This document shows positions 1 through 64,000 of a stretch of DNA of 64,000 nucleotides, piece by piece. Position 1 is the first letter of the stretch, and each line of letters begins with the position of its first letter. This DNA comes from Terriglobia bacterium (lineage in GTDB: Bacteria > Acidobacteriota > Terriglobia > Acidiferrales > UBA7541). The DNA is taken from the NCBI GenBank assembly GCA_020073485.1, contig JAIQFB010000009.1, positions 62,001 to 126,000 of the forward strand, in the 5' to 3' direction. A program made the position numbers and the translations under genes. The notes under the pieces are model-generated. The model had not been told where the DNA came from. It was given only the letters and a program-made list of their open reading frames with translations, and made no database searches.

Positions 1-2
1 GC

Positions 3-1832
3 GCAAGTGAGCGCCTCGATGCCGTGATCACCGCGATTGTCGTGGACCCGCGCGATTCGCAAGTACTGTTTGCGTCGTCCTGGACGCGCGACTCGGTCGC
101 GGGGGGCGGGGTATTTCGCAGCGCGGACGGCGGCAAGACCTGGACCGAGGCGGGCCTTGCCGGACAGGCCGTGCGTGCACTGGGCATGGCGCCCTCCGAT
201 CCCAACGTGCTTGTGGCCGGGACGCTGGACGGCGTGTACCGCTCGGTTGATGGATCGAAATCGTGGGAGCGAATTTCTCCCGAGCATCACGAGGAACTCC
301 GCAATCTGGATTCGCTGGCCATCGATCCGCGCGATCCGCGGACCATTTATGCCGGAACGTTTCATCTCCCCTGGAAAACCACCGATGGCGGGCACACCTG
401 GCGTCCCATTCATGATGGCATGATCGATGACTCGGACGTAATGAGCCTTTTGATCGACAGTCCCCATCCCGGGCGCCTCTACGCCAGCGCCTGTTCGGGG
501 ATCTACCGCAGCGATGATGGCGCCGCGCAATGGAGAAAGATCCAGGGCATTCCCTACACCGCGCGCCGCACCTACGCGATCATCGAGGATCCCTCGAATC
601 CGGACCGCGTGTATGCCGCGACTTCGGAAGGACTGTGGAAGACGGAAGATGCCGGAAAAGACTGGCGGCGAACCACCCCCGAGACCTGGGTGGTGAACAC
701 CGTGGCGGTCGCCGCGGGCCATCCTGGGCGCGTACTGATCGGCACCGAGGAGTTTGGGATGCTCGCGAGCGACGATTCCGGCGAGCATTTTCAGGATGCC
801 AACGACGGATTTTTTCACCGGCAAATTCTGGCCCTTGCAGCCGACGAGGCGCATCCGGGACGCATCCTGGCCGTGCTGGCACATGCCCCGGAACCAGTCC
901 TTGTCACCGACGATGACGGCAAGTCCTGGAAGCCTCTCGCGCCGGGCTTGCAGACAGGGCAGGTCCTTCGTGTGTATGCGTCGCCGGAGGGCTGGTGGAT
1001 GTCACTGGCCGGCGGCGGACTGATGAAATATGACGTCCAACGCAAGGCCTGGGCGCGCGCCGGATCGTCCGTCAAAGAGGCCGCAGGCGGTTCGGTGACG
1101 TCATTTGCGCGTGCTTCCGGTGGCCCGCGCAACGGGATAGCGGGCGGGCAGAATCTTCAGCAGATTGTCAACGAAATGGCCTTCAGCTCGAACGCGTGGT
1201 ATGCGGCTACGGACGCGGGATTGTACTGGTCCTCGGATCGAGGCAGAACCTGGACCCCGAAACCCATAGGGCCGCTCACCACGCTGCCGGTGCAATCCGT
1301 GCGCGTTTCACCGGACGGAGAAAGGATCTGGGTGGTGTCGTTGCGGGGGCTTGTATTTTCCATGGACGGCGGGAAGTCATGGTCCTGGCATGACTTACCG
1401 CTAAGCTCCGGCGGGACCCTTTCCCTGGAATTGGACCGTGACGACCCAAGCACGATGATCGCAAGGGCGCACAATGGGCTTTATATTTCGCGCGACGCCG
1501 GGAGCACCTGGCAGCAGGCCGGGGCGGGCCTGCCCGCGACGCCGGTGCAGGATTTTGCGGCCTCCGAAGGTGTTTTTCTGGCGTCCATGCGCACCGGCGG
1601 GCTGTACGTCTCGTCTGACGCCGGCCGGACGTGGACGCGCCTGGCTGGCACGCTGGGCGAGGGCTTCTTCCCGGCGATCCTGCGGGAAGGCCATGCCGGA
1701 GTCATCTTCGCTGCCTCCGCCACAGAGGGGCTATATTCGATCCAGTGGAGCAATTCCGCGTCAGCCGGGACAAATGCTGCGGGCGCGAACGGCGCCGCGA
1801 GCTCCAAAATGTCACGTAATGTTCCAAATTGA
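3..1832 (+). CDS. BNR/YCF48-like beta-propeller repeat protein, 5' end outside window
   Basis: The frame is open to the left edge: codons before the GTG at 24 read ASERLDA and continue the repeat pattern, so the true start lies outside the window. The protein consists of repeats of the type DPRDPRTIYAGT followed by a glycine and KTTDGGHTW, that is, an Asp-Pro strand, a Y/V-A-x-T strand and an S/T-x-D-x-G-x-T-W Asp-box. This is the pattern of sialidase/BNR, YCF48 and sortilin-type propellers. At least ten blades are visible over about 600 residues. The C-terminus is a short Ala/Asn/Ser tail. The N-terminus is missing, so export cannot be judged, though such proteins are usually secreted. No catalytic function can be assigned. 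The next gene starts 213 bases downstream behind its own promoter. Confidence 0.8.
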   Translation, partial: ASERLDAVITAIVVDPRDSQVLFASSWTRDSVAGGGVFRSADGGKTWTEAGLAGQAVRALGMAPSDPNVLVAGTLDGVYRSVDGSKSWERISPEHHEELRNLDSLAIDPRDPRTIYAGTFHLPWKTTDGGHTWRPIHDGMIDDSDVMSLLIDSPHPGRLYASACSGIYRSDDGAAQWRKIQGIPYTARRTYAIIEDPSNPDRVYAATSEGLWKTEDAGKDWRRTTPETWVVNTVAVAAGHPGRVLIGTEEFGMLASDDSGEHFQDANDGFFHRQILALAADEAHPGRILAVLAHAPEPVLVTDDDGKSWKPLAPGLQTGQVLRVYASPEGWWMSLAGGGLMKYDVQRKAWARAGSSVKEAAGGSVTSFARASGGPRNGIAGGQNLQQIVNEMAFSSNAWYAATDAGLYWSSDRGRTWTPKPIGPLTTLPVQSVRVSPDGERIWVVSLRGLVFSMDGGKSWSWHDLPLSSGGTLSLELDRDDPSTMIARAHNGLYISRDAGSTWQQAGAGLPATPVQDFAASEGVFLASMRTGGLYVSSDAGRTWTRLAGTLGEGFFPAILREGHAGVIFAASATEGLYSIQWSNSASAGTNAAGANGAASSKMSRNVPN

Positions 1833-2002
1833 ACCGCAAGCGATTCCCATTCTTGCTTTACACTGCGCGGGAAGGACTTCCCTGTTTTGAACCATGAAAC
1901 CGCTTGCATAATTTCCCGATTCGGCAATAGAATCACCCTCCAATAGATTGCGCGTGTCACGATAAGTGACTGTTCGCCGCAGGGTTATAGTTATCTCCTG
2001 AT

Positions 2003-2018
2003 TTGGCACACGCGTTGC
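2003..2018 (+). promoter_or_regulatory. sigma-54 (-24/-12) promoter
   Basis: The bases TTGGCAC (2003-2009), five spacer bases, then TTGC (2015-2018) match the RpoN consensus TTGGCAC-N5-TTGC exactly, with GG and GC ten bases apart. Transcription would start near 2030, about 16 bases before the ATG of the sigma-54 activator at 2046. A purine-rich ribosome site (agaagagg) lies between the two. The activator may therefore be expressed from a promoter of the class it controls. Confidence 0.75.
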
Positions 2019-2045
2019 TCCTAAATTGAGAAGAGGCGTCCAGCC

Positions 2046-3443
<1,398 letters not shown>

Positions 3444-3956
3444 GCCGGGCGTGTGCGCGCGACAATCGATGGAGCGTTCGCGCGTTTGCGAGACTGCGGC
3501 TTGCCGGGAATCTCCAGGAAGTCAGTTTGAAAGCCGCTTGAACGGGAAATCCGCGTCCTTCATAAAAGAAGATGTGAAGGATGTGCCACCCGAAATTGCA
3601 AATCCTCTTCGAAGAATGCCCCACCCGCCACCTCCATCCATTCAACCGGGGTTATGATTCGGTTCCGCAGGCACCAGATGCTTGTCTGCCGGGGCTGACC
3701 ATGGCGCGGCGGTTGATTGGCTTTTCGATGCCGGCGCGTTCTAACCCAGGATCGCGCATCGCACGGCCTGGCATTGCGACGCTGTGTTTTCCCCGCAAAA
3801 ACAGGCTCTTCGGAAGCGGTATGCGCCATTGTCACGATTTTCCCATCCGGGAAAGTCGCATTGCCGGAGTATCGGGATGGGAAATCGATGGCGACGCGCC
3901 GTCCCCCTCACCTTCTCTATCCCACTAATTTAGAGTGATTTACATAACCTCTCCCA
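3444..3956. other. Non-coding gap between regulator and kinase operon
   Basis: About 510 bases without a convincing gene. Open frames on both strands here are rich in Arg, Pro and Ser, have no ribosome site and show no recognisable domain. I see no clear hairpin terminator. The only signal is the sigma-54-like site at its right end. The length could allow upstream enhancer sites for the NtrC-type activator, but I could not identify a specific palindrome. Confidence 0.5.
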
Positions 3957-3972
3957 TTGGCCACTGCGATGC
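3957..3972 (+). promoter_or_regulatory. Probable sigma-54-like promoter
   Basis: TTGGCCA, five bases, then ATGC keeps the key GG-N10-GC geometry of a -24/-12 promoter (GG at 3959-3960, GC at 3971-3972) but deviates at the -24 CAC and at the first -12 base. The predicted start near 3984 falls just before the AGGAGA ribosome site (3985-3990) of the 38-codon gene at 3997, leaving a very short leader. It is weaker than the site at 2003. Its position before a kinase operon next to an RpoN activator supports it. Confidence 0.45.
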
Positions 3973-3996
3973 ATTACCCACTGCAGGAGATTTGCC

Positions 3997-4113
3997 ATGA
4001 TCCGTCACCTGTTCTTCCAAAACTACGACTTGATTTACAAGGCTGTGGCCGCACTGTTCACGATAGGCGCGGCGGGATTCCTAGCCTACCTGGTTCTGCA
4101 GGTTCGGTGGTAG
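3997..4113 (+). CDS. 38-aa single-pass membrane peptide
   Basis: ATG is preceded by a strong AGGAGA ribosome site (3985-3990, six-base gap), and the frame encodes 38 residues ending at TAG 4111-4113. The N-terminus MIRHLFFQNYDLIYK is followed by one hydrophobic helix (about 16-35, AVAALFTIGAAGFLAYLVLQ) and a short basic end (VRW). It lies seven bases before the hybrid kinase start, so the two are almost certainly co-transcribed and perhaps translationally linked. Small membrane peptides next to sensor kinases can modulate them, but here that is inference. I recognise no family. Confidence 0.75.
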   Translation: MIRHLFFQNYDLIYKAVAALFTIGAAGFLAYLVLQVRW

Positions 4114-4120
4114 GGGTCCG

Positions 4121-7100
4121 GTGGCCACATCCGGCTGGTTGCGAAAATGGAAGGGGGCGCGATCCGCGGAGGATCACGCGAGTGCGCTGGTGCGCGCGGC
4201 CACGGGGGGAGATTCCCTGGACCTGCTGCTTGACTTAGGCGTGCAGGCGCTGCTGGCAGCGGCGGATGCGGACCGGGCCGGGCTGTGGCTTGCAGGGGAC
4301 CGGCAGGGGGAATCGAGACGGGGCCGCGTGTTGGAGCGATCGCCGGGTCCCATCCCGGAACACTGGAAGCATCTGGATATATCGACGCCGTTCCTCCGGG
4401 CGGCGCTCGATAGCTCGGAACCTCTGCGGGTGGAAATCGGGCCCAATGAAACGATGCCGCACCTGGGGCCGCTGGCGGGGATGCGCACGGCGATCTGGAT
4501 CCCGCTGCGGACCAGGAACCATACATTCGGATTGGCCATGGCGGCGCATGTCCGGCATGCCGCGCATACGGATCTGGAGGCGTTGCGGGCGCGCGCCGAT
4601 GAGATTGCCCTGGCGGTCAGGCACCAGCGCGACTCGCGGCAGATGGAGCTTGCTTCGGAAGAGATTCGTGCGCAGACGCGGCTTTCGCGGGCGATTTTGT
4701 GTGGCGTATCGGCCGATTTCATTATTCCGCAGATCGCGCACACGGCTCGGCACCACCTGCGAGCGGAATTCATCGCCGTGGGACGCGGAAGCGAGCCTCC
4801 GGTATCGGGCGAAGGCTGGGACGGGCCCGTCGAATGGGCGACGGCGATCCGCCAGGGACCGCTGCTCGATCTGTGGCGAAAGGCCTATGAATCCGGGCAA
4901 TCGTGCGAGATCGCCGGGGATTCGATTCCGGCGCGGTCCGGCTCGCTGCTGGACTCTTCACACACGGCGCTTGAGCGCGTGGTGGCCATTCCCATCGAAG
5001 TCCGCAACCGCCCCGGGGGCGTCCTGATGGCAGGGCTCGAAGCTTCCGAAGGCTCTCCGGAAGACATTTCCAGACTCGAGCCCTACGCCCTGCTGGGCGC
5101 TTGCGCGCTGGATCAGGAAATTGTGCGGGGGGAGCGGACGTCGTTCAAGAAATTGCTGCGGAAAATGACCGAGGACAGCGGCGAGTGTCTGGTGGCCGTC
5201 GATGCCGGCGGGTTGGTGCGCGAAACCAGCCCGGCCGGCGCCGCACTGCTGTTCCCGCAACGCAGGCGCCGGGAGGAAACCCTGTTCGAGGATCTGTTTT
5301 CTCCGGATGCGCGCGATGCGGTGGCTGAATGGCGCCACCGGCTGGCTTCGGCCGACTCCGGGGAGGAATCGAGGCAAGAGCAGCCTCCCGCGGCGCTGGA
5401 GGCCCCGCTCGAGCAAGGCGGCGTGGTCCGGCTGCATCTGCGTGCCCAGATTGAAGGATTCGGAGGCGAGCCGAACCGGTGGGTGATCGCGCTGGAGGAC
5501 CGGGAGACGCGGCAGGCCCAAGTAGACACGGAAACGCGGCTGGAAACCGAAATCGCCGGACTGCTGGATTCCATCGAATCCGGGGTATTGGTGCTGGATG
5601 AATCGGGAAACATCCGCCTGGTGAGCGACCGGCTGGCAGCCATCCTGGGATTTGAAACCCGCCGCCTGCAGGAAATGGGAAACATCGAATCGTTGATCGA
5701 CCACGTGGTCGGGCAGTTCAGCCGACCGGCGGAAACGGCGGCGCGGTGGCGCGAGCATGTGCGCGCCGGCAACGAATCGAGCTGGGAGGAATTCGAGCTG
5801 ACGTGCCCTTCGCGCAAGATCGTGGAGCGGTTTGCGAAACCCCTGTACGGCCCTGATGGAGCGCGCCTCGGGTGGCTCGAGGTCTACCGCGACATCACCG
5901 GACAGCGGCTGATTCAGTCCAAGCTGCTGCAAACGGAAAAAATGGCCGCGCTCGGACAGCTCGTTTCCGGAATCGCGCACGAACTCAACAATCCTCTCAC
6001 CAGCATTCAGGGCTACGCGCAGATTCTGCTGGGGCGGCGCGGCGCTTCCGAACGCGCCGCCGACGCCCGGCGAATTTCGCTGGAAGCCGAGCGCGCCACG
6101 CGCATCGTCAAGAACCTTCTGTTGTTTTCGCGCGAGACCAAACCGGAGCGCCGCGCCGTCAATCTGAACGAAGTGATCGAGCGGACGCTTTCGCTTCGAT
6201 CGTACGAATTGAAACTGGAAAACATCGACGTGGAACTCGCACTCGATCCCGGCTTGCCGAATACCCTGGCCGATGCGGCGCAACTCCAGCAGGTGGTCCT
6301 CAATCTGGTGGTCAACGCCGAACAAGCGATCGCGCTGGAGCGCGGGGAAGATTCCCGGCGCGGTCACATACAGCTTCGCACGCGGCGCCTGCCGGGCGAC
6401 CGCATTTCCATGGAAGTGTCCGATGACGGTCCGGGAATATCGCCCGAAGTGGTCTCGCGGATTTTCGACCCGTTTTTTACCACCAAGCCGGTGGGCGTGG
6501 GCACCGGCCTAGGGCTTTCCATCGTGTACGGCATCATTCAGGAACACGGAGGAGAAGTCAGCGTAGAAAGCCATCCGAGCCAGGGAGCCATTCTCACTGT
6601 TGAGCTTCCGGCGTTGCCGGTAACCGGCTTTGATTTCGCGGCCGCCGCAGAGCCCTCCATCGCGCCGCACACGGCCAGAATTTTTCCGATGTCGCCCCCG
6701 GGCCGTCCGGCGGCGCGGGCCGAACGCATCCTGGTGGTGGAAGACGAACCGACCGTGGCGCAACTGATCGCCGACGTGATGACCGAAGAGGGTCACGTGG
6801 TCGAGACGCTGCTGGACAGCCGCGAGGCGCTGGCTCGCCTCGAGGAAACGAACTACGACCTGGTCATCTGCGATTTGAAAATGCCGCACCTGGACGGGCC
6901 GGGAATTTATCGCGCGCTGGTGCAGCGCGGGAATCCGGCGCAGCACCGGATTTTGTTTGTCACCGGCGACACCATGAGCCCGCGCACCACCGAGTTTCTG
7001 AAGTCCAGCGGCCTGCCCTATCTGGCCAAGCCGTTTCTGGTGGAAGAATTGAACGAGGCGGTGCGCCACGCGCTTGCCGCCGCGCCGGCCGGCGATCAGA

Positions 7101-7147
7101 CCGCCGCCCGGCAGGATTGGCCGCGTGCCATTGCGAGGGAACAATGA
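4121..7147 (+). CDS. Hybrid sensor histidine kinase with C-terminal receiver
   Basis: This 1008-aa protein starts at GTG, seven bases after the preceding small gene. It has no membrane segment and appears cytoplasmic. Order: two GAF-like regions (about 20-165 and 190-345), two PAS-like regions (about 350-460 and 480-605), and a HisKA domain with His620 in GIAHELNNPLTSIQGYAQIL. The HATPase has N-box VVLNLVVNAEQAI, G1 SDDGPGIS, F-box DPFFTTK and G2 GTGLGLSIV. A receiver (about 870-990) has acidic EDE, Asp918 in VICDLKMP and Lys in LAKPF. It would autophosphorylate and can pass phosphate to its own receiver. The stop overlaps the ATG of the next gene (ATGA), giving translational coupling. It is a plausible partner of the NtrC-type regulator at 2046. 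Confidence 0.93.
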   Translation: MATSGWLRKWKGARSAEDHASALVRAATGGDSLDLLLDLGVQALLAAADADRAGLWLAGDRQGESRRGRVLERSPGPIPEHWKHLDISTPFLRAALDSSEPLRVEIGPNETMPHLGPLAGMRTAIWIPLRTRNHTFGLAMAAHVRHAAHTDLEALRARADEIALAVRHQRDSRQMELASEEIRAQTRLSRAILCGVSADFIIPQIAHTARHHLRAEFIAVGRGSEPPVSGEGWDGPVEWATAIRQGPLLDLWRKAYESGQSCEIAGDSIPARSGSLLDSSHTALERVVAIPIEVRNRPGGVLMAGLEASEGSPEDISRLEPYALLGACALDQEIVRGERTSFKKLLRKMTEDSGECLVAVDAGGLVRETSPAGAALLFPQRRRREETLFEDLFSPDARDAVAEWRHRLASADSGEESRQEQPPAALEAPLEQGGVVRLHLRAQIEGFGGEPNRWVIALEDRETRQAQVDTETRLETEIAGLLDSIESGVLVLDESGNIRLVSDRLAAILGFETRRLQEMGNIESLIDHVVGQFSRPAETAARWREHVRAGNESSWEEFELTCPSRKIVERFAKPLYGPDGARLGWLEVYRDITGQRLIQSKLLQTEKMAALGQLVSGIAHELNNPLTSIQGYAQILLGRRGASERAADARRISLEAERATRIVKNLLLFSRETKPERRAVNLNEVIERTLSLRSYELKLENIDVELALDPGLPNTLADAAQLQQVVLNLVVNAEQAIALERGEDSRRGHIQLRTRRLPGDRISMEVSDDGPGISPEVVSRIFDPFFTTKPVGVGTGLGLSIVYGIIQEHGGEVSVESHPSQGAILTVELPALPVTGFDFAAAAEPSIAPHTARIFPMSPPGRPAARAERILVVEDEPTVAQLIADVMTEEGHVVETLLDSREALARLEETNYDLVICDLKMPHLDGPGIYRALVQRGNPAQHRILFVTGDTMSPRTTEFLKSSGLPYLAKPFLVEELNEAVRHALAAAPAGDQTAARQDWPRAIAREQ

Positions 7148-7791
7148 ATTCCGTGAGACGTACGATTTTCATGATCAGCGCCGATGCAACGACGGCGCAG
7201 GCGTGCATCGATGAGCTTGCCGCTTTCGGCGAACGCTACCGCACACAGCTGGCGAATTCGGTGGAAAAGGCGCGCAAGGCGTTCGGGAAAATGCCGCCCT
7301 CGATCATATTCCTGGATCAATCCGCGATCGATACCCAGCATAGCGACGAATCCCTGGCGTCGGCCGTCGCCGCGCTGGCGGAAATCGCTCCCGTAGTGGT
7401 GGCCGGGACGCCGGAACGGCAAGGCGACCTGGCGTTCCTGATCACCGCGGGCGCGGTGGATTTTGTGGCGCGCACGGGCAATTTCTTGCCCATCGTCGCG
7501 GGCATGCTGGACCGCCGCGTGCGCATGGCCGAGCGCGTCGCCGGAATGGTGCAGTTCCCGCACGACGAATTGGCGGGCGATTTCGGGGAAATTCTCCGCC
7601 ACGAAGTGAACAATCCGCTGACCGGAATTCTTGGCAACACCGAACTTCTACTCGCGCGGCGCGACCGCCTGCCGCCCGGCGCCATCGAGCGCCTGCAAAC
7701 GATCGCCGAGCTGGCCGTGCGCCTGCGCGAAACCGTGCGGCGCCTGTCCAATGCCTGGGAGGAACGGCACGAGCATGCAAGGCCGGCGTGA
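7144..7791 (+). CDS. Receiver-like/HisKA protein lacking the ATPase domain
   Basis: The ATG at 7144 overlaps the stop of the hybrid kinase (ATGA) and has a GAGGGA ribosome site. The frame is open further upstream, but that extension would lie inside the kinase gene. The 215-aa product has an N-terminal alpha/beta receiver-like half (TIFMISAD, SIIFLDQS, VVVAGTPE, GAVDFVAR) without the canonical acidic pair and lysine. The second half is a HisKA-like helical hairpin with His153 in LRHEVNNPLTGILGNTELL. It ends about 60 residues later with no N, G1 or G2 box, so it cannot bind ATP like a kinase. It could be a dimerising phosphotransfer or scaffold partner of the adjacent kinase. The structure is visible; the role is inferred. 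Confidence 0.8.
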   Translation: MNSVRRTIFMISADATTAQACIDELAAFGERYRTQLANSVEKARKAFGKMPPSIIFLDQSAIDTQHSDESLASAVAALAEIAPVVVAGTPERQGDLAFLITAGAVDFVARTGNFLPIVAGMLDRRVRMAERVAGMVQFPHDELAGDFGEILRHEVNNPLTGILGNTELLLARRDRLPPGAIERLQTIAELAVRLRETVRRLSNAWEERHEHARPA

Positions 7792-7871
7792 GCATGAGGC
7801 AAAGAAGAAACCGGATTGGGCGCACACACTCCTCCTTGCTTCTTTACCTCCCTGCCTCTTTGCCCCTTGCT

Positions 7872-9083
7872 TCAAGTCCTGAACAGCACGTCTTCGCTTT
7901 GAAAAAGTTTTACGGCGATGGCAATCGCGGCAGCGGCGTAGACGCTGGAGGACACGAAAATCAGCGCGATGTAATTCCAGTGATAGGTGCCGGTGATGAT
8001 TTCCTTGCTGACCAGGCTGGTGTTGAGGACCGGCACGAGCGCCAGTTTGGCATTGAGATCAACGCCGGGGATCATCGCGGCCACCGCAGGCAGGACCACG
8101 ACGATCATGAGCGGTGAAAGGTAGCTCTGGGCTTCCTTGAAACTTTTCGCGAAAAGAGAAATTGCCAGCAGGGCCGCGGAAAAAAATACCGCGAGAGGAA
8201 AAACGACGAGAAAAATGGATGCGACTGCTTTTCCCGAGATGGTGATTTGCATGGCGGTATCGGCGGCTCCATGCGCCACGCCGAGCAGCAGTTTCTTTCC
8301 CGCCCCGAAGGAAACGGCCATCGAGGAGAGAGCCAGCACCGCGGTCGCCACCGAAGCGGTGAGAACCATCAGGAATTTTCCGAGGACCAGATGGGTGCGT
8401 GAAATCGGGCTGCACAGGATCGTTTCGATCGTGCCGCGTTCCTTTTCGCCCGCGGTCAGGTCCATGGCCGGATACATCGCGCCGGTCAGGCACAGCAAGA
8501 TGACGAAATAGGGGACCAGCCCGCCCAAGACCGCTCCGCCTACCTTTTCGGGAGGGGCCACATTCTGCTCCTTGATGGTGAACGGCTGGATCAGGCTTTC
8601 GGGGAGCTGGCGCGCCCGCAGATTTTGCTGGACGGTCTGGTCCCGCAAGTCGCGAAAGAATTTTTGCAGGCGGTCCGCGCCGAAACCCGATTTTATTTCT
8701 CCTTCGTACATGTAGATCTTCACGGTCATGGGCTCGCCGGCCGCGAGCTTCGCGTCGAAACCTTCGGGGATATCGACGGCGGCGCGAATCTGCTTGTTGG
8801 AAATTTCCTCGGCGTAATCGGGTTTTTCGGGAACGATGTTCACCTGCTTTAGTTGTTCGAGCTGCTTTCGCACGTTGGGCGAATCGTGTCCGCCGAGGAT
8901 CATCACCTTCGGAACTTCTTCCATGGCCCGGCCCACCTGGCTCACCAGGACGCCTCCGATCCCGATGGTCAGCAGGGGCATCACGAAGATGGGGACGACG
9001 ATCATGGAGATCACGGTCCGGCGATCGCGCAGCGAATCGATGAGTTCCTTGCGGTAGACGATGCCGATGTTGCGGAGGCTCAT
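7872..9083 (-). CDS. ABC-2 type transporter permease, NatB-like
   Basis: The chosen start MSLRNIGIVYRKELIDSLRDRRTV is typical of NatB/ABC-2 permeases: a cytoplasmic N-terminus followed by a first helix (ISMIVVPIFVMPLLTIGIGG). The ATG overlaps the stop of the ATPase gene by four bases. After a long extracytoplasmic domain (about 50-225), five or six helices follow in the C-terminal half, including PYFVILLCLTGAMYPAMDLTAGEKERGTIETILCSP, the conserved EKERGT.E.LL region of this family. The product is 403 aa. With the ATPase it forms a complete exporter of the Na+/drug/lipid type; the substrate is unknown. It converges on the kinase fragment gene with an 80-base gap. Confidence 0.9.
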   Translation of the reverse strand: MSLRNIGIVYRKELIDSLRDRRTVISMIVVPIFVMPLLTIGIGGVLVSQVGRAMEEVPKVMILGGHDSPNVRKQLEQLKQVNIVPEKPDYAEEISNKQIRAAVDIPEGFDAKLAAGEPMTVKIYMYEGEIKSGFGADRLQKFFRDLRDQTVQQNLRARQLPESLIQPFTIKEQNVAPPEKVGGAVLGGLVPYFVILLCLTGAMYPAMDLTAGEKERGTIETILCSPISRTHLVLGKFLMVLTASVATAVLALSSMAVSFGAGKKLLLGVAHGAADTAMQITISGKAVASIFLVVFPLAVFFSAALLAISLFAKSFKEAQSYLSPLMIVVVLPAVAAMIPGVDLNAKLALVPVLNTSLVSKEIITGTYHWNYIALIFVSSSVYAAAAIAIAVKLFQSEDVLFRT

Positions 9084-9811
9084 GACTCCACGACCTTCAC
9101 GAAGATATCCTCCAGATCCTGCAGGGCGAACCTGCGGCGCAGTTCGGCGAGAGTGCCTTCGGCCATTAGCTTGCCGTTGTGGATGATGCCGATATGGTCG
9201 CACAGCTTTTCGACTTCACTCATCACGTGGGTGGAAAAGATGACGGTCTTGCCGGCGTCGCGGCACTCGCGGATGAATCCGGCGATGGTGCGCGCGGCCA
9301 TGACGTCCAGGCCCACGGTGGGTTCGTCGAAGATCATCACCGAGGGATCGTGCACCAATGTGCGGGCAATGGAAACTTTTTGTTTCATTCCGGTGGAAAG
9401 CTTGTCGCAGCGTCGGTCGCGAAACTCGTTCATTTCCAGGCGCTCAAAAATGGTGTCGATTCGGCAGCGAAGGGAGGATTCATCCATGCCGTGCAGGCGG
9501 CCGAAATACTGCACCATCTCGAAGGCGGAGAGACGACCGTACAGGGCGGTGGCGGTGGAAAGAAAGCCAACGCACGCGCGGACTTTTTCGGGTTCCTTGT
9601 TGACGTCGTGGCCGGCGACGATGGCGGTTCCTTCGGTGGGCGCGAGAATCGTGGCCAGCATGCGCAGTGTGGTGGTCTTGCCCGCGCCGTTGGCGCCCAG
9701 TAGACCGTAAATCTCGCCGGGCCGGCATGTGAAACTAATCCCGTCCACGGCCGGAAGCGTGCCGCGCTTTTTGTCCCGGAACCTCTTTACCAGATGTTGC
9801 GCTTCAATCAT
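9080..9811 (-). CDS. ABC transporter ATP-binding protein, NatA-like
   Basis: This 243-aa protein is a single nucleotide-binding domain: Walker A GANGAGKTT, signature LSTGMKQKVSIA, Walker B VMIFDEPTVGLD and the H-loop STHVM. The degenerate signature (LSTGMKQK rather than LSGGQ) is usual in the CcmA/NatA branch. The gene overlaps the permease by four bases (ATGA), so the two products should be made in equal amounts and pair. The start MIEAQHLVKRF fits the family. It is transcribed away from the efflux operon at 10475 and belongs to a different ABC subfamily from MacB, so it is unlikely to energise that operon. Confidence 0.94.
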   Translation of the reverse strand: MIEAQHLVKRFRDKKRGTLPAVDGISFTCRPGEIYGLLGANGAGKTTTLRMLATILAPTEGTAIVAGHDVNKEPEKVRACVGFLSTATALYGRLSAFEMVQYFGRLHGMDESSLRCRIDTIFERLEMNEFRDRRCDKLSTGMKQKVSIARTLVHDPSVMIFDEPTVGLDVMAARTIAGFIRECRDAGKTVIFSTHVMSEVEKLCDHIGIIHNGKLMAEGTLAELRRRFALQDLEDIFVKVVES

Positions 9812-9952
9812 TCCGTCTCATTTTCCGGATTGCGCTGCATGCCCGGGCGCGACCGCGCCGCCAAAACCGGTATCGGTTTGGCGCAGATTGTAGCCGAACG
9901 GAAGACGGAATGGCACACAGCAGGAATGAAATTCGAGGCGCGAAGCCCGAGC

Positions 9953-10117
9953 CTAGCCCTTGTGGCAGTTGGGGCACTGCTTGGCGTCGAAATTTTCCGG
10001 CGTAACACGAAACATGTTGTTACACTGGATGCAAACGCGATGCAGAACGGGCTGCCCAGGCGTCGGAGCTTCCAGTTTGTGAGCATGAGGCTGCGTCGGT
10101 GCAGGTTCATTTGCCAT
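9953..10117 (-). CDS. Small zinc-ribbon protein, 54 aa
   Basis: This short gene encodes a flexible Pro/His-rich N-terminus (MANEPAPTQPHAHKLEAPTP) and a compact C-terminal zinc ribbon with CIQC and CPNC pairs separated by about 17 residues, ending HKG. The four cysteines and the regular hydrophobic pattern (VCIQCNNMFRV, NFDAKQCPNCH) argue that it is real. No strong ribosome site is visible before the ATG. It is monocistronic and lies upstream of the ABC exporter pair in the same direction. A role in nucleic-acid or protein binding is only a guess. The unannotated stretch to its right (10118-10265) shows nothing clear. Confidence 0.6.
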   Translation of the reverse strand: MANEPAPTQPHAHKLEAPTPGQPVLHRVCIQCNNMFRVTPENFDAKQCPNCHKG

Positions 10118-10265
10118 GGGGAAATTCTAGCACAGCAGCAGGCAACTCGACAGGAGTGGCACGCACCGGGTATCCAGTTGGCAGCATCCTGCGTGGGGAT
10201 TGGCGCATCCTAGAGGGTGTAGTCGGAGGTGAGGGTTGCCTCGCTCGTTTGCTGCCCGAAACTTT

Positions 10266-10286
10266 GTTAAAATGCCGCGTTTTAAC
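10266..10286. promoter_or_regulatory. 21-base palindrome, candidate operator
   Basis: GTTAAAA, seven bases, then TTTTAAC is a perfect 7-bp inverted repeat about 190 bases before the efflux adaptor gene. The AT-rich arms stand out in this GC-rich DNA, and the geometry suits a dimeric repressor such as a TetR or MarR type. No regulator gene is adjacent, so the ligand is unknown. Confidence 0.4.
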
Positions 10287-10320
10287 CCGGCCGGCAGGAC
10301 GTGGCAGAGCCGGACGTGAC

Positions 10321-10401
10321 CTGTACTTTTACGCTGCACCTCCCGGCATGACCGGGAAGCACGGACCGCAATAGCCGGGTGCAGGCTGTACTTTTACGCT
10401 G
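10321..10401 (+). repeat. Two 16-base direct repeats 65 bases apart
   Basis: The identical 16-base sequence CTGTACTTTTACGCTG occurs at 10321-10336 and 10386-10401 with a 65-base period. Between them lies a small hairpin (CCCGG..CCGGG). The pair sits in the leader of the efflux operon, and the second copy ends 73 bases before the adaptor ATG. It may be a regulator binding site or a short local duplication. Confidence 0.5.
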
Positions 10402-10474
10402 AACGTTTATCCTGGGTCCTTCAAGCGAAGAACATCAAGGGAAGCGTGCGGCCCGCCGGAGCGAGGATGAAACG

Positions 10475-11707
10475 ATGTCGGCACTAGCGCGAAGACTGTG
10501 GATCGGTGTGGTCGCGGCGCTCGCATTGACCGGCGTGCTGGTCTTCGTGAGCGGCCGGGGATCGACGGCGCGCGTGGCGGTTGCGGACGTGGTGCGCGAG
10601 AATTTGAGCTCGATGGTATCCAGCAACGGAAAAGTGGAGCCTGTTTCGCCGGCATCGTTTCGCGCCGGGTTTCCCGCGTTTGTCGAGCGCGTGTACGCGG
10701 TCGAAGGCCAGCAGGTAAAGCGGGGGCAATTGCTGTACTCGCTGGACGACACGGAAACTCGCGCGCAACTTGCCGAGGCCCGCGCCGAATTGGCCTCCGA
10801 GGAAGACGCTTTGCGCGTGGCCAAGGCAGGCGGGCAGGCGAGCCAGTTGGCCAAAGCCGCGGCGGAGTTGGAAAAAGCAAAGGCGTCACGGGATCAATTG
10901 CGGCGCGATAACGACGCGCTCACAAAACTGGTGGCGGACAAGGCCGCAACTCCGCAGGAACTGGAGCAGAATCGAGTGGCGCTGGCGCAGGCCGAAGCCG
11001 AGGTGCAGTCGCTGGAAAAGGTAAAGCAAGCCGCGGAAAAGCAAGCACAACTGGACGAGGGCCGCGTTGCGCTGCTGGTGGAGCACGCCCGCGCTCAAGT
11101 GCAGGACCTGGAAGCGAAAGCCGCCTCGACGCACCGCACATCGCCGCTGGACGGCACGCTGTACTCGCTGCCCATCCGCGCCGGAGATTTCGTGAAGGCC
11201 GGCGATCCGCTTGCCGAGCTTGCCGATCTGCATCACGTCCGCATCCGGGCGTTCATCGACGAACCGGAACTCGGACAGATCGCGGTCGGCCAGCCGGTGG
11301 AGATTTTGTGGGATGCGCACCCGGACCGCGTGTGGACCGGGCGGACCGAAGTGCTTCCGAAACAGGTGGTGAACCGCGGCACGCGCAGCGTGGGAGAATT
11401 GCTTTGCTCGGTCACGAACGACAAGCTGGACCTGCTTCCGAACACGACGGTCGACGTCCGCATCCAGGTGGGCGAGCGCTCGAACGTGCTGGCGGTTCCC
11501 CGCGGCGCGGTGTACATCGACGGCAGCAAACGATTCGTATTCCGCGTGGAGAATGACCGCATCAACCGCCGGGACATTCAGGTGGGCGTTGCCAATCCGA
11601 CGATGATCGAAGTGGTTTCGGGCTTGAATCAGGGAGACGTGGTGGCCTTGCCGGGCGATGTGTCGCTGAAGGAAAACTTGCGGATCCGGGCGGTGCGTCC
11701 GGAATGA
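10475..11707 (+). CDS. Efflux periplasmic adaptor, HlyD/MacA (RND-MFP) family
   Basis: This 410-aa protein has an N-terminal membrane anchor (about 7-28, LWIGVVAALALTGVLVFVSG). The first lipoyl half follows (GKVEPVSPASFRAGFPAFVERVYAVEGQQVKRGQLLYSLDD), then a long Ala/Glu/Lys-rich coiled-coil hairpin (about 95-220) and the second lipoyl half (THRTSPLDGTLYSLPIRAGDFVKAGDPLAELADL). A beta-barrel and a membrane-proximal domain end the protein. It should bridge an inner-membrane transporter to the TolC-like protein at 14107. Its stop overlaps the ATG of the TPR gene (ATGA). It heads a four-gene operon preceded by a candidate operator palindrome and a direct repeat. Confidence 0.92.
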   Translation: MSALARRLWIGVVAALALTGVLVFVSGRGSTARVAVADVVRENLSSMVSSNGKVEPVSPASFRAGFPAFVERVYAVEGQQVKRGQLLYSLDDTETRAQLAEARAELASEEDALRVAKAGGQASQLAKAAAELEKAKASRDQLRRDNDALTKLVADKAATPQELEQNRVALAQAEAEVQSLEKVKQAAEKQAQLDEGRVALLVEHARAQVQDLEAKAASTHRTSPLDGTLYSLPIRAGDFVKAGDPLAELADLHHVRIRAFIDEPELGQIAVGQPVEILWDAHPDRVWTGRTEVLPKQVVNRGTRSVGELLCSVTNDKLDLLPNTTVDVRIQVGERSNVLAVPRGAVYIDGSKRFVFRVENDRINRRDIQVGVANPTMIEVVSGLNQGDVVALPGDVSLKENLRIRAVRPE

Positions 11708-12696
11708 GCCGACGAATTGCGTTTGCAGTTCTGGCAATTCTCCTGGCCCAAGGGATGCACGCGATGCCCGCCGGCGCGGGCCAGACACCCATGGCCGACG
11801 CGCAAAAAGACTACAACGCGGGGCGCTACACCCGCGTGGTGGACGCGCTGGCAAGAGAGGTCGAAAGCGCTCGGGATGACGCTGCCCTGCATTTTCTTCT
11901 GGGCCAGAGCTATTACCAGCTGGGGGAATTCCCGCGCGCGATTACCGTCCTGGAACGAGCCGTGCAATTGGCTCCCAAGGAATCCGCTTACCACGACTGG
12001 CTGGGCAAAGCGTACGGACGCAAAGCCGAGAGCAGCATGTTTCTGAGTGCGATGGGCTGGGCGCGAAAAACGCATAAGGAATTCGAGATCGCCGTGCAGC
12101 TCAACCCCAATAATTTCGAGGCGCAGCGCGATTTAATCCGCTACGAAATGAACGCTCCCGGCATCGTGGACGGCGGCGACGGGAAGGCCCTGAAACATAT
12201 CGAGGATCTGGAAAAATTGGACAGCCTGGAAGGGCAACTGGCGCGCGGCGAATTCCTGACCACCAAGAAGGAGATGGAAAAAGCCGACGCAGTCTTCCAA
12301 AAAATATTGGAATCGAACACCGACCGCATCGGCGTCTACTTCGAGGCGGCGGATTATTACCGCGACCGCCCCAATCCCGAAAAAATGAGCGAGGCGATTG
12401 CCGCCGCGGAAAAGGTCGACCCGGAGGACCGCCGGTTGAAATATTACCGGGGCGTCGCCATGGTGCTTGAGGGGAAAAGGCTGAATCAGGCGGAACTCGT
12501 GCTGAAATCCTATCTGGCCACGGTTCCGAACAATTCCGATCTTCCACCCCACGCTTCCGCGCGGGAATGGCTCGGCAAACTCTACGAGGGGCAAAAGCGC
12601 TACGCCGAAGCGGCGCAGCAGTATCGGCTCTCATTGTCGCTGGACCCGCACAACAAGTCGGTGGAAGAGGCGCTGAAGCGCGTGGAGAAGAAGTAA
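11704..12696 (+). CDS. Secreted TPR-repeat protein in efflux operon
   Basis: The protein is 330 aa with a signal peptide (RIAFAVLAILLAQGMHAMPAGAG, cleavage near residue 23). Tetratricopeptide repeats follow: DAQKDYNAGRYTRVVDAL, LHFLLGQSYYQLGEFPRAITVLERAVQLAP, AVFQKILESNTDRIGVYFEAADYYRDRPNPEKMSEAI, and a C-terminal KLYEGQKRYAEAAQQYRLSLSLDPHNKSVEEAL. The gene overlaps the adaptor by four bases, which implies translational coupling and a shared function, probably as a periplasmic scaffold for the export machine. A TPR protein is not part of the standard MacAB-TolC set. A palindromic repeat immediately follows the stop. Confidence 0.88.
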   Translation: MSRRIAFAVLAILLAQGMHAMPAGAGQTPMADAQKDYNAGRYTRVVDALAREVESARDDAALHFLLGQSYYQLGEFPRAITVLERAVQLAPKESAYHDWLGKAYGRKAESSMFLSAMGWARKTHKEFEIAVQLNPNNFEAQRDLIRYEMNAPGIVDGGDGKALKHIEDLEKLDSLEGQLARGEFLTTKKEMEKADAVFQKILESNTDRIGVYFEAADYYRDRPNPEKMSEAIAAAEKVDPEDRRLKYYRGVAMVLEGKRLNQAELVLKSYLATVPNNSDLPPHASAREWLGKLYEGQKRYAEAAQQYRLSLSLDPHNKSVEEALKRVEKK

Positions 12697-12764
12697 GACA
12701 GGCTTCAGCCTGTCGGGTTTAGTGCCGCTGGAGACGAAAACCGACAGGCTAAAGCCTGTCCTAC
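12697..12764. repeat. Double palindrome of the GACAGGCT..AGCCTGTC family
   Basis: GACAGGCT-tc-AGCCTGTC (12697-12714) and GACAGGCT-aa-AGCCTGTC (12743-12760) are two perfect 8-bp hairpins, and the flanking CGG/CCG makes the whole unit fold back on itself. It starts immediately after the TPR stop inside an otherwise continuous operon. It could attenuate transcription or protect the upstream mRNA end. Confidence 0.75.
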
Positions 12765-12839
12765 TGGAGCCCCCGAAGGAATTCGGCCCAATTTCCCCGG
12801 CAAGAATTGGCAGGAAACGTGGATTAGACAGCAACCGAC

Positions 12840-14042
12840 ATGATGCTGCGAAACGAAACCTGGATGGTGGCGCTGGAGGCCCTGTGGGCCAATAAGATCC
12901 GCGCGTTTTTGACCACGCTGGGCGTGATCATCGGCAGCGCGTGCATTGTTCTGGTCGTGACGGTGGCGCTGAGCGGGCGGCGCTACGTCATCGCGCAGAT
13001 CGAGGGAGTGGGCTCGAACCTGGTCTACGCGCGCCTGGATATCGATCCCAACCGGCCGGCCATGCTCCAGGACGAATTATCGCTGGAGGACATGAACGCC
13101 GCGAAAACGGCGATACCGGGCGTGGTGACCGTGGCCGGAACGCGCGGCATGGGCAGCAGCGTGATCGCCGGATCGGTCGAGCACAACGTCAGCCTTGTGG
13201 GCGTCACCGAAGGATTTCAGCAGATCCGCAATTTGCTGATTTTGCGCGGCAGGTTCCTGGACACCGACGATGTTTCCGCGCGCAGCAGGGTCTGCCTGAT
13301 CACCACGCAGCTTGCAAACCTGATGTTTCCCCTGAGCGATCCGATCGGACACAACCTGCGCGTCGGGGAGCTGAGTTTCACCGTCATCGGCGTATTCAAG
13401 GAGCGTGTGGAAACCTTCGGTCTTTCCGAAATCCAGGACTACACCGTTCTGATTCCCTTCCCGCTGATGAAATACTATCTGGGCGATACATCCCTCGAGA
13501 TGCTCTACGTGCAGGCAAGCACTCCCGAAGCAGTGATCCCGACGACGAATCGCCTGGAAGCGCTGCTGCAAAGCCGGCACCCCACGCGCGCGAAATATTC
13601 GGTGCAGAACCTCAGCTTGATCCTGGAGGCGGCGCGAAGAATCGCGCTGGCGCTGACCATCGTTCTGGTGCTGATCGGTTTCATCGCGTTGCTGGTGAGC
13701 GGCATAGGAATCATGAACATCATGCTGGTGACCGTGCAGGAACGTACCCGGGAGATCGGGATCCGCAAGGCTATCGGGGCGCGGCGCAGTGAAATTCTCC
13801 AGCAGTTCCTGCTGGAGGCGTTCCTGATCAGCGGATTCGGATCGGTGTTGGGGATATTGATTGCGGTGGCGATTCCCGTGATGGTGCAGCCGCTGCTGCC
13901 GGGGAATCTGCGCGTGCCCGTGCCGTGGCAGTCGGTGGTTCTATCCTTTCTGGTGTCCTGCTCGGTGGGCGTTTTCTTCGGTTATCTGCCGGCGGACCGG
14001 GCGGCCAAGCTGCAGCCGACGGAATCGTTGCGGTATGAATGA
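12840..14042 (+). CDS. MacB/FtsX-like ABC transporter permease without ATPase domain
   Basis: This 400-aa protein has the four-helix MacB/LolC plan. The first helix is near residue 20-45 (IRAFLTTLGVIIGSACIVLVVTVALSG), followed by a large periplasmic MacB_PCD domain (about 50-270). Three C-terminal helices follow, the first with the conserved GIGIMNIMLVTVQERTREIGIRKAIGARRSEILQQFL segment, ending TESLRYE. Full-length MacB carries an N-terminal ATPase; here it is absent, and no separate ATPase is encoded in the operon. A partner elsewhere in the genome must be assumed if it is an active pump. Two ATGs lie in tandem at 12840 and 12843. Confidence 0.92.
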   Translation: MMLRNETWMVALEALWANKIRAFLTTLGVIIGSACIVLVVTVALSGRRYVIAQIEGVGSNLVYARLDIDPNRPAMLQDELSLEDMNAAKTAIPGVVTVAGTRGMGSSVIAGSVEHNVSLVGVTEGFQQIRNLLILRGRFLDTDDVSARSRVCLITTQLANLMFPLSDPIGHNLRVGELSFTVIGVFKERVETFGLSEIQDYTVLIPFPLMKYYLGDTSLEMLYVQASTPEAVIPTTNRLEALLQSRHPTRAKYSVQNLSLILEAARRIALALTIVLVLIGFIALLVSGIGIMNIMLVTVQERTREIGIRKAIGARRSEILQQFLLEAFLISGFGSVLGILIAVAIPVMVQPLLPGNLRVPVPWQSVVLSFLVSCSVGVFFGYLPADRAAKLQPTESLRYE

Positions 14043-14106
14043 TGGCGAGGATATCCGTGTGCCGTAATTTAATTTTCGCACTCCTTGAAAAAGCAGGTAC
14101 GGAACA

Positions 14107-15450
14107 ATGAACGAACGAAAAGATGAAGAACGAACCGGACAATTGCGGTGGAGCGGCGGATTTGCGGCCGCTGTTGCGATTTTACTCTTATGTTTTGCGG
14201 CGCCGGGCCGCGCGCAAGACGCGGAGAATGCACGAAAATTGACGTTGAAGGAAGCAGTGAATCTGGCCATCGGCAATAGCCGCGACCTCACTCTGGCACG
14301 GCTGCAGTATGGAATCGTGCAACGCGAGGCGGGAGTGTCGCGGTCGGTCTTTCGCCCGAATTTGTATACAGGAACCGGCGTGGCGTATACCAACGGATTC
14401 CCTTTGCTGGAGGGCGGAGGGGCGCCCGCTATTTTTTCGCTGACCTACAATCAGCAGATCTTCAATCCTCCGCTGAAGGGCGACCAGCGCGCCGCCGAGC
14501 AGCGGGCGCAGGGCCAGCAGCTTTCCATTGAAAGCACGCGCGACGCCGTGATGGTGCGCGCGGCGCTGGGGTATCTGGAACTGGCGAAAGTGCGGCACGA
14601 GTTGGAACTGATGCGCAGCGAACGGCTGAGCGCGGGGCGCATCCTGGACGCGACGCGCGAGCGCGCCGACGCCGGGCGCGAGCTTCCCGTCGAGGTGACA
14701 CGCGCGCAGTTGACCACGGCGAGGATCGAGCAGCGCGTTGCGCAACTCGAGGATCGCGACGATTCCCTCTCCGGCGAACTGCGGGACATGATGGGCCTGC
14801 CGGAGGACCAGCAGATCGAGGTCACGACCGAGGATTTCCCTCTTGCGGCCGTCGGCGCGACCCAGGACCTTGTCTCCCAGGCCATGGCCAACAATATCGA
14901 GCTGAAAGTGGCGGAAACGGAAAAGCGCGCCCGCGAGGAAAAACTCAAGGGCGCGCGCGGCGGCTACTGGCCCACCGTCGGACTGATCGGACAGTACAAC
15001 GTACTGAGCAAGATCAACAACTACACAGACTTCTTCAACAAGTTTCAACGCAACAACGTCGTCTTCGGCTTGCAGGTGCAGATCCCGATTTTCGCGGGGC
15101 ACACTTCGCCTTCGGTCGCGTTCGCGCAGGCCGACCTGAATGCCGCGAATCTAGCGGTGCAGAATAAGCGCAGCGAGCTTTCGCTGGATGTCCGCCGGAA
15201 GGCCAGGCAAGTCCGCGAGACGGACCTGGGGGGCGAAGTGACGCGCCTGGAACTGCAACTGGCGCAGGAAAATGTGCGGGTCTTGCAGGCGCAGTTCGAC
15301 CAGGGGCGCGGCAGCCTGAAGGATTTGGAAACAGCGCATCTGGAGGAAAACGACAAATGGCTGGCTTTCCTGGATGCGAATTATGCGCGGCAGCAGGCGG
15401 AGCTCGATCTGCTGCGCACGACCGGGCAGATTGCCAAAGTGCTGCAGTAG
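14107..15450 (+). CDS. TolC-family outer-membrane efflux protein
   Basis: The protein is 447 aa. Basic N-terminal residues precede a signal peptide (GGFAAAVAILLLCFAAPGRAQD). Two outer-membrane efflux repeats follow, beginning KLTLKEAVNLAIGNSRDLTLARLQ and, in the second half, DLVSQAMANNIELKVAETEKRAREEKLKGARGGYWPTVGLIGQY. Long helical stretches would form the periplasmic tunnel. It closes the efflux operon and should dock with the adaptor at 10475. The gap to the permease is 64 bases with no evident terminator. A string of hairpins lies downstream. Confidence 0.93.
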   Translation: MNERKDEERTGQLRWSGGFAAAVAILLLCFAAPGRAQDAENARKLTLKEAVNLAIGNSRDLTLARLQYGIVQREAGVSRSVFRPNLYTGTGVAYTNGFPLLEGGGAPAIFSLTYNQQIFNPPLKGDQRAAEQRAQGQQLSIESTRDAVMVRAALGYLELAKVRHELELMRSERLSAGRILDATRERADAGRELPVEVTRAQLTTARIEQRVAQLEDRDDSLSGELRDMMGLPEDQQIEVTTEDFPLAAVGATQDLVSQAMANNIELKVAETEKRAREEKLKGARGGYWPTVGLIGQYNVLSKINNYTDFFNKFQRNNVVFGLQVQIPIFAGHTSPSVAFAQADLNAANLAVQNKRSELSLDVRRKARQVRETDLGGEVTRLELQLAQENVRVLQAQFDQGRGSLKDLETAHLEENDKWLAFLDANYARQQAELDLLRTTGQIAKVLQ

Positions 15451-15537
15451 CGCCGCTCACAGCGGGGATGCGACGATCCTTTCGCTCGCCAAACCACAAC
15501 GCAGTGCCATGATTTGGAATCGATCGGATTTTGGGAG

Positions 15538-15649
15538 GTCGGGGCTTGAGCCCCGACGCAAAATCTGATCAGGGATCTTAGCCCCTGAAGTCTCAGGGGC
15601 TAAAGCCCTCGATCCAAGCGAGCTTTATCGTCCGAGCTAAAGCTCGGAC
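15538..15649. repeat. Three tandem perfect hairpins after tolC-like gene
   Basis: Three different palindromes follow one another: GTCGGGGC..GCCCCGAC (15538-15557), AGCCCCTGA..TCAGGGGCT (15580-15601) and GTCCGAGCT-aa-AGCTCGGAC (15630-15649). They occupy part of the 455-base gap between the efflux operon and the VOC gene. They may terminate the operon. No gene is visible in the rest of the gap (15451-15905), apart from the AAGGAG ribosome site of the next gene. Confidence 0.7.
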
Positions 15650-15905
15650 CACCACGAGCCGAGACTCTCGATCCGAGACCACGTCATTGGCAGGCCGAGC
15701 TTGACACTCGAGGGTTGCCGCCGTATCGTCGGGTGCCGAGCACCAAAACCAAATCATGTTGTACTGAATGGAAAAGTAAGTTAGGGCCTATATTCTGGCG
15801 GGCATCGCGCCCCGATCCGGCCATGGCGCTCAACGCAACAGCAAGAGTCCGCACAGGATAGGGGCATTGCAATTTCCAGCGTACGAATCCACTAAGGAGT
15901 CACCG

Positions 15906-16721
15906 ATGAAAAGACTGATTTTTGTTCTAGGGGTGTTGGGGTTGCTGGCTCTGCTTCCGGCCAGTCCAGCGCATGCGCAGCTCGCCGCACCGAATTCCAC
16001 GGGCGTGAGCATGGGCCATGTTCATCTGATGGTGCAGGACCTGGATGCCGCCAAGACATTCTGGACGGCGATGGGCGGAGTGCACAGCCAGATGGGCGCG
16101 AATGAGATTTTCAAATTCCCTGGCGTGCTGATTCTTCTGCGGAAAAGCGATGCGACACTGCCCAGCGTGGGATCGGTCGTGGGCCATTTTGGGTTTCATG
16201 TGCCGGATACCACGGCGGCGCTGGCCAGGTGGAAGGCGGCCGGTTTGAAGACGGAAGTCGGCCAGAACCCGGGCCAGGGATTTGTGTGGACTCCGGATAA
16301 TTTGACGCGCATTGAAATATTGGAAGACAAGACGCAGACCGCCCCCATCGCGTTCCACCACGTGCATTTTTACGTTGCGGACCCTTCGGGCACCTCGATT
16401 CAGGAAATGCAATCGTGGTACGCCAAGATGTTTGGCGCCATCCCGGGGAAGCGCGGCCCGTTCGACGCCGCCGATCTGCCGGGAGTCAACCTCACATTCA
16501 CGAAATCCGACACGCCGACCGTGCCGACCAAAGGGCGCATGGTGGATCACATCGGATTCGAGATCAAGGACCTCGAGGCCTTTTGCAAAAAGGCCGAGGC
16601 CAACGGCGTGAAGTTCGACAGGCCCTTCACCAAGATGCCGGACATGGGCATTTCCCTGGCATTCATGACCGATCCCTGGGGAACGTATATCGAGCTGAAT
16701 GAGGGGTTGGATAAGAAGTAG
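15906..16721 (+). CDS. Exported VOC-family (glyoxalase/dioxygenase-like) protein, two domains
   Basis: ATG 15906 has an AAGGAGT ribosome site five bases upstream. The 271-aa protein has a clear signal peptide (KRLIFVLGVLGLLALLPASPAHAQ, cleavage near residue 24). Two vicinal-oxygen-chelate modules follow: about 33-135 (GHVHLMVQDLDAAKTFWTAMGG .. LVGHFGFHVPDT) and about 143-268 (FHHVHFYVADPSGTSIQEMQSWYAKMFG .. MVDHIGFEIKDLEAFCKKAEANG .. WGTYIELNEG). Metal-ligand-like His and Glu residues are present at the usual places. Most VOC enzymes are cytosolic, so export is unusual. The substrate is unknown. The gene is monocistronic. Confidence 0.85.
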   Translation: MKRLIFVLGVLGLLALLPASPAHAQLAAPNSTGVSMGHVHLMVQDLDAAKTFWTAMGGVHSQMGANEIFKFPGVLILLRKSDATLPSVGSVVGHFGFHVPDTTAALARWKAAGLKTEVGQNPGQGFVWTPDNLTRIEILEDKTQTAPIAFHHVHFYVADPSGTSIQEMQSWYAKMFGAIPGKRGPFDAADLPGVNLTFTKSDTPTVPTKGRMVDHIGFEIKDLEAFCKKAEANGVKFDRPFTKMPDMGISLAFMTDPWGTYIELNEGLDKK

Positions 16722-16754
16722 GTTGGCGATTTTTTCCCGGCGCTAAGAGTGCCG

Positions 16755-16915
16755 GCGGTGGCCAGCCCGGGGCAACACCCCGGGTTTCCGATTTCATGAA
16801 TTGCGGTGCGCCCTGAAGGGGCGTAGGACCCTCCGCCCCTTCAGGGCGGAGGGAAAGGGTTTGGTCCGCCACCCGGGGCGTTGCCCCGGGTTAGTCACCT
16901 TCGCGCGGTTGGCGC
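16755..16915. repeat. 160-bp palindromic element, copy 1 (CCCGGGGC family)
   Basis: Left part GCCAGCCCGGGGCAACACCC and right part CCCGGGGCGTTGCCCCGGGT enclose an inner hairpin built on GCCCTGAAGGGGCG and CGCCCCTTCAGGGC. The second copy at 60477-60640 has the same order of modules and very similar sequence. An Arg/Pro-rich frame running through it into the next gene is not a real N-terminus. The element fills most of the gap between the VOC gene and the 66-aa gene. Confidence 0.8.
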
Positions 16916-17049
16916 GACACCTTCTCCCGATTGTATGCAAGAAAATTCCTGCCCAACAATTTGGAGCTAACGCGAAGTATCTCCGCAGCCAGTTCGGTTT
17001 GACGGGGTGTGCGAGCCAGCTTAAGCTTGCACATGGCGAGGGGGGAACC

Positions 17050-17250
17050 ATGGCAAAACTGGCGCTGGTCTACGGGATGCGATTATTTCCGGCGGAAGAT
17101 TTGGGCGAAGTGAGCGAGGCGGTGATTACGCTGAAGGACGGCCGCACTTCGCGAGTCACCATGCACTTAATCGAGGGAAGCAAGGAACAGATCGAGAAAA
17201 CCCTGGAGCAATCGGTCGAAGCGTTTTTTGAGATGTATCCGGAAATTTAA
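17050..17250 (+). CDS. Conserved-looking small protein, 66 aa, unknown
   Basis: ATG 17050 follows a very strong AGGGGGG ribosome site (about 17038-17045). The product MAKLALVYGMRLFPAEDLGEV.. has a regular alternation of charged and hydrophobic residues, a predicted beta-hairpin (VITLKDGRTSRVTMHLI) and a C-terminal helix (KEQIEKTLEQSVEAFFEMYPEI). It is small, acidic and soluble. The frame continues upstream through a palindromic repeat, but that part has no ribosome site and repeat-like composition, so the short start is preferred. I do not recognise a family. Confidence 0.65.
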   Translation: MAKLALVYGMRLFPAEDLGEVSEAVITLKDGRTSRVTMHLIEGSKEQIEKTLEQSVEAFFEMYPEI

Positions 17251-17298
17251 GTAGGACAGGCTGCCCTTCGCACGCTCAGGGCGAAAAGCCTGTCCTAC
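17251..17298. terminator. Palindrome between convergent genes, likely bidirectional terminator
   Basis: GTAGGACAGGCT (17251-17262) and AGCCTGTCCTAC (17287-17298) are perfect complements, with an inner GCCCTTCGC..AGGGCGAA pair. The element begins at the base after the upstream stop and overlaps the stop codon of the opposing gene (17295-17297). It is the same sequence family as 12697, 50887 and 58553. Confidence 0.75.
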
Positions 17299-17618
17299 CT
17301 ATTTCCGAAATTTTCCGGATCGAAATCCGGCGAATTCGGCGAGGGCACGTCCGAGGAAATCAGCACGACGCTCTGCCCGGTCAGTTCAAACCGTTTCCTG
17401 CATTTCCGGCAGGCCACCAATTCATCCACGCGGACCATGTAGGAGCGCGCCAGGGCAAAGCGCTTCTTGTCTTCCTCGCCGGCGCCGCGCGGCAACTCAT
17501 TTTTCTTGGTGCGCACGATCCAGCGAACCGGATAGCTGTCTTCCTTTCGGCACGCCGGGCACATGAGGGTAATGTTCTTGGTTTCCGGCTTTTCGTTGTA
17601 GAACTGGCGCTCGTCCAT
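17295..17618 (-). CDS. Zinc-ribbon-like hypothetical protein, 107 aa
   Basis: The protein begins MDERQFYNEKPETKN and contains two cysteine pairs, CPAC (about 19-22) and CRKC (about 75-78), forming a probable split zinc ribbon with a basic insert (RTKKNELPRGAGEEDKKRFALARSYMVRVDEL) between the halves. The second pair is followed by a beta segment RFELTGQSVVLISSD. It is soluble, with no signal or membrane segment. Its TAG stop lies inside a palindromic repeat shared with the convergent gene. I do not recognise a named family. Confidence 0.75.
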   Translation of the reverse strand: MDERQFYNEKPETKNITLMCPACRKEDSYPVRWIVRTKKNELPRGAGEEDKKRFALARSYMVRVDELVACRKCRKRFELTGQSVVLISSDVPSPNSPDFDPENFGNR

Positions 17619-17729
17619 GATGTCCCTGCTCTTTCCGTTCGGGCTGAGGTTGGGTCGAATCAGCGGCGCACAGAACGCATCGCGGCCGCCTTTCCTTGTA
17701 TCTTAATTCGCACTTCTGAAATCGCTATT

Positions 17730-18536
17730 TCAAAGGCCCGCTGGACTGCCCGCGGCTGATTCGATTGTAACAAATTCGTTGCCCGCGTCACGCCATCGGG
17801 GAAGCCAATGTTCGAGGGCCGCGACGACGTGCTGGCGGTCGCCGCCCAGGGCGCGATGATCGCCGTCATGCAGCACCACGATGTCCCCGTGCGGCCGGTC
17901 CGCGCGCGCGACGCTTGCGAGCCGCTCGATCAAGCGCTGCGGCGGCTGCGGCTTCCAGTCCCAGCAAATTTTCGACCACATCACCACACCCGCGATTCCC
18001 GCGCGGCGCGCTTCCCCGCCCAACAGCGGGCTGCGGTAGCCATAGGGCGGACGCATCCATCGCGGCGGCCCCCCCGTGGCGGCCGCTATTGCCGCCTGGC
18101 ATCGCTCCAGTTCGCTGCGAATTCCCACGCGAGACTGCAGGAATAAATTTGCATGTGTTTCCGTGTGATTGCCCAGCAAGTGGCCGCGGGCCGACATTTC
18201 CCGGACCAGGCCGGGGCATTCCCTTACAAATTTCCCGATCAGAAAGAAGGTTGCGCGGGCGGAGTAGCGATCGAGCAGATCGAGAAGCTGCGGCGTGACT
18301 GCCGGGTTGGGACCGTCGTCAAAAGTGAGCGCAATTTTTTTTGGCGATATCGTGTGGCGTACGGTTGGTCCGTACAATTCCGACGAGGGGGCGACAGCTC
18401 CCCAGGCCGCGATTCCAGCTGCAGCCGCAGCGCCTGCGGACGCGAATATGGACCAGGGATTCAAGGCGTCACCTGTTTCAATCTTCGCATGGCCGTGGCT
18501 TGCGTGCCAGTCGGTCTTCGGGCGACAACGGTGCAC
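17730..18536 (-). CDS. Polysaccharide deacetylase (CE4/NodB homology), membrane-anchored
   Basis: The catalytic domain carries the CE4 motifs: motif 1 KKIALTFDDGPNP with the Asp-Asp pair, motif 2 HLLGNHTETHANL (the metal-binding H-x3-H), motif 3 WMRPPYGYRSP and a late IVVLHDGD. Such enzymes remove N-acetyl groups from peptidoglycan or other glycans outside the cytoplasm. One hydrophobic segment near the N-terminus (IFASAGAAAAAGIAAWGAV) would anchor it. The GTG at 18536 gives 268 aa. An in-frame TTG at 18464, with AGGTGA just upstream, would give MNPWSIFASAG.. and may be the true start. The gene is monocistronic and lies next to the tRNA-like gene. Confidence 0.88.
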   Translation of the reverse strand: MHRCRPKTDWHASHGHAKIETGDALNPWSIFASAGAAAAAGIAAWGAVAPSSELYGPTVRHTISPKKIALTFDDGPNPAVTPQLLDLLDRYSARATFFLIGKFVRECPGLVREMSARGHLLGNHTETHANLFLQSRVGIRSELERCQAAIAAATGGPPRWMRPPYGYRSPLLGGEARRAGIAGVVMWSKICWDWKPQPPQRLIERLASVARADRPHGDIVVLHDGDHRALGGDRQHVVAALEHWLPRWRDAGNEFVTIESAAGSPAGL

Positions 18537-18605
18537 TTCCTAAAATAACGTTTGTCAGGAACGAGACTCAGGTGATTGGCAGTGCGGAAAAACGGGAGGA
18601 AAGTT

Positions 18606-18677
18606 TGGAGCGGACGAAGGGTGTCGAACCCTTACCTGGAGCCGGGAAGGCTCCCGTTCTCGTTGAACTACGCCCGC
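18606..18677 (-). tRNA. tRNA-Gly (anticodon UCC by geometry), encoded CCA, short D-loop
   Basis: On the minus strand the acceptor arms GCGGGCG and CGTCCGC pair over seven positions (one G-U), followed by U73 and a genomically encoded CCA. The T-arm AAGGG-TTCGACA-CCCTT is perfect. The anticodon stem GGAGC/GCTCC frames a seven-base loop CTTCCCG, which places UCC at 34-36. The D-arm GTTC/GAAC encloses only five bases (AACGA), two fewer than usual for tRNA-Gly and without the GG pair. Position 37 is C, where a purine is normal. It may be a functional minor tRNA or a decaying copy. Confidence 0.7.
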
Positions 18678-18958
18678 TCAGAGGTACATCGTAAAACTAA
18701 AACAAGCTTGCCATCGTGCATGCAATGACGCAAGGTTCAATCTAATCGGTACGAAAGTACTATCTTCCCGGCCAGTCTTGGATCAATCGCATGGTGGGGT
18801 TGCCGGGAGTCGCGCCGGGTAACCCTTGTTATTTTCGGGGCGTCTAAAGCGTATCGACAGCGATAGGAAATGGAACAACCGCACTTTGAGCAACGTGAAA
18901 ATTGGAACTCAGATGGCGGCAAGGCCGTATCTTCAGTGGGGTCGAAGGGGCGTGAGAG

Positions 18959-21900
18959 GTGTTGTCTAGAAAGCCTGTAGTCCGGGGCGCGGCATGGCTG
19001 GCGATGTCGCTCGGCTTGATGGGCGTTTTTGGCGGCTCGCTTGCGGCCCAGGACAATTCCACGCCCGACGCCGCTGGGGCAGGTCTGCAACTTACCGGAG
19101 TGGTGCGGACTGCGGGTGGCGCAGCCGTTCCCGGTTCCACGTTGCGCGTGATCCAAACTTCCACCGGAAAAGCCTGGGTAAGCTGGACCGACGAGAGCGG
19201 CAAGTTCGCCTTCCCTGCCCTGCCGGCGGGCCACTATCGGGTGGAAATTTCGCAGCTCGGTTTTGCCGCGGCAACCCGGGAGATCGATCTGGGAGCCGGT
19301 GGCCAGCCGTCGCTTGAATTAAAATTAGATATTGGGACGCTGGCCGCAATCACCGCTCCTGCATCATCGGAAAATGTTGCGGCCGCGAAAGAACCCGTGA
19401 AATTCGGGCCATCTTCCACGGCCTCGGCAAATTCAGGCACGGGCGCTCCGGGAAATCAAATCGCGCCGGCGAACGGCACGCCTGGCGAGGCTTCTGGCAC
19501 CACGTCGGCGGCAAATTCTGGATCGCAAGGCCGAAGGTTCGGCAGCGCGGGCGGTGCGCAAGGTGGCGGGCCTGCAAGTGGGCGCAGCGGCCAGGTTGGT
19601 GGTAATGGCGCCCCGAGCCAGGGCGGCGGGCGCCGCGCGTTTCAGCAGGTCGGGCTGAATGCGCAAAATCAAAATAGCGCGGACGCCGGGGAAGAAGATC
19701 TCGGGGCCACCGACAACGGCGGATCGCAGCTCGGCCAGGCCTCTTCAGCCGACGCCGTGCAAATGATCGGCACGGTGGCCATGGGCCAGACGCAGAATCA
19801 AATGGGCGGCTTTCCGCAACCGGGCGATGGCGGGCCCGGGGGGCCGGACACGCAGGGCGCGTTCGGCAACGGCGGCAACGCGATTCCGGGACAGGCGGCG
19901 CCGGGCATGGGCGCGATGGGCGGGCCCGGAGGATTCGGCGGCGGGCCGGGAGGCGGGCCTGTATTTGTGCAGCGCGGCGGAGGCGGCCGCGGAGGGCGAG
20001 GCCCGCGTGGCGGTCCGCAGGGAGTGGACGCGCTCTGGGGAGCGCAGCGCGTGATGCGCCAGCGCATCAACCGCGTGCACTACAGCTTCTACGACAATGT
20101 TGGAGATTCCGCGCTGAATGCGCGGCCGTACTCGCTCTATCAGGCCAATCCGCCGAAGATCTCCAGTTGGACCGAATCGGCCGGGATCAACATTGGCGGG
20201 CCGCTAAAAATTCCCCATGTTTACGACGGCACGGACAAAACTTTTTTCTACGTCAATCTGGAAGGCAACTGGTCGCGCAATCCCGTGGATTCATTTGCCA
20301 CGGTACCGACGCTGGCGGAAAGAAGCGGCGATTTCAGCGCGGCCAACGTGCAGATTTACGATCCGCTCTCGAATCTCACCGGCCCCAGAGCGTTGATGTC
20401 GAATTCCGGCTGCACCCAGAACGCGGCCAACGCTCCCGGCACGTGCATTCCCGCGAATCGAATCAGCCAGCAGGCCATCAGCTTGCTCAGCTACATCCCG
20501 GCGCCGAATATTCCAGTGACAAGCATCAACGGGCAGAGGTTCAATTACCACCTGCAGACGAATCTTCCGGGCCTGAGCAACCGGCTGAATGTGAACGTCA
20601 CGCACCAGATTTCCTCGAAGCTGAGCCTGCAAGTGAATTACAACCTCAGCAACGGCACTTCGCATTCGCTGAGCAGTTTTCCGGGCATCGAGGGAAACAC
20701 ATTCACGCGCGGGCAGAGCGTGATGGTCGGCCTGACACAGAACTGGACCAAGGCGTTCATGCACACCTCCCAGCTTTATTTTTCGCGCAACCGCTCGCTG
20801 GGGCTGAATGAATTCTCGAATGTCACGAACGTCGGCGCGCAGCTCGGGCTCACGGGAATTTCCACGAATCCGTTCGATTACGGCCTGCCGCAAATCGGCT
20901 TCACGAATTTTACCGGCCTCAATGATCCGAATCCTTCGCTGAACCGCAGCCAGACCTGGCGGTACGTGGACAATCTCCGTTGGATGAAGGATAAGCACAC
21001 GGTCAGCGCCGGCGGCGAGATCCGCAAGATGGATATCAACCGCAACACCGACCCCGCGGCCAACGGCCAGTTCGCGTTCACCGGATTGATGACCAGCCAG
21101 CTGACTTCGGCGGGCGCGCCGGTTGCGTCTCCCTCGGATTGCCTTTCGGCCACGCCGTCAGGGCCGTGCTTCGGAAGCGATTTCGCTGATTTTCTTCTCG
21201 GCTTGCCGGCCAACACGAAAGTTCAATTCGGCGACACGGCCACGTATTTTCGTAATTGGGGCTTCATCGGGTACGCCTCGGACGACTGGCACATGTTTCC
21301 GAAATTCACGCTGACATACGGCGTGCGCTACGAAGCCTTCACGCCGCCCACGGAAATTAACGGCCACATCGCTAATCTTACGGTCAGCCCGGACTTTAGC
21401 ACGGTGCAATGCGTCACGCCGGTCGCGACAGGAAATTGTGCGCAGGGGACATCCGCGTCGTTATTCAACGGCCACTACAATAACTGGGCGCCGCGCATCG
21501 GGCTGGCCTGGCAGCCCCCTGGAAAATGGTTTTCCGGGCAGCACCAACTGACGCTTCGCGCCGGGTACAGCATGTTCTATGTCGAGTCGTACTTGAACAC
21601 ACTGTCGAGCGAAATGGCCAATCAGCCGCCCTTCGCCACGGCAAATACGCTGACGACGCAGACGGTGGCCAGCCCGCCGCTGAGTTTTGGCACGAACCTC
21701 TCGACCGCGCTGCCCGCCACGCTGACCAACACCGTCGCGGTGAATCCAAACTACCAGGTTCCATACGCGATGATCTGGAACGCGTCGATCCAATACGATC
21801 TGGCGCGCGGCACATTCGTGGAGGCGATGTACACGGGCACGCGGGGCGTGCATCTCGACGAACTTCTTGGATTCGGCCCCACGAATTTGACGGCAAATGC

Positions 21901-22657
21901 AGCGGGATTCACATACGACACCACGGGGGCGTTTTCCAATTTCAACGCCTTGCAACTTCGCGTGCAGAAACGCATGAGCCACGGCGTGATGTTCATGGCG
22001 CGATACACGTACTCGAAATCGCTGGACGACGCCAGCAACATCGGCGGAGGCGGGCAGACCGTGATCCAAAATAACGCCGACCCGCGCGCCGATTACGGGC
22101 TGTCGTCGTTCAATATGACTCACCAGTTCCTGGGAAATTTCGTATACCAGTTGCCGTTTGGCGAGCGCGAACGCTTTGCCCGCAAGGGCTGGGAAAAGCA
22201 GGTATTCGGCGCGTGGCGCTTGAACGGCTCGTTCACCGCTCACTCGGGCACTCCGTTTACCGTGCGGGTTTTCTCGAAGGATCCGTCGTGCCAAAACGTT
22301 CCCGGAGTAAATTCCGAACGGGCGGACCAGCTTGGCAGCGCGGCGCTGGCCAATCCGACGATTCAGGAATGGTTCAATACGGCCGTCTTCAGCGCGCCAG
22401 CCGCGTGCTTCGGCGATGCGCCGCGAAATTCCGTGATCGGCCCCGGCGCGTTCACGATCAATTCGGGGCTTTCCAAAACATTTCAATTCGGGCGCGACGG
22501 CTTGCGGCGGCTCGATTTCAGCTGGAACGCCAATAATCTGTTCAATCGCGTGAACTATTCCGGATTGTCCACGGTGCTGGGCTCATCCACGTTCGGACAA
22601 ATCACCGGAGCGGCGGGAATGCGCACGATGCAGTTCCGCATGCGGGTGAATTTCTGA
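18959..22657 (+). CDS. TonB-dependent-receptor-like outer-membrane protein with carboxypeptidase regulatory domain (Oar-like)
   Basis: This 1232-aa protein starts at GTG (a TTG follows directly). A signal peptide (WLAMSLGLMGVFGGSLAAQ) leads into a CarboxypepD_reg beta-sandwich (about 43-125; LTGVVRTAGGAAVPGSTLRVIQTSTG .. GHYRVEISQLGF). Residues about 150-360 are very rich in Gly, Ala, Gln and Pro and replace a recognisable TonB plug. The rest is a barrel of the Oar type (VDNLRWMKDKHTVSAGGEIR, WHMFPKFTLTYGVRYEAFTPPTEI, ARYTYSKSLDDASNIGGG), ending in phenylalanine (MRVNF) as outer-membrane barrels do. The substrate is unknown. Its TGA overlaps the ATG of the VWA gene by one base. Confidence 0.92.
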   Translation: MLSRKPVVRGAAWLAMSLGLMGVFGGSLAAQDNSTPDAAGAGLQLTGVVRTAGGAAVPGSTLRVIQTSTGKAWVSWTDESGKFAFPALPAGHYRVEISQLGFAAATREIDLGAGGQPSLELKLDIGTLAAITAPASSENVAAAKEPVKFGPSSTASANSGTGAPGNQIAPANGTPGEASGTTSAANSGSQGRRFGSAGGAQGGGPASGRSGQVGGNGAPSQGGGRRAFQQVGLNAQNQNSADAGEEDLGATDNGGSQLGQASSADAVQMIGTVAMGQTQNQMGGFPQPGDGGPGGPDTQGAFGNGGNAIPGQAAPGMGAMGGPGGFGGGPGGGPVFVQRGGGGRGGRGPRGGPQGVDALWGAQRVMRQRINRVHYSFYDNVGDSALNARPYSLYQANPPKISSWTESAGINIGGPLKIPHVYDGTDKTFFYVNLEGNWSRNPVDSFATVPTLAERSGDFSAANVQIYDPLSNLTGPRALMSNSGCTQNAANAPGTCIPANRISQQAISLLSYIPAPNIPVTSINGQRFNYHLQTNLPGLSNRLNVNVTHQISSKLSLQVNYNLSNGTSHSLSSFPGIEGNTFTRGQSVMVGLTQNWTKAFMHTSQLYFSRNRSLGLNEFSNVTNVGAQLGLTGISTNPFDYGLPQIGFTNFTGLNDPNPSLNRSQTWRYVDNLRWMKDKHTVSAGGEIRKMDINRNTDPAANGQFAFTGLMTSQLTSAGAPVASPSDCLSATPSGPCFGSDFADFLLGLPANTKVQFGDTATYFRNWGFIGYASDDWHMFPKFTLTYGVRYEAFTPPTEINGHIANLTVSPDFSTVQCVTPVATGNCAQGTSASLFNGHYNNWAPRIGLAWQPPGKWFSGQHQLTLRAGYSMFYVESYLNTLSSEMANQPPFATANTLTTQTVASPPLSFGTNLSTALPATLTNTVAVNPNYQVPYAMIWNASIQYDLARGTFVEAMYTGTRGVHLDELLGFGPTNLTANAAGFTYDTTGAFSNFNALQLRVQKRMSHGVMFMARYTYSKSLDDASNIGGGGQTVIQNNADPRADYGLSSFNMTHQFLGNFVYQLPFGERERFARKGWEKQVFGAWRLNGSFTAHSGTPFTVRVFSKDPSCQNVPGVNSERADQLGSAALANPTIQEWFNTAVFSAPAACFGDAPRNSVIGPGAFTINSGLSKTFQFGRDGLRRLDFSWNANNLFNRVNYSGLSTVLGSSTFGQITGAAGMRTMQFRMRVNF

Positions 22658-24897
22658 TGCGCAGGCATGCCACATTCGCGCGGCAATGTCTTGCCGTTCT
22701 TGCAGCCGGTTCCCTGCTGGCGGGGCCGCTGCGGTCTCAAGATGCGGCAACGCCGCAGGCGCAACAGCCGCAAGTCGTGCCCGTCAACCCGCGCCAGGGA
22801 CCCGCGCCGCCGCCGGCGCCGCTTCCGCGCGGAAGAAGCACCATCCGCTCCACCGTGAGCCTGGTGGAAATCGACGTGCAAGTCACCGATCGCGAAGGCA
22901 AGCCCATCAAGGGGCTGAAGCAGGAGCAGCTCAGCGTCAGCGAAGACGGCAAGCCGCAAAAAGTTTCCACCTTCGAGTACAACGATATCGAGCAAATCGA
23001 AACGGCATCCACGGCCGTTGAGGCGCCCATCACGGTTCCGTTGGGAACGGTGTCCGCGCCGGAAGAAATCAAGGCCGTCGTGCACGATCACCGCATGATC
23101 GTCCTGTTCTTTGACATGACGTCCCTACAGGCCGAGGATCTGCTGCGGTCGACACGCGCCGCCGAGAAATACATTCGCGAGCAGATGACGCCGGCGGACC
23201 TGGTGGGCGTGGTCGCGTTCGGCAATACGCTCAAAGTGATCGCGAATTTCACGAACAATCGCGAACTGTTGCAGCAGTCGGTGGAAGCCCTGGTGCCCGG
23301 CCACGAAGCGGCGCTGGCGCAACTGGCCGATGCCGCCACCGCCGCGAACGGAGAGGCCGCCGTCACCGAAGACACAGGGGCAGCATTTACGGCGGATGAC
23401 ACCGAGTTCAACGTCTTTAATACCGACCGGAAGCTGGCCGCCGTCGAGGCCATTTGCGAAGTCCTGGAAAGCATTCCCGGGAAAAAATCGCTCATTCAAT
23501 TCACCAGCGGCATTACGCAAACGGGCGAGGAAAATAGATCGGAACTCATCGCCGCCACCAATTCCGCGAACCGCTCGAACGTTTCCATCTACACGGTGGA
23601 CTCGCGCGGCCTGCTGACGGCCACGCCGGGAGGCGACGCCAGCATGGGCGCGTCGGGCGGCACGGCCATGTTCAGCGGCGCCACGGTCATTTCCCAGAGC
23701 CAGTCGCGCGAGGATTCCCGAGAAACGTTGGCGACGCTGGCGGGCGACACCGGCGGGCGCTCGTTTTTCGATACCGGAGACTTCGGCAAGATTTTTCAGA
23801 GCGTGCAGAACGATACGTCGGGCTACTACCTGGTCGGCTACTACAGCTCGGACGCGGCGCACGACGGCGCCTGGCGCAGCGTGCACGTAAAAATAGACAA
23901 ACTTCCCGCCGGCGCTCATGTGCGCACACGCGAGGGATATTACGCGCCGAAGGATTTCGGCATCTACACGACGGAAGACCGCGAGCGGCAGCTTGAGGAA
24001 GCGTTCCGCTCGGAAACTCCCGAGGTCGAGCTGCCCGTAGCCATGGAGACCGCGGAGTTCCGCCTGAGCGCGAATCAAGTGTTCGTGCCCATCGCCGCCA
24101 AGCTCGCGCCCAGCGCCCTGCAATGGGCGCAAAAGCGCGGCAGCCGCGAAACCGCATTCGATTTCGCGGCCGAGGTGCGCGACGCAAAATCCAACCGCGT
24201 TGTCGGCGCGCTGCGCGACACCATCACCGTGAAAATCGACGCCGAGCATTTCCAGGACATGCAGCAGCGCTCGCTGGTCTACCAGGGCGGCATCATTCTT
24301 TCGCCGGGACAATACAAATTGAAATTCCTGGCGCGCGAAAATGAATCCGGCCGCATCGGCACATTTGAAGACACTCTCACCCTGGCGCCGTTGCAGTCCG
24401 ATCGATTGCAATTGAGTTCGGTCCTGCTGTCGAGCCAGGTTGAAGCCGTGCGCAACGCCGCTCAGGTAAAGACTCAGGCACTGGGCCTTGATGCGAAAAT
24501 GAAATCGTCTCCGCTGGAAGTGGGCGGCGAGCGCATCATTCCGAGCGTTACGCGCGTGTTTACGGATCAGCAGACGCTCTACGTTTTCTTCCAGGCGTAC
24601 TTGCCGCAGAAGGCGCAGGCCGAATCGCTGCGCGCCGGTTTGGTATTTTTCCGCAACGGGCAGCGCCTGTCGGACACACCCATGGTCGCGCCCGCCGAGT
24701 ACGACGAGAAAACGCATACCGCCGCGTTCCGGATCAGCCTGCCGCTTGCGGGGCTGAACGCCGGACGCTATACGGTACAAGCCGTCGCGGTCGATGCAGG
24801 AACAACCTATGCCGCGTTTGCGCGAAACTATTTCGCGATCCGGCCCGCGGCCAGGCCGGCGGCTGCGATTCCGTCCGCTCTTCCGTCGAACAATTAG
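22657..24897 (+). CDS. Secreted VWFA-related domain protein (Acidobacteria TIGR03436 type)
   Basis: The protein is 746 aa with a signal peptide (about 1-26, RQCLAVLAAGSLLAGPLRSQ) and a Pro/Gln-rich linker. The family start is STVSLVEIDVQVTDREGKPIKGLKQEQLSVSEDGKPQKVSTFE. The VWA fold (about 145-400) has the MIDAS-like VLFFDMTS; further metal-site motifs cannot be assigned by eye. The C-terminal half (about 430-740) is beta-rich with no domain I recognise. The start codon overlaps the receptor stop by one base (TGATG), indicating reinitiation and a shared function, probably at the outer envelope. An adhesion or surface-assembly role is inferred. Confidence 0.9.
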   Translation: MRRHATFARQCLAVLAAGSLLAGPLRSQDAATPQAQQPQVVPVNPRQGPAPPPAPLPRGRSTIRSTVSLVEIDVQVTDREGKPIKGLKQEQLSVSEDGKPQKVSTFEYNDIEQIETASTAVEAPITVPLGTVSAPEEIKAVVHDHRMIVLFFDMTSLQAEDLLRSTRAAEKYIREQMTPADLVGVVAFGNTLKVIANFTNNRELLQQSVEALVPGHEAALAQLADAATAANGEAAVTEDTGAAFTADDTEFNVFNTDRKLAAVEAICEVLESIPGKKSLIQFTSGITQTGEENRSELIAATNSANRSNVSIYTVDSRGLLTATPGGDASMGASGGTAMFSGATVISQSQSREDSRETLATLAGDTGGRSFFDTGDFGKIFQSVQNDTSGYYLVGYYSSDAAHDGAWRSVHVKIDKLPAGAHVRTREGYYAPKDFGIYTTEDRERQLEEAFRSETPEVELPVAMETAEFRLSANQVFVPIAAKLAPSALQWAQKRGSRETAFDFAAEVRDAKSNRVVGALRDTITVKIDAEHFQDMQQRSLVYQGGIILSPGQYKLKFLARENESGRIGTFEDTLTLAPLQSDRLQLSSVLLSSQVEAVRNAAQVKTQALGLDAKMKSSPLEVGGERIIPSVTRVFTDQQTLYVFFQAYLPQKAQAESLRAGLVFFRNGQRLSDTPMVAPAEYDEKTHTAAFRISLPLAGLNAGRYTVQAVAVDAGTTYAAFARNYFAIRPAARPAAAIPSALPSNN

Positions 24898-24931
24898 GCT
24901 GCGTCTTTCGATGCGAGACTGGCTTTTTGTG

Positions 24932-25003
24932 GCGTAGACTTCAGTTTGCGCGGTTTGGAGTTTGCACGTTCGCAATCTAAACCGCGCAAACTGAAGTCTA
25001 CGC
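24932..25003. repeat. 25-bp perfect inverted repeat
   Basis: Arms 24932-24956 and 24979-25003 are exact complements over 25 bases (starting GCGTAGACTTCAGTTTGCGC) around a 22-base loop. It lies 34 bases after the VWA stop. Related, less perfect elements at 26669, 36286 and 49151 share the CTTCAG and GCGCGGTTT blocks. It could terminate the receptor/VWA operon, but the arm length exceeds an ordinary terminator. Confidence 0.85.
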
Positions 25004-25392
25004 TACTCATGCTCCCCATTTGAAACTAGCGAGTCGTTTTGGTACATCTCCCCGAACCAACTCGGAAGCGCACAAATTTCGCACCTCGCAACCATTTCCC
25101 CGGCAGAGACTTAGAGAATGAGAGGGAAGAACACCGCTTAATCCATTTGGCGTGATCCTTGCTGGGTGTCCCCGGGAGAGGGAAAGAGCCGCTTGGATGA
25201 CAGACCAGCAACACGATGCGGTCTCGAAGTTGAGAATGGCTGCGTGCCGGCAGAAACTTTTTGCCCTTTCTACTAAAGCAAGGGTCCAAGGCGGACGATG
25301 GATTCCACGAGTAGGCGAAGTGTGTTCTCCGCATTGTTCCATTTTGCTACACCTGGCGAGAGAGCTTACTTGGGGAGTTGGGAGAGAGATCA
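25004..25392. other. Non-coding stretch before HEAT-repeat gene
   Basis: I find no convincing gene in these 390 bases. One frame runs through on the plus strand, but it lacks a ribosome site and overlaps the HEAT-repeat gene in another phase. The base composition is slightly lower in GC than its surroundings. It presumably holds the promoter of the gene at 25393; no clear -35/-10 or -24/-12 match is visible. The last bases contain the GGAGAGAG ribosome site (25381-25388). Confidence 0.5.
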
Positions 25393-26601
25393 ATGGAATC
25401 CCTTCTAATGATTGTTGCGCGGCTGGAAAACATATCCCTTTTGACGGGCGGCATTGTTGCTGCATTGGGTGGAGTTGTCTTGTTGTCTTTGTTCCTGGTG
25501 GCACAGCGCGGCATCCGGTACCTTCGCGCGCATCGATTTGACGCCCTCGCTTTCAAATTGCACAAGCAGGGGCGGGAAATCGTGCGAGGGGATATACCCG
25601 CGGAAGAGTGGATCCACGATTCCGCAAAATGCGACATCGTGCAGTCCATTGTGATTCAGGAAATCGATGCGGCGGTGGACAAGGACCGGGCGGGGCTACA
25701 GGAATTTTTGCGGTCGAGCGGTTTGGTCGACCGGTGTATTCAAAAAGTGTATGACGGACGCGGCTGGGGACGCCGCCGGGCCATGATGGCGCTAGGCGCG
25801 ATGCGCGTGCCGGAGGCGATTGCGCCGCTGGCGGAATTGCTGGACGACTGGCAACTCGATACACGCATGACGGCCGTACAAAGCCTGGGGCGCACGGGCC
25901 TGGCCGAAGCCGCGTCGCCCATCATCGAAATGCTTATGGTCGGCGCCCTGAAAGTGCCGGCGACCCCCGTGGACAACGCTCTGGTCCGCTGCTTCCAGGA
26001 TTGTCCGGAGGCACTACTTCCCTATATCCGGCGGGCGTTGGGAGAATCCCGCGAATTGCTTGCCCGCGTTGCCGCCGAGATCGCCACGCCCGCCATGGCC
26101 GATGAAATGATCGTCCTCGCCGCCGATCCGCAACCCGAGGTGCGGGCATCCGCGGCAAAGGCTTTGGCTTACGCCCCGCTTCCGCTGGCGATTCCCGCGC
26201 TCGGCGACCTGGCCCGCGATGAAGTCTGGTTCGTGCGCCTGCGCGCCACCATTGCGCTGAGCCAGCTGTTTCATCCCCGCACTATCCCGGTCCTGCTCGA
26301 AGCGGTGCGCGACTCCAACCGGCTGGTTCGGATTCGCGCGGCCACGGCACTCGCCAAATTTGAACGCGAGACCGTCGAAATTCTCAAAAATGTGGTCGAT
26401 TCGCGCGACCGCTACGCCCTGCACGCCATGATTTCCGCGCTCGAACTCGGCGGCGGATTCGAGAAAGTGATGGCCGAACTCGCCGATCCCATGCTGCACG
26501 ACGAAGCCGCCGCCCGCCTGCTCAGCGCCATCCGCGAAGAGTCCACCAACCTTTGGAGCACGCGGCCCGCCGACCCCGTGGTGGAATCGGTGTTTCCGTA
26601 G
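25393..26601 (+). CDS. Membrane-anchored HEAT-repeat protein
   Basis: ATG 25393 is preceded by GGAGAGAG with a four-base gap. The 402-aa protein has one N-terminal transmembrane helix (about 14-38, LLTGGIVAALGGVVLLSLFLVAQRG). A helical cytoplasmic domain and a series of HEAT/PBS-lyase-type repeats follow: GRRRAMMALGAMRVPEAIAPLAELLDDWQLDTRMTAVQSLGRTG, PEVRASAAKALAYAPLPLAIPALGDLARDEVWFVRLRATIALSQL, and NRLVRIRAATALAKFERET. Such repeats serve as protein-binding scaffolds. It is a single gene flanked by palindromic elements on both sides. The partner is unknown. Confidence 0.85.
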   Translation: MESLLMIVARLENISLLTGGIVAALGGVVLLSLFLVAQRGIRYLRAHRFDALAFKLHKQGREIVRGDIPAEEWIHDSAKCDIVQSIVIQEIDAAVDKDRAGLQEFLRSSGLVDRCIQKVYDGRGWGRRRAMMALGAMRVPEAIAPLAELLDDWQLDTRMTAVQSLGRTGLAEAASPIIEMLMVGALKVPATPVDNALVRCFQDCPEALLPYIRRALGESRELLARVAAEIATPAMADEMIVLAADPQPEVRASAAKALAYAPLPLAIPALGDLARDEVWFVRLRATIALSQLFHPRTIPVLLEAVRDSNRLVRIRAATALAKFERETVEILKNVVDSRDRYALHAMISALELGGGFEKVMAELADPMLHDEAAARLLSAIREESTNLWSTRPADPVVESVFP

Positions 26602-26668
26602 TTTGTAATGCTCACAACGTGGTTTGTGTGACCCGCTTGCGGTGGGTGCGAATGGTTGGGATCTCTCC

Positions 26669-26748
26669 AGTGGCTCAGGATGCAGCCTGCGCGGTTTAAA
26701 ATGTGCGCAGGTAAGATCTAAACCGCACAGGCTGAAGCCTGTGCCACT
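26669..26748. repeat. Imperfect palindrome between convergent genes
   Basis: The left arm AGTGGCTCAGGATGCAGCCT and the right arm ending AGGCTGAAGCCTGTGCCACT pair over about 29 positions with few mismatches. Inside lies CGCGGTTT/AAACCGC. It sits between the HEAT-repeat gene and the convergent regulator gene and shares blocks with the elements at 24932 and 49151. Confidence 0.7.
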
Positions 26749-26770
26749 AAAATCCCGCATCTTTTCGAAT

Positions 26771-28150
26771 TTATTCCGGCTTTCGTTCCGAGCGCAGGTC
26801 AATCCCGAGTTGCTGGCATTTTTTGTAGAGGTGGCTGCGTTCCAGGCCCAGGGCACGGGCGGCGTTGGTCATGTGGTGATGGCTGCGGCGCAATTCGGCG
26901 AGCAGGACTTCGCGTTCGTAGGATTCCATGCGCTGGGCCAGGGTTCCGCTGCCGGTGTCCGATGAGGGTTGACCGTTGCGCGACATGGGCAAGGCCTGAT
27001 TCACTTCCTCCGCGGTGATCGCCTCGCCCACGGAAAGAAGCAGCACACGCTCGACGACGTTGCGCAATTCGCGGACGTTCCCGGGCCAGGCGTAGCGTTT
27101 CAAGATCTCCAGCGCCTCAGTGGAAAAATGTTTTTCCCGCCAACCGTTTTGCGCGGCCACCTGCGAGGCGAAATATTCCACGAGCACGGGAATTTCCTCT
27201 TTGCGCTCGCGCAACGGCGGCAGCACAATCGGAAACACGTACACGCGATGAAACAGATCAGCGCGGAAAGTTCCCTGCTGGACCATCTCCTCGAGATTGC
27301 GGTGCGTCGCGACCACCACGCGCGCATCCACCGGAATGGGCTTGTCGCCGCCGACGCGCTCGACCTCGCCCTCCTCCAGCACGCGCAGCAGTTTCGATTG
27401 CATGGCCAGCGGCATGTCCCCGATTTCATCCAGGAAGAGCGTGCCGCCCGCAGCTTGCTCGAATTTGCCGATGTGGCGTCCGGCCGCGCCGGTGAAGGAA
27501 CCTTTTTCGTGGCCGAATAGTTCGGATTCGATCAACTCCGCGGGAACGGCAGCGCAATTCAGCGTCACAAAGGGGCCCGCGTGGCGCGCGCTCTTCTGAT
27601 GAATGGTTCGCGCGATGAGTTCCTTGCCCGTGCCCGTTTCGCCAAGGATCGCCACGCGCGATTCGCTGGCGGCGACGCGTTCCACTTGCGCCAGCAGGCG
27701 TTCCATCGCGGGTCCTGACCAGACGACTTCGTGCTTGCCCAGCCGGCGCCGCAAATCGCGGTTTTCATCCTCGAGGTGCCGCAATCGCAGGACGTTTTCG
27801 ACCGTGACCAGAAGTTTTTCGGTGGACAGCGGCTTTTCCAGAAAATCCACCGCGCCCAGGCGCGTGGCGCGCACCGCCGTTTCCACGCTGGCCTGGCCGG
27901 AAATCATCACCACCGGTGTGGTCACTCCGATGGCCTTGATATCCTCGAGCAGGGAAATTCCGTCCTTGCCGGGCATCACCACGTCCGAAAAGATGACGTC
28001 GAAGCGCTCCGCGCGGATCAGCTCCAGGGCGCGCGCGGCGCTGTCGCATACGGTGGCCTCGTATCCGGCGAGGCGAAATGCGCGCGACAGAGACGCGAGC
28101 GTGTTGGGATCGTCGTCGATCAGCAGGAGGTGCGGTTTGAGCGGGGTCAT
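26771..28150 (-). CDS. Sigma-54-dependent response regulator, NtrC/NtrX-like
   Basis: The protein is 459 aa. The receiver (6-120) has the acidic IDDD, Asp56 in VIFSDVVMP and Lys106 in LEKPL. The AAA+ domain (about 140-370) has Walker A GETGTGKE and Walker B GTLFLDEIGD. The sigma-54 contact loop reads GSFTGA instead of GAFTGA, a substitution that may still function. A Fis-type helix-turn-helix closes the protein (NAARALGLERSHLYKKCQQLGI). It overlaps the kinase gene by four bases and is the last gene of a four-gene overlapping run, so it is surely the kinase's output. Targets are unknown. Confidence 0.95.
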   Translation of the reverse strand: MTPLKPHLLLIDDDPNTLASLSRAFRLAGYEATVCDSAARALELIRAERFDVIFSDVVMPGKDGISLLEDIKAIGVTTPVVMISGQASVETAVRATRLGAVDFLEKPLSTEKLLVTVENVLRLRHLEDENRDLRRRLGKHEVVWSGPAMERLLAQVERVAASESRVAILGETGTGKELIARTIHQKSARHAGPFVTLNCAAVPAELIESELFGHEKGSFTGAAGRHIGKFEQAAGGTLFLDEIGDMPLAMQSKLLRVLEEGEVERVGGDKPIPVDARVVVATHRNLEEMVQQGTFRADLFHRVYVFPIVLPPLRERKEEIPVLVEYFASQVAAQNGWREKHFSTEALEILKRYAWPGNVRELRNVVERVLLLSVGEAITAEEVNQALPMSRNGQPSSDTGSGTLAQRMESYEREVLLAELRRSHHHMTNAARALGLERSHLYKKCQQLGIDLRSERKPE

Positions 28151-30012
28151 GATTTGAGTTCCGAGTTGAACAGAAGCGGCGGATCGGCCGGAGGAACTTC
28201 GGCGTCGGGCGTCTGTGGGCGATGGTTGTGGTGCTCGACGGGCAACTCAATGCGAAACGTCGCGCCCGCGCCGGGTTCGGATTCCACGGCAATTTTTCCG
28301 CCATGATCGCTGACCACCGACTGAACAATCGCCAGGCCGAGGCCGGTGCCGTGCCGTTTGGTGGTGTAATACGGCGTGAACAGGCGCGCGCATTCCTCCG
28401 GCGTCAGGCCGGCGCCGGTGTCGCTGACTTCCATCTGAACCGAGCCATTGCGCTGGGACGTGCGCACGGTGAGCGTGCCGCCCGCGGGCATGGCGTCCAG
28501 CGAATTCAGCACCAGATTTTCCAGCGCGCGGCGCAGCAGGATCGGATCGGCCTGCGGGCGCGCGATTTTGTCGTCGAGGTAAAGCTCGGGCGTGATCGGC
28601 GGGCGCCCGACGGCGCTCAACTGCGGCTCGAACAGCTTGATGACGCCGCGAATGGATTCATTCACGTCCACCGATTCGAATTCGGGCGGCGGCATCTTGG
28701 CGAAATCGCTGAAGCGGCTGACGATCGTTTTCAGGTTTTCCAGTTCGGCGCGCAACGTCGCAGTGGACTCAAAAAATATCTCGTCAAATTGTTCGGAGGT
28801 CTGCTCGCGCGCGCGCTGCAGGTTTTCCACGGTCAGCTGAAGCGGAAACAAAGGATTCTTCAATTCGTGGGCAAGGCGGCGCGCCAGTTCGCGCCACGCG
28901 GCCACGCGTTCGGTCTGCACCAGGCGCGAGCGCTGCTCGGCCAGCTGGCGCGTCATTTCATTGAAAGCTTCGGCGAGCTGGCCGATTTCGTCGCGCGAGT
29001 GAATCGCGACGCTAGCCTCCCAGCGGCCCGCCGCCACTTCGCGGGCGCCCTCGGCAAGCTCCTCGATCGGCCGCGTGACCCGCGCCGAGATCCACCAGCC
29101 CAGAATGAGGCCCAGCAGGATCACTCCTCCGCCCACCAGGAGCGCGAGCGAGCGGATAAAATTGAGCATCTGCAGCAGGTCCTGGCGCGAGCTTCCGACC
29201 AGCAGCACGGCCAGCAAATCGCCGTCGCGGCCCATCAGGGGAATGGCGTTAAAATTTTCGGAGTTCGCGCCGCGATCCGAGGTCGAATTGATTTCCTGCT
29301 GCTGCTCGCGCCGCGTACCCTGCACCTGGGTGATGAGCGGCGAAAACAATTCCGGCTGAGCCACGGCGCCGCGCACGTCGCTCAGTGCCGCCGGCACGTA
29401 GCCCGGTTCGAGATTCCGGTACAGCAGCGCGCGCATGCTTTCGGGCAGGACCAGCGTGGCCAGAAAATTCTGGTCGAGGCGCTGGCCGCCAATCAGGAAA
29501 ATCCGTTTCTCGCCGACGCGAACCGTGCGCACGGCGAGCAAACCCAGTTCCACCGAGTCCGGCAAGTCCACGCGGCGCAGGAAGGCGGGTTGCGAACTCC
29601 AATCCGGAACCGCGCCCACCCAGTCGTTCTTGTAGCCAAAGCGCGCGGGCCATTCCGAGGAAGAAATCAGCGTGCCGTCGTCGGCAACGATATCCAGAAA
29701 ATCGAGTCCCTGGGTCTGGGCGATGCCGCGCGCGTCGTTGTAATACTGCGAAGCATCGGCCTGCGGGCGATTCAGGTCCATGGCCATGCGCAGGGTGGCT
29801 TCGGCGTCGGCGATGCCTTGCACGCGGCGGGCGATTTCGTCTCCGCGCTGCGCGTATTCGCGGCGAAACTGCGCGACCAGCGCGTCGGTACGCTGGCGGT
29901 CCTGCTGTTCGAACGCTCGCCGCGTATAGGACGTCACTCCCCACGCGACCAGCGTCACGGCCGCGACGATAGTCAGCGTGAAGAATGCCAGCAGCTTGGT
30001 GCGGAAGCTCAT
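28147..30012 (-). CDS. NtrY-like sensor histidine kinase
   Basis: ATG 30012 overlaps the stop of the solute-binding-protein gene (ATGA). The 621-aa protein has a transmembrane helix at about 5-27 (LLAFFTLTIVAAVTLVAWGV) and an extracytoplasmic sensor region of about 235 residues. A second helix (LALLVGGGVILLGLILGWWIS) leads to HAMP and to a HisKA domain of NtrY type (ERVAAWRELARRLAHELKNPLFPLQLTVENL). The HATPase has ENLVLNSLDAM, SDTGAGL and GTGLGLAIVQSVVSDHGG. It phosphorylates the following NtrC-like regulator. The tight link to an orphan solute-binding protein suggests it reads ligand occupancy in the periplasm, as in other binding-protein-coupled kinases; this is inferred. Confidence 0.94.
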   Translation of the reverse strand: MSFRTKLLAFFTLTIVAAVTLVAWGVTSYTRRAFEQQDRQRTDALVAQFRREYAQRGDEIARRVQGIADAEATLRMAMDLNRPQADASQYYNDARGIAQTQGLDFLDIVADDGTLISSSEWPARFGYKNDWVGAVPDWSSQPAFLRRVDLPDSVELGLLAVRTVRVGEKRIFLIGGQRLDQNFLATLVLPESMRALLYRNLEPGYVPAALSDVRGAVAQPELFSPLITQVQGTRREQQQEINSTSDRGANSENFNAIPLMGRDGDLLAVLLVGSSRQDLLQMLNFIRSLALLVGGGVILLGLILGWWISARVTRPIEELAEGAREVAAGRWEASVAIHSRDEIGQLAEAFNEMTRQLAEQRSRLVQTERVAAWRELARRLAHELKNPLFPLQLTVENLQRAREQTSEQFDEIFFESTATLRAELENLKTIVSRFSDFAKMPPPEFESVDVNESIRGVIKLFEPQLSAVGRPPITPELYLDDKIARPQADPILLRRALENLVLNSLDAMPAGGTLTVRTSQRNGSVQMEVSDTGAGLTPEECARLFTPYYTTKRHGTGLGLAIVQSVVSDHGGKIAVESEPGAGATFRIELPVEHHNHRPQTPDAEVPPADPPLLFNSELKS

Positions 30013-31475
30013 GGTGACGTCCCCGCAGCCGCTTGCGCGGACCCGAGCCACACGTCTTCGAGGCGCCAGCCGCCCCAGCGCGGCGCCATCCAGTCGCGCA
30101 CCTGCGGGCTGAGTCCGTAGCTTTCGGAAACGTGGACAAGGGGGATGATCCGAAATGCGTCGATCGGCGCGCGCTCGGCAGCGTAGGTTTGTTCCAGCGT
30201 TTCCATCTCTGCTGCCGGTTCGCCGAATGACGTCAACAGTTCGCCGAGAGCCAAACTGGGATCGGGCGCGGCGATGCGGCGGCGCACCAGGCGCATGTCC
30301 GCGGACGTCATTTTCCCTGCTGGCTGCCCTGAAACCTGCACGGCGATCCCCACTTCCTTCAAATTGACGGCCACGCGATCAGCCACAGCGTGCGCCTCCT
30401 CATCGCCAGAATCATAGACCACCGCGAGCGGCGAGGGATGAGAAACTTCGCGGCCCCGGGCCGCCAGAAGCTCTTTCGCGTGAGGCAAATCCATTGCTAC
30501 CGGGAACAGATGGGCATAGCCCGAAATCCAATTCGGCAGCAAGCCTCCGGCAATCATCCCCTGCCGTTGCAGGATGACGTCCGCGATGGACGCGCGATCG
30601 ATGGCCAGCGAAATCGCCTGGCGCAAGCGGACGTCCTGCACGGCGGGGCGCGCCATATCGAATTGCAGGGCGAAGAGCTCCACTGGCTCGCTTGAGACCG
30701 TGCGCACGCCTCGCTGTGCTTCGCGACGGACTTGCGGTGCGCGCAACTCGACCACGTCAGCCTGGCCGAACTCGATGGCGTTGGCTTGTTGTTTCGCGTC
30801 GACCCCCATCGTGAGCTCGATCTTGTCCACGAACGGACGGCCTGCCCAGCAGGATTCGTTGGCTGCCAGAACGATTTTCGCAGAAGCGTCGCCAGCGGGC
30901 CATTCGGCCACGCGAAACGGGCCAGTGCCTGCCAGTGAGCCGTCGTCCGACGTGCGAAAAATGAAATAGCGTCCTTGGGCAAGTATCGCCGGAAGATCGG
31001 GCATCGGATGATCCGCCAGAATCATGACGGAATCGGAAGTCGCGCTCACGTCAAATGAATTGCCAAGCAATTGCTGGACGGCGAGCGCGGCGGCTTCCGG
31101 GGTGAGTGCTGCACCATCGCTAAATTTTACTCCTTTGCGCAATAAAAACTGCCAGCGTTTCGATTGAGCGTCGTGCTGCCAGGAAATTGCAAGCGCCGGT
31201 TGCAACATGCCCCGCTCGTCGAAGCGGACGAGGCGATCAAAAACCATCGAGACGAGCCTTTCTGATGCCCGCGCTCGCACGAAATCCATGGGCCATTGGC
31301 GCGGGTCGATCGTGGTAATCCACTCATTGATTTCAACGCGCAAAGTTCCGCCGTACGCAGGCCGTGTCGAGGGCGCGGCCCGCAAAGTTCCTGCATTTGC
31401 CGCCAGCAGGAGGATCGCTGCAATCAGCAGCGAAGCCCTACTGCGTGCACGAAATGGAAATTTTATAGGCCTCAT
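30009..31475 (-). CDS. Orphan family-5 solute-binding protein (peptide/nickel type)
   Basis: ATG 31475 has an AGGAAA ribosome site, and the 488-aa product starts with a basic N-terminus and signal peptide (RASLLIAAILLLAANAGTLRAA). The mature protein has SBP_bac_5 features: YGGTLRVEINEWITTIDP at its start, LVRFDERGMLQPALAISWQHDAQSKRWQFLLRKGVKFSDGAALTPE, and DVRLRQAISLAIDRASIADVILQRQGMIAGGLLPNW. No ABC permease or ATPase is nearby. The gene overlaps a kinase gene downstream by four bases and an unknown exported-protein gene upstream by 38. It is therefore more likely a ligand receptor for the kinase than a transporter subunit. Confidence 0.9.
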   Translation of the reverse strand: MRPIKFPFRARSRASLLIAAILLLAANAGTLRAAPSTRPAYGGTLRVEINEWITTIDPRQWPMDFVRARASERLVSMVFDRLVRFDERGMLQPALAISWQHDAQSKRWQFLLRKGVKFSDGAALTPEAAALAVQQLLGNSFDVSATSDSVMILADHPMPDLPAILAQGRYFIFRTSDDGSLAGTGPFRVAEWPAGDASAKIVLAANESCWAGRPFVDKIELTMGVDAKQQANAIEFGQADVVELRAPQVRREAQRGVRTVSSEPVELFALQFDMARPAVQDVRLRQAISLAIDRASIADVILQRQGMIAGGLLPNWISGYAHLFPVAMDLPHAKELLAARGREVSHPSPLAVVYDSGDEEAHAVADRVAVNLKEVGIAVQVSGQPAGKMTSADMRLVRRRIAAPDPSLALGELLTSFGEPAAEMETLEQTYAAERAPIDAFRIIPLVHVSESYGLSPQVRDWMAPRWGGWRLEDVWLGSAQAAAGTSP

Positions 31476-32508
31476 AATTTCCTGTCTGCAGGTTGCGCAC
31501 AATCGCCCTGGGTGGAGCACCGTCCGATTGAATGGACATCACTGGTCCGGGAAAGTGCAGGAAATCGCTCAGCGCTTTTTCCGAGATCACGCCTTGCGTA
31601 ACCTCCGACTCAAAAAGCAGGATCGTATCCGACTCGGTGTAATCCCCCTGGCCCGAAGCAAGATACTGAAGCCCGTTGCCGCAACTGTTGGGAACCGCAG
31701 TGACCTGGCTGCCCCTTTCCACATGCACAGGGCCCGGCTTGGCCAAGGCGATTAGACTTTCGAACATGCGGCCGGTTGGGGGGCCGTCTACGGGACGAGG
31801 GTGACATTCCATCAAGGCGCGAGAGAATGTATCGATATTACAGATTTGCGACGCAGTCGTCGCACTGACTATTTTTCCCGACTGGGTCAGTGCTCCCATC
31901 GGATCCCGCGTGGCCATCGCGGAGGGCGGGAACGCAACGGTCGAAACCTGATCGCTGCCTACATTGCGAATGAGCAGCGCATCGGGCGTTAACAGGAGGA
32001 GAAGGCTCACGCCATTCGGCAGGGCGACGATGGCCGCGTCGAGTACGCGCTGGGATCCTTCCCAGAACTTTTCGCTGTGCAGAGTGACCGGCATACCCCG
32101 GGAAACCGCGTGATTTTCCGATGGCTTCGGAAAGGCCAGAAAAACGACCTGAGAAGAGTCGGCCTGGCGGATTTCAGCGGTCCAAACGAAGCTCGACATG
32201 TTCTCGGAAAGTGTGACGGCGATTTTGGCCGGTGCTCCGGCATTTCCGGTAATGCGGACTCCGAGGGCCTGCAGTTCACCCTTCAGATTGTTTTCGATCA
32301 CGGCAAAATCGTCCGGCCCGATGGAGGATTCCTTGCGAATATCGAGGGAGGCTTCCTCATGCGTCGTCATTGCCGCAATGATTTTGCGCGCCAGTTCCTT
32401 CGCGGAGTCTTCCAACGTGGCAGAACCCGCCGCCATTGGCGTTCCCAGCAAGACGAGCAGAAACAGGAGGGTGCGGCGGGAGAGGGCGGATCGGTTGATG
32501 CCTGTCAT
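31438..32508 (-). CDS. Exported protein of unknown function, first gene of sensor operon
   Basis: The start MTGINRSALSRR precedes a signal peptide (TLLFLLVLLGTPMAAGSA). The frame is open well upstream and another ATG lies at 32580, but neither has a good ribosome site, so the start is uncertain. The 356-aa product has an N-terminal helical/beta region (DSAKELARKIIAAMTTHEEASLDIRKESSIGPDDFAVIENNLKGELQALGVRI) resembling small periplasmic lipid- or nucleotide-binding folds only loosely. A beta-rich C-terminal part follows (PVHVERGSQVTAVPNSCGNGLQYLASGQGDYTESDTILLFES). It overlaps the binding-protein gene by 38 bases. I do not recognise the family. Confidence 0.75.
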   Translation of the reverse strand: MTGINRSALSRRTLLFLLVLLGTPMAAGSATLEDSAKELARKIIAAMTTHEEASLDIRKESSIGPDDFAVIENNLKGELQALGVRITGNAGAPAKIAVTLSENMSSFVWTAEIRQADSSQVVFLAFPKPSENHAVSRGMPVTLHSEKFWEGSQRVLDAAIVALPNGVSLLLLLTPDALLIRNVGSDQVSTVAFPPSAMATRDPMGALTQSGKIVSATTASQICNIDTFSRALMECHPRPVDGPPTGRMFESLIALAKPGPVHVERGSQVTAVPNSCGNGLQYLASGQGDYTESDTILLFESEVTQGVISEKALSDFLHFPGPVMSIQSDGAPPRAIVRNLQTGNYEAYKISISCTQ

Positions 32509-32690
32509 CGGTGCGCTGCGGGCGGCCACGCGGAGAACAAAGAGCAAACTCGCGCGATGGCCGGCGCTGCGGGAAATCATAGCACAGGCGTGCGGGACGA
32601 ATGTTCCCTGCTGGAACGATATTGCGCTAGCTGCATTCGGCATCGGGAGTCCCCTGGCCGCAATTGTCCATATGGACGGAAGACAAAGGC

Positions 32691-32708
32691 GACAGGTTGA
32701 AGCCTGTC
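32691..32708. repeat. Single GACAGGTT..AGCCTGTC hairpin
   Basis: GACAGGTT-ga-AGCCTGTC followed by CTACTGG repeats the right half of the element at 12743-12766. It lies in the 416-base gap (32509-32924) between the sensor operon and the SPFH gene. The rest of that gap is GC-rich with no gene I can support. It should contain the sensor-operon promoter, which I could not locate. Confidence 0.65.
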
Positions 32709-32924
32709 CTACTGGACGCGCGTCCGCGCCCCGATTGTGTCGGGACGCGGGCGGCGCACTGGCCACCAGCCGGGGTCGCGCTTGCTGGGGAAGAGCCTTC
32801 GCAGGGGCGGCGGTCCCTGTCCCGGTTTCCGGCAAGCGGCCTGCAAGGGTTTAGGCCGGTGGAACTCAATCTTTTGGCGGGCTCCCCTTGTGAACCCATA
32901 GTCAACGAGTCGAATCCTTGCCTC

Positions 32925-34313
32925 CTATTTCGTCTTCAAAATCTGCGCCTGCTTGCGGGCGGGCGCGTTAGCATCCTGATCGGTTTCGTCGGTACCGCCG
33001 GACGGCAGGCCTCCGGAAAATGCGGAGCGCAGGACGTCGGAGGCGAAGAAATTGCGGCCGTCGGTTGGGACCATAATGATTTGCAGTTTGTCGGAGAGGC
33101 GCTCGGCGATGATTTTCTGGATCAGCATTGGATTCTGCTTGAGCACGGCGGCTTCGCCCTGCAGGCGCTCGGCGTCGGCTGCGGCGGTGAGGCGAATGGT
33201 GTCGGCGTTGGCTGCGGCGTTCAGGCGCGTGGTATCGGCGTCGGCGGCTGCCAGGACGCGGCGGCGTTCGGCCTCGGCTTTGCTGTCGGTGATTTTGGAT
33301 TGCGCGGCGGCTTCCGCGTTCTCCACGGTGGCTTCCTTGCGGGCCTGGGCTTCCAGGCGGGATTGCTCAATCTGCTTCTGCTTGAGCGGCAAGGTGTACT
33401 GCATGGCGTCGGCTTCGGCCTTGGCGGCGATCACGCGGGAGGCAGCGTCGGCCTCGGAGTGTTTCAATTGGCGCGCTTTTTCGGCTTCGGCTTGCAACTC
33501 GGCGACCTTGACCTGCTTTTCGTAAATCGCCGTTTCAAATTCCATGCGTTCGCTTTCCTGTTCCTTCAGGAGAATGCCTTCGAGGCCTTTGGCGTACTCC
33601 TCCGGCAAATGAACGTCACGCAGCAAGACTTCCTTGACGATAATGCCGTCGGCGCCGAGGCGGTCGGTGATGGTCTTCGTGGTCTTGGCGCGAAATTCGT
33701 CGCGCTTGGTGGAGAAGACTTCGCGGACCACATAGTTGGGCGCAAGGTCGCGGAACGCCGTGGAGACCACGGGCGCGACGATTTCGGAGTCGACCGGCTG
33801 GGCCAGGTTCGCGTCGATGTATCCCAGGCGCTGCGGATCGAGGCGATAACGCACGGAAATCGCCAGGCCGATGGTCAGGCCTTCGCGCGTCTGCACGTTC
33901 AGGATTTCGTTTTTGGTGGCTGTGCCGGGCGCGGCATTGGTCGTGTACAGGTGATCACGCAAGTCATATACGGCCACGCGTTGCACCAGGGGCATGACCA
34001 AGTGCACGCCGGGATAAAGCGTGCCCGGCAGCGTGCCGGAAATCTGGCTGATGCGGACTCCGCCCGACCCTTCCGGCACGGACGCGATGCTCATCGCCAG
34101 CAGCAGCGGTACCCACGCCAAGCCAAACCACTTCGCGGCGAGTGACCACCGCATGGGGCGGCGCATCCCCGCCTTTTCGGCCGCCCCGGGCTCCCCCGAG
34201 CCCATCAGCTTTTGGAACTGCATCGCCAGATACACATCGTACCCAACCACACCGGCCGCCGTGCCGAACATCGCCACGCCCGCGGCCATCAGCAACCACT
34301 TCAGTGCGAACAT
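32925..34313 (-). CDS. SPFH/Band 7 (prohibitin/flotillin-like) membrane protein
   Basis: The ATG has an upstream GTAGGAAAC ribosome site. The 462-aa protein has two N-terminal membrane helices (about 4-28, LKWLLMAAGVAMFGTAAGVVGYDVYL, and about 58-78). The SPFH domain (about 90-270) contains ISGTLPGTLYPGVHLVMPLVQRVAVYDLRDH, REGLTIGLAISVRYRLDP and VVREVFSTKRDEFRAKTTKTITDRLGADGIIVKEVLLRDVHLPEEYAKGLEG. A long charged Ala/Glu/Arg coiled coil (about 275-400) follows. SPFH proteins form large membrane-ring scaffolds that organise proteases or lipids. It is preceded by a small membrane-protein gene in the same direction. Confidence 0.92.
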   Translation of the reverse strand: MFALKWLLMAAGVAMFGTAAGVVGYDVYLAMQFQKLMGSGEPGAAEKAGMRRPMRWSLAAKWFGLAWVPLLLAMSIASVPEGSGGVRISQISGTLPGTLYPGVHLVMPLVQRVAVYDLRDHLYTTNAAPGTATKNEILNVQTREGLTIGLAISVRYRLDPQRLGYIDANLAQPVDSEIVAPVVSTAFRDLAPNYVVREVFSTKRDEFRAKTTKTITDRLGADGIIVKEVLLRDVHLPEEYAKGLEGILLKEQESERMEFETAIYEKQVKVAELQAEAEKARQLKHSEADAASRVIAAKAEADAMQYTLPLKQKQIEQSRLEAQARKEATVENAEAAAQSKITDSKAEAERRRVLAAADADTTRLNAAANADTIRLTAAADAERLQGEAAVLKQNPMLIQKIIAERLSDKLQIIMVPTDGRNFFASDVLRSAFSGGLPSGGTDETDQDANAPARKQAQILKTK

Positions 34314-34379
34314 GTTTCCTACCTCCGCTCCCTCGAGTCTGTGCTCCCGCTCGTCGAGGGGATTTGCGTTTGGCGCGCC

Positions 34380-34568
34380 TTAGGCGGCGTGCCGAATCTT
34401 GTGTTCCGTCCGGCGGTTGGCCACATACTGGACCTGCGGCGCAGGGCGGGTCGTGGCCGGGAGCAGCCGGAACAGGCCTCTCAGCCCCAGCCAGGTGAGC
34501 CACAGGGCCAGCAAGAACGAAAGAAGTGCAACTTCAACCAAGAATGTCATGCTCATAAAGGACCTCAT
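34380..34568 (-). CDS. Small single-pass membrane protein before SPFH gene
   Basis: Three in-frame ATGs (34568, 34556, 34550) are possible. The first has GAGGG seven bases upstream and the second GAGG six bases upstream; 34568 gives 62 aa. The product has one strong helix (TFLVEVALLSFLLALWLTWLGLRGLF) and a basic tail (ANRRTEHKIRHAA). It lies 66 bases before the SPFH gene and is likely co-transcribed. It may be an accessory subunit of the SPFH assembly, but no family is recognised. Confidence 0.65.
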   Translation of the reverse strand: MRSFMSMTFLVEVALLSFLLALWLTWLGLRGLFRLLPATTRPAPQVQYVANRRTEHKIRHAA

Positions 34569-34734
34569 TTGCGTGCCCTCGCTTTCCTCGCACGGACATA
34601 CGGCACGGAATGCGCCATTTTGAGAGGTGTTGAAAATGTGAGACTTGTGGATTTTGCGGCAAATAGGCGGCGTGGCTTGCGGAACACGTTGTGGGCGCTT
34701 GCACGCGGAGGTGTTGGACGTGCTCAACATTGTG

Positions 34735-34818
34735 CCGTCCCTCCGGGGCTCTGAATCAATTGCTTTGTGCCTCCGACCGCTTCCGCGGTGGGCTACGTTG
34801 TTTCGTCCCTACGGGACT
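34735..34818. repeat. Repeat with three small hairpins
   Basis: GTCCCTCCGGGGCTC, CCGCTTCCGCGGTGG and the palindrome GTCCC-ta-CGGGAC (34805-34817) follow one another in the divergent gap between the small membrane-protein gene and the M50 protease gene (34569-34943). The pattern looks like another dispersed intergenic element. No gene is visible in the rest of this gap. Confidence 0.55.
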
Positions 34819-34943
34819 TTGGAAAATTGAAATCGGAATGATGCGCAATCGCGAGCGATGGACTTTTCTGGCGGATGAACTCTCAGCGTGTCATCAACGG
34901 GAGCGGCGGGTTGGGCTATACTGAGAAGGAGGGCTGATGAGAA

Positions 34944-36083
34944 ATGCGCGGTGAAGGAATCCAAATCGGGCGGATCAACGGGATACCGATCCTTCTGCAT
35001 CCCAGTTGGTTCCTGATTTTCGCCTTGATCGCGTTTTCGTTTGTATCTGAATTTGACGCTCTCCACCTGGACATTCCCGTTCCGCAGCTCTGGGCCCTTG
35101 GCCTGCTGACCAGCGCGCTGTTTTTCGGCTCGCTCGTGTTTCATGAGATGTCCCACAGCGTCATTGCCAAGCATTACAAAATACCCGTGGTTTCGATCAC
35201 GCTGTTTGTTTTCGGGGGAGTGGCGCGCATCGCGCGCGATCCCGCGCGGGCCATCGAAGAATTCAACATCGCCGTCGCCGGACCGATCTCCAGCTATCTG
35301 CTGGCAGGAGGATTTTGGCTGGTGGCGCGGCAGGCGGGATCGAACGCGATTCTGGGGGCCCTGGCAGGATCGCTCGCCTGGATCAATTTCAGCCTCGCGA
35401 CATTCAACCTGATTCCCGGTTTTCCGCTGGATGGCGGGCGGATTTTCCGGGCGATCGTCTGGGGCGTCACCAAGGATTACGGAAAATCCACGCGGATTGC
35501 CGCTCGGGGCGGCCAGATCGTGGGATACGCCATGATCGCGGCGGGCGTTGCCACGGCCATGGGCAACTACGCGCCACTCGGAGGAACGATCAGCGGAATT
35601 TGGCTGGCGTTCATCGGCTGGTTCATATTGAACGCGGCGCGGCAGAGCCGGGCGCAATCCGATGCGCGCGGAGCGCTGGAGGGATTGCGCGTGGCTGACA
35701 TCATGACGCCGGAACTGCCCACGATCGGCCGGGAAATTTCGCTGGAGGACTATGCAAGGGAATTGATGCGCACGGGCCGGCGGGCGCATCTGGTGGTGGC
35801 CCATGAGCAACTGGTGGGGCTGATGACGGCCGAAGCGCTACACTCGGTGCCGCAGGAAGATTGGGACGTCACTTCGGTGCAGGCGGTGATGCTGCCGAAG
35901 GACAAACTCCACTGGGCCGCTCCCGAGGAGCCCGCGCTATCGCTGCTGGACCGCATGCGGACGATCGGGATGCAGCAGATGCCGGTGATTGCCGGTGGGA
36001 GCGTGGTGGGAATTGTGACGCGCGATTCCATCTTGCGGGTGCTGCAGGCGCGGCAGGAACTGAGTTCGTTCGCCAGGCAATAG
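34944..36083 (+). CDS. Site-2-protease-like M50 metalloprotease with CBS domains
   Basis: The protein is 379 aa, with a strong AAGGAGGG ribosome site ten bases before the ATG. The N-terminal membrane domain has the typical GRINGIPILLHPSWF start, the zinc motif FHEMSH (HExxH near residue 66) and the third-ligand motif NLIPGFPLDGGRIFRA, spread over five or six helices (about 15-225). The C-terminal cytoplasmic part (about 245-375) has two CBS motifs (VADIMTPELPTIGREISLEDYARELMRTGRRAHLVV and LLDRMRTIGMQQMPVIAGGSVVGIVTRDSILRVL), which in this family bind adenine nucleotides. It should cleave a membrane-bound substrate; none is identifiable here. Confidence 0.94.
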   Translation: MRGEGIQIGRINGIPILLHPSWFLIFALIAFSFVSEFDALHLDIPVPQLWALGLLTSALFFGSLVFHEMSHSVIAKHYKIPVVSITLFVFGGVARIARDPARAIEEFNIAVAGPISSYLLAGGFWLVARQAGSNAILGALAGSLAWINFSLATFNLIPGFPLDGGRIFRAIVWGVTKDYGKSTRIAARGGQIVGYAMIAAGVATAMGNYAPLGGTISGIWLAFIGWFILNAARQSRAQSDARGALEGLRVADIMTPELPTIGREISLEDYARELMRTGRRAHLVVAHEQLVGLMTAEALHSVPQEDWDVTSVQAVMLPKDKLHWAAPEEPALSLLDRMRTIGMQQMPVIAGGSVVGIVTRDSILRVLQARQELSSFARQ

Positions 36084-36135
36084 GGAAAACAGCTTCGGTA
36101 CAACCTTCCCAGCCTGTGGAACAGCTTGGAATTTT

Positions 36136-36223
36136 GTCATTCCGAGCCCGCTCCTGCGGGTGAGGAATCCCTCCTTTCTTGAATCTAACCCCAAGAGAGA
36201 TTCCTCACTTCGTTCGGAATGAC
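36136..36223. repeat. GTCATTCCGAG-type palindromic element
   Basis: The left arm begins GTCATTCCGAGC and contains GTGAGGAATCCCT; the right arm contains AGAGATTCCTCACTTCG and ends TTCGGAATGAC. The two halves pair almost throughout. This is a widespread intergenic repeat type in bacteria. It lies between the convergent M50 and cytochrome genes. A half-element of another family (GCGCGCAGACTGAAGTTTAC, about 36290-36309) follows. Confidence 0.8.
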
Positions 36224-36315
36224 AACGTTTTTCTATTTTTTGTACTACCTGTGAGACCTTCCCGATTTGATTTTCTTAGATCAACAAAAGCGCGCAGACT
36301 GAAGTTTACGGTACG

Positions 36316-37695
36316 TTAGCGCAGCAGCGAATTCACTTTGCGCATCTGGCTGGCGAAATCGGCGGGGTTGTAGTGGGAAGGATTTTGCAGCTGCTGGAAC
36401 AAGCCGTTGATCGCGGCGCGGACTTCGGCCGCGTTGATTGTCTTTTCCGTGCGCGAGTAAGCGATGAACAGCGAATCGAGTGCCATGGAGGCTTGCTCGG
36501 CGGCGCGCTCGCCTTCCCCCGAAATTTCATCGGCATCACTGGAAATCTTCTGCAGCAGGCGCAAGGTCATCGCGGCGTCGTAGGGCTGCGTTGCGATTCT
36601 CGCGGCCAGTTGACCCGAGAGCGACGCGGTTGCGGCGGCGGCCGATGCCACGGCGTCGCGGTCGGGATTCAGTTGACTGAGCGATTTGGCGATCTGCGCG
36701 ACCTGCTCTTCCAGGCGCGACGCGCCAGAGTCATCCACTTGATGCGCCAGTTCGCGGAACACGGCGTAGCGCGAGGCGTTCCACGGAGGGTCTCCCGGGC
36801 GGCGCCCGGCGTAGCCGCGCTCCTGCCGCCAGCTTTGTTCCGGCGCCGTTAAATCGTGGTGGCAGGAGAAACACTGCAGTTCGGAATACTCCGGCCAATT
36901 CTTGCCCTTGGCGCGCCAGGCGATCCGCTCCATCGACGCGCGAAGCTGTACCGCCTGCCCAGTGCCCCAATCGCGCACGCCGGACCAGGCATCATTTTCC
37001 GCGGGCACGCCGGGAGCGCTTTCGCGCGGCGTTTTCCAGTGCCGCGGCATCACCGAAGAAAAAGAATCGAGCTCAAAATATAGATCGGGATGACCGGCGG
37101 CAATCATCTCGTGGTCGACGGATTTTTCCTGTGTGCCCAGGTGACACGAGAGGCACTTTTCCGTGCGGCGGATCAGGTTCCGCGTGTCGTACATTCCCGC
37201 TGCCACGGATTGCTCGTGGGTCCAGTTGCGCGTGGTGTGCGGGCCAAGCCACGCGGACGCAGGTCCGTGGCAGCTTTCGCAGCTCACGCCTTCGCTCAGC
37301 TCGAATGTCTTGGCGCGCGCATCGGCCGGGACATCGAGCGCGTGACAGGCGAGGCATTTCGCCGCCTGCTCGGATTTTCCGAGGCCCAGGATGCGGCCCA
37401 TACGTTCGCCGACCGGCCCGGTGAGGGCGTCATACGCTTTCGCATGCTTGTCCTTGATTACCCAGATGCTGTACTCGTTCTGAAAAATGCGACTATCGGC
37501 GCGTGGCTTCACGCTGCCGTGGCAACTGGTGGAACTGCAAGAGCCGGGGCCCGTGTATTTGCCGGTGTCGGCGGGAGGATTGGCGGGAGCGGGAGCGGCG
37601 GCGCGGGCCGAAATAACCGCGGCAAAAAGAATCGCGCCGGCACAATGGACGGCGCATCGCAGTGTCCAGCGCTTGCGATCAGGCCCGATTCTCAT
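36316..37695 (-). CDS. Periplasmic five-heme c-type cytochrome
   Basis: The ATG at 37695 gives a 459-aa product; a TTG further upstream is possible but less likely. A signal peptide (CAVHCAGAILFAAVISARAA) is followed by five heme sites: CSSTSCH (a CX4CH variant), CLACH, CESCH, CLSCH and CFSCH, all in the first 280 residues. Conserved histidines around them (HEQSVAAGMYDTRN, DHEMIAAGHPDLYFE) recall the cytochrome c554-like fold. The C-terminal 180 residues are helical and heme-free. It is divergent from the ferredoxin operon and opens the electron-transfer cluster. The exact partner is inferred from position. Confidence 0.88.
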   Translation of the reverse strand: MRIGPDRKRWTLRCAVHCAGAILFAAVISARAAAPAPANPPADTGKYTGPGSCSSTSCHGSVKPRADSRIFQNEYSIWVIKDKHAKAYDALTGPVGERMGRILGLGKSEQAAKCLACHALDVPADARAKTFELSEGVSCESCHGPASAWLGPHTTRNWTHEQSVAAGMYDTRNLIRRTEKCLSCHLGTQEKSVDHEMIAAGHPDLYFELDSFSSVMPRHWKTPRESAPGVPAENDAWSGVRDWGTGQAVQLRASMERIAWRAKGKNWPEYSELQCFSCHHDLTAPEQSWRQERGYAGRRPGDPPWNASRYAVFRELAHQVDDSGASRLEEQVAQIAKSLSQLNPDRDAVASAAAATASLSGQLAARIATQPYDAAMTLRLLQKISSDADEISGEGERAAEQASMALDSLFIAYSRTEKTINAAEVRAAINGLFQQLQNPSHYNPADFASQMRKVNSLLR

Positions 37696-37933
37696 TCGCT
37701 TGCCCGGATATTGCGCACCCTCAATCAAGTGATCCGCGGGAATTACTCGCGTCAGAAATTCTTATACTTCCCGCTACCCATGAAGTCAACGAATCTACGG
37801 CAAGTTGTTTCCGTCGCTGCGATGGAAAGCGCCGCGTCGGTGAATATAGACTCGCGAACCGGGGTCTGCTATATGACTTTTGGTGCGCCTGGGCGCAGGT
37901 TTACCGGGTCCGCCTTGCCGGGAGAGCGCCGCA

Positions 37934-39490
37934 TTGATTTTTGAGGAATTGAAAAACATCGAACGGCAGCCGGACGGCACCCCCGTTGCGGCCGAGGACC
38001 TCCTCCGGCTTCCGGTGTTCAAGGAAGCGTCGCCGCAATTCCTGAAGAAAAATCCGAATGCAACGATCTGGCGGCATTTCAAGCGCGGAGACATCGTGTG
38101 CCGCGAAGGCGAATTCGGCTCGACCGCGTTTTACATTCTGGAAGGGACGGCCAGCGTGCAACTGGCCAGCCCGATCGCGCACGTGAAGGCGCAGGGCGGG
38201 CCGAGCGGATTTTTCGGGCGGCTGACCAGCAAGCTCACCAGCCGGCTTGCGGCGCGGCAGGAAGATCGCCGGGAAGAGGAAGTGGACCGGCGCTCGATTC
38301 CCATCGACGCCCCGGTGGACCTTGCCTACGACCATCCCGTCGCCGAGCTTGGGCCGGGCGAACTATTCGGTGAAATGACGTGCATGAATTATTATCCGCG
38401 CTCGGCAACGGTGCGCGCGGAAACCGATTGCACCATGCTCGAATTGCTGCGCAACGTTCTCGACGTGCTGCAGAAAAGCAAAACGTTCCGGGCGCAGCTG
38501 GACGAGACCTACCGCAGGCGCGCGCTGGATTCTCATTTGCGCAACGTCCCTATTTTTCGCGGGCTGACGCAGGACTTCATTGACCACTTGCGAGACCGCG
38601 TGGAACTGCTGCGCTTCGCTCCCGGCCAAGTGATCTGCAAGCAAGGAGACGCCTCCGACAGTTTTTATCTGGTGCGGCTGGGCTTCGTGAAGGTCTCCGA
38701 GGGGTACCCGGGTGGAGAACTGGTGCTCGCGTATCTTTCCCGCGGCGATTACTTCGGCGAAATCGGATTGCTCGGAGGCGGAGGACGCACGGCGTCGTGC
38801 ACGGCCCTGGACCACGTGGAGCTAGTGCGCATATCCGCGGAGGATTTCCGCGCCATGGTCCAGCAGTTTCCGGATGTGCGGCTGGGGCTGGAGAAGATCG
38901 CCGCGGAGCGCCAGGAGGCCAATCGCGAGAGGCTGCGAATGGTGCGCAGCGTGCCGCTGGAACGGTTTCTTTCGCAAGGATTGATGGAGGCACAGAGCCT
39001 GCTGGTTCTGGACCTGGAAAAATGCACGCGATGCGACGCGTGCGTGACCGCCTGCGCCGATTCGCACGACGGCGTGACGCGGCTGGTGCGTGAAGGGTTG
39101 CGTTTCGAGAATTTTCTAGTGGCCACGTCCTGCCGGCAGTGTCGCGATCCCTTGTGCATGGTCGGGTGCCCGGTGGGGGCGATCCGGCGGCGCAATTCGC
39201 TCGAGGTGATCATTGAGGACTGGTGCGTGGGCTGCTCGCTGTGCGCCAAGAATTGCCCGTACGGAAATATCAACGTGCATTCGTTCGCCGCGCAAGCCGA
39301 CGATCACGAACATCCGGGACACAAAAAGGCTGTGGTGCAAAAGAAGGCGACGACCTGCGATCTCTGCACCGAGCAGGCGGAGCCGAGTTGCGTCTATGCG
39401 TGCCCGCATGACGCCGCGCATCGCGTCGAGCCGCGCGATTTCTTTGCCGGCACGCTGGGGCAACGAGTGGGCAGATCGGAAAGGCGCTAG
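37934..39490 (+). CDS. Tandem cyclic-nucleotide-binding / four-cluster ferredoxin fusion protein
   Basis: TTG 37934 has GGGAGAG seven bases upstream and gives 518 aa; a GTG at 37883 is the alternative. CNBD 1 (about 45-185) has the phosphate-binding cassette FGEMTCMNYYPRSATV, with an inserted charged loop at 85-135. CNBD 2 (about 207-325) has FGEIGLLGGGGRTASC. Both keep the Glu and Arg that hold the cyclic phosphate. Residues 364-492 carry 16 cysteines in four groups (CTRCDACVTAC, CRQCRDPLCMVGC, CVGCSLCAKNC, CDLCTEQAEPSCVYAC), the HybA/NrfC/DmsB-type ladder of four [4Fe-4S] clusters. There is no signal peptide or helix-turn-helix, so it should be a cytoplasmic electron-transfer subunit with a ligand switch. 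Confidence 0.9.
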   Translation: MIFEELKNIERQPDGTPVAAEDLLRLPVFKEASPQFLKKNPNATIWRHFKRGDIVCREGEFGSTAFYILEGTASVQLASPIAHVKAQGGPSGFFGRLTSKLTSRLAARQEDRREEEVDRRSIPIDAPVDLAYDHPVAELGPGELFGEMTCMNYYPRSATVRAETDCTMLELLRNVLDVLQKSKTFRAQLDETYRRRALDSHLRNVPIFRGLTQDFIDHLRDRVELLRFAPGQVICKQGDASDSFYLVRLGFVKVSEGYPGGELVLAYLSRGDYFGEIGLLGGGGRTASCTALDHVELVRISAEDFRAMVQQFPDVRLGLEKIAAERQEANRERLRMVRSVPLERFLSQGLMEAQSLLVLDLEKCTRCDACVTACADSHDGVTRLVREGLRFENFLVATSCRQCRDPLCMVGCPVGAIRRRNSLEVIIEDWCVGCSLCAKNCPYGNINVHSFAAQADDHEHPGHKKAVVQKKATTCDLCTEQAEPSCVYACPHDAAHRVEPRDFFAGTLGQRVGRSERR

Positions 39491-39519
39491 CGTGGACGCG
39501 CGAGGCGAGAGAATCCAAC

Positions 39520-40419
39520 GTGCGCATTGATCATACGCATAAGGGGTGGCTGATTGCGTCGCTCGCGATGTTCGGCGTGTCGGCGCTGGTTTACGGAGTC
39601 AATCGGGGCGCTGCAACCACGGGCGCATCGATGGGCGGCACGCAGCTGGGTTTAGAGTTTGGGGTGATCGGCTTCGCATTCATGATTTTCGCGGGGTTGC
39701 TGGGCGCGCGGAAGAAAGTTCCGGTGTGGCGCGTGGGCCGCGCGCAAACCTGGATGCGTGGGCATCTGTGGCTGGGCTTGCTGAGCCTGCCAATTCTCCT
39801 GCTTCACTCCGGGTTCCGCTACGGACACGGATTGACGGCCGTGCTGATGACGCTGCTTATCTTTGTGGTCGCGAGCGGAATTTTTGGCGCGGCGCTGCAG
39901 CATTACATGCCGCGAGTGATGACGCGCGAAGTGACCATGGAAACGATTTACGAAGAAATCGGGCACGTGCGCGCGCAACTGCTGGAGGAAGCGGAGGAAT
40001 TGATCGCCAACGCCACGGCGGTTCCGGAAAAAGCCGCGGCCGGCGGGGCCGCGGATTCGACAGCTCCCCCCGCTGCGCCCGTTGCCGCCAGCGTTGCCGC
40101 TCCGGAGGAAGCTGCGCCCCTTCGCAATTTTTTCGACAAGGAAATGAAACCGTTTCTGGAAAAGCCTGGGGCGCGCGGGAGCGCGCTGGGGGATGCGGCG
40201 CAGGCGCGCAGCGCATTCGTGCAATTGCGCACGCTGGTGCCGCCCGCGCTGCACGGCGCGATTGACGACCTGGAAAATATTTGCGAAGAGGAGCGGCAGC
40301 TTACGCTTCAGAGCCGGCTGCACCTGTGGCTGCATGGATGGCTGCTGCTGCATATCCCTGTTTCCATGGCGCTGCTGTTGTTGGGCGCCGTGCATGCGTT
40401 TATGGCATTGCGATACTAG
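39520..40419 (+). CDS. Membrane subunit, probable b-type cytochrome
   Basis: GTG start, 299 aa, 29 bases after the ferredoxin gene. Predicted helices: about 9-29 (WLIASLAMFGVSALVYGVN), 43-62, 77-97 (HLWLGLLSLPILLLHSGFRYGHG), 100-125 (LTAVLMTLLIFVVASGIFGAAL) and a last one at 270-296 (HGWLLLHIPVSMALLLLGAVHAFMAL). A soluble, Ala/Pro-rich region (about 130-265) lies between the last two. Paired membrane histidines suggest b-heme ligation, as in b561-type subunits that exchange electrons with quinones. Its position between a four-cluster ferredoxin and a decaheme cytochrome fits a membrane relay. Heme binding is inferred; I do not recognise a named family. Confidence 0.75.
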   Translation: MRIDHTHKGWLIASLAMFGVSALVYGVNRGAATTGASMGGTQLGLEFGVIGFAFMIFAGLLGARKKVPVWRVGRAQTWMRGHLWLGLLSLPILLLHSGFRYGHGLTAVLMTLLIFVVASGIFGAALQHYMPRVMTREVTMETIYEEIGHVRAQLLEEAEELIANATAVPEKAAAGGAADSTAPPAAPVAASVAAPEEAAPLRNFFDKEMKPFLEKPGARGSALGDAAQARSAFVQLRTLVPPALHGAIDDLENICEEERQLTLQSRLHLWLHGWLLLHIPVSMALLLLGAVHAFMALRY

Positions 40420-40431
40420 GACACAAATCAA

Positions 40432-41796
40432 GTGCCGCGAACACGCACAACCAAAAAACTCGCGCAGCGGATTGACCTGGAATATTTTAAGCGGCCGGGT
40501 CCGCTGCGCCGCTGGGCGTTTCGGCTGTCGGTCGGATTGCCCGCGCTCGCTCTGGTGTGGCTCGCGTGGCACGGCGTACGCGGCGACCGGCGCGTCTATT
40601 CGGCGGGCGCGCTTTCTTCCTCACACGCCGTGCTGACGCGGCAGTGCGCCGCGTGCCACGTCACGCAAGCCGGATTCTTTAGTGAGAAAGTTGCCGACCA
40701 GAAGTGCCTGGCCTGTCACGACGGCGCCATTCATCAGGCGGCGCAGAAGTTTACGCCTTCCTGCGCTTCCTGCCACGCGGATCATCGGGGAACGATTCGC
40801 CTGGCGGCCACGAGCGATGCGGATTGCACGCAGTGCCATGCGAGTCTGACCACGCGCAGGGGCACGACCGCTTTCGCGCGGAATATCGATGGCTTTGAGA
40901 GCAATCATCCGGAATTCGCCGCGCTTCGCGGCGGGAGCGGTGATCCGGGAACCATTCAGCTCAATCACTACCGGCACCTTCAGCCGAATCTGCTTGGGCC
41001 AAATGGCAGCCGTGTGCAGATGGTTTGCACGGATTGCCACCGATCCGCGGCGGATGCGAGTGCGCCGTGGACTTACGGAGACGGCACGGGAGCAACCACC
41101 GAAGAGAAAAATTCAGCGACGCCTGGCGCGAAATCCACAATGCCCATCGGTGTTTCCCCGCGCGCCTATATGGCTCCGGCGACGTATGCGCGCACCTGCG
41201 CCGCGTGCCATTCGCTGCAATTCGACAAGCGTGTTCCCGATGCAGTGCCGCACGACACGCCGGAAAAGATACATCCATTCATCGTGGCCAAGCTGCAGGC
41301 ATACATCGCCGCGCATCCCGCGGACTTGCGCGTGCCGCGCGATCCCAGCCGCGACCTGCCGGAGCAGCCGATTCCGGCGGATTACCGTTTGCTGACGCCG
41401 CAGCAATGGGTGGGTGAACGCACGGTCGAGGCGGAGCAGCTCTTGTGGCGCAAGACCTGCAAGCAGTGCCACACGCTGATTTTTGAGGGAGACGCCGCGC
41501 TGCCGAAAATCGCGCCGTCAAACATCACTGCGCGCTACATGCCGCACGCACGGTTCGATCATTCGAAGCACGGTCTGGTATCTTGCGAAAGCTGCCACGC
41601 CGCCGCGCTCACCAGCCAGCAAAGCTCCGATGTGCTGCTGCCGGGGATCGCGACGTGCCGCTCCTGCCATCACTCCGGCGCCGAAGCCGCCGAATCGCGC
41701 TGCTTCGAGTGCCACACGTATCACGATCCCGCACAGCGCAAGCCCGCGCACAGTAATTTTTCGGTTGCGAATTTGTTTGGCAGTTCTACAAATTGA
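40432..41796 (+). CDS. Membrane-anchored decaheme c-type cytochrome
   Basis: GTG start 12 bases after the previous stop; 454 aa. One uncleaved N-terminal helix (about 26-46, WAFRLSVGLPALALVWLAWHGV) anchors a periplasmic domain with ten CxxCH sites: CAACH, CLACH, CASCH, CTQCH, CTDCH, CAACH, CKQCH, CESCH, CRSCH and CFECH. Many extra histidines nearby (HPEF, HYRHLQ, HARFDHSKH) are likely distal ligands. The layout, with clustered sites at both ends and a longer spacer in the middle, resembles NapC-linked or cytochrome c3/c7-like periplasmic relays. It should take electrons from the membrane subunit encoded before it. Confidence 0.9.
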   Translation: MPRTRTTKKLAQRIDLEYFKRPGPLRRWAFRLSVGLPALALVWLAWHGVRGDRRVYSAGALSSSHAVLTRQCAACHVTQAGFFSEKVADQKCLACHDGAIHQAAQKFTPSCASCHADHRGTIRLAATSDADCTQCHASLTTRRGTTAFARNIDGFESNHPEFAALRGGSGDPGTIQLNHYRHLQPNLLGPNGSRVQMVCTDCHRSAADASAPWTYGDGTGATTEEKNSATPGAKSTMPIGVSPRAYMAPATYARTCAACHSLQFDKRVPDAVPHDTPEKIHPFIVAKLQAYIAAHPADLRVPRDPSRDLPEQPIPADYRLLTPQQWVGERTVEAEQLLWRKTCKQCHTLIFEGDAALPKIAPSNITARYMPHARFDHSKHGLVSCESCHAAALTSQQSSDVLLPGIATCRSCHHSGAEAAESRCFECHTYHDPAQRKPAHSNFSVANLFGSSTN

Positions 41797-41906
41797 TTTA
41801 AGGTCGGGACAAACCTCCAAACCCACGAACATGCAAGTTTCGCAGTGGAGCATCATAACCCCCTGGTCAGCAGAGTCTGTGCGAAGACTGCATCCGCGGT
41901 GCGCCA

Positions 41907-41958
41907 GCGGCTAAAGCCGCGTCGATTTTGCACGCTTCACGGCAGAGCTGAAGCCGTG
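41907..41958. repeat. Two hairpins between convergent cytochrome genes
   Basis: GCGGCTaaAGCCGC (41907-41920) and CACGGC..GCCGTG (about 41938-41958) form two stems in the 277-base gap between the decaheme gene and the convergent decaheme/propeller gene. They are candidate terminators. The rest of the gap (41797-42073) shows nothing else. Confidence 0.6.
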
Positions 41959-42073
41959 CCCCACAAAGATTTCGCGGCTCTCAAGCTGACTTTGAAAACA
42001 CCGGTCACAGCTTGTTCGTATCGCCTTGCCTATGGCTGTAGCCACTCTTCAGAGGCGGGTGGTTTTCCGGCTG

Positions 42074-45000
42074 TTAATGAAGTAGAGAGCCAATGCGGTT
42101 GGCTAACGACTGGATCGGAGATTCTCCTGTAGTCACGGGCCGGGACGGGCCGGGCGGCGCATCCGTGACGGTGTAGAGCTTGCCGTCGCGCAGGTATAAC
42201 TTTTCGGCTTCGGCACGATTGAAGGGGCGGGCGCCGCGGCGGCCGAAGACAGCGAGTTGGTTTCCGCTTTCGTCGACGGCGCGGTCGCGGTCGATTCCGC
42301 GCGAGACCGCGAGTGCAGGGCCGGCCGTGCGGTAGGTCGCGATAAGCTTGGGCGTGGGGCGAGGGCTGAATCCGTAGGATTCGTGCGAATCTTCCGGCGA
42401 AATGACTTGCAGGATGCGCAAGCCGTTGCGGCCGTCGGCGACGTAGGCGAAGACGCTGGCATCGACGGCGCCGATTTTGACGTCGTTCACATCATTTAAT
42501 TGGCCGTCTGCCGTGAATGTTTGATCGATGCGGGGATGCTCGGGTTGCCCAACGTTGATTAGCGCGATTCCATTCTTGCCGGCGGAAACGTAGGCGTAGG
42601 TGCGCGACACGGTGACGTTGCGCGCGTCGCCGACCAGAACGGATGCGCCGGGCACCACGCGGGGATGCGCAAGATCGGTTGCGTCGAGGACTTTCAGTCC
42701 CTGGCGATCGGCCACGAACGCGTAGCGGAATTGCACGGCCACGCCCGTGGGGTCCACGAGATCGGGCGCGCCGATTTCCGCGGTGATGCGGGGCGCGAGC
42801 GGATTATCGAGATCCACAACCACCAGGCCGCGGTCGCACAAGATGTAGGCGTAGGTTCCTGCAATCGTGATCCGGCGCGCGCCGTCTAGAATTCCGCCTG
42901 GGTTAAACGTAGCCGCGCGGCCGATGAAATTATTTTGTGGGTTGCCGTCCAGCAGCGTGCCGACGCCCGGATTTTTCCCTTTCAAATCCGGATTGCCAAC
43001 GACGATCAGCCCTTCGACTTTGTCCGTGACGTAAAGGAACCCGTACATCAGGTGGATTTTTTGTTCCTCATTGGCGGGATCATGGGTACGTAGTGGATCG
43101 ACGCCCAGCGTCGTGGGGGTTGCGACGGCTGTTGCGTACTTCGTCTTGACATAGAGGCGCTGGCCGAGAGGAGAAACCGGCGCGGTGACCATGCGCTCGG
43201 AGAAGCCCTTGTTGTCGATGTTGGCGACGTCGAAGACGCGGAAGCCTGCTGGGCCCATTGCCGCGTAGGCGTACTCACCGCGCAGTTGGATATCCAGAAC
43301 ATTCCCGTCGTGGCGATACGCGGTGGTGAGTTCGCGCTTTTGCTCGACGTGCTTGCGGAAATCGTCGGGGTAGGCCATGCGCTGCAAATCGCTTCCGATG
43401 ATGGCCTCGGGTTCGTCGTGCTCGGCGGTGACCACGGCTTCAAATCCCTTGCTGCCCGCGGCGACGTAAACGTATCGCCCCATGAAGTTGAGAAAATTCG
43501 TGCCCTGCAGCAGGAGCATGGACATCCAGGCGTTGTTGTCGCGGGCGGCGGAGACGTGGCAATCAGTGCACGTCTTGGTCTCTCGCGCGCGTACGGTGTG
43601 CGGCACAAATGTCGAGAACGCCTGGCCGCTGAAGCCTTCGGCGGAAACCGTCTGCTGCGTGTTGTAGAGCCACTCGCGGTTGGCGTTTTGCGAGCTTACG
43701 AGAATCGCGCAAGAAGAACGCGCTGGAGCGATGCGATGTCCGGTGACCGTGCCATCGACGGCAAGCATGTAGCCGTCGTCGCGCAGCACCTGGAAATTGT
43801 AGGAGGTGTAGTTGCGCGTGGTGAGGCCTTCGTTGTGCAGCATGGGGCGCTTCTGGTCGGCGGTCATGGAGAGATGACAGCCGAAACAATTCGGCGTCCA
43901 CGATGTGTGGCATGCGTAGCATGTCATGCTGCTGTTGGGGTGCGCGAGCTGCGATTCGTCCCTGGGCACGTCGCCCCAGGTGACGCCGTTGGTGTGCAAC
44001 GTTTTTGCCAGGCGCGATTTTTCGTTGTAATGCGGATTGCCCGGCGTGATCGAATCGAGGGTCTGGACCACTTCCCATTCGAGGCGCTGGTCCATCATCG
44101 AACGCTGATAGAGTTTGCCGGCGCGCCACTCGAAGCGGCGTTCGAGCCACGGCGTGCGCAGCGCCTCGAGATGCGTGCCGCCAAGCGGAGCGGCTGGACC
44201 TGAGGTGACAAGCGTCGCGCGCCGCGCAATGGTGCCGTGGCAATCGACGCAATCGAGTTCAATCGCGGCGCGCGGCTCGGCATAAAGTTTTCCGCCGCCG
44301 TGGCTGTCCTGCTCAAGATGGCAATCCACGCACTGCATTCCTTTTTCCAGGTGGATGTCGGCAAGGTGCGCGGCCTTGTCAAATTTCTTCGAGTCATCGG
44401 CCGCGACGGTTGCGCCCTTTTCGTCCAGCAACCGACCCTCGCGGTCGCGTGCGTACACGGCGCGGAAGAGCCAGCCGTGGCTGTGGAAGTCGGCAAACTG
44501 CGTGTCCTTCAGATTCTTGTTAAATTCCGGGCTCCCGGTTTCCGTGAGAAATTTCAAGTCGGACCAAAGCCCGCGAGGCGCCGCGCCTTCGGGGTTGCGC
44601 TCGGACACGTGGAATTTTTCTTCTTCGGTCGGATTATGCTGCTGCTTCGGGTACATCGCGTCGCCATCGGATTCGTTGTCCCACCAGGTGTAGCCAAAAT
44701 AGGTGGTCATCATGTTCGTGCCGGGATGTATGTGGCAAACCATGCACTGGCTGGATGGAATCGAGCGCGTGAATATGTGGCGGATCGGATGGCCCGGCTC
44801 GTCGTGCGGGATGGTCGGATCCTTCGATGCGCTGAATCCACGATTTCCGAAGGTCGCGTATTGCGCGGAATGCGCGGCGGAGCGATCGTTGGCGTAAACC
44901 ACGTGGCAGGCGGTGCAGCCGCTGGCGCGGTAATCGCCGGGCTGGTCGTTTGTGCCGGGAAACGAAAGCAGCGGATCGAGCAGGCGCGTTTTTTGCAGGC

Positions 45001-45895
45001 CGAGGAAAACCGGGTCGGTGCGAAGCTGAGTGCCGAAGCCGCGATTGCTGAGTTTGTCGCCGGGCTTGCCGGCATCGTCCACGCGCAAGGGTTCGCCGAC
45101 TTCGCCTTTCGGGCCGCCGCCGCGCTCGAAAACGCGAAGCACGTTGCCCGGCTGGGAAATTTCCCAGCGCTCGAGCGGGGTGATTTCGGGCAGCACGCCC
45201 TTGTTGCGGGTTTCTTCGGCGCTCGGCGGCGGAATGGTGCGAACGGTTTGCGGCGTGCCGTCGTGCGCGTAATTCTCTCCGAAACGCGCATCCTTGCGGG
45301 GATAGGCGCCGTTGTTATAGAGCGCCGCGCCCCAGAGCATTCCTCCCGTGGTCATCATGCTGGTGGAAACGTTGCGGACTTCCGAAGCGTGGCATCCGGC
45401 GCTGCCGCATGTTTCCGAGGCGATGCGCAGATCGCCCGGATTGACGAACCGCACATACTCGGGACTTTCCTTCAACCATTGCGTGTAGAGACGCTCAGGA
45501 TTCGCCGAATGATTCGCGAGTTCGGAATCGCGCGGTTGCGGATGCGCTTTCTGTTTTGTCCGATTGTATTCGGGCGAACCGGCAGCGACGGCTGATGTGA
45601 TGCGGACATCGGCGTTTCCGCCGTGGCAATCCGTGCAGCCGAGGCGCACATTTCCAGTCGCGTGCATGGTGGGTTCATCGGTCGCGGTGTGGCAGGAGAT
45701 GCATCCGGCGCTTTTGCGGTCGGCTTCGGCCTGCGGCTGCGTCATCAGACTGGCGTTCGGGTTTGGTCCTGAATCTTGATCGGCTGCGCGTAACGCCGCA
45801 GAGGGCATCCGCGCGGACAGGACGGCCAGCAGCAAGCTTGCTGCGAGGGTGCTCGCGGAAAATACACGCCACCGGGAATTTGCGTTGTACTTCAA
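42074..45895 (-). CDS. Giant decaheme cytochrome / LVIVD beta-propeller fusion
   Basis: The protein is 1273 aa with a signal peptide ([27 protein letters not shown]). The N-terminal two thirds hold ten heme sites: CISCH, CTDCH, CGSAGCH (CX4CH), CTACH, CMVCH, CVDCH, CVDCH, CYACH, CFGCH and CTDCH. From about residue 785 onward come LVIVD-type propeller repeats ([87 protein letters not shown]). The wide spacing of hemes and the large exported propeller suggest a surface or outer-envelope electron-transfer protein. Its stop-distal end is convergent with the membrane-relay operon; its ATG overlaps the barrel gene stop by four bases. Confidence 0.9.
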
Positions 45896-48222
45896 AATTG
45901 AAATCTCACGTTCGCAAACATCGAGAACTGCGTTTTTCCTGAAAAAATATCGCGAAAGCCCTGCCCGGGCGATAGGGCCGAAGCGCCGCCTGTAATCGAC
46001 ATGTTTTCGGACAGGGGAGGCCGGTACCGGAAGCCGAGACTGTAGTCCACGCCAATCGTGTTGCGGATCGGCGATTCAAACAGCAGCAATGAGATGGGAG
46101 CGGTGCGCTCAAAGCGCAGGTAATTCACATTCGCGAAACTTGTCAGCTTCGGCGTCAGATCGAAATCCGCTCCCGCGTTCAGAACAAAAATTCCGGGATT
46201 GACGAAATTCGCCTGGCCTTCCGTTTTGTCGGTGCGCATGCTGGGCAGCAGGCTATCGGGAGAGGTGAGCGCGACGCCGGTCCCTGTGAGGCGAATTCCT
46301 TCGCGATTCCAGAAACTGAAGATGCCGCCGGCAAATGCGGGATCGTCCACGATGGAATCGAATCCGGTGGCGCGGCCATCGCGGGGATTGGCGTCGCCGG
46401 ATGCGAAGAACGCGGAGACCTTGTAGCGCGCCCAGTCCCTGTCGATGGAAACTTCGGCGGCGGCCATCTGCGCGTTGATGGTCACCGGGCGGCCGACGAT
46501 GGGATTGAGGCTGTCGGTGCCCAGCGCTTCGTAAAATGCGTGATTCACATTGATGGGGCCGAAATGGCCATTTCCCGCCCAGCCGATGTACGCCGCGCGG
46601 ACTTCATGCGGCTGAAAAACGCCGATGGGCGCGGGGCGGGCGAGGAATCCGTTGTCATCGTAGTGAATGCCGGGGTCGTCCTTGTTGTAGTGGATGCTGA
46701 ATTCAGTGGTGTAGCCGGACTTGATGAAATCCTGCATATAGAGATTCGCGACGATCACCTGCTGGTGGCGCAACGCGAAGGAGTTGAGGCCGCTGTTAGT
46801 GTTTTTCTCCAGCAGGTTGAAATAGGCGGCGTTGTACTCCCATCGGTCGGAATGAAGATTTCCGAACAGGCGCACGCCGGGCTGTTCATCGACAAAAATA
46901 AACCCGCGAAAATCGCTGGAAAATTCCTGGATCCCGGCGCGAACCGAGAGGAAATCGTAATTCGGACTCAAATCGCGAATCTTATATTCGACAAACGCCT
47001 CTTGAAGCCCGGCGTGCGCGTCCAGGCGAGTCGTGCCGCTGGCCGCGTCGATATTGACGATGCCAAGTTCCCGCACATTCAAATAATTTACGTTCACCGC
47101 GGGGGTGATGCGGACGCGCCAGTCGACGGGGCGGAAGGAGGCGTCTCCGTGAAAGAGATCGAAAGAAAACCGGAACGTCTGGTCGAGTGCGAACTGCTCT
47201 CCCCTGCCGAAAAAGTCGGGGCTGCCGGGCTGCGCGGAACTGATGTTGCTTGTCGCTGGGACGCGCCGCTCTTCGACGGACGTACCAGCGGTTGCCGTGA
47301 TATTCAGAAACGTTTGCCGGCCGAATATGGGTTCGTCGCCTTTGAGGCGGTTACGATTGAAAGGGTCCCACCAGTGACTCGCGCGCACGTACGGATATTC
47401 GCCGCTGCGCCCGTAGCGATTCCAGTCCGGCATGGCGACGTTCCAGCGGTCCGGCATGGGCAAGAACACTTCCCGGGCGGGGGGAAGAATTTCCGGTGCG
47501 GCGATTCCCTGCCCGTATTCCGCGTCGGGACGCCGAAGCAGTTCCCGATAAGAGGCTGCCGCAGGACCGGATTCGACGGCGGGGGCCGGAGGGCCAAGTT
47601 CGGGCAAGCGCGGAAGGCGCGAAGCAGGTGCGGCAGCGAACGTCGAAGGCGCAAGAATCAGTTCGATGGTCACGACGTCGCCGGCATCGAGGCGCAAATC
47701 ATCGCGCGTCATCTTCTCGAAACCGTCACTCTGCACGAGCAGCAGATACGTGCCCGGATCGAGATCGGTGACGCGAAACACGCCTTCGGCATCGGCGGAA
47801 ATTGTTCGCGTGGCGCCGGTGGCGCGATTGGTAAGGGCGATCAGGGCTCCGGCAACTCCGCGCGAGAAAGCGTCTCGTATGATTCCCTGCAGCGCCGCTG
47901 TTTTTATTTGCGATTGCCGGGGAATTCTTTGCTCCAGCTGGGTCGGAAACGACTGAGGCGGAAAGGCGGATGCAGGAATTGCCGAGCGCAATGCTGAAAT
48001 CCGGGCTGAGGCGTGCGTGTATGAGGATCTTGTCGCCCGGCGCGGATGCGAACGATGCGCCTGAGCGCGAATGCGATGGCGCCGCGTCACGATCGCCGCG
48101 TGCCGCTTTCGCGCAGAAGCGCCGCGGACCGATGCCGCCGCGGGCAGCGCGCCGGCCGTCAACGCGCACACCAGCAAGAGACTCGTGCATAGCCTGCGGA
48201 TGAATTCGGATGCGTTGTGCAT
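45892..48222 (-). CDS. Outer-membrane beta-barrel protein with N-terminal carboxypeptidase regulatory domain
   Basis: ATG 48222 gives 776 aa; a TTG 36 bases upstream is less likely. A signal peptide ([24 protein letters not shown]) is followed by a basic Arg/His/Ser segment (about 30-95) and a CarboxypepD_reg sandwich (about 105-195, [40 protein letters not shown]). A barrel of alternating beta strands follows ([61 protein letters not shown]), ending in a terminal Phe (ANVRFQF). It overlaps the decaheme/propeller gene by four bases, so the two are translationally coupled. It could be the pore of a porin-cytochrome conduit; this is inferred from context. Confidence 0.85.
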
Positions 48223-48421
48223 CCAGTTGATCTCGGTTCCCCCACGCGCGATTGGCAATGCAACAGCCGCGTCTAGCTAACAACAATCTTCCGCATGCGG
48301 CAAGGAGTTTTGGCCCGGCCTGATACGTGTTTGAAACATTTGGCCCCGCTCACAGGACGCGGCAAATTCGCATTTCCTTGCCGCACGAAAAGCCGATATG
48401 CTGGCCTGCCGAGGAATTTTC

Positions 48422-49111
48422 ATGACAACCAGCCCGTCGAACACTGTCCTGGCTTTCGATGTATACGGCACGCTCATCGATCCATTTCACATGGAGGAGC
48501 ATCTGCGGCCCGCGTTTGGGGAACGGGCGCGAGACGCATCTGAACTTTGGCGCGGCAAGCAATTGGAATACTCCTTTCGCCGATCGCTCATGAAGAAATA
48601 TGCGGATTTCAATCAATGCACGGCGCAGGCGTTGCGATTTGTGTGCGCACAGCTCGGCGTCTCGTTTTCAGAGGAAACTCTGAAGGAGTTGATGGACCAA
48701 TACTTGAGGTTGCCGGCCTATCCGGATGTTCCCGCCGCTCTGCAGTCGCTCGCGGCGCGAGGATTCAAAATCGTGGCGTGCTCGAATGGAACTGAGAGCG
48801 CCGTGCGCAGCCTGCTGGAGCATGCGGGAGTCCTGCCGCGCTTCAGCGGAATTGTGAGCGTGGACCACATCCGCACATTCAAGCCGGACCCGGCGGTGTA
48901 TGAATACCTCGCGGCGGAAACGCGCGCGGCGAAAGAAAATGTGTGGCTGATCTCGAGCAATCCGTTTGACGTGATCGGGGCGAAGGCCTACGGATTGCGG
49001 GCGGCGTGGGTGCGGCGCGATCCGAAGCGGGCGTTTGATCCTTGGGAGTTTGAGGCGGATTTGATTGTGGAGAGTCTCGGGGAACTTGGTGACAAATTGA
49101 ACATTGCCTAG
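48422..49111 (+). CDS. Haloacid dehalogenase-like hydrolase, type II 2-haloacid dehalogenase
   Basis: ATG 48422 has GAGGAA six bases upstream; 229 aa. HAD motif 1 is AFDVYGTLID (nucleophile Asp), motif 2 VACSNG, motif 3 the Lys in TFKPDPAVYEY, and motif 4 the SSNPFDVIGAKAYG loop, which is characteristic of L-2-haloacid dehalogenases (SSN-D). The cap domain contains LRPAF and YSFRRSLM. The enzyme would hydrolyse 2-haloalkanoic acids or a related small acid. It is monocistronic and divergent from the outer-membrane barrel gene. Physiological substrates of such proteins are often unknown. Confidence 0.9.
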   Translation: MTTSPSNTVLAFDVYGTLIDPFHMEEHLRPAFGERARDASELWRGKQLEYSFRRSLMKKYADFNQCTAQALRFVCAQLGVSFSEETLKELMDQYLRLPAYPDVPAALQSLAARGFKIVACSNGTESAVRSLLEHAGVLPRFSGIVSVDHIRTFKPDPAVYEYLAAETRAAKENVWLISSNPFDVIGAKAYGLRAAWVRRDPKRAFDPWEFEADLIVESLGELGDKLNIA

Positions 49112-49150
49112 GGAATATTTTTCACAAAAAAAAGATGCGAACCGGAAGTT

Positions 49151-49234
49151 AGTGGCGCAGGCTTCAGGCTACGTTTTTTCATGCAGAGTCGACTTTGCTG
49201 CAACTGACCCACTCAGGCTGAAACCTGTGCCACC
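49151..49234. repeat. Imperfect palindrome AGTGGCGCAGGCTTCAG family
   Basis: The left arm AGTGGCGCAGGCTTCAGGCT and the right arm AGGCTGAAACCTGTGCCACC are complementary with a few mismatches. The same outer blocks occur in the element at 26669-26748. It occupies the gap between the dehalogenase gene and the GlcG-like lipoprotein gene. Confidence 0.65.
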
Positions 49235-49326
49235 GGTGCGCGCATTTCCTGTTTGCGGATCCCGCACAATTTGGTTGCTCGCCTTGAGCGGCTTCCTGCG
49301 ATGTGATAACTAAGCAGGGACCTCTC

Positions 49327-50886
49327 ATGACCACTTTGACTTGCGAATTCACGCGAAGCAAATTTTCTCGAAAGCTATTGTTTGTACTGCCGTTTGTCGG
49401 AGCAATTTTTCTCGCGAGCTGCGGAGGCGTCGTGGGCAGTCTGACTTCCTTCACTCCGCCGCCGGTGACGAGCCTTAGCGCCAGCGACATCACGGCGCTA
49501 GTGCAGGCCGCCGCGCAGGCCGCCGATCCGAACACAATGGTCATCGCCGTTGTGGATCGCGCCGGGCGTGTGCTGGGCGTCTACCGCAAACCTGCGGCTC
49601 CGACTCTCGTGACCGGAAATTTTGGCTCGCAAGTGGACGCAAACGAACTCGCTGTGTCGCTGGCGCGCACCGGCGCGTTTTTCAGTAACGATCAGGCGCC
49701 GCTCTCCTCCCGCACGGTGCGCTTCATCAGCGGGATCCATTTTCCGCCGGGTGTCACCAATGCGCCTAATGCCGCGCTCTACGGAATTGAGAACTCCAAT
49801 CGTGGGTGCACGCTCTCCACGAATTATGCCGCCGGACAAAGTGTGCCGCCCGCGCGATCGATCTCCAGCGCAACTACGGGGCTGGGCATTGCCACGGGCA
49901 AGGCGGACATGGTCGACAGCGATCCGAACGCGGTGAATCCTGGAGGCGTGCCGCTGTTTCGCAACGGCAGCCTGGTGGGCGGAATCGGAGTGGCGGGCGT
50001 GGGGCCCGATGTTGCGGAATACGCCGCGTACTCGGCGGCGACGTCCAATGGATTTGGTCCCACGCCTGCCGCACCCGGCGTTGTGTTCATTGACGGCGTG
50101 GCTCTGCCGTTCGTAAATCAGACGACGCGTCCGGCCGGCGTGGGCACCGGCAGCTTTAGCGCGGCGCTGTTCGTTGCAGGTCCGTCGGCAAGCCCCGGGC
50201 CGCCGCCAGAAGGAACTCTGGTCGCACCCGCAGCGGGGCCCCTCGGGGGGCTTTCCGCTTCGGACGTCACGCAAATCATCAACAACGCGGTCGCGACGGC
50301 GAACACGACGCGCGCGGTGATTCGCCTGCCCATCGGGTCTTCGGCGCGCATGGCCATTGCGGTCGCCGATCTCGACGGGACGATTATCGGGATGTACCGC
50401 ATGGCGGACAGCACGGTGTTCAGCATCGATGTGGCGGCGACCAAAGCGCGCAACATGGTGTACTTCAGCGGCGGCGCGCGGACTGCCGGCGATCTGACGG
50501 GCGTGCCGATCGGAACGGCCGTGACCAACCGCACGATTGGTTATGGTGCGCAGCCTTTTTTTCCGTCGGGGATTGATGGCAGCGCTCCTGGGCCGTTTTT
50601 CAATCTCTACGAACAGGATGTGGCGAATCCGTGCACGCAGGGGTTTCAGGTGGCGGGGCCGAATCAAAGCGGGGTGGTTTTTTTTCCCGGCTCGGTGCCG
50701 CTGTATCGCAATGGGAATCTTGTTGGAGGATTGGGCGTGAGCGGGGACGGGGTCGATCAGGATGATTTCGTGGCGGCTGGGGGCTCGGTGGGGTTTGAAG
50801 CGCCAGCGGCGATTCGCGCGGACCAGGTGGTGGTGCAGGGAGTGCGATTGCCGTATTTGAAATTTCCGACGAATCCGACGAATTGA
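49327..50886 (+). CDS. Lipoprotein with two GlcG/HbpS (heme-degrading-like) domains
   Basis: ATG 49327 has AGGGA upstream; 519 aa. The signal peptide ends in a lipobox LASC (Cys32), so the protein is probably lipid-anchored in the envelope. Two GlcG/HbpS modules follow: about 51-285 (LSASDITALVQAAAQAADPNTMVIAVVDRAGRVLGVYRK .. RNGSLVGGIGVAGVG) and about 310-510 (LSASDVTQIINNAVATANTTRAVIRLPIGSSARMAIAVADLDGTIIGMYRMAD .. RNGNLVGGLGVSGDG). Each has a long Gly/Ala-rich insert before the LVGG strand. Members bind heme or corrinoids, or act as sensors. Tandem fusion on a lipid anchor is unusual. It is monocistronic. Confidence 0.85.
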   Translation: MTTLTCEFTRSKFSRKLLFVLPFVGAIFLASCGGVVGSLTSFTPPPVTSLSASDITALVQAAAQAADPNTMVIAVVDRAGRVLGVYRKPAAPTLVTGNFGSQVDANELAVSLARTGAFFSNDQAPLSSRTVRFISGIHFPPGVTNAPNAALYGIENSNRGCTLSTNYAAGQSVPPARSISSATTGLGIATGKADMVDSDPNAVNPGGVPLFRNGSLVGGIGVAGVGPDVAEYAAYSAATSNGFGPTPAAPGVVFIDGVALPFVNQTTRPAGVGTGSFSAALFVAGPSASPGPPPEGTLVAPAAGPLGGLSASDVTQIINNAVATANTTRAVIRLPIGSSARMAIAVADLDGTIIGMYRMADSTVFSIDVAATKARNMVYFSGGARTAGDLTGVPIGTAVTNRTIGYGAQPFFPSGIDGSAPGPFFNLYEQDVANPCTQGFQVAGPNQSGVVFFPGSVPLYRNGNLVGGLGVSGDGVDQDDFVAAGGSVGFEAPAAIRADQVVVQGVRLPYLKFPTNPTN

Positions 50887-51006
50887 AAGTAGGACAAGCA
50901 CTCTTGCCTGTCCCTGCTGATGTGCCCGCGCCTTAACAACGAAGAACCTCGGTCCATTTCTTCTGTGCTGTGCCGTCGAGGACAGGCAAAAGTGCGTGTC
51001 CTACTT
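50887..51006. terminator. Long palindrome between convergent genes
   Basis: AAGTAGGACAAGCACTCTTG at the left and AAAAGTGCGTGTCCTACTT at the right pair with a few mismatches. Inner TTGCCTGTCC/GGACAGGCAA extends the stem. It fills the whole convergent gap: it begins directly after the lipoprotein stop and overlaps the stop of the transhydrogenase gene. Closely related to 58553-58633. Confidence 0.75.
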
Positions 51007-52420
51007 ACCCCTCGCGAAGCTTGTGGCCTGCCAGGTTGCCCAAGCCGTCGTAGGCAGCGTATTTGTAGAGTTCGGAGAGCGTTGGGAAATTGAAGACCAG
51101 CTCGATGAACGTGTCGATCGTGCCGCCGGCTTCGAGCACGGCCATGCCCAAGTGAATCAATTCCGTGGCGCTTTCGCCCAGGATTTGCACGCCGAGTAGT
51201 TGCTTGTTCTCCGGCCGAAAAATCAGCTTCAGGACTCCGGAAGCGTCGCCGATGATCTGGCCGCGGGCGTTGTTGGAGTATTTCGCGCGACCTACTTCAT
51301 AAGCAATTTTCTTTTCGCGACAGGATTCCTCGGTTTCGCCTACGGCGGAAATTTCCGGGATCGTATAAATTCCCATCGGGAGCTGCGACGCGAGGCGCTG
51401 CTTGTACGGAAAACCGAAGGCGTGGCACATCGCGACGCGGCCCTGCTCCATCGAGGTCGAGGCGAGGGCGGGAAACCCGATGACGTCCCCGGCGGCGTAG
51501 ATGTGGGGCACGGCGGTCTGGAATTCGCCGTTCACGTCGATGTGGCCGCGCGAGTTGATGGCGAGGCCTGCTTTTTCCAGGGCCAGGCCATCCACAGCGC
51601 CGCGGCGTCCTGCGGCAAACAGCGCGGTCTCGGCTTCCAAAATCTTGCCGGAGTTGAGCGTCATTCGGATTCCGGCTGTGGTGCGCTCGGTGGATTTCGG
51701 CCTATCCTGGAAGACGATATTCAACCCGAGATTTGTTAGGTGCGCGCGCAAACGTTCGGAAATTTCAGAGTCCAGAAACGGAAGCAGTCGCTCGCGGCCG
51801 TCGACCAGAGTGACGGCCACGCCCATGGCGGTGAAGATCGACGCGTACTCGCAGCCGATCACACCGCCGCCCACGACGATCATGCTCTTCGGGATGCGGT
51901 CCATCGTGAGGATGGAATCGGAATCGAAGACGGTTTTGTCATCGAACGGAATTTCCGTCGGGCGGTGCGGTTTGGAACCGGTCGCGATCAAGATCACTTC
52001 CCCGCGCAGGATACGAGCCGTGCCCCGGGAGTCGATTGCGGTGATTGTATGCGCATCTTCAAATTGGGCGATGCCGTGGATGAGTTCGATCTTGTGGGCC
52101 GCGAGGTTCGTTGCGATTTTCAAGCGTTCCGCGGAAACCACCGCGTCCTTGCGGTGCATGAAGCCCTGCACGGTCAGCCCTTCGCGCAAGGAATAATCGA
52201 TGCCGTAGAGGCCGCGCTGCCGCAGCCCGGAAAAATAGAGCGCGGATTCGCGCAGCGTCTTGCTCGGCACCGTGCCGGTATTGACGCCCGCGCCGCCCAA
52301 TTCCTCGCGGCGCTCGATCAGCGCGACGCGCTTGCCGAAGTAGGCGGCTTGCGCCGCGCCTTTTTCTCCGGCTGGGCCGGAACCGATCACTATGAGGTCG
52401 AAGGATTCCACGGCGAACAC
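51005..52420 (-). CDS. sthA: Soluble pyridine nucleotide transhydrogenase (Si-specific)
   Basis: This 471-aa flavoprotein belongs to the disulfide-reductase superfamily. The FAD motif is DLIVIGSGPAGEKGAAQAAYFGKRVALIE. In place of the redox-active cysteines it has GGAGVNTGTVPSKTLRE, the hallmark of SthA/UdhA. The NAD(P) motif is MIVVGGGVIGCEYASIFTAMGVAVTLVDG and the second FAD motif IYAAGDVIGFP. The dimerisation domain contains HLGMAVLEAGGTIDTFIELVFNFPTLSELYKYAAYDGL. It exchanges reducing equivalents between NADPH and NAD+. The GTG at 52420 is immediately preceded by AGAGGA; an in-frame GTG at 52411 has better spacing and may be the real start. Confidence 0.95.
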   Translation of the reverse strand: MFAVESFDLIVIGSGPAGEKGAAQAAYFGKRVALIERREELGGAGVNTGTVPSKTLRESALYFSGLRQRGLYGIDYSLREGLTVQGFMHRKDAVVSAERLKIATNLAAHKIELIHGIAQFEDAHTITAIDSRGTARILRGEVILIATGSKPHRPTEIPFDDKTVFDSDSILTMDRIPKSMIVVGGGVIGCEYASIFTAMGVAVTLVDGRERLLPFLDSEISERLRAHLTNLGLNIVFQDRPKSTERTTAGIRMTLNSGKILEAETALFAAGRRGAVDGLALEKAGLAINSRGHIDVNGEFQTAVPHIYAAGDVIGFPALASTSMEQGRVAMCHAFGFPYKQRLASQLPMGIYTIPEISAVGETEESCREKKIAYEVGRAKYSNNARGQIIGDASGVLKLIFRPENKQLLGVQILGESATELIHLGMAVLEAGGTIDTFIELVFNFPTLSELYKYAAYDGLGNLAGHKLREG

Positions 52421-52626
52421 TCCTCTGCTCCGTAATGGCTATGTGCCCGATTGTAGTTGAACTGGATATGCTATGGATCAAATACTATGGAGGGCGCGCT
52501 GGACTCTTTCAGAACGCGCTCCATTGACAACCCCTCCCTCCTCCGACATTCTAAGCGCACAGGTCAGGGTGAATCGTTTTCATGAAACGCTGCCCGGACC
52601 TGAACTTTGTCCCGGAGTCTCGCGAA

Positions 52627-54585
52627 ATGTCATTGCCCAGCGACAAGAATCTTTCCGCACTGCTCGATGAACGGCGCATGTTTCCTCCCTCGGAGGAATT
52701 CAAGAAGCAGGCCAACTGGAACGACCCGGCAATCTACGAGCGCGCGGCGAAGGATCCGGAAGGCTTCTGGGCTGCGCAGGCGAAGAGCCTGGACTGGTTC
52801 ACGCCGTGGGAGCGCGTGCTGGAGTGGAACGCGCCATGGGCGAAGTGGTTCGTGGGCGGAAAGCTCAACGTCACTTATAACTGCGTGGATCGCCATGCAC
52901 ACTCGGCGCGGCGGAACAAGGCGGCGATTATCTGGGAGGGCGAGCCGGGCGATACGCGCGTGCTGACGTTCGGGATGCTCGAGCGCGAGGTGAACCGGTT
53001 TGCCAACGCGCTGAAACGGCTGGGCGTGGTGAAGGGCGACCGCGTGGCGATCTACATGGGCATGGTGCCGGAGCTGGCGATTGCCATGCTCGCGTGCGCG
53101 AAAATCGGCGCGGCGCATTCGGTGGTGTTCGGCGGATTCTCGGCGGAGGCACTGCGCGAGCGCATCAACGACGCGAAGGCGAAGGTGCTGATTACCGCCG
53201 ATGGAGCGTGGCGGCGCGGGACCGTGGTGCCGCTGAAAGCCAGCGTGGATGAGGCACTGAAAGGGACGCCGACGATTGAAAAAGTCGTGGTGGTGCAGCG
53301 CGTCGGAAAGGCCGCGCAGATTTCGATGGAGCCCTTGCGCGATCACTGGTGGCACGAACTTGTTGCCGGCGCCTCGGACGAATGCGCGCCCGAGCACATG
53401 GACGCCGAGGACATGCTGTTCATCCTTTATACGAGCGGCACAACAGGAAAGCCGAAGGGCGTGGTGCACACGACCGCCGGTTATTTGCTCGGCGCGAGCA
53501 CCACGCACCGCTACGTGTTCGACATCAAGGAAGACGACGTCTACTGGTGCACGGCCGATATCGGTTGGGTGACGGGGCATTCTTACATAGTCTACGGGCC
53601 GCTCGCCAACGGCACGACGACCGTGATGTACGAAGGCACGCCCGACTTTCCCGACCGTGGGCGCTTCTGGGAAATCATCGACAAGTATGGCGTGAATATT
53701 TTCTACACGGCGCCGACGGCGATCCGCACGTTCATGCGCTGGGGCGCGGAATGGCCGGCGAAATACAAACTTTCGTCGCTGCGGCTGATCGGCACGGTCG
53801 GCGAGCCGATTAATCCCGAGGCGTGGATGTGGTATCACGAAAATATCGGCCACAAACGCTGCCCGATTGTCGATACCTGGTGGCAGACCGAAACCGGCTG
53901 CATCATGATCTCTCCCCTGCCCGGCATCACGGCCACGAAACCCGGGTCGGCCACGCGGCCGCTGCCCGGGATCGGGGCCGAGGTGGTGGACCTCGAGGGG
54001 AAACCGGTCGGGCCCGGAGGCGGCGGCTACCTGGTGCTGACCAAGCCGTGGCCCTCGATGCTGCGCACGGTGTATGGCGACCCCGAACGCTACGTTCAGA
54101 ATTACTGGTCGCGGTATCCGGGAATTTATTTTACCGGCGACGGCTGCAAGATGGATGAGGACGGCTACTTGTGGCTGCTCGGGCGCGTGGACGACGTAAT
54201 GAACGTCTCCGGCCACCGCATTTCGACGTACGAAGTGGAAAGCGCGCTGGTGGATCACGTTTCCGTGGCGGAAGCCGCCGTGATCGGCAAGACGCACGAG
54301 ATCAAAGGCCAGGGAATTTCCGCGTTCGTCACGCTGAAGGAAGGCATTGCGGCCACCGACGCGCTGAAAGACGAATTGAAAAGCCACGTGTCGACGAAAA
54401 TCGGGTCGATCGCCAAACCCGACGATATCTTCTTTACTTCGGAACTGCCCAAGACGCGCAGCGCGAAGATCATGCGGCGCCTGCTGCGCGATATCGCCGA
54501 AGGGCGTGTTCTGGGCGATACCACGACTCTTGCCGATCCGACGGTGGTGGCGAAGCTGAAGGATCAGTACAAGGACGAGGGGTAG
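52627..54585 (+). CDS. acsA: Acetyl-CoA synthetase
   Basis: ATG 52627 gives 652 aa, the usual family length; an ATG at 52582 would add 15 residues. Adenylation motifs: [17 protein letters not shown] (P-loop), [74 protein letters not shown], and the C-terminal [17 protein letters not shown] with the catalytic and acetylatable Lys614. The typical motif has Gly rather than Ala before this Lys. The enzyme converts acetate, ATP and CoA to acetyl-CoA via acetyl-AMP in the cytosol. It is divergent from sthA and probably monocistronic. Confidence 0.95.
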
Positions 54586-54708
54586 AAATTCGTAACCTTC
54601 GTCCGTAATTTTGAGGACCGCCTTGCTCGGAATCCGCTTCCACCAGGCACGCCACTTGCAACGCCGCGCTGATTGTCATACCCTTCCGGGTTCTACGGAG
54701 GATAAATA

Positions 54709-55224
54709 ATGAAAACTACGTCTTTTTCTCTCGCCGGGGTTGCGCTCGTGCTCGCATTCCAAATGGGCTGCTCGCAGGCTCCGCCGCCTGCGCCGCCCGA
54801 TACGCGCGCCGCAGATGAACAGGCGATCCGCGAAGGCGAGGCCCAGTGGGTGAAGGATTTCGCCGCGAAGGATGTGGACAAAGTATTGTCCCACTACGCG
54901 GATGACGCCGCCTCGATGATTCCCGACATGGCTTTGATGACTGGACACGACGCGATCCGCGCCGGGCTGAAAGAAGAATTTTCCGATCCGAACGCCTCGC
55001 TGGATTTTCACCCCACGAAGGTCGAAGTCTCCAAAGCTAGTGATCTTGCATATTCGCAAGGCGTTTACACCTTTACCAGCACGGATCCCAAGACGAAGAA
55101 AAAAATGACCGAAAGCGGCGGTTACGTCGAAGTTTACAAGAAGCAGGCGGATGGGTCCTGGAAAGTGGTCGAAGATATCGCCACGCAGGCGGCTCCGCCG
55201 GCGCCGGTGAAGGCCGCGAAGTAG
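54709..55224 (+). CDS. Lipoprotein with SnoaL-like/DUF4440 fold
   Basis: A clear GGAGG ribosome site precedes the ATG. The 171-aa protein has a lipobox signal (LVLAFQMGC, Cys21) and a short Pro/Ala linker. A DUF4440/SnoaL-like cone fold follows (ADEQAIREGEAQWVKDFAAKDVDKVLSHYADDAASMIPDMALMTGHDAIRAGLKEEF .. VYTFTSTDPKTKKKMTESGGYVEVYKKQADGSWKVVEDI). The characteristic WxxA..D..Y..DA and G.W.. patterns are present. Related proteins are polyketide cyclases, isomerases or ligand carriers, so the activity cannot be fixed. It is a single gene, 123 bases after acsA, with no evident shared promoter. Confidence 0.88.
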   Translation: MKTTSFSLAGVALVLAFQMGCSQAPPPAPPDTRAADEQAIREGEAQWVKDFAAKDVDKVLSHYADDAASMIPDMALMTGHDAIRAGLKEEFSDPNASLDFHPTKVEVSKASDLAYSQGVYTFTSTDPKTKKKMTESGGYVEVYKKQADGSWKVVEDIATQAAPPAPVKAAK

Positions 55225-55317
55225 GGCCTGCCTCAATTGCTGTGCTGAGGCTCGTCGCCACCGGGACCCGCGTTCCTAGAGGTTGACGCCCTCCCACGCT
55301 CCACTTACCATATAGCG

Positions 55318-56382
55318 ATGCAATCCGATGAACAGGCCCCAGCGGAGGTGTCTCCGGGCGGCGCTCTTGCCGACCAGCTGGGCCGGCCTCTACGAAGCCT
55401 GCGGCTCTCGGTGACCGACCGGTGCAACCTGCGCTGCAATTACTGCATGCCTGAGGAAGACTACGTCTGGCTGCCGCGCCAGGAATTGCTGACATTTGAG
55501 GAGATTGCGCGGCTGGCGGAAGTGTTTACGTCGCTGGGCGTTACCGACGTGCGGTTGACCGGGGGCGAGCCGCTGCTGCGGCGCGATCTCCCCAGTTTGG
55601 TCCGCATCCTCGCCGCGAATTCCCGCATTCAAGATCTGGCGCTCACCACCAACGGCGTCCTGTTTTCCGAGCAGGCTGAAGCGCTGCGCGGCGCGGGCCT
55701 GCACCGCGTGACGCTGAGTCTGGACACACTGCGGCCGGAGCGGTTTCTGGCGCTTACGGGTCGAGAGTCGCATGCGAAGGTGCTGGAAGGGATCGCTGCC
55801 GCCGGGCGCGCGGGATTCACGAAATCGAAAATCGATACGGTCGTGATCCGCGGTGCGAATGACGATGAGCTGGCTGATCTGATCGAGTACGGGCGCTCCG
55901 TCCAGGCCGAGGTGAGGTTTATCGAGTATATGGACGTGGGCGGCGCGACCAACTGGTCGCTGGACAAAGTGTTCACGCGCGCGGAAATGCTGGAGCGGCT
56001 CGCGAAGCGTTACGGCAGCGTCACGCCATTTGAGCAGCGCACATCCGCACCCGCGGAGCGATTTGCGTTGCCTGACGGAACCGTCTTTGGGATTATCGCT
56101 TCGACCACCACGCCCTTCTGCAAGAGCTGCGACCGCAGCCGGCTGACCGCCGACGGCCTGTGGTACCTGTGCCTGTACGCGCAGTCGGGCGTCGACATGA
56201 GAAAGATGTTGCGTGCTGGCGTGCCGACGGAAGAACTTGCCGAGCGAATTTCTTCCGTCTGGCGAGGTCGCGCCGACCGTGGCGCCGAATTGCGCGCCGC
56301 CACAGGGCACCGCGGCGTTTTCATCGGCATCGATCAGTTGCGCCAGGACCCGCACCTGGAAATGCATACGCGCGGGGGATAG
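55318..56382 (+). CDS. moaA: GTP 3',8-cyclase MoaA (molybdenum cofactor)
   Basis: This 354-aa radical SAM enzyme has the N-terminal [4Fe-4S] motif [13 protein letters not shown] (Cys36, Cys40, Cys43), the SAM-binding [13 protein letters not shown] and the mid-barrel TTNGVLF and VTLSLDTL. The second cluster motif is [22 protein letters not shown]. The C-terminus ends HTRGG, keeping the Gly-Gly needed for activity. It converts GTP to the cyclic precursor of pterin with MoaC. No moaC, moaE or molybdoenzyme lies nearby, so it is an isolated cofactor gene here. Confidence 0.96.
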
Positions 56383-56484
56383 GCTTCACGCTGCATTTCC
56401 CCACTAAGATCTACCTTGACCCTCCAGTGTGACCGGTATACAACCCTTCCTCAGAAGTTCCCCGTGCAAAATATGGAGATGAAC

Positions 56485-58551
56485 ATGAAGCGATTCAATA
56501 ATCATCCCCGAAAATGCTTCTGGATTGCGCTCCTTTGCGCGGCCTGCGTCGCGTCCACGGCGCCGACCGACGCAAAAGTGAAGCGCATCGTCATCGATAA
56601 ATCCAAGAGCGAGCCGGAAGCGTACGGCGGCAAATCGTTTGGCAACGCCGGGGCGTATGAAAAGGTCGAAGGCTCCGCGTACGGCGAACTCGACCCCAAA
56701 GACCGGCGCAACGCCATCATTCAGGATATTCAGCTGGCTCCGCGAAATTCGCGCGGCATGGTGGAATACAGCGTGACGTTCATGTTGATCAAACCCGTCG
56801 ATATGGCCAAGGCCAGCGGCGGGCTGTTTTACGAGGTGCAGAATCGCGGTCGAAAAATCGATCCCGGCGGGAGCGCCGCGGGGCATACGTATCTGATGAG
56901 CGGCTGGCAAGGCGAAATTCCGCCCTCCACGGGACCGGACGATACGGTAGCGGAGACACTGCAGGTGCCCACCGCGAAAAATTCGGACGGCTCGTCGATC
57001 ACGGGCCCGGTGCTGGGGCGGATCAAGAATTTCAGCGGCAACACGGCGCCGCTCATGGTTTATACCCGCCCGATTCCGTATCTTCCGGTGACGCTGGATA
57101 CGAAGATGGCCTCGCTCACCAGCCGCACTTCCGAGGGCATCGACGGCACGAGCGGTCCGATCACGAAAATTCCGGACACGGACTGGGCCTGGGCCGACTG
57201 CACGAAGACGGCGTTTCCCGGGACTCCCGACCCGAAGAAAATTTGCCTCAAGAACGGATTCGATCCTGCGCTGCTGTATGAAGTTGTGTTCACGGCGAAG
57301 GATCCGCTGGTGCTGGGCATCGGATTTGCGGCCACGCGCGATCTCGTATCGTTTTTCCGCCACGCGGACAAGGACGACTCCGGCACGCCCAACCCTGTGG
57401 CTGGAAAAATTTCGTACACCGTAAGCCAGGGCGCCTCGCAGTCGGGAAATTACATCCGCTCGTTCATCAGTCTCGGCTTCAACGAGGATGAATCCGGGAA
57501 AATTGTGTGGGACGGCGCGATGCCGCACATCGCCGGCAGGCAGATGCCGCTCAATGTGCGCTTCGCGCTTCCCGATGGCGCGTCCGATCCCTATGAACCC
57601 GGCAGCGAGGCGATCCTCTGGTGGAGCGATTGGAAAGACACGGTTCGCGGGCGCAAGAGCGCGGGGCTGCTCGATCGCTGCCGCGCCACGCAGACTTGCC
57701 CGAAGATTTTCGAGACTTTTGGTTCGACGGAATTTTGGGATCTGCGGATGTCTCCCGATCTGGTGGGCACGACGGCCGCGGAAGATATTCCTCTGCCCGA
57801 AAATGTCCGCAGATATTATTATCCCGGGACGACGCACGGAGGCGGCGCGGGTGGCTTCAATCCAGCACCTCCTGCTCCGGCGCGCGGACGCGGCGGGGCA
57901 TGCGTGCTCCCGGCCAATCCCAATCCGGAATCGGATACGGAGCGCGCGCTGACGGCGGCGATGGTGGACTGGATCGTGAAGGGCACGCCTCCTCCGCCAA
58001 GCGCGTATCCGAAACTTGCCGATGGAACTCTGGTGCCGGCTACGAAAGCTGCAACGGGATTTCCTTCGATCCCCGGTTTGACATTCACGGACCATTTTGA
58101 GAATCCGCTGATTGATTACGACTGGGGTCCCAATTTCAAGTACGACGACGTTTCGGGCGTAATTTCCAAGGAGCCTCCGGTGATCAGGAGGGCTTTGCAT
58201 TTGCTGGTCCCGAAAGTGAATGAAGACGGCAATGAAATCGCGGGTGTGGCGTCGGTGTTGCATCAGGCGCCGATTGGGACGTATTTGGGCTGGAACATCA
58301 CCGCGGGAGGATTCTTCAAAGGCCAGATGTGCGAATTCACGGGAGCCTATGTCCCATTCGCGAAGACGAAAGCCGAGCGGCTCGCGTCGGGCGACCCGCG
58401 ACGGTCCCTCGAAGAGCGCTACGCCAATCAGGAAGCGTACGTTGCGGCTGTGCGAGCGGTCGCGGAGAAGGCTGTCCGCGAACGATATCTTCTGCGCGAA
58501 GACGCGGATCGACTCATTCAGCAGGCTGCGGCGAGCAGCGTTATGAAATGA
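56485..58551 (+). CDS. Large exported alpha/beta-hydrolase domain protein
   Basis: ATG 56485 is preceded by GGAGA with a suitable gap; three in-frame ATGs lie close together. The 688-aa product has a signal peptide (CFWIALLCAACVASTAPTDA). Its main region opens VKRIVIDKSKSEPEAYGGKSFGNAGAYEKVEGSAYGELDPKDRRNAIIQDIQLAPRN. A nucleophile elbow-like GASQSGNYIRSF and later NPLIDYDWGPNF are seen. These features match the uncharacterised alpha/beta-hydrolase-domain proteins common in Acidobacteria and other soil bacteria. Substrate unknown. A long palindrome follows the stop immediately. Confidence 0.8.
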   Translation: MKRFNNHPRKCFWIALLCAACVASTAPTDAKVKRIVIDKSKSEPEAYGGKSFGNAGAYEKVEGSAYGELDPKDRRNAIIQDIQLAPRNSRGMVEYSVTFMLIKPVDMAKASGGLFYEVQNRGRKIDPGGSAAGHTYLMSGWQGEIPPSTGPDDTVAETLQVPTAKNSDGSSITGPVLGRIKNFSGNTAPLMVYTRPIPYLPVTLDTKMASLTSRTSEGIDGTSGPITKIPDTDWAWADCTKTAFPGTPDPKKICLKNGFDPALLYEVVFTAKDPLVLGIGFAATRDLVSFFRHADKDDSGTPNPVAGKISYTVSQGASQSGNYIRSFISLGFNEDESGKIVWDGAMPHIAGRQMPLNVRFALPDGASDPYEPGSEAILWWSDWKDTVRGRKSAGLLDRCRATQTCPKIFETFGSTEFWDLRMSPDLVGTTAAEDIPLPENVRRYYYPGTTHGGGAGGFNPAPPAPARGRGGACVLPANPNPESDTERALTAAMVDWIVKGTPPPPSAYPKLADGTLVPATKAATGFPSIPGLTFTDHFENPLIDYDWGPNFKYDDVSGVISKEPPVIRRALHLLVPKVNEDGNEIAGVASVLHQAPIGTYLGWNITAGGFFKGQMCEFTGAYVPFAKTKAERLASGDPRRSLEERYANQEAYVAAVRAVAEKAVRERYLLREDADRLIQQAAASSVMK

Positions 58552-58552
58552 A

Positions 58553-58633
58553 GTTGTAGGACAGGCACTCTTGCCTGTCCCCTTATGTTGAGGCGATAGC
58601 GCGACGGACAGACAAGAGTGTCTGTCCTACAAC
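58553..58633. terminator. 28-bp-arm palindrome between convergent genes
   Basis: GTTGTAGGACAGGCACTCTT and the mirrored AAGAGTGTCTGTCCTACAAC are arms of a hairpin with one or two mismatches over 28 bases each. It lies between the stops of the hydrolase gene (58551) and the channel gene (58641), placed as a two-way terminator. Same family as 50887-51006 and 17251-17298. Confidence 0.8.
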
Positions 58634-58640
58634 GACCAAA

Positions 58641-59216
58641 TCATTCCGAAATTACTTTCTCGATGCGGCTGTCAGGAATGAACCACATCACGGCGACGCA
58701 AATATAGAGCGCGATAGAAATCCAAGTGTGCACGAACGCCAGCGCGACGGCCGCGGTGTAAATCACCACCGAGAGGATGCCCTTGAAATCCGCACCCACG
58801 GCGAGCGCCAGCGCGGAATCCTTCCCTTGCAAAACGATCAGGCCGCGTTCCAGAATGTAGTAGGCCGTTCCGGCCATGAATAGCACCACTCCATACAATG
58901 CCACGGGCACTGCCAGGCGATGATTTTCTCCCATCCACGCGGTAATGAACGGCACCAGCGATAGCCAGAACAGCAGATGGAGATTCGCCCAGAGGACGAA
59001 ACCATTCACGCGGTGCACCGCGTGCAGCATGTGATGGTGATTGTTCCAATAAATGCCGACGAACACGAAGCTCAATACGTAGCTCAGAAATACCGGGAGC
59101 ACGGGGCGCAGCGCGGCCAGGTCCGAACCTTGCGGCACTTTCAATTCCAGGACCATGATCGTGATGATGACGGCGAATACGCCGTCGCTGAATGCTTCCA
59201 AGCGTCCTTTTCCCAT
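58641..59216 (-). CDS. TMEM175-family (DUF1211) potassium-channel-like protein
   Basis: ATG 59216 has AAGGAG eight bases upstream and gives 191 aa; longer frames have no ribosome site. The first helix carries the family signature GRLEAFSDGVFAVIITIMVLEL (R..x..FSD). Five further helices follow, with the HHHMLHAV loop and WANLHLLFWLSLVPFITAWMGEN. Bacterial TMEM175 proteins have six helices and conduct K+ as tetramers. It is monocistronic, divergent from the radical SAM gene. Ion selectivity is inferred from the family. Confidence 0.92.
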   Translation of the reverse strand: MGKGRLEAFSDGVFAVIITIMVLELKVPQGSDLAALRPVLPVFLSYVLSFVFVGIYWNNHHHMLHAVHRVNGFVLWANLHLLFWLSLVPFITAWMGENHRLAVPVALYGVVLFMAGTAYYILERGLIVLQGKDSALALAVGADFKGILSVVIYTAAVALAFVHTWISIALYICVAVMWFIPDSRIEKVISE

Positions 59217-59350
59217 TCGCGATGCTCCTTCGGAGAAACACATCCTAGCCGAACGGGCGGCCACGGCGAAGACGGATTTTCAATGTGCTGGGAGCGAGCG
59301 TTGCCGCAACGCCGGTTCAAAACAATGGGAAATCCCTGTATAGTTTAGCC

Positions 59351-60376
59351 ATGCCCTTGAGTGTCAAAGCCCGGCGGAGGTTGCGGTCCTGGCGCACGCG
59401 TGCGCGGGAGTTGCGCGGAGTGGTGCGGGGCCTCTTTTCAACGCGGCACCCGCTGCTCGTGCATATTATTCCGATCCGGCGCTGCAATCTGGCCTGCACG
59501 TACTGCAATGAATTCGACGATTTCTCGAAGCCGGTCGATACCGCGGAAATGCTGCGGCGCATCGATCAGCTCGCGGAATTGGGCACTGCCGTCGTAACGA
59601 TCAGCGGCGGCGAGCCGCTGCTACATCCCGATCTCGACCAGATCATTGCGCGGATGCGGCAGCGCGGAATCCTTTCGGGGATGATCACCAACGGCTACCT
59701 GCTGACGGCCGAGCGGATCGAGCGGCTGAACCGCGCCGGCCTCGAATATTTGCAAATCAGCATCGACAACGCGATGCCCGACGAAGTGTCGAAAAAGAGC
59801 CTGAAGGTGCTCGACCAGAAATTGAAGCTGCTGGCCGAGCATGCCGTGTTTCAGGTGAACATCAATTCGGTGCTGGGTAGCGGCGTGAAAAATCCGGAGG
59901 ACGCACTGGCCGTGGCGCGGCGCGCGCAGGCACTGGGCTTTACGAGCACGGTGGGAATTTTGCACGACGGGCAGGGGCAACTGAAGCCGCTGGGCGGGCG
60001 CGAGATCGAAATCTTCGAAGAAATCATGGGCATGGGCAAGCGCGGGTTTTCGCGCATCAACGGATTTCAGCACAACATCGCCAAGGGCAAAACCAACGAT
60101 TGGCGATGCCGCTCCGGCTCGCGCTACCTGTACATCTGCGAGGATGGGCTGGTGCACTGGTGTTCGCAGCAGCGCGGTTATCCTGGGATTCCGCTCGCGA
60201 AATACACGACCGAGGACCTGCGCCGCGAATATTTCACCAAGAAACACTGCGCGCCGCGGTGCACGGTTTCCTGCGTGCAGCAGATCGCGGTGGTGGATAA
60301 CTGGCGCGGGCCGCAGACGCTGTCGCCGGTCGCGACGCCACCGTCTTCGCCGGAATCGCTGGTGCAGTTGCGGTGA
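59351..60376 (+). CDS. Radical SAM protein with SPASM-like C-terminus
   Basis: The 341-aa product starts MPLSVKARRRLRSWRTRAREL. No strong ribosome site is visible, and a GTG at 59285 gives an implausible N-terminus. The radical SAM motif is RRCNLACTYCNEF (Cys45, Cys49, Cys52), with TISGGEPLLHPDL and GMITNGYLL. The C-terminal third has CRSGSRYLYICEDGLVHWCSQQRG and KKHCAPRCTVSCVQQ, a cysteine set for an auxiliary [4Fe-4S] cluster of SPASM type. Such enzymes often modify peptides or carry out carbon-skeleton chemistry; no precursor peptide is visible nearby. The substrate is unknown. Confidence 0.88.
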   Translation: MPLSVKARRRLRSWRTRARELRGVVRGLFSTRHPLLVHIIPIRRCNLACTYCNEFDDFSKPVDTAEMLRRIDQLAELGTAVVTISGGEPLLHPDLDQIIARMRQRGILSGMITNGYLLTAERIERLNRAGLEYLQISIDNAMPDEVSKKSLKVLDQKLKLLAEHAVFQVNINSVLGSGVKNPEDALAVARRAQALGFTSTVGILHDGQGQLKPLGGREIEIFEEIMGMGKRGFSRINGFQHNIAKGKTNDWRCRSGSRYLYICEDGLVHWCSQQRGYPGIPLAKYTTEDLRREYFTKKHCAPRCTVSCVQQIAVVDNWRGPQTLSPVATPPSSPESLVQLR

Positions 60377-60476
60377 GTTGTGATTCGTGAATCATGATTT
60401 GTGACTGGAAGCTACCTCAAAAATCGTTTGGCTGTAGTTCTCCCACTTTAGAGCGGCGGCATTGCGTCGCGCCATC

Positions 60477-60640
60477 GGCGCGAAGGTGACTAGCCCGGGG
60501 CAACGCCCTGGGTTTCGGCATCCATGGATTGTGATGCGCCCTGAAAGGGCGCAGGGAGCCACCGCCCCTTCAGGGCGGACGAGCAGAGTTCGGCACGATA
60601 CCCGGGGCGTTGCCCCGGGCTAGCCACCTTCGGCGCTCTC
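60477..60640. repeat. 160-bp palindromic element, copy 2 (CCCGGGGC family)
   Basis: The left CTAGCCCGGGGCAACGCCCT and right CCCGGGGCGTTGCCCCGGGC arms enclose GCCCTGAAAGGGCGC and CGCCCCTTCAGGGCGG. This mirrors the element at 16755-16915 module for module. It lies in the 566-base convergent gap between the radical SAM gene and the PepSY gene. Confidence 0.8.
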
Positions 60641-60764
60641 AGCGCCGGCAGATGACGGCTTAGATGAGCCATGAAAAATTTAAAGTTTTTGTTTCAACCC
60701 ATTCACGGGATTTATGAGATAGGTTCTTGCGACTGTAGCCGGTGACAAGTGCGAATCGCCGGAC

Positions 60765-60904
60765 TCCCTCCTGTTTTCTCTGTGACCTCTCTGTTCTCTG
60801 CGTTTTCTGCGTTCATGCTGATGAGTTTTTGCCCCGACTCGCATACCGCAACACCTTTGAACACAGAGGACACCGAGGGCGCAGAGGACACAAAGAAGGA
60901 AAAG
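60765..60904. repeat. AGAGGACAC-type inverted repeat
   Basis: The pyrimidine-rich left arm (TTTTCTCTGTGACCTCTCTG) and purine-rich right arm (AACACAGAGGACACCGAGGG) are imperfect complements about 50 bases apart. Each arm contains short internal repeats (CAGAGGACAC units). A frame through it on the minus strand gives a Cys/Leu- and Arg-rich peptide of the kind often wrongly annotated from this sequence type. It is not a gene. Confidence 0.55.
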
Positions 60905-60942
60905 CCTGAGCAAGTAAGGGACTCTACTTCAGTTGACTGGGA

Positions 60943-61914
60943 CTAGGAACTCGCGTGTGCCGAATTTTCCGGGCGTGCTTCGGCCGTCTGGGGCTCGCGC
61001 GGCAGAACGACCGCATTTCGCCTCATCCATGGCCTTAGCACGCGGTTCCACCACATGACCATCCCGGTAATGAACAGTGCTGCCGGCGCAAGCCCAATGA
61101 CTGTCCAAACGATTTTAATGCCAATGCCGTCGAATCGTCCGAAATGCGCTTGCGTCAGCCAGTACAGCACTTGGTCTCCCTTGCGAAGTTCCCTTCCAGA
61201 GGGGTATGTCGGCTCAAAATAATCGACGGCGGCGTTAAACGTCTTGGGGATCGAGAGGTAAACTCCGGAGATGGCCCACATGATCAGAAACGCGCAAGTC
61301 CAGAATCCGAGCGCGCTGTGAAAGGTCCAATTGAATCCCTTGGGATTTGATTTCCAGCGGAAGCTGACGCTGTGGCGCCAGGTATCGATCCCCGGCCACC
61401 AAATGACCGCGCCCGTCAGAGCGATAAGCAGCGTGAGTATCCCACCAACCGCATTAATCAAGCGGCCCGTCTGCGCGAGCAAAAGATTGTCATGCAGGTC
61501 CACGAGCCAGAGGAGAGTGCGAAATCCCAGTCGCAGGGGATCGCCCAGATCGGCGCCCGTATAGGGATTGAACAGGCGCTGCAGCTTCCGGCCGGGGCGC
61601 TCGAGCCAAACTTCGGCGGCCTGGTCGGCATTTTTTCGCAGGAAGACTTGAGTGACTTCGTAATCGGGATACGCGCGCCGGGCGGCTTGTTTGAGCTCGT
61701 CCTGGGTCATCCGCGCGCCGCGGCCCGGGGCAACGCGCGGCTCCCGGCCCAGAGTCCTGCCGAGTTCGCGGCGGAATACGACCGCAGAGCCACTCACGCT
61801 CATGAGCACGATGTAAAGGCCAAGGCCGATTCCAGTCCACAGGTGAATCTGGAAGAGGGCCTTGCGCAGCCAGACGATCTGCGGGCGCCTCTTCCATTTT
61901 TCCCAGACGCTCAT
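60943..61914 (-). CDS. PepSY-associated transmembrane protein (PiuB/iron-regulated type)
   Basis: ATG 61914 starts MSVWEKWKRRPQIVWLRKALFQIHLWTGIGLGLYIVLMSVSGSAVVFRREL, the classical PepSY_TM N-terminus with a His in the first helix; 323 aa. A periplasmic PepSY segment follows (MTQDELKQAARRAYPDYEVTQVFLRKNADQAAEVWLERPG). Next comes the WLVDLHDNLLL motif, a helix pair around LTGAVIWWPGIDTW, FNWTFHSALGFWTCAFLIMWAISGVYLSIP and a last helix (IVWTVIGLAPAALFITGMVMWW). Conserved membrane histidines may bind heme. Members are linked to siderophore or metal reduction. It may be followed in function by the cytochrome c gene upstream on the same strand. Confidence 0.92.
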   Translation of the reverse strand: MSVWEKWKRRPQIVWLRKALFQIHLWTGIGLGLYIVLMSVSGSAVVFRRELGRTLGREPRVAPGRGARMTQDELKQAARRAYPDYEVTQVFLRKNADQAAEVWLERPGRKLQRLFNPYTGADLGDPLRLGFRTLLWLVDLHDNLLLAQTGRLINAVGGILTLLIALTGAVIWWPGIDTWRHSVSFRWKSNPKGFNWTFHSALGFWTCAFLIMWAISGVYLSIPKTFNAAVDYFEPTYPSGRELRKGDQVLYWLTQAHFGRFDGIGIKIVWTVIGLAPAALFITGMVMWWNRVLRPWMRRNAVVLPREPQTAEARPENSAHASS

Positions 61915-62069
61915 CCGGTGGTCACCATAGTGGGAAGAACTGCTTAAACGTCTTGGCCCCCCGGGCAGCAGGATCGCCTGGCTAATTCCAATCATCAGGT
62001 ACTGTGGAGTCCGGCCAGTTTCACGGATCTCTAATCGAGCGCGCTGATGGTGCAGGCTTCAAATGCCGG

Positions 62070-62495
62070 TCATTTGTTTAAAAGCGGAATGTCCTTGCCC
62101 TTGGGCGGCATGGGAATCGATTTCAAGTACGCATAGATATCGGCCAGATCCTTATCGGGGACCGCTTTGCTGGTGTAGGGAGGCATCTGCACCGCCGGCT
62201 TGCGAACGTAGCTCTGAAATCCTTCCCAGGAAAGTTGTGGAGGACCGATGCGCGCGGCCCCGGTTTGCGCGGCGCCCTGCCCTTGATAGCCGTGGCATTC
62301 ATAGCAGCCGTTGGCGGCGAAAAGTTTTTTTCCGTTCTGCGCGTTGCCGGAAACAGTGGTGATTGTATATTGCGCCTGTGCCCGCGCAGCGGGAAGCGCA
62401 AGCAGCGCGATCGCCAAGGATGATGCCAACATGCACGCTCGAAGTCCGCGCGCGACGCGAGGGTCGAGGCTGTTGGTGCTCAACATATTGTTCAC
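62070..62495 (-). CDS. Small monoheme cytochrome c
   Basis: GTG 62495 has an ideal GGGAGA ribosome site six bases upstream; an ATG nine bases inside is less well placed. The 141-aa protein has a signal peptide (about 15-39, ACMLASSLAIALLALPAARAQA). A class I cytochrome c domain follows: GKKLFAANGCYECHGYQGQG with CYECH, MPPYTSKAVPDKDLADIYAYLKSIP with the distal Met, and a final PPKGKDIPLLNK. It lies 31 bases after the ThDP-enzyme gene in the same direction, so the two are probably co-transcribed. It may accept electrons from an enzyme encoded with that gene. Confidence 0.88.
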   Translation of the reverse strand: MNNMLSTNSLDPRVARGLRACMLASSLAIALLALPAARAQAQYTITTVSGNAQNGKKLFAANGCYECHGYQGQGAAQTGAARIGPPQLSWEGFQSYVRKPAVQMPPYTSKAVPDKDLADIYAYLKSIPMPPKGKDIPLLNK

Positions 62496-62526
62496 GCGAT
62501 TCTCCCTAGTGCTGCGATCTCGATCG

Positions 62527-64000
62527 TTATCGAGGCTGCGTGGCCACATCGAGCAGCGCCGGTTCTCCGCGCTTCACGACATCGAGTGCGCGGCGAATGG
62601 CCGGCCCCAAATCCTTTGGATCGGTAATGGGCCCGTCGCCGTACATGCCCATGCTCTCGGCGAGTTTGGCGTACGAAATATCGGGGCCGGTGATGGTCGT
62701 GCCCGTCCCACAATTCTGGACGCCGCGGCTGTGCCGGTCGGCCATGATCTGCACCTGCATGACTTCCTGATGATAGGCGCGGTTATTGTGCATGATGTGC
62801 AGCAAGGGGATTTTGTGATGCGCGGCGGTCCACAAGATTCCCGGCGCGTACATCAGGTCGCCGTCGCACTGAATGTTGACCGTGAGACGCCCATGTTTGC
62901 GATTAGCAAGCGCGGCGCCCGTGGCGGCGGGCGCGTTGTAGCCGATGCCGTAGCCGCCGGCGTTGCCGATGTACTGGTAATGCTTGTCGAAATTCCACAA
63001 ACGCTGCGGCCACTTGCTCACGAACGTGGTGGCGCCGACCAGCGACCAGTCTTCATTCTGGATTTGCGCCCACAATTCGGCCGAGAGGCGCGCCGTGCTG
63101 ATGGGGCTGGCGTCCCAGGCGAAAGCCGCCGCGTCCCTCGCGCTTTCCATAGCATTCTGGTGAACTTTGGCCAGGCGCGCGCCGCGATCCTGCGCCGCCC
63201 TTTTGCGGTCGTCATTGAGCAGCCGTTTCACGGCTTCGGTCAGCGAAGGCAGCGTCTCTTCGGCGTCGGCCGCGATGTCGATATCGACTTCCGGGAAGCG
63301 CTGGAAATCCTGGTAATTGCCTTTGATAAAAAGATTGTTGGAATTGATGGCGATAAGTTTTGCGCCTGGCTGGGTGATGGACGTCGAGGTGCGTTCCATT
63401 TGATCGCGGTAGAGGTGCAATGCGCCGTAGAAATCGGCCATTTCAAGGCCCAGGATGACGTCCGCATCCATGACGGCGGCGCGAGCGCGTTCGGACTGGT
63501 TGAGCGGGTGGCGCGAGGGAAAATTCATCCGCCCGCCCTGATCGACGACCGCGGCCTGCAAGGTCTCCGCCAGTTCCACCAGGCGCGCCAGGCCCTGCGG
63601 CGTGCGCGCGGCGCGATCCGCGAGGATCACGGGATTTTCCGCCGCCACCAGCAAGCGCGCCACTTCGGCAACCGCTCCGGAATCGCCTTGCGGCGGCGCG
63701 GCCAGCGTGAGCTTTGGAACGTGCGTCTTGTCGTCCGCAGGGATGGGATTTTCCTGCAGCTCGCCATCAGCCACCAGGACCACGGGCAAGGTGGGCGGCG
63801 TCATGGCGATTTTGTAGGCGCGTACGGCGGACTCGCCGAAGTGCGTGAGCGAAGCGGGGAGATCGTCCCACTTGGTGAAATCGCGGATCATGGCCGCCGC
63901 GTCCTGCACGCTGTGCGCCCATTCCACTCCGGGGACGCGCTTGGTGGCGTCCACGATATTTCCGAGAATCAGAAAAAGCGGAACGCGGTCGCAATAGGCG
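62527..64000 (-). CDS. Thiamine-diphosphate enzyme (acetolactate-synthase/benzoylformate-decarboxylase-like), 5' end outside window
   Basis: The frame is open to the right edge: codons before the GTG at 63954 read AYCDRVPLFLILGNI, a typical internal stretch of the N-terminal Pyr domain, so about the first 80-120 residues are missing. What remains: the end of the Pyr domain (VEWAHSVQDAAAMIRDF), the central TPP_enzyme_M domain (NPVILADRAARTPQGLARLVELAETLQAAVVDQGGRMNFP), and the PP domain with the ThDP/Mg motif starting CDGDLMYAPGILWTAAHHKIPLLHIMHNNRAYHQE. It lies 31 bases upstream of a cytochrome c gene. Which 2-keto acid it uses cannot be told. Confidence 0.9.
   Translation of the reverse strand, partial: AYCDRVPLFLILGNIVDATKRVPGVEWAHSVQDAAAMIRDFTKWDDLPASLTHFGESAVRAYKIAMTPPTLPVVLVADGELQENPIPADDKTHVPKLTLAAPPQGDSGAVAEVARLLVAAENPVILADRAARTPQGLARLVELAETLQAAVVDQGGRMNFPSRHPLNQSERARAAVMDADVILGLEMADFYGALHLYRDQMERTSTSITQPGAKLIAINSNNLFIKGNYQDFQRFPEVDIDIAADAEETLPSLTEAVKRLLNDDRKRAAQDRGARLAKVHQNAMESARDAAAFAWDASPISTARLSAELWAQIQNEDWSLVGATTFVSKWPQRLWNFDKHYQYIGNAGGYGIGYNAPAATGAALANRKHGRLTVNIQCDGDLMYAPGILWTAAHHKIPLLHIMHNNRAYHQEVMQVQIMADRHSRGVQNCGTGTTITGPDISYAKLAESMGMYGDGPITDPKDLGPAIRRALDVVKRGEPALLDVATQPR

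Follow-up and report, generated by a model that had tools for sequence, protein, structure and literature searches.

The window, the whole stretch of 64,000 nucleotides that was analysed, carries a cluster of genes for multiheme cytochromes (MHCs), an iron–sulfur protein, membrane proteins and a lipoprotein, given here with coordinates and strand.

A, 36316–37728, minus: cytochrome c554-like periplasmic pentaheme cytochrome with a signal peptide (Pfam PF13435, E 3e-11)
B, 37880–39490, plus: cytoplasmic protein with two cyclic-nucleotide-binding domains (CNBDs) and four [4Fe-4S] clusters (Pfam cNMP_binding, E 8e-40; Fer4 families)
C, 39520–40419, plus: inner-membrane protein of the PCC3/PCC4 type (IMP), with SGIFG and two WX3HX13H motifs
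D, 40432–41796, plus: decaheme cytochrome with one N-terminal membrane segment as anchor (Pfam Cytochrome_C7, 8e-13)
E, 42074–45895, minus: secreted decaheme cytochrome fused to an LVIVD beta-propeller (LVIVD, E 2e-22)
F, 45892–48258, minus: outer-membrane beta-barrel with an N-terminal CarboxypepD_reg domain (Pfam PF13620)
H, 49303–50886, plus: lipoprotein with a LASC lipobox and two HbpS-like heme-binding domains (Pfam PF03928, E 1e-19)
I, 51005–52420, minus: Si-specific NAD(P)+ transhydrogenase (NCBIfam NF003585, 591 bits against a cut-off of 465)

An earlier note on this DNA had described A to F, and all six open reading frames were found in the order and on the strands it gave, with A on the minus strand and diverging from B, B-C-D on the plus strand and E-F on the minus strand. 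The spacing within the units is as close as it had said: gaps of 29 nt between B and C and of 12 nt between C and D, and an overlap of F and E in TTGA, the stop over the start; the start of F is uncertain by a few codons (48258 here, 48222 in that note). The set of six proved incomplete. Of 55 loci, 37 have the lipoprotein H close to F or E, and in L111, L112, L123 and the Sphingobium locus L155 it lies inside the operon; by gene neighbourhood, it is the seventh member of the set. Gene I, present in 22 of the 55 loci and close behind A in several, is a frequent neighbour outside the core set. Relatives show A linked with B or with E, and it is linked in Sphingobium too.

The expected total of about 25 c-heme sites was borne out by a count of exactly 25, made up of four CxxCH and one CX4CH in A, ten CxxCH in D, and nine CxxCH and one CX4CH in E. 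These motifs are not a product of chance, since shuffled proteins of the same composition yield 0.005–0.05 heme motifs per protein, and all ten motifs of E, including CX4CH, are invariant in 16 homologues. No match above the cut-off to the MtrA/DmsE decaheme profile (TIGR03508) was found in A or E, which score 20.4 and 13.6 bits, respectively, against a cut-off of 192.

Cytoplasmic and inner-membrane components

B matches the cNMP-binding family of Pfam at 135 bits (E 8e-40) and contains two phosphate-binding cassettes, FGEMTCMNYYPRSATV and FGEIGLLGGGGRTASC, each with GE and R and both intact in the window; by family match and cassettes, these are two genuine cNMP-binding domains. The earlier reading of the cysteines of B also stands, as 16 are invariant in the alignment, for four [4Fe-4S] clusters. 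Intact cassettes hold in the window's clade, but several other clades have lost cassette residues of one or both CNBDs, so that cNMP sensing is not universal. A CHASE2-cyclase lies near F in 7 loci, and a gene for an SpdA/CpdA-like phosphodiesterase follows D in Sphingobium.

In relatives, B is joined to an NAD(P)H oxidoreductase module, of which there are two unrelated kinds, one of NuoEF plus NuoG-like type and the other a thioredoxin-reductase-like Pyr_redox module, and in Chloracidobacterium-like genomes the NAD(P)H module sits on a D-type cytochrome. The N-terminus of the long B forms and the adjacent NuoEF protein match HydA1/HoxU/NuoG and the NuoEF diaphorases well; unlike those systems, the cluster joins the module to CNBDs and a ferredoxin, and lacks any part of a hydrogenase, a formate dehydrogenase or complex I. 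The window's genus has B in a bare form without such a module. Loss of the module in this genus is likely, its branch of the B tree nesting among the long forms, but a single clade of long forms is only marginally disfavoured (AU p 0.053).

In C of the window, the SGIFG motif stands at position 119 and the two WX3HX13H motifs are W78-H82-H96 and W274-H278-H292; histidines 82, 96, 278 and 292 are invariant in the alignment of homologues, and both motifs occur in 19 of 19 homologues. The Sphingobium homologue matches the cytochrome b561 family (PF01292) at E 1.4e-4, below the curated cut-off, and C is probably a diheme b-type protein. A structure search with the model of C (pLDDT 71) returned unrelated helical bundles only. 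Like the transmembrane ferric-reductase domain of FRE/NOX proteins, C has two HX13H pairs for two b hemes and a cytoplasmic NAD(P)H side; unlike it, C would deliver electrons to a multiheme cytochrome and shows no match to the sequence family. D is found with B-C in nearly all readable neighbourhoods.

Two classes of predicted conduits, PCC3 and PCC4, have IMPs marked by an SGXXG motif and a pair of WX3HX13H motifs (He et al. 2017, PMC5566968). C bears this exact signature, a kinship judged by motifs and gene content with a class that is itself predicted and little studied; the general kind of conduit is thus not undescribed. PCC4 comprises a porin, several multiheme cytochromes (heme counts 4, 5 and 10) and an Fe-S protein beside the IMP, and in its subgroup II the Fe-S gene (PF13247) lies upstream of the IMP gene (PMC5566968). 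Here, B directly precedes C, and its PF13247 score is below the cut-off in the window (23.0 against 26.2) and above it in L111, L113 and L155. The cluster, too, has a barrel and three MHCs, but with 5, 10 and 10 sites, and differs from PCC4 in adding an LVIVD propeller on E, CNBDs on B, an HbpS lipoprotein and NAD(P)H modules, and in having Acidobacteriota as its main hosts. The low-complexity MHCs of PCC3, with medians of about 34 and 21 hemes (PMC5566968), are absent, the largest MHC of the cluster having 10 sites. No paper was found that describes a PCC3/PCC4-like cluster with a CNBD, LVIVD propeller or HbpS protein, and the full-text literature yielded none that combines cyclic-nucleotide-binding, multiheme and porin, or LVIVD and multiheme cytochrome. 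The earlier claim of an undescribed conduit consequently fails for the kind, predicted in 2017, and survives for the CNBD, LVIVD and HbpS parts, unreported there.

Linkage and distribution of the set

Among 347 Acidobacteriota genomes, C and E occur together in 36, C only in seven, E only in one and neither in 303 (Fisher p 1e-40, uncorrected for shared descent). The two genes lie at most 20 kb apart in 20 of the 36 genomes, spanning 12 families, and the two halves lie on different contigs in 15. In L111, L112 and L123, the genes form a single one-strand operon, B-C-D-H-F-E. Beyond the many Acidobacteriota in which the set is conserved, it resides on Sphingobium megaplasmids: plasmid pMSHV of Sphingobium herbicidovorans carries it complete as A-H-F-E / D-C-B, and the same 12–13 of 72,556 plasmid records contain C, D, F and a full-length E. 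One genome named as Deltaproteobacteria (G352, locus L041) also carries the system, alone among 148 of its phylum.

The genes might still be independent neighbours, with B-C-D working by itself as a redox module of the inner membrane and F-E-H forming a module of its own at the outer membrane, as the seven genomes with C but not E and the many with the halves on separate contigs would allow; this is very improbable given the presence of C in 36 of 37 E-bearing genomes, the single operons and the joint occurrence of both halves on plasmids of another phylum. That the cluster is one system is strongly supported by these genomic patterns. Homologues are not scattered and unlinked, but linked or co-occurring across 18 families and on Sphingobium plasmids, and the joint action of the genes, formerly a conjecture, is now well supported by linkage and C/E co-occurrence.

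Outer-membrane components

E lacks a lipobox, so its position at the cell surface is unproven. An in-frame TGA in some homologues had suggested selenocysteine in E, as in ExtKL; the matches lie at the 3' end of E, the one stop case examined (TAA in G270) is a terminal stop, and the idea was dropped. The model of F (pLDDT 56) has about 16–18 strands, with OprD/AlgE porins as best structure matches, and F may, at low confidence, be a porin of that type. The earlier note had considered that the barrel might be an unrelated transporter without cytochrome neighbours; F adjoins E in every locus with a complete E and upstream DNA, and in two families (L152 and L154) the barrel itself is fused to a tetraheme domain.

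MtrCAB, MtoAB and PioAB likewise pair an outer-membrane barrel with decaheme cytochromes. In MtrCAB, MtrB encloses MtrA in a sheath of 26 strands, against about 16–18 in the low-confidence model of F, and the partner in the inner membrane is a quinol dehydrogenase. The Geobacter extHIJKLMNOPQS cluster resembles the present one in encoding, besides a porin and several multiheme cytochromes, both a b-type cytochrome and an Fe-S protein; its redox input is Rieske/cytochrome b, a rhodanese lipoprotein stands where the cluster has HbpS, and no CNBD or propeller is reported for it. The similarity of E to ExtM is short and weak, a partial match far below the NCBIfam cut-off (68 against 800 bits), and membership in the Ext cluster was therefore rejected.

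The likeness of the F model to OprD/AlgE porins keeps a reductase confined to the periplasm and supplied by its own porin a serious rival, if a rather unlikely one: E would carry out the terminal reduction of a soluble compound, for instance an oxyanion, F would be an OprD/ExtI-like import porin, and the electrons would stay in the cell. The weak matches of E to ExtM, from the Geobacter selenite/tellurite cluster, and to octaheme nitrite reductase fit this, as does the effect on selenite and tellurite reduction of ExtI, a porin from a cluster rich in cytochromes (PMC5877670); the shortness of the ExtM matches, the low confidence of the F model and the tetraheme fusions of the barrel speak against it.

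A proposed electron chain

The content, motifs, linkage and co-occurrence of the set, and the exchange of NAD(P)H modules, are observed directly. The reading preferred here, at a probability of roughly 0.58, is that the set encodes an electron chain across the envelope that is linked to NAD(P)H and regulated by cNMP. Electrons would be gathered on the four [4Fe-4S] clusters of B at the cytoplasmic face, supplied in many relatives by the NAD(P)H oxidoreductase joined to B, whether of the NuoEF/NuoG or the thioredoxin-reductase-like type; B would also be fed in the window's genus, without this module. The two cyclic-nucleotide domains would decide the activity of B, a switch presumed from their presence. 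The two b hemes of C may then move electrons through the inner membrane, as in the membrane domains of ferric reductases and NADPH oxidases, to D as the periplasmic acceptor, from which A and E would relay them, through presumed physical contacts, to an outer-membrane unit of propeller-bearing decaheme E, porin-like barrel F and heme-binding lipoprotein H. The electrons would leave there, and the likeliest direction is outward, with NAD(P)H as the donor and an acceptor outside the cell or in the outer periplasm. Points against this chain are the likeness of F (pLDDT 56) to 18-strand substrate porins rather than to a wide MtrB-type sheath, the missing lipobox of E, the split contigs in 15 of 36 genomes, the lost cassette residues in several clades and the lack of an NAD(P)H module in the window's genus.

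The chain could also run inward, taking up electrons from outside the cell, for example from Fe(II), and passing them to NAD+ or quinones; He et al. proposed such uptake for PCC3/PCC4, whose IMP motifs C shares and which are found in Fe(II) oxidisers (PMC5566968). This direction is improbable here: many carriers are apparent soil heterotrophs by their record names, and the transfer from Fe(II) to NAD+ needs an energy input, for which the cluster has no coupling subunit. For the outward chain, a tentative extension with the odds against it is that the system is a bacterial counterpart of NADPH oxidase and ferric reductase in a porin–cytochrome conduit, in which NAD(P)H electrons would cross both membranes while bypassing the quinone pool, and cAMP or cGMP would open the path by binding to the very polypeptide that holds the Fe-S clusters.

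Most of what is known of porin–cytochrome conduits comes from metal-respiring Proteobacteria, and quinols are their usual source of electrons. The cluster appears to tie such a route to NAD(P)H and a second messenger through protein fusion, in part of the soil Acidobacteriota and in plant- or soil-associated Sphingobium. The presence of the full set in cultured Sphingobium makes the system testable and, if the reading is true, it would mean regulated, plasmid-borne extracellular electron transfer in organisms mostly regarded as heterotrophs.

Composition and linkage of the gene cluster

The six genes that the earlier note described, labeled A to F, are all present in the window in the places and orientations it gave, and a seventh, H, is added to the set because it lies inside the one-strand order B-C-D-H-F-E of three homologous loci (L111, L112, and L123).

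36316-37728, minus strand: A, protein resembling cytochrome c554, with five heme sites
37880-39490, plus strand: B, protein with two cyclic-nucleotide-binding domains (CNBDs) and four [4Fe-4S] clusters
39520-40419, plus strand: C, His-rich membrane protein
40432-41796, plus strand: D, membrane-anchored decaheme cytochrome
42074-45895, minus strand: E, decaheme cytochrome with a C-terminal LVIVD propeller
45892-48258, minus strand: F, outer-membrane barrel with an N-terminal CarboxypepD_reg domain
49303-50886, plus strand: H, HbpS-like lipoprotein with a lipobox

The cluster encodes 23 CxxCH motifs, far over chance (shuffled means of 0.005-0.05 per protein), within a source genome of 5.05 Mb that is 97% complete. 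Its genes appear to form three transcription units, namely A, B-C-D, and F-E; the stop codon of F and the start codon of E overlap in TTGA. H is located just beyond the range first considered, with an unrelated HAD hydrolase gene intervening. The D-E intergenic region (41797-42073) carries the palindromic element GCGGCTAAAGCCGC and a second, similar one, possibly a dispersed repeat or a bidirectional terminator.

The linkage of the six genes is real, and its support is stronger than originally claimed. A scan with E returned 55 loci, nearly all from Acidobacteriota, and in 44 of these F is the gene immediately upstream of E, in the same orientation; at the remaining 11, E is partial or at a contig end. 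Where about 10 kb is available on both sides (26 loci), B, C, or D also occurs in 20 and A in two more. Among 347 evenly drawn Acidobacteriota genomes, the C profile matches 43 and the E profile 37, with 36 genomes from 18 families matched by both, 7 by C alone, 1 by E alone, and 303 by neither (Fisher p 1e-40, shared descent ignored). C and E are less than 20 kb apart in 20 of the 36, representing 12 families. In readable C neighborhoods, B always flanks C and D nearly always does, and B and C are fused into a single protein in some clades. That the cluster genes are one system is strongly supported. The genomes with C only are G020, G022, G157, G203, G267, G292, and G339; in G157 (L124), 8-heme and 5-heme cytochromes precede B-C-D and are perhaps a different terminal module.

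Redox modules from cytoplasm to outer membrane

Many relatives within Terriglobia have a fused NuoE-NuoF gene upstream of B, and B then has an additional N-terminal domain resembling those of NuoG, HydA1, and HoxU. At the N-terminus of B in L111, L112, L123, and Sphingobium there is instead a thioredoxin-reductase-type FAD/NAD(P)H oxidoreductase domain (checked against Pfam for L111 and L155), and in Chloracidobacterium-like genomes this domain is carried by the D-type cytochrome, which also has an FHA domain. The attachment of two unrelated NAD(P)H modules to the same core suggests electron exchange between this core and NAD(P)H. The gene for a Si-specific NAD(P)+ transhydrogenase neighbors the cluster in the window (51005-52420, minus strand) and in 22 of the 55 loci; in L005 it begins a few bases past A. 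The window's genus has only bare B, lacking the NAD(P)H module (four of the four members found with the cluster), and this branch is nested among the long forms in the B tree, although the alternative is only marginally disfavored (AU p 0.053). Two NuoEF homologues encoded elsewhere in the window's genome both look like complex I.

C has five hydrophobic segments, with SGIFG in the fourth, W78-X3-H-X13-H in the third (weakly hydrophobic and placed by eye), and W274-X3-H-X13-H in the fifth. Both WX3HX13H motifs are retained in 19 of 19 homologues checked, including that of Sphingobium, which also matches cytochrome b561 weakly. Exactly this pattern, an SGXXG-type motif with two WX3HX13H motifs, is described as the signature of the inner-membrane protein (IMP) of the predicted porin-cytochrome conduits PCC3 and PCC4, and HX13H pairs of this type bind two b hemes in ferric reductase and NADPH oxidase (He et al. 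2017, PMC5566968).

At the outer membrane, F is predicted to form a porin-like barrel, with a mean pLDDT of only 56; the best structural matches of this model are OprD-family porins and AlgE (Z ~20, rmsd ~4, 320-340 residues). In two further families (L152 and L154), a tetraheme domain is physically joined to the N-terminal side of the F barrel, which supports electron transfer at the outer membrane and does not by itself prove passage across that membrane. E has a signal peptide and lacks a lipobox.

Arrangements in other lineages

Outside Acidobacteriota, A-H-F-E is encoded on megaplasmid pMSHV of Sphingobium herbicidovorans, with D-C-B on the opposite strand, and the plasmid's E shares 47% identity with that of the window across 94% of the length. 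Of 72,556 plasmid records, 12 contain C and D, 13 contain F, and 13 contain full-length E; the carriers are the same Sphingobium plasmids and one Sphingopyxis plasmid limited to A-H-F-E, and all annotations of the cluster proteins are hypothetical or generic. The Sphingobium cluster is flanked (L155:458-8611, L157:1009-8570) by the gene for a ShlB/FhaC-type transporter and an ORF of very large size, a two-partner secretion-like pair of which one copy is annotated as heme:hemopexin-binding protein. L152, L153, and L154 show an expanded form, in which F-E and more heme-rich ORFs, one of which combines FHA, Fe-S, and Pyr_redox domains, surround fused B-C.

One genome named Deltaproteobacteria (G352, L041) contains E, F, A, and NuoEF-B-C-D, and the 147 further genomes sampled from its phylum all lack C; either horizontal transfer occurred or the genome is mis-named or mis-binned. 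A contig labeled Acidimicrobiia (L044), which holds an E fragment 68% identical to acidobacterial E, is probably mis-binned, and C is absent from its genome.

Relation to known conduits and the probable cyclic-nucleotide link

Of the kinds described so far, PCC4, itself a prediction, comes closest; it comprises a porin, three periplasmic multiheme cytochromes, and an IMP, with an Fe-S gene before the IMP in subgroup II (PMC5566968). Compared by motif and description, the cluster shares the IMP motifs and the Fe-S gene order and has other heme numbers. In the portions of the PCC4 description that this comparison covers (PMC5566968), which do not include the supplement with its domain drawings of further redox genes, no LVIVD propeller or CNBD is mentioned, and neither an HbpS protein nor an NAD(P)H module. 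The giant low-complexity cytochromes of PCC3 are absent from the cluster, and its proteins do not reach the MtrA/DmsE or ExtM profile thresholds. A 10-heme "Forkhead-associated protein" listed in a Gallionellaceae pangenome (PMC10734462) may represent an iron-oxidizer homologue of D.

Both CNBD cassettes of the window's B retain the GE...R residues, as do those of most Terriglobia and of the Pyr_redox forms; several other clades have lost some of these residues, so cyclic-nucleotide sensing is not universal. In seven Terriglobia loci (L009, L013, L015, L017, L036, L048, and L051), which may reflect shared descent, a CHASE2-class III cyclase gene sits between H and F, adjoined in L036 by a FecR-domain gene and in L013 by an ORF that resembles it. 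On the Sphingobium plasmids, a SpdA/CpdA-type cyclic-nucleotide phosphodiesterase gene lies directly 3' of D (L155:18942-19790 and L157:19049-19897, both minus strand). These two kinds of neighbor are independent hints of a cyclic-nucleotide link. The window's genome encodes two class III cyclases elsewhere.

As an electron route out of the cell, the cluster is putative, as are the direction of flow and the acceptor; it is best called an NAD(P)H-linked variant of the porin-cytochrome kind, probably regulated by cyclic nucleotides.
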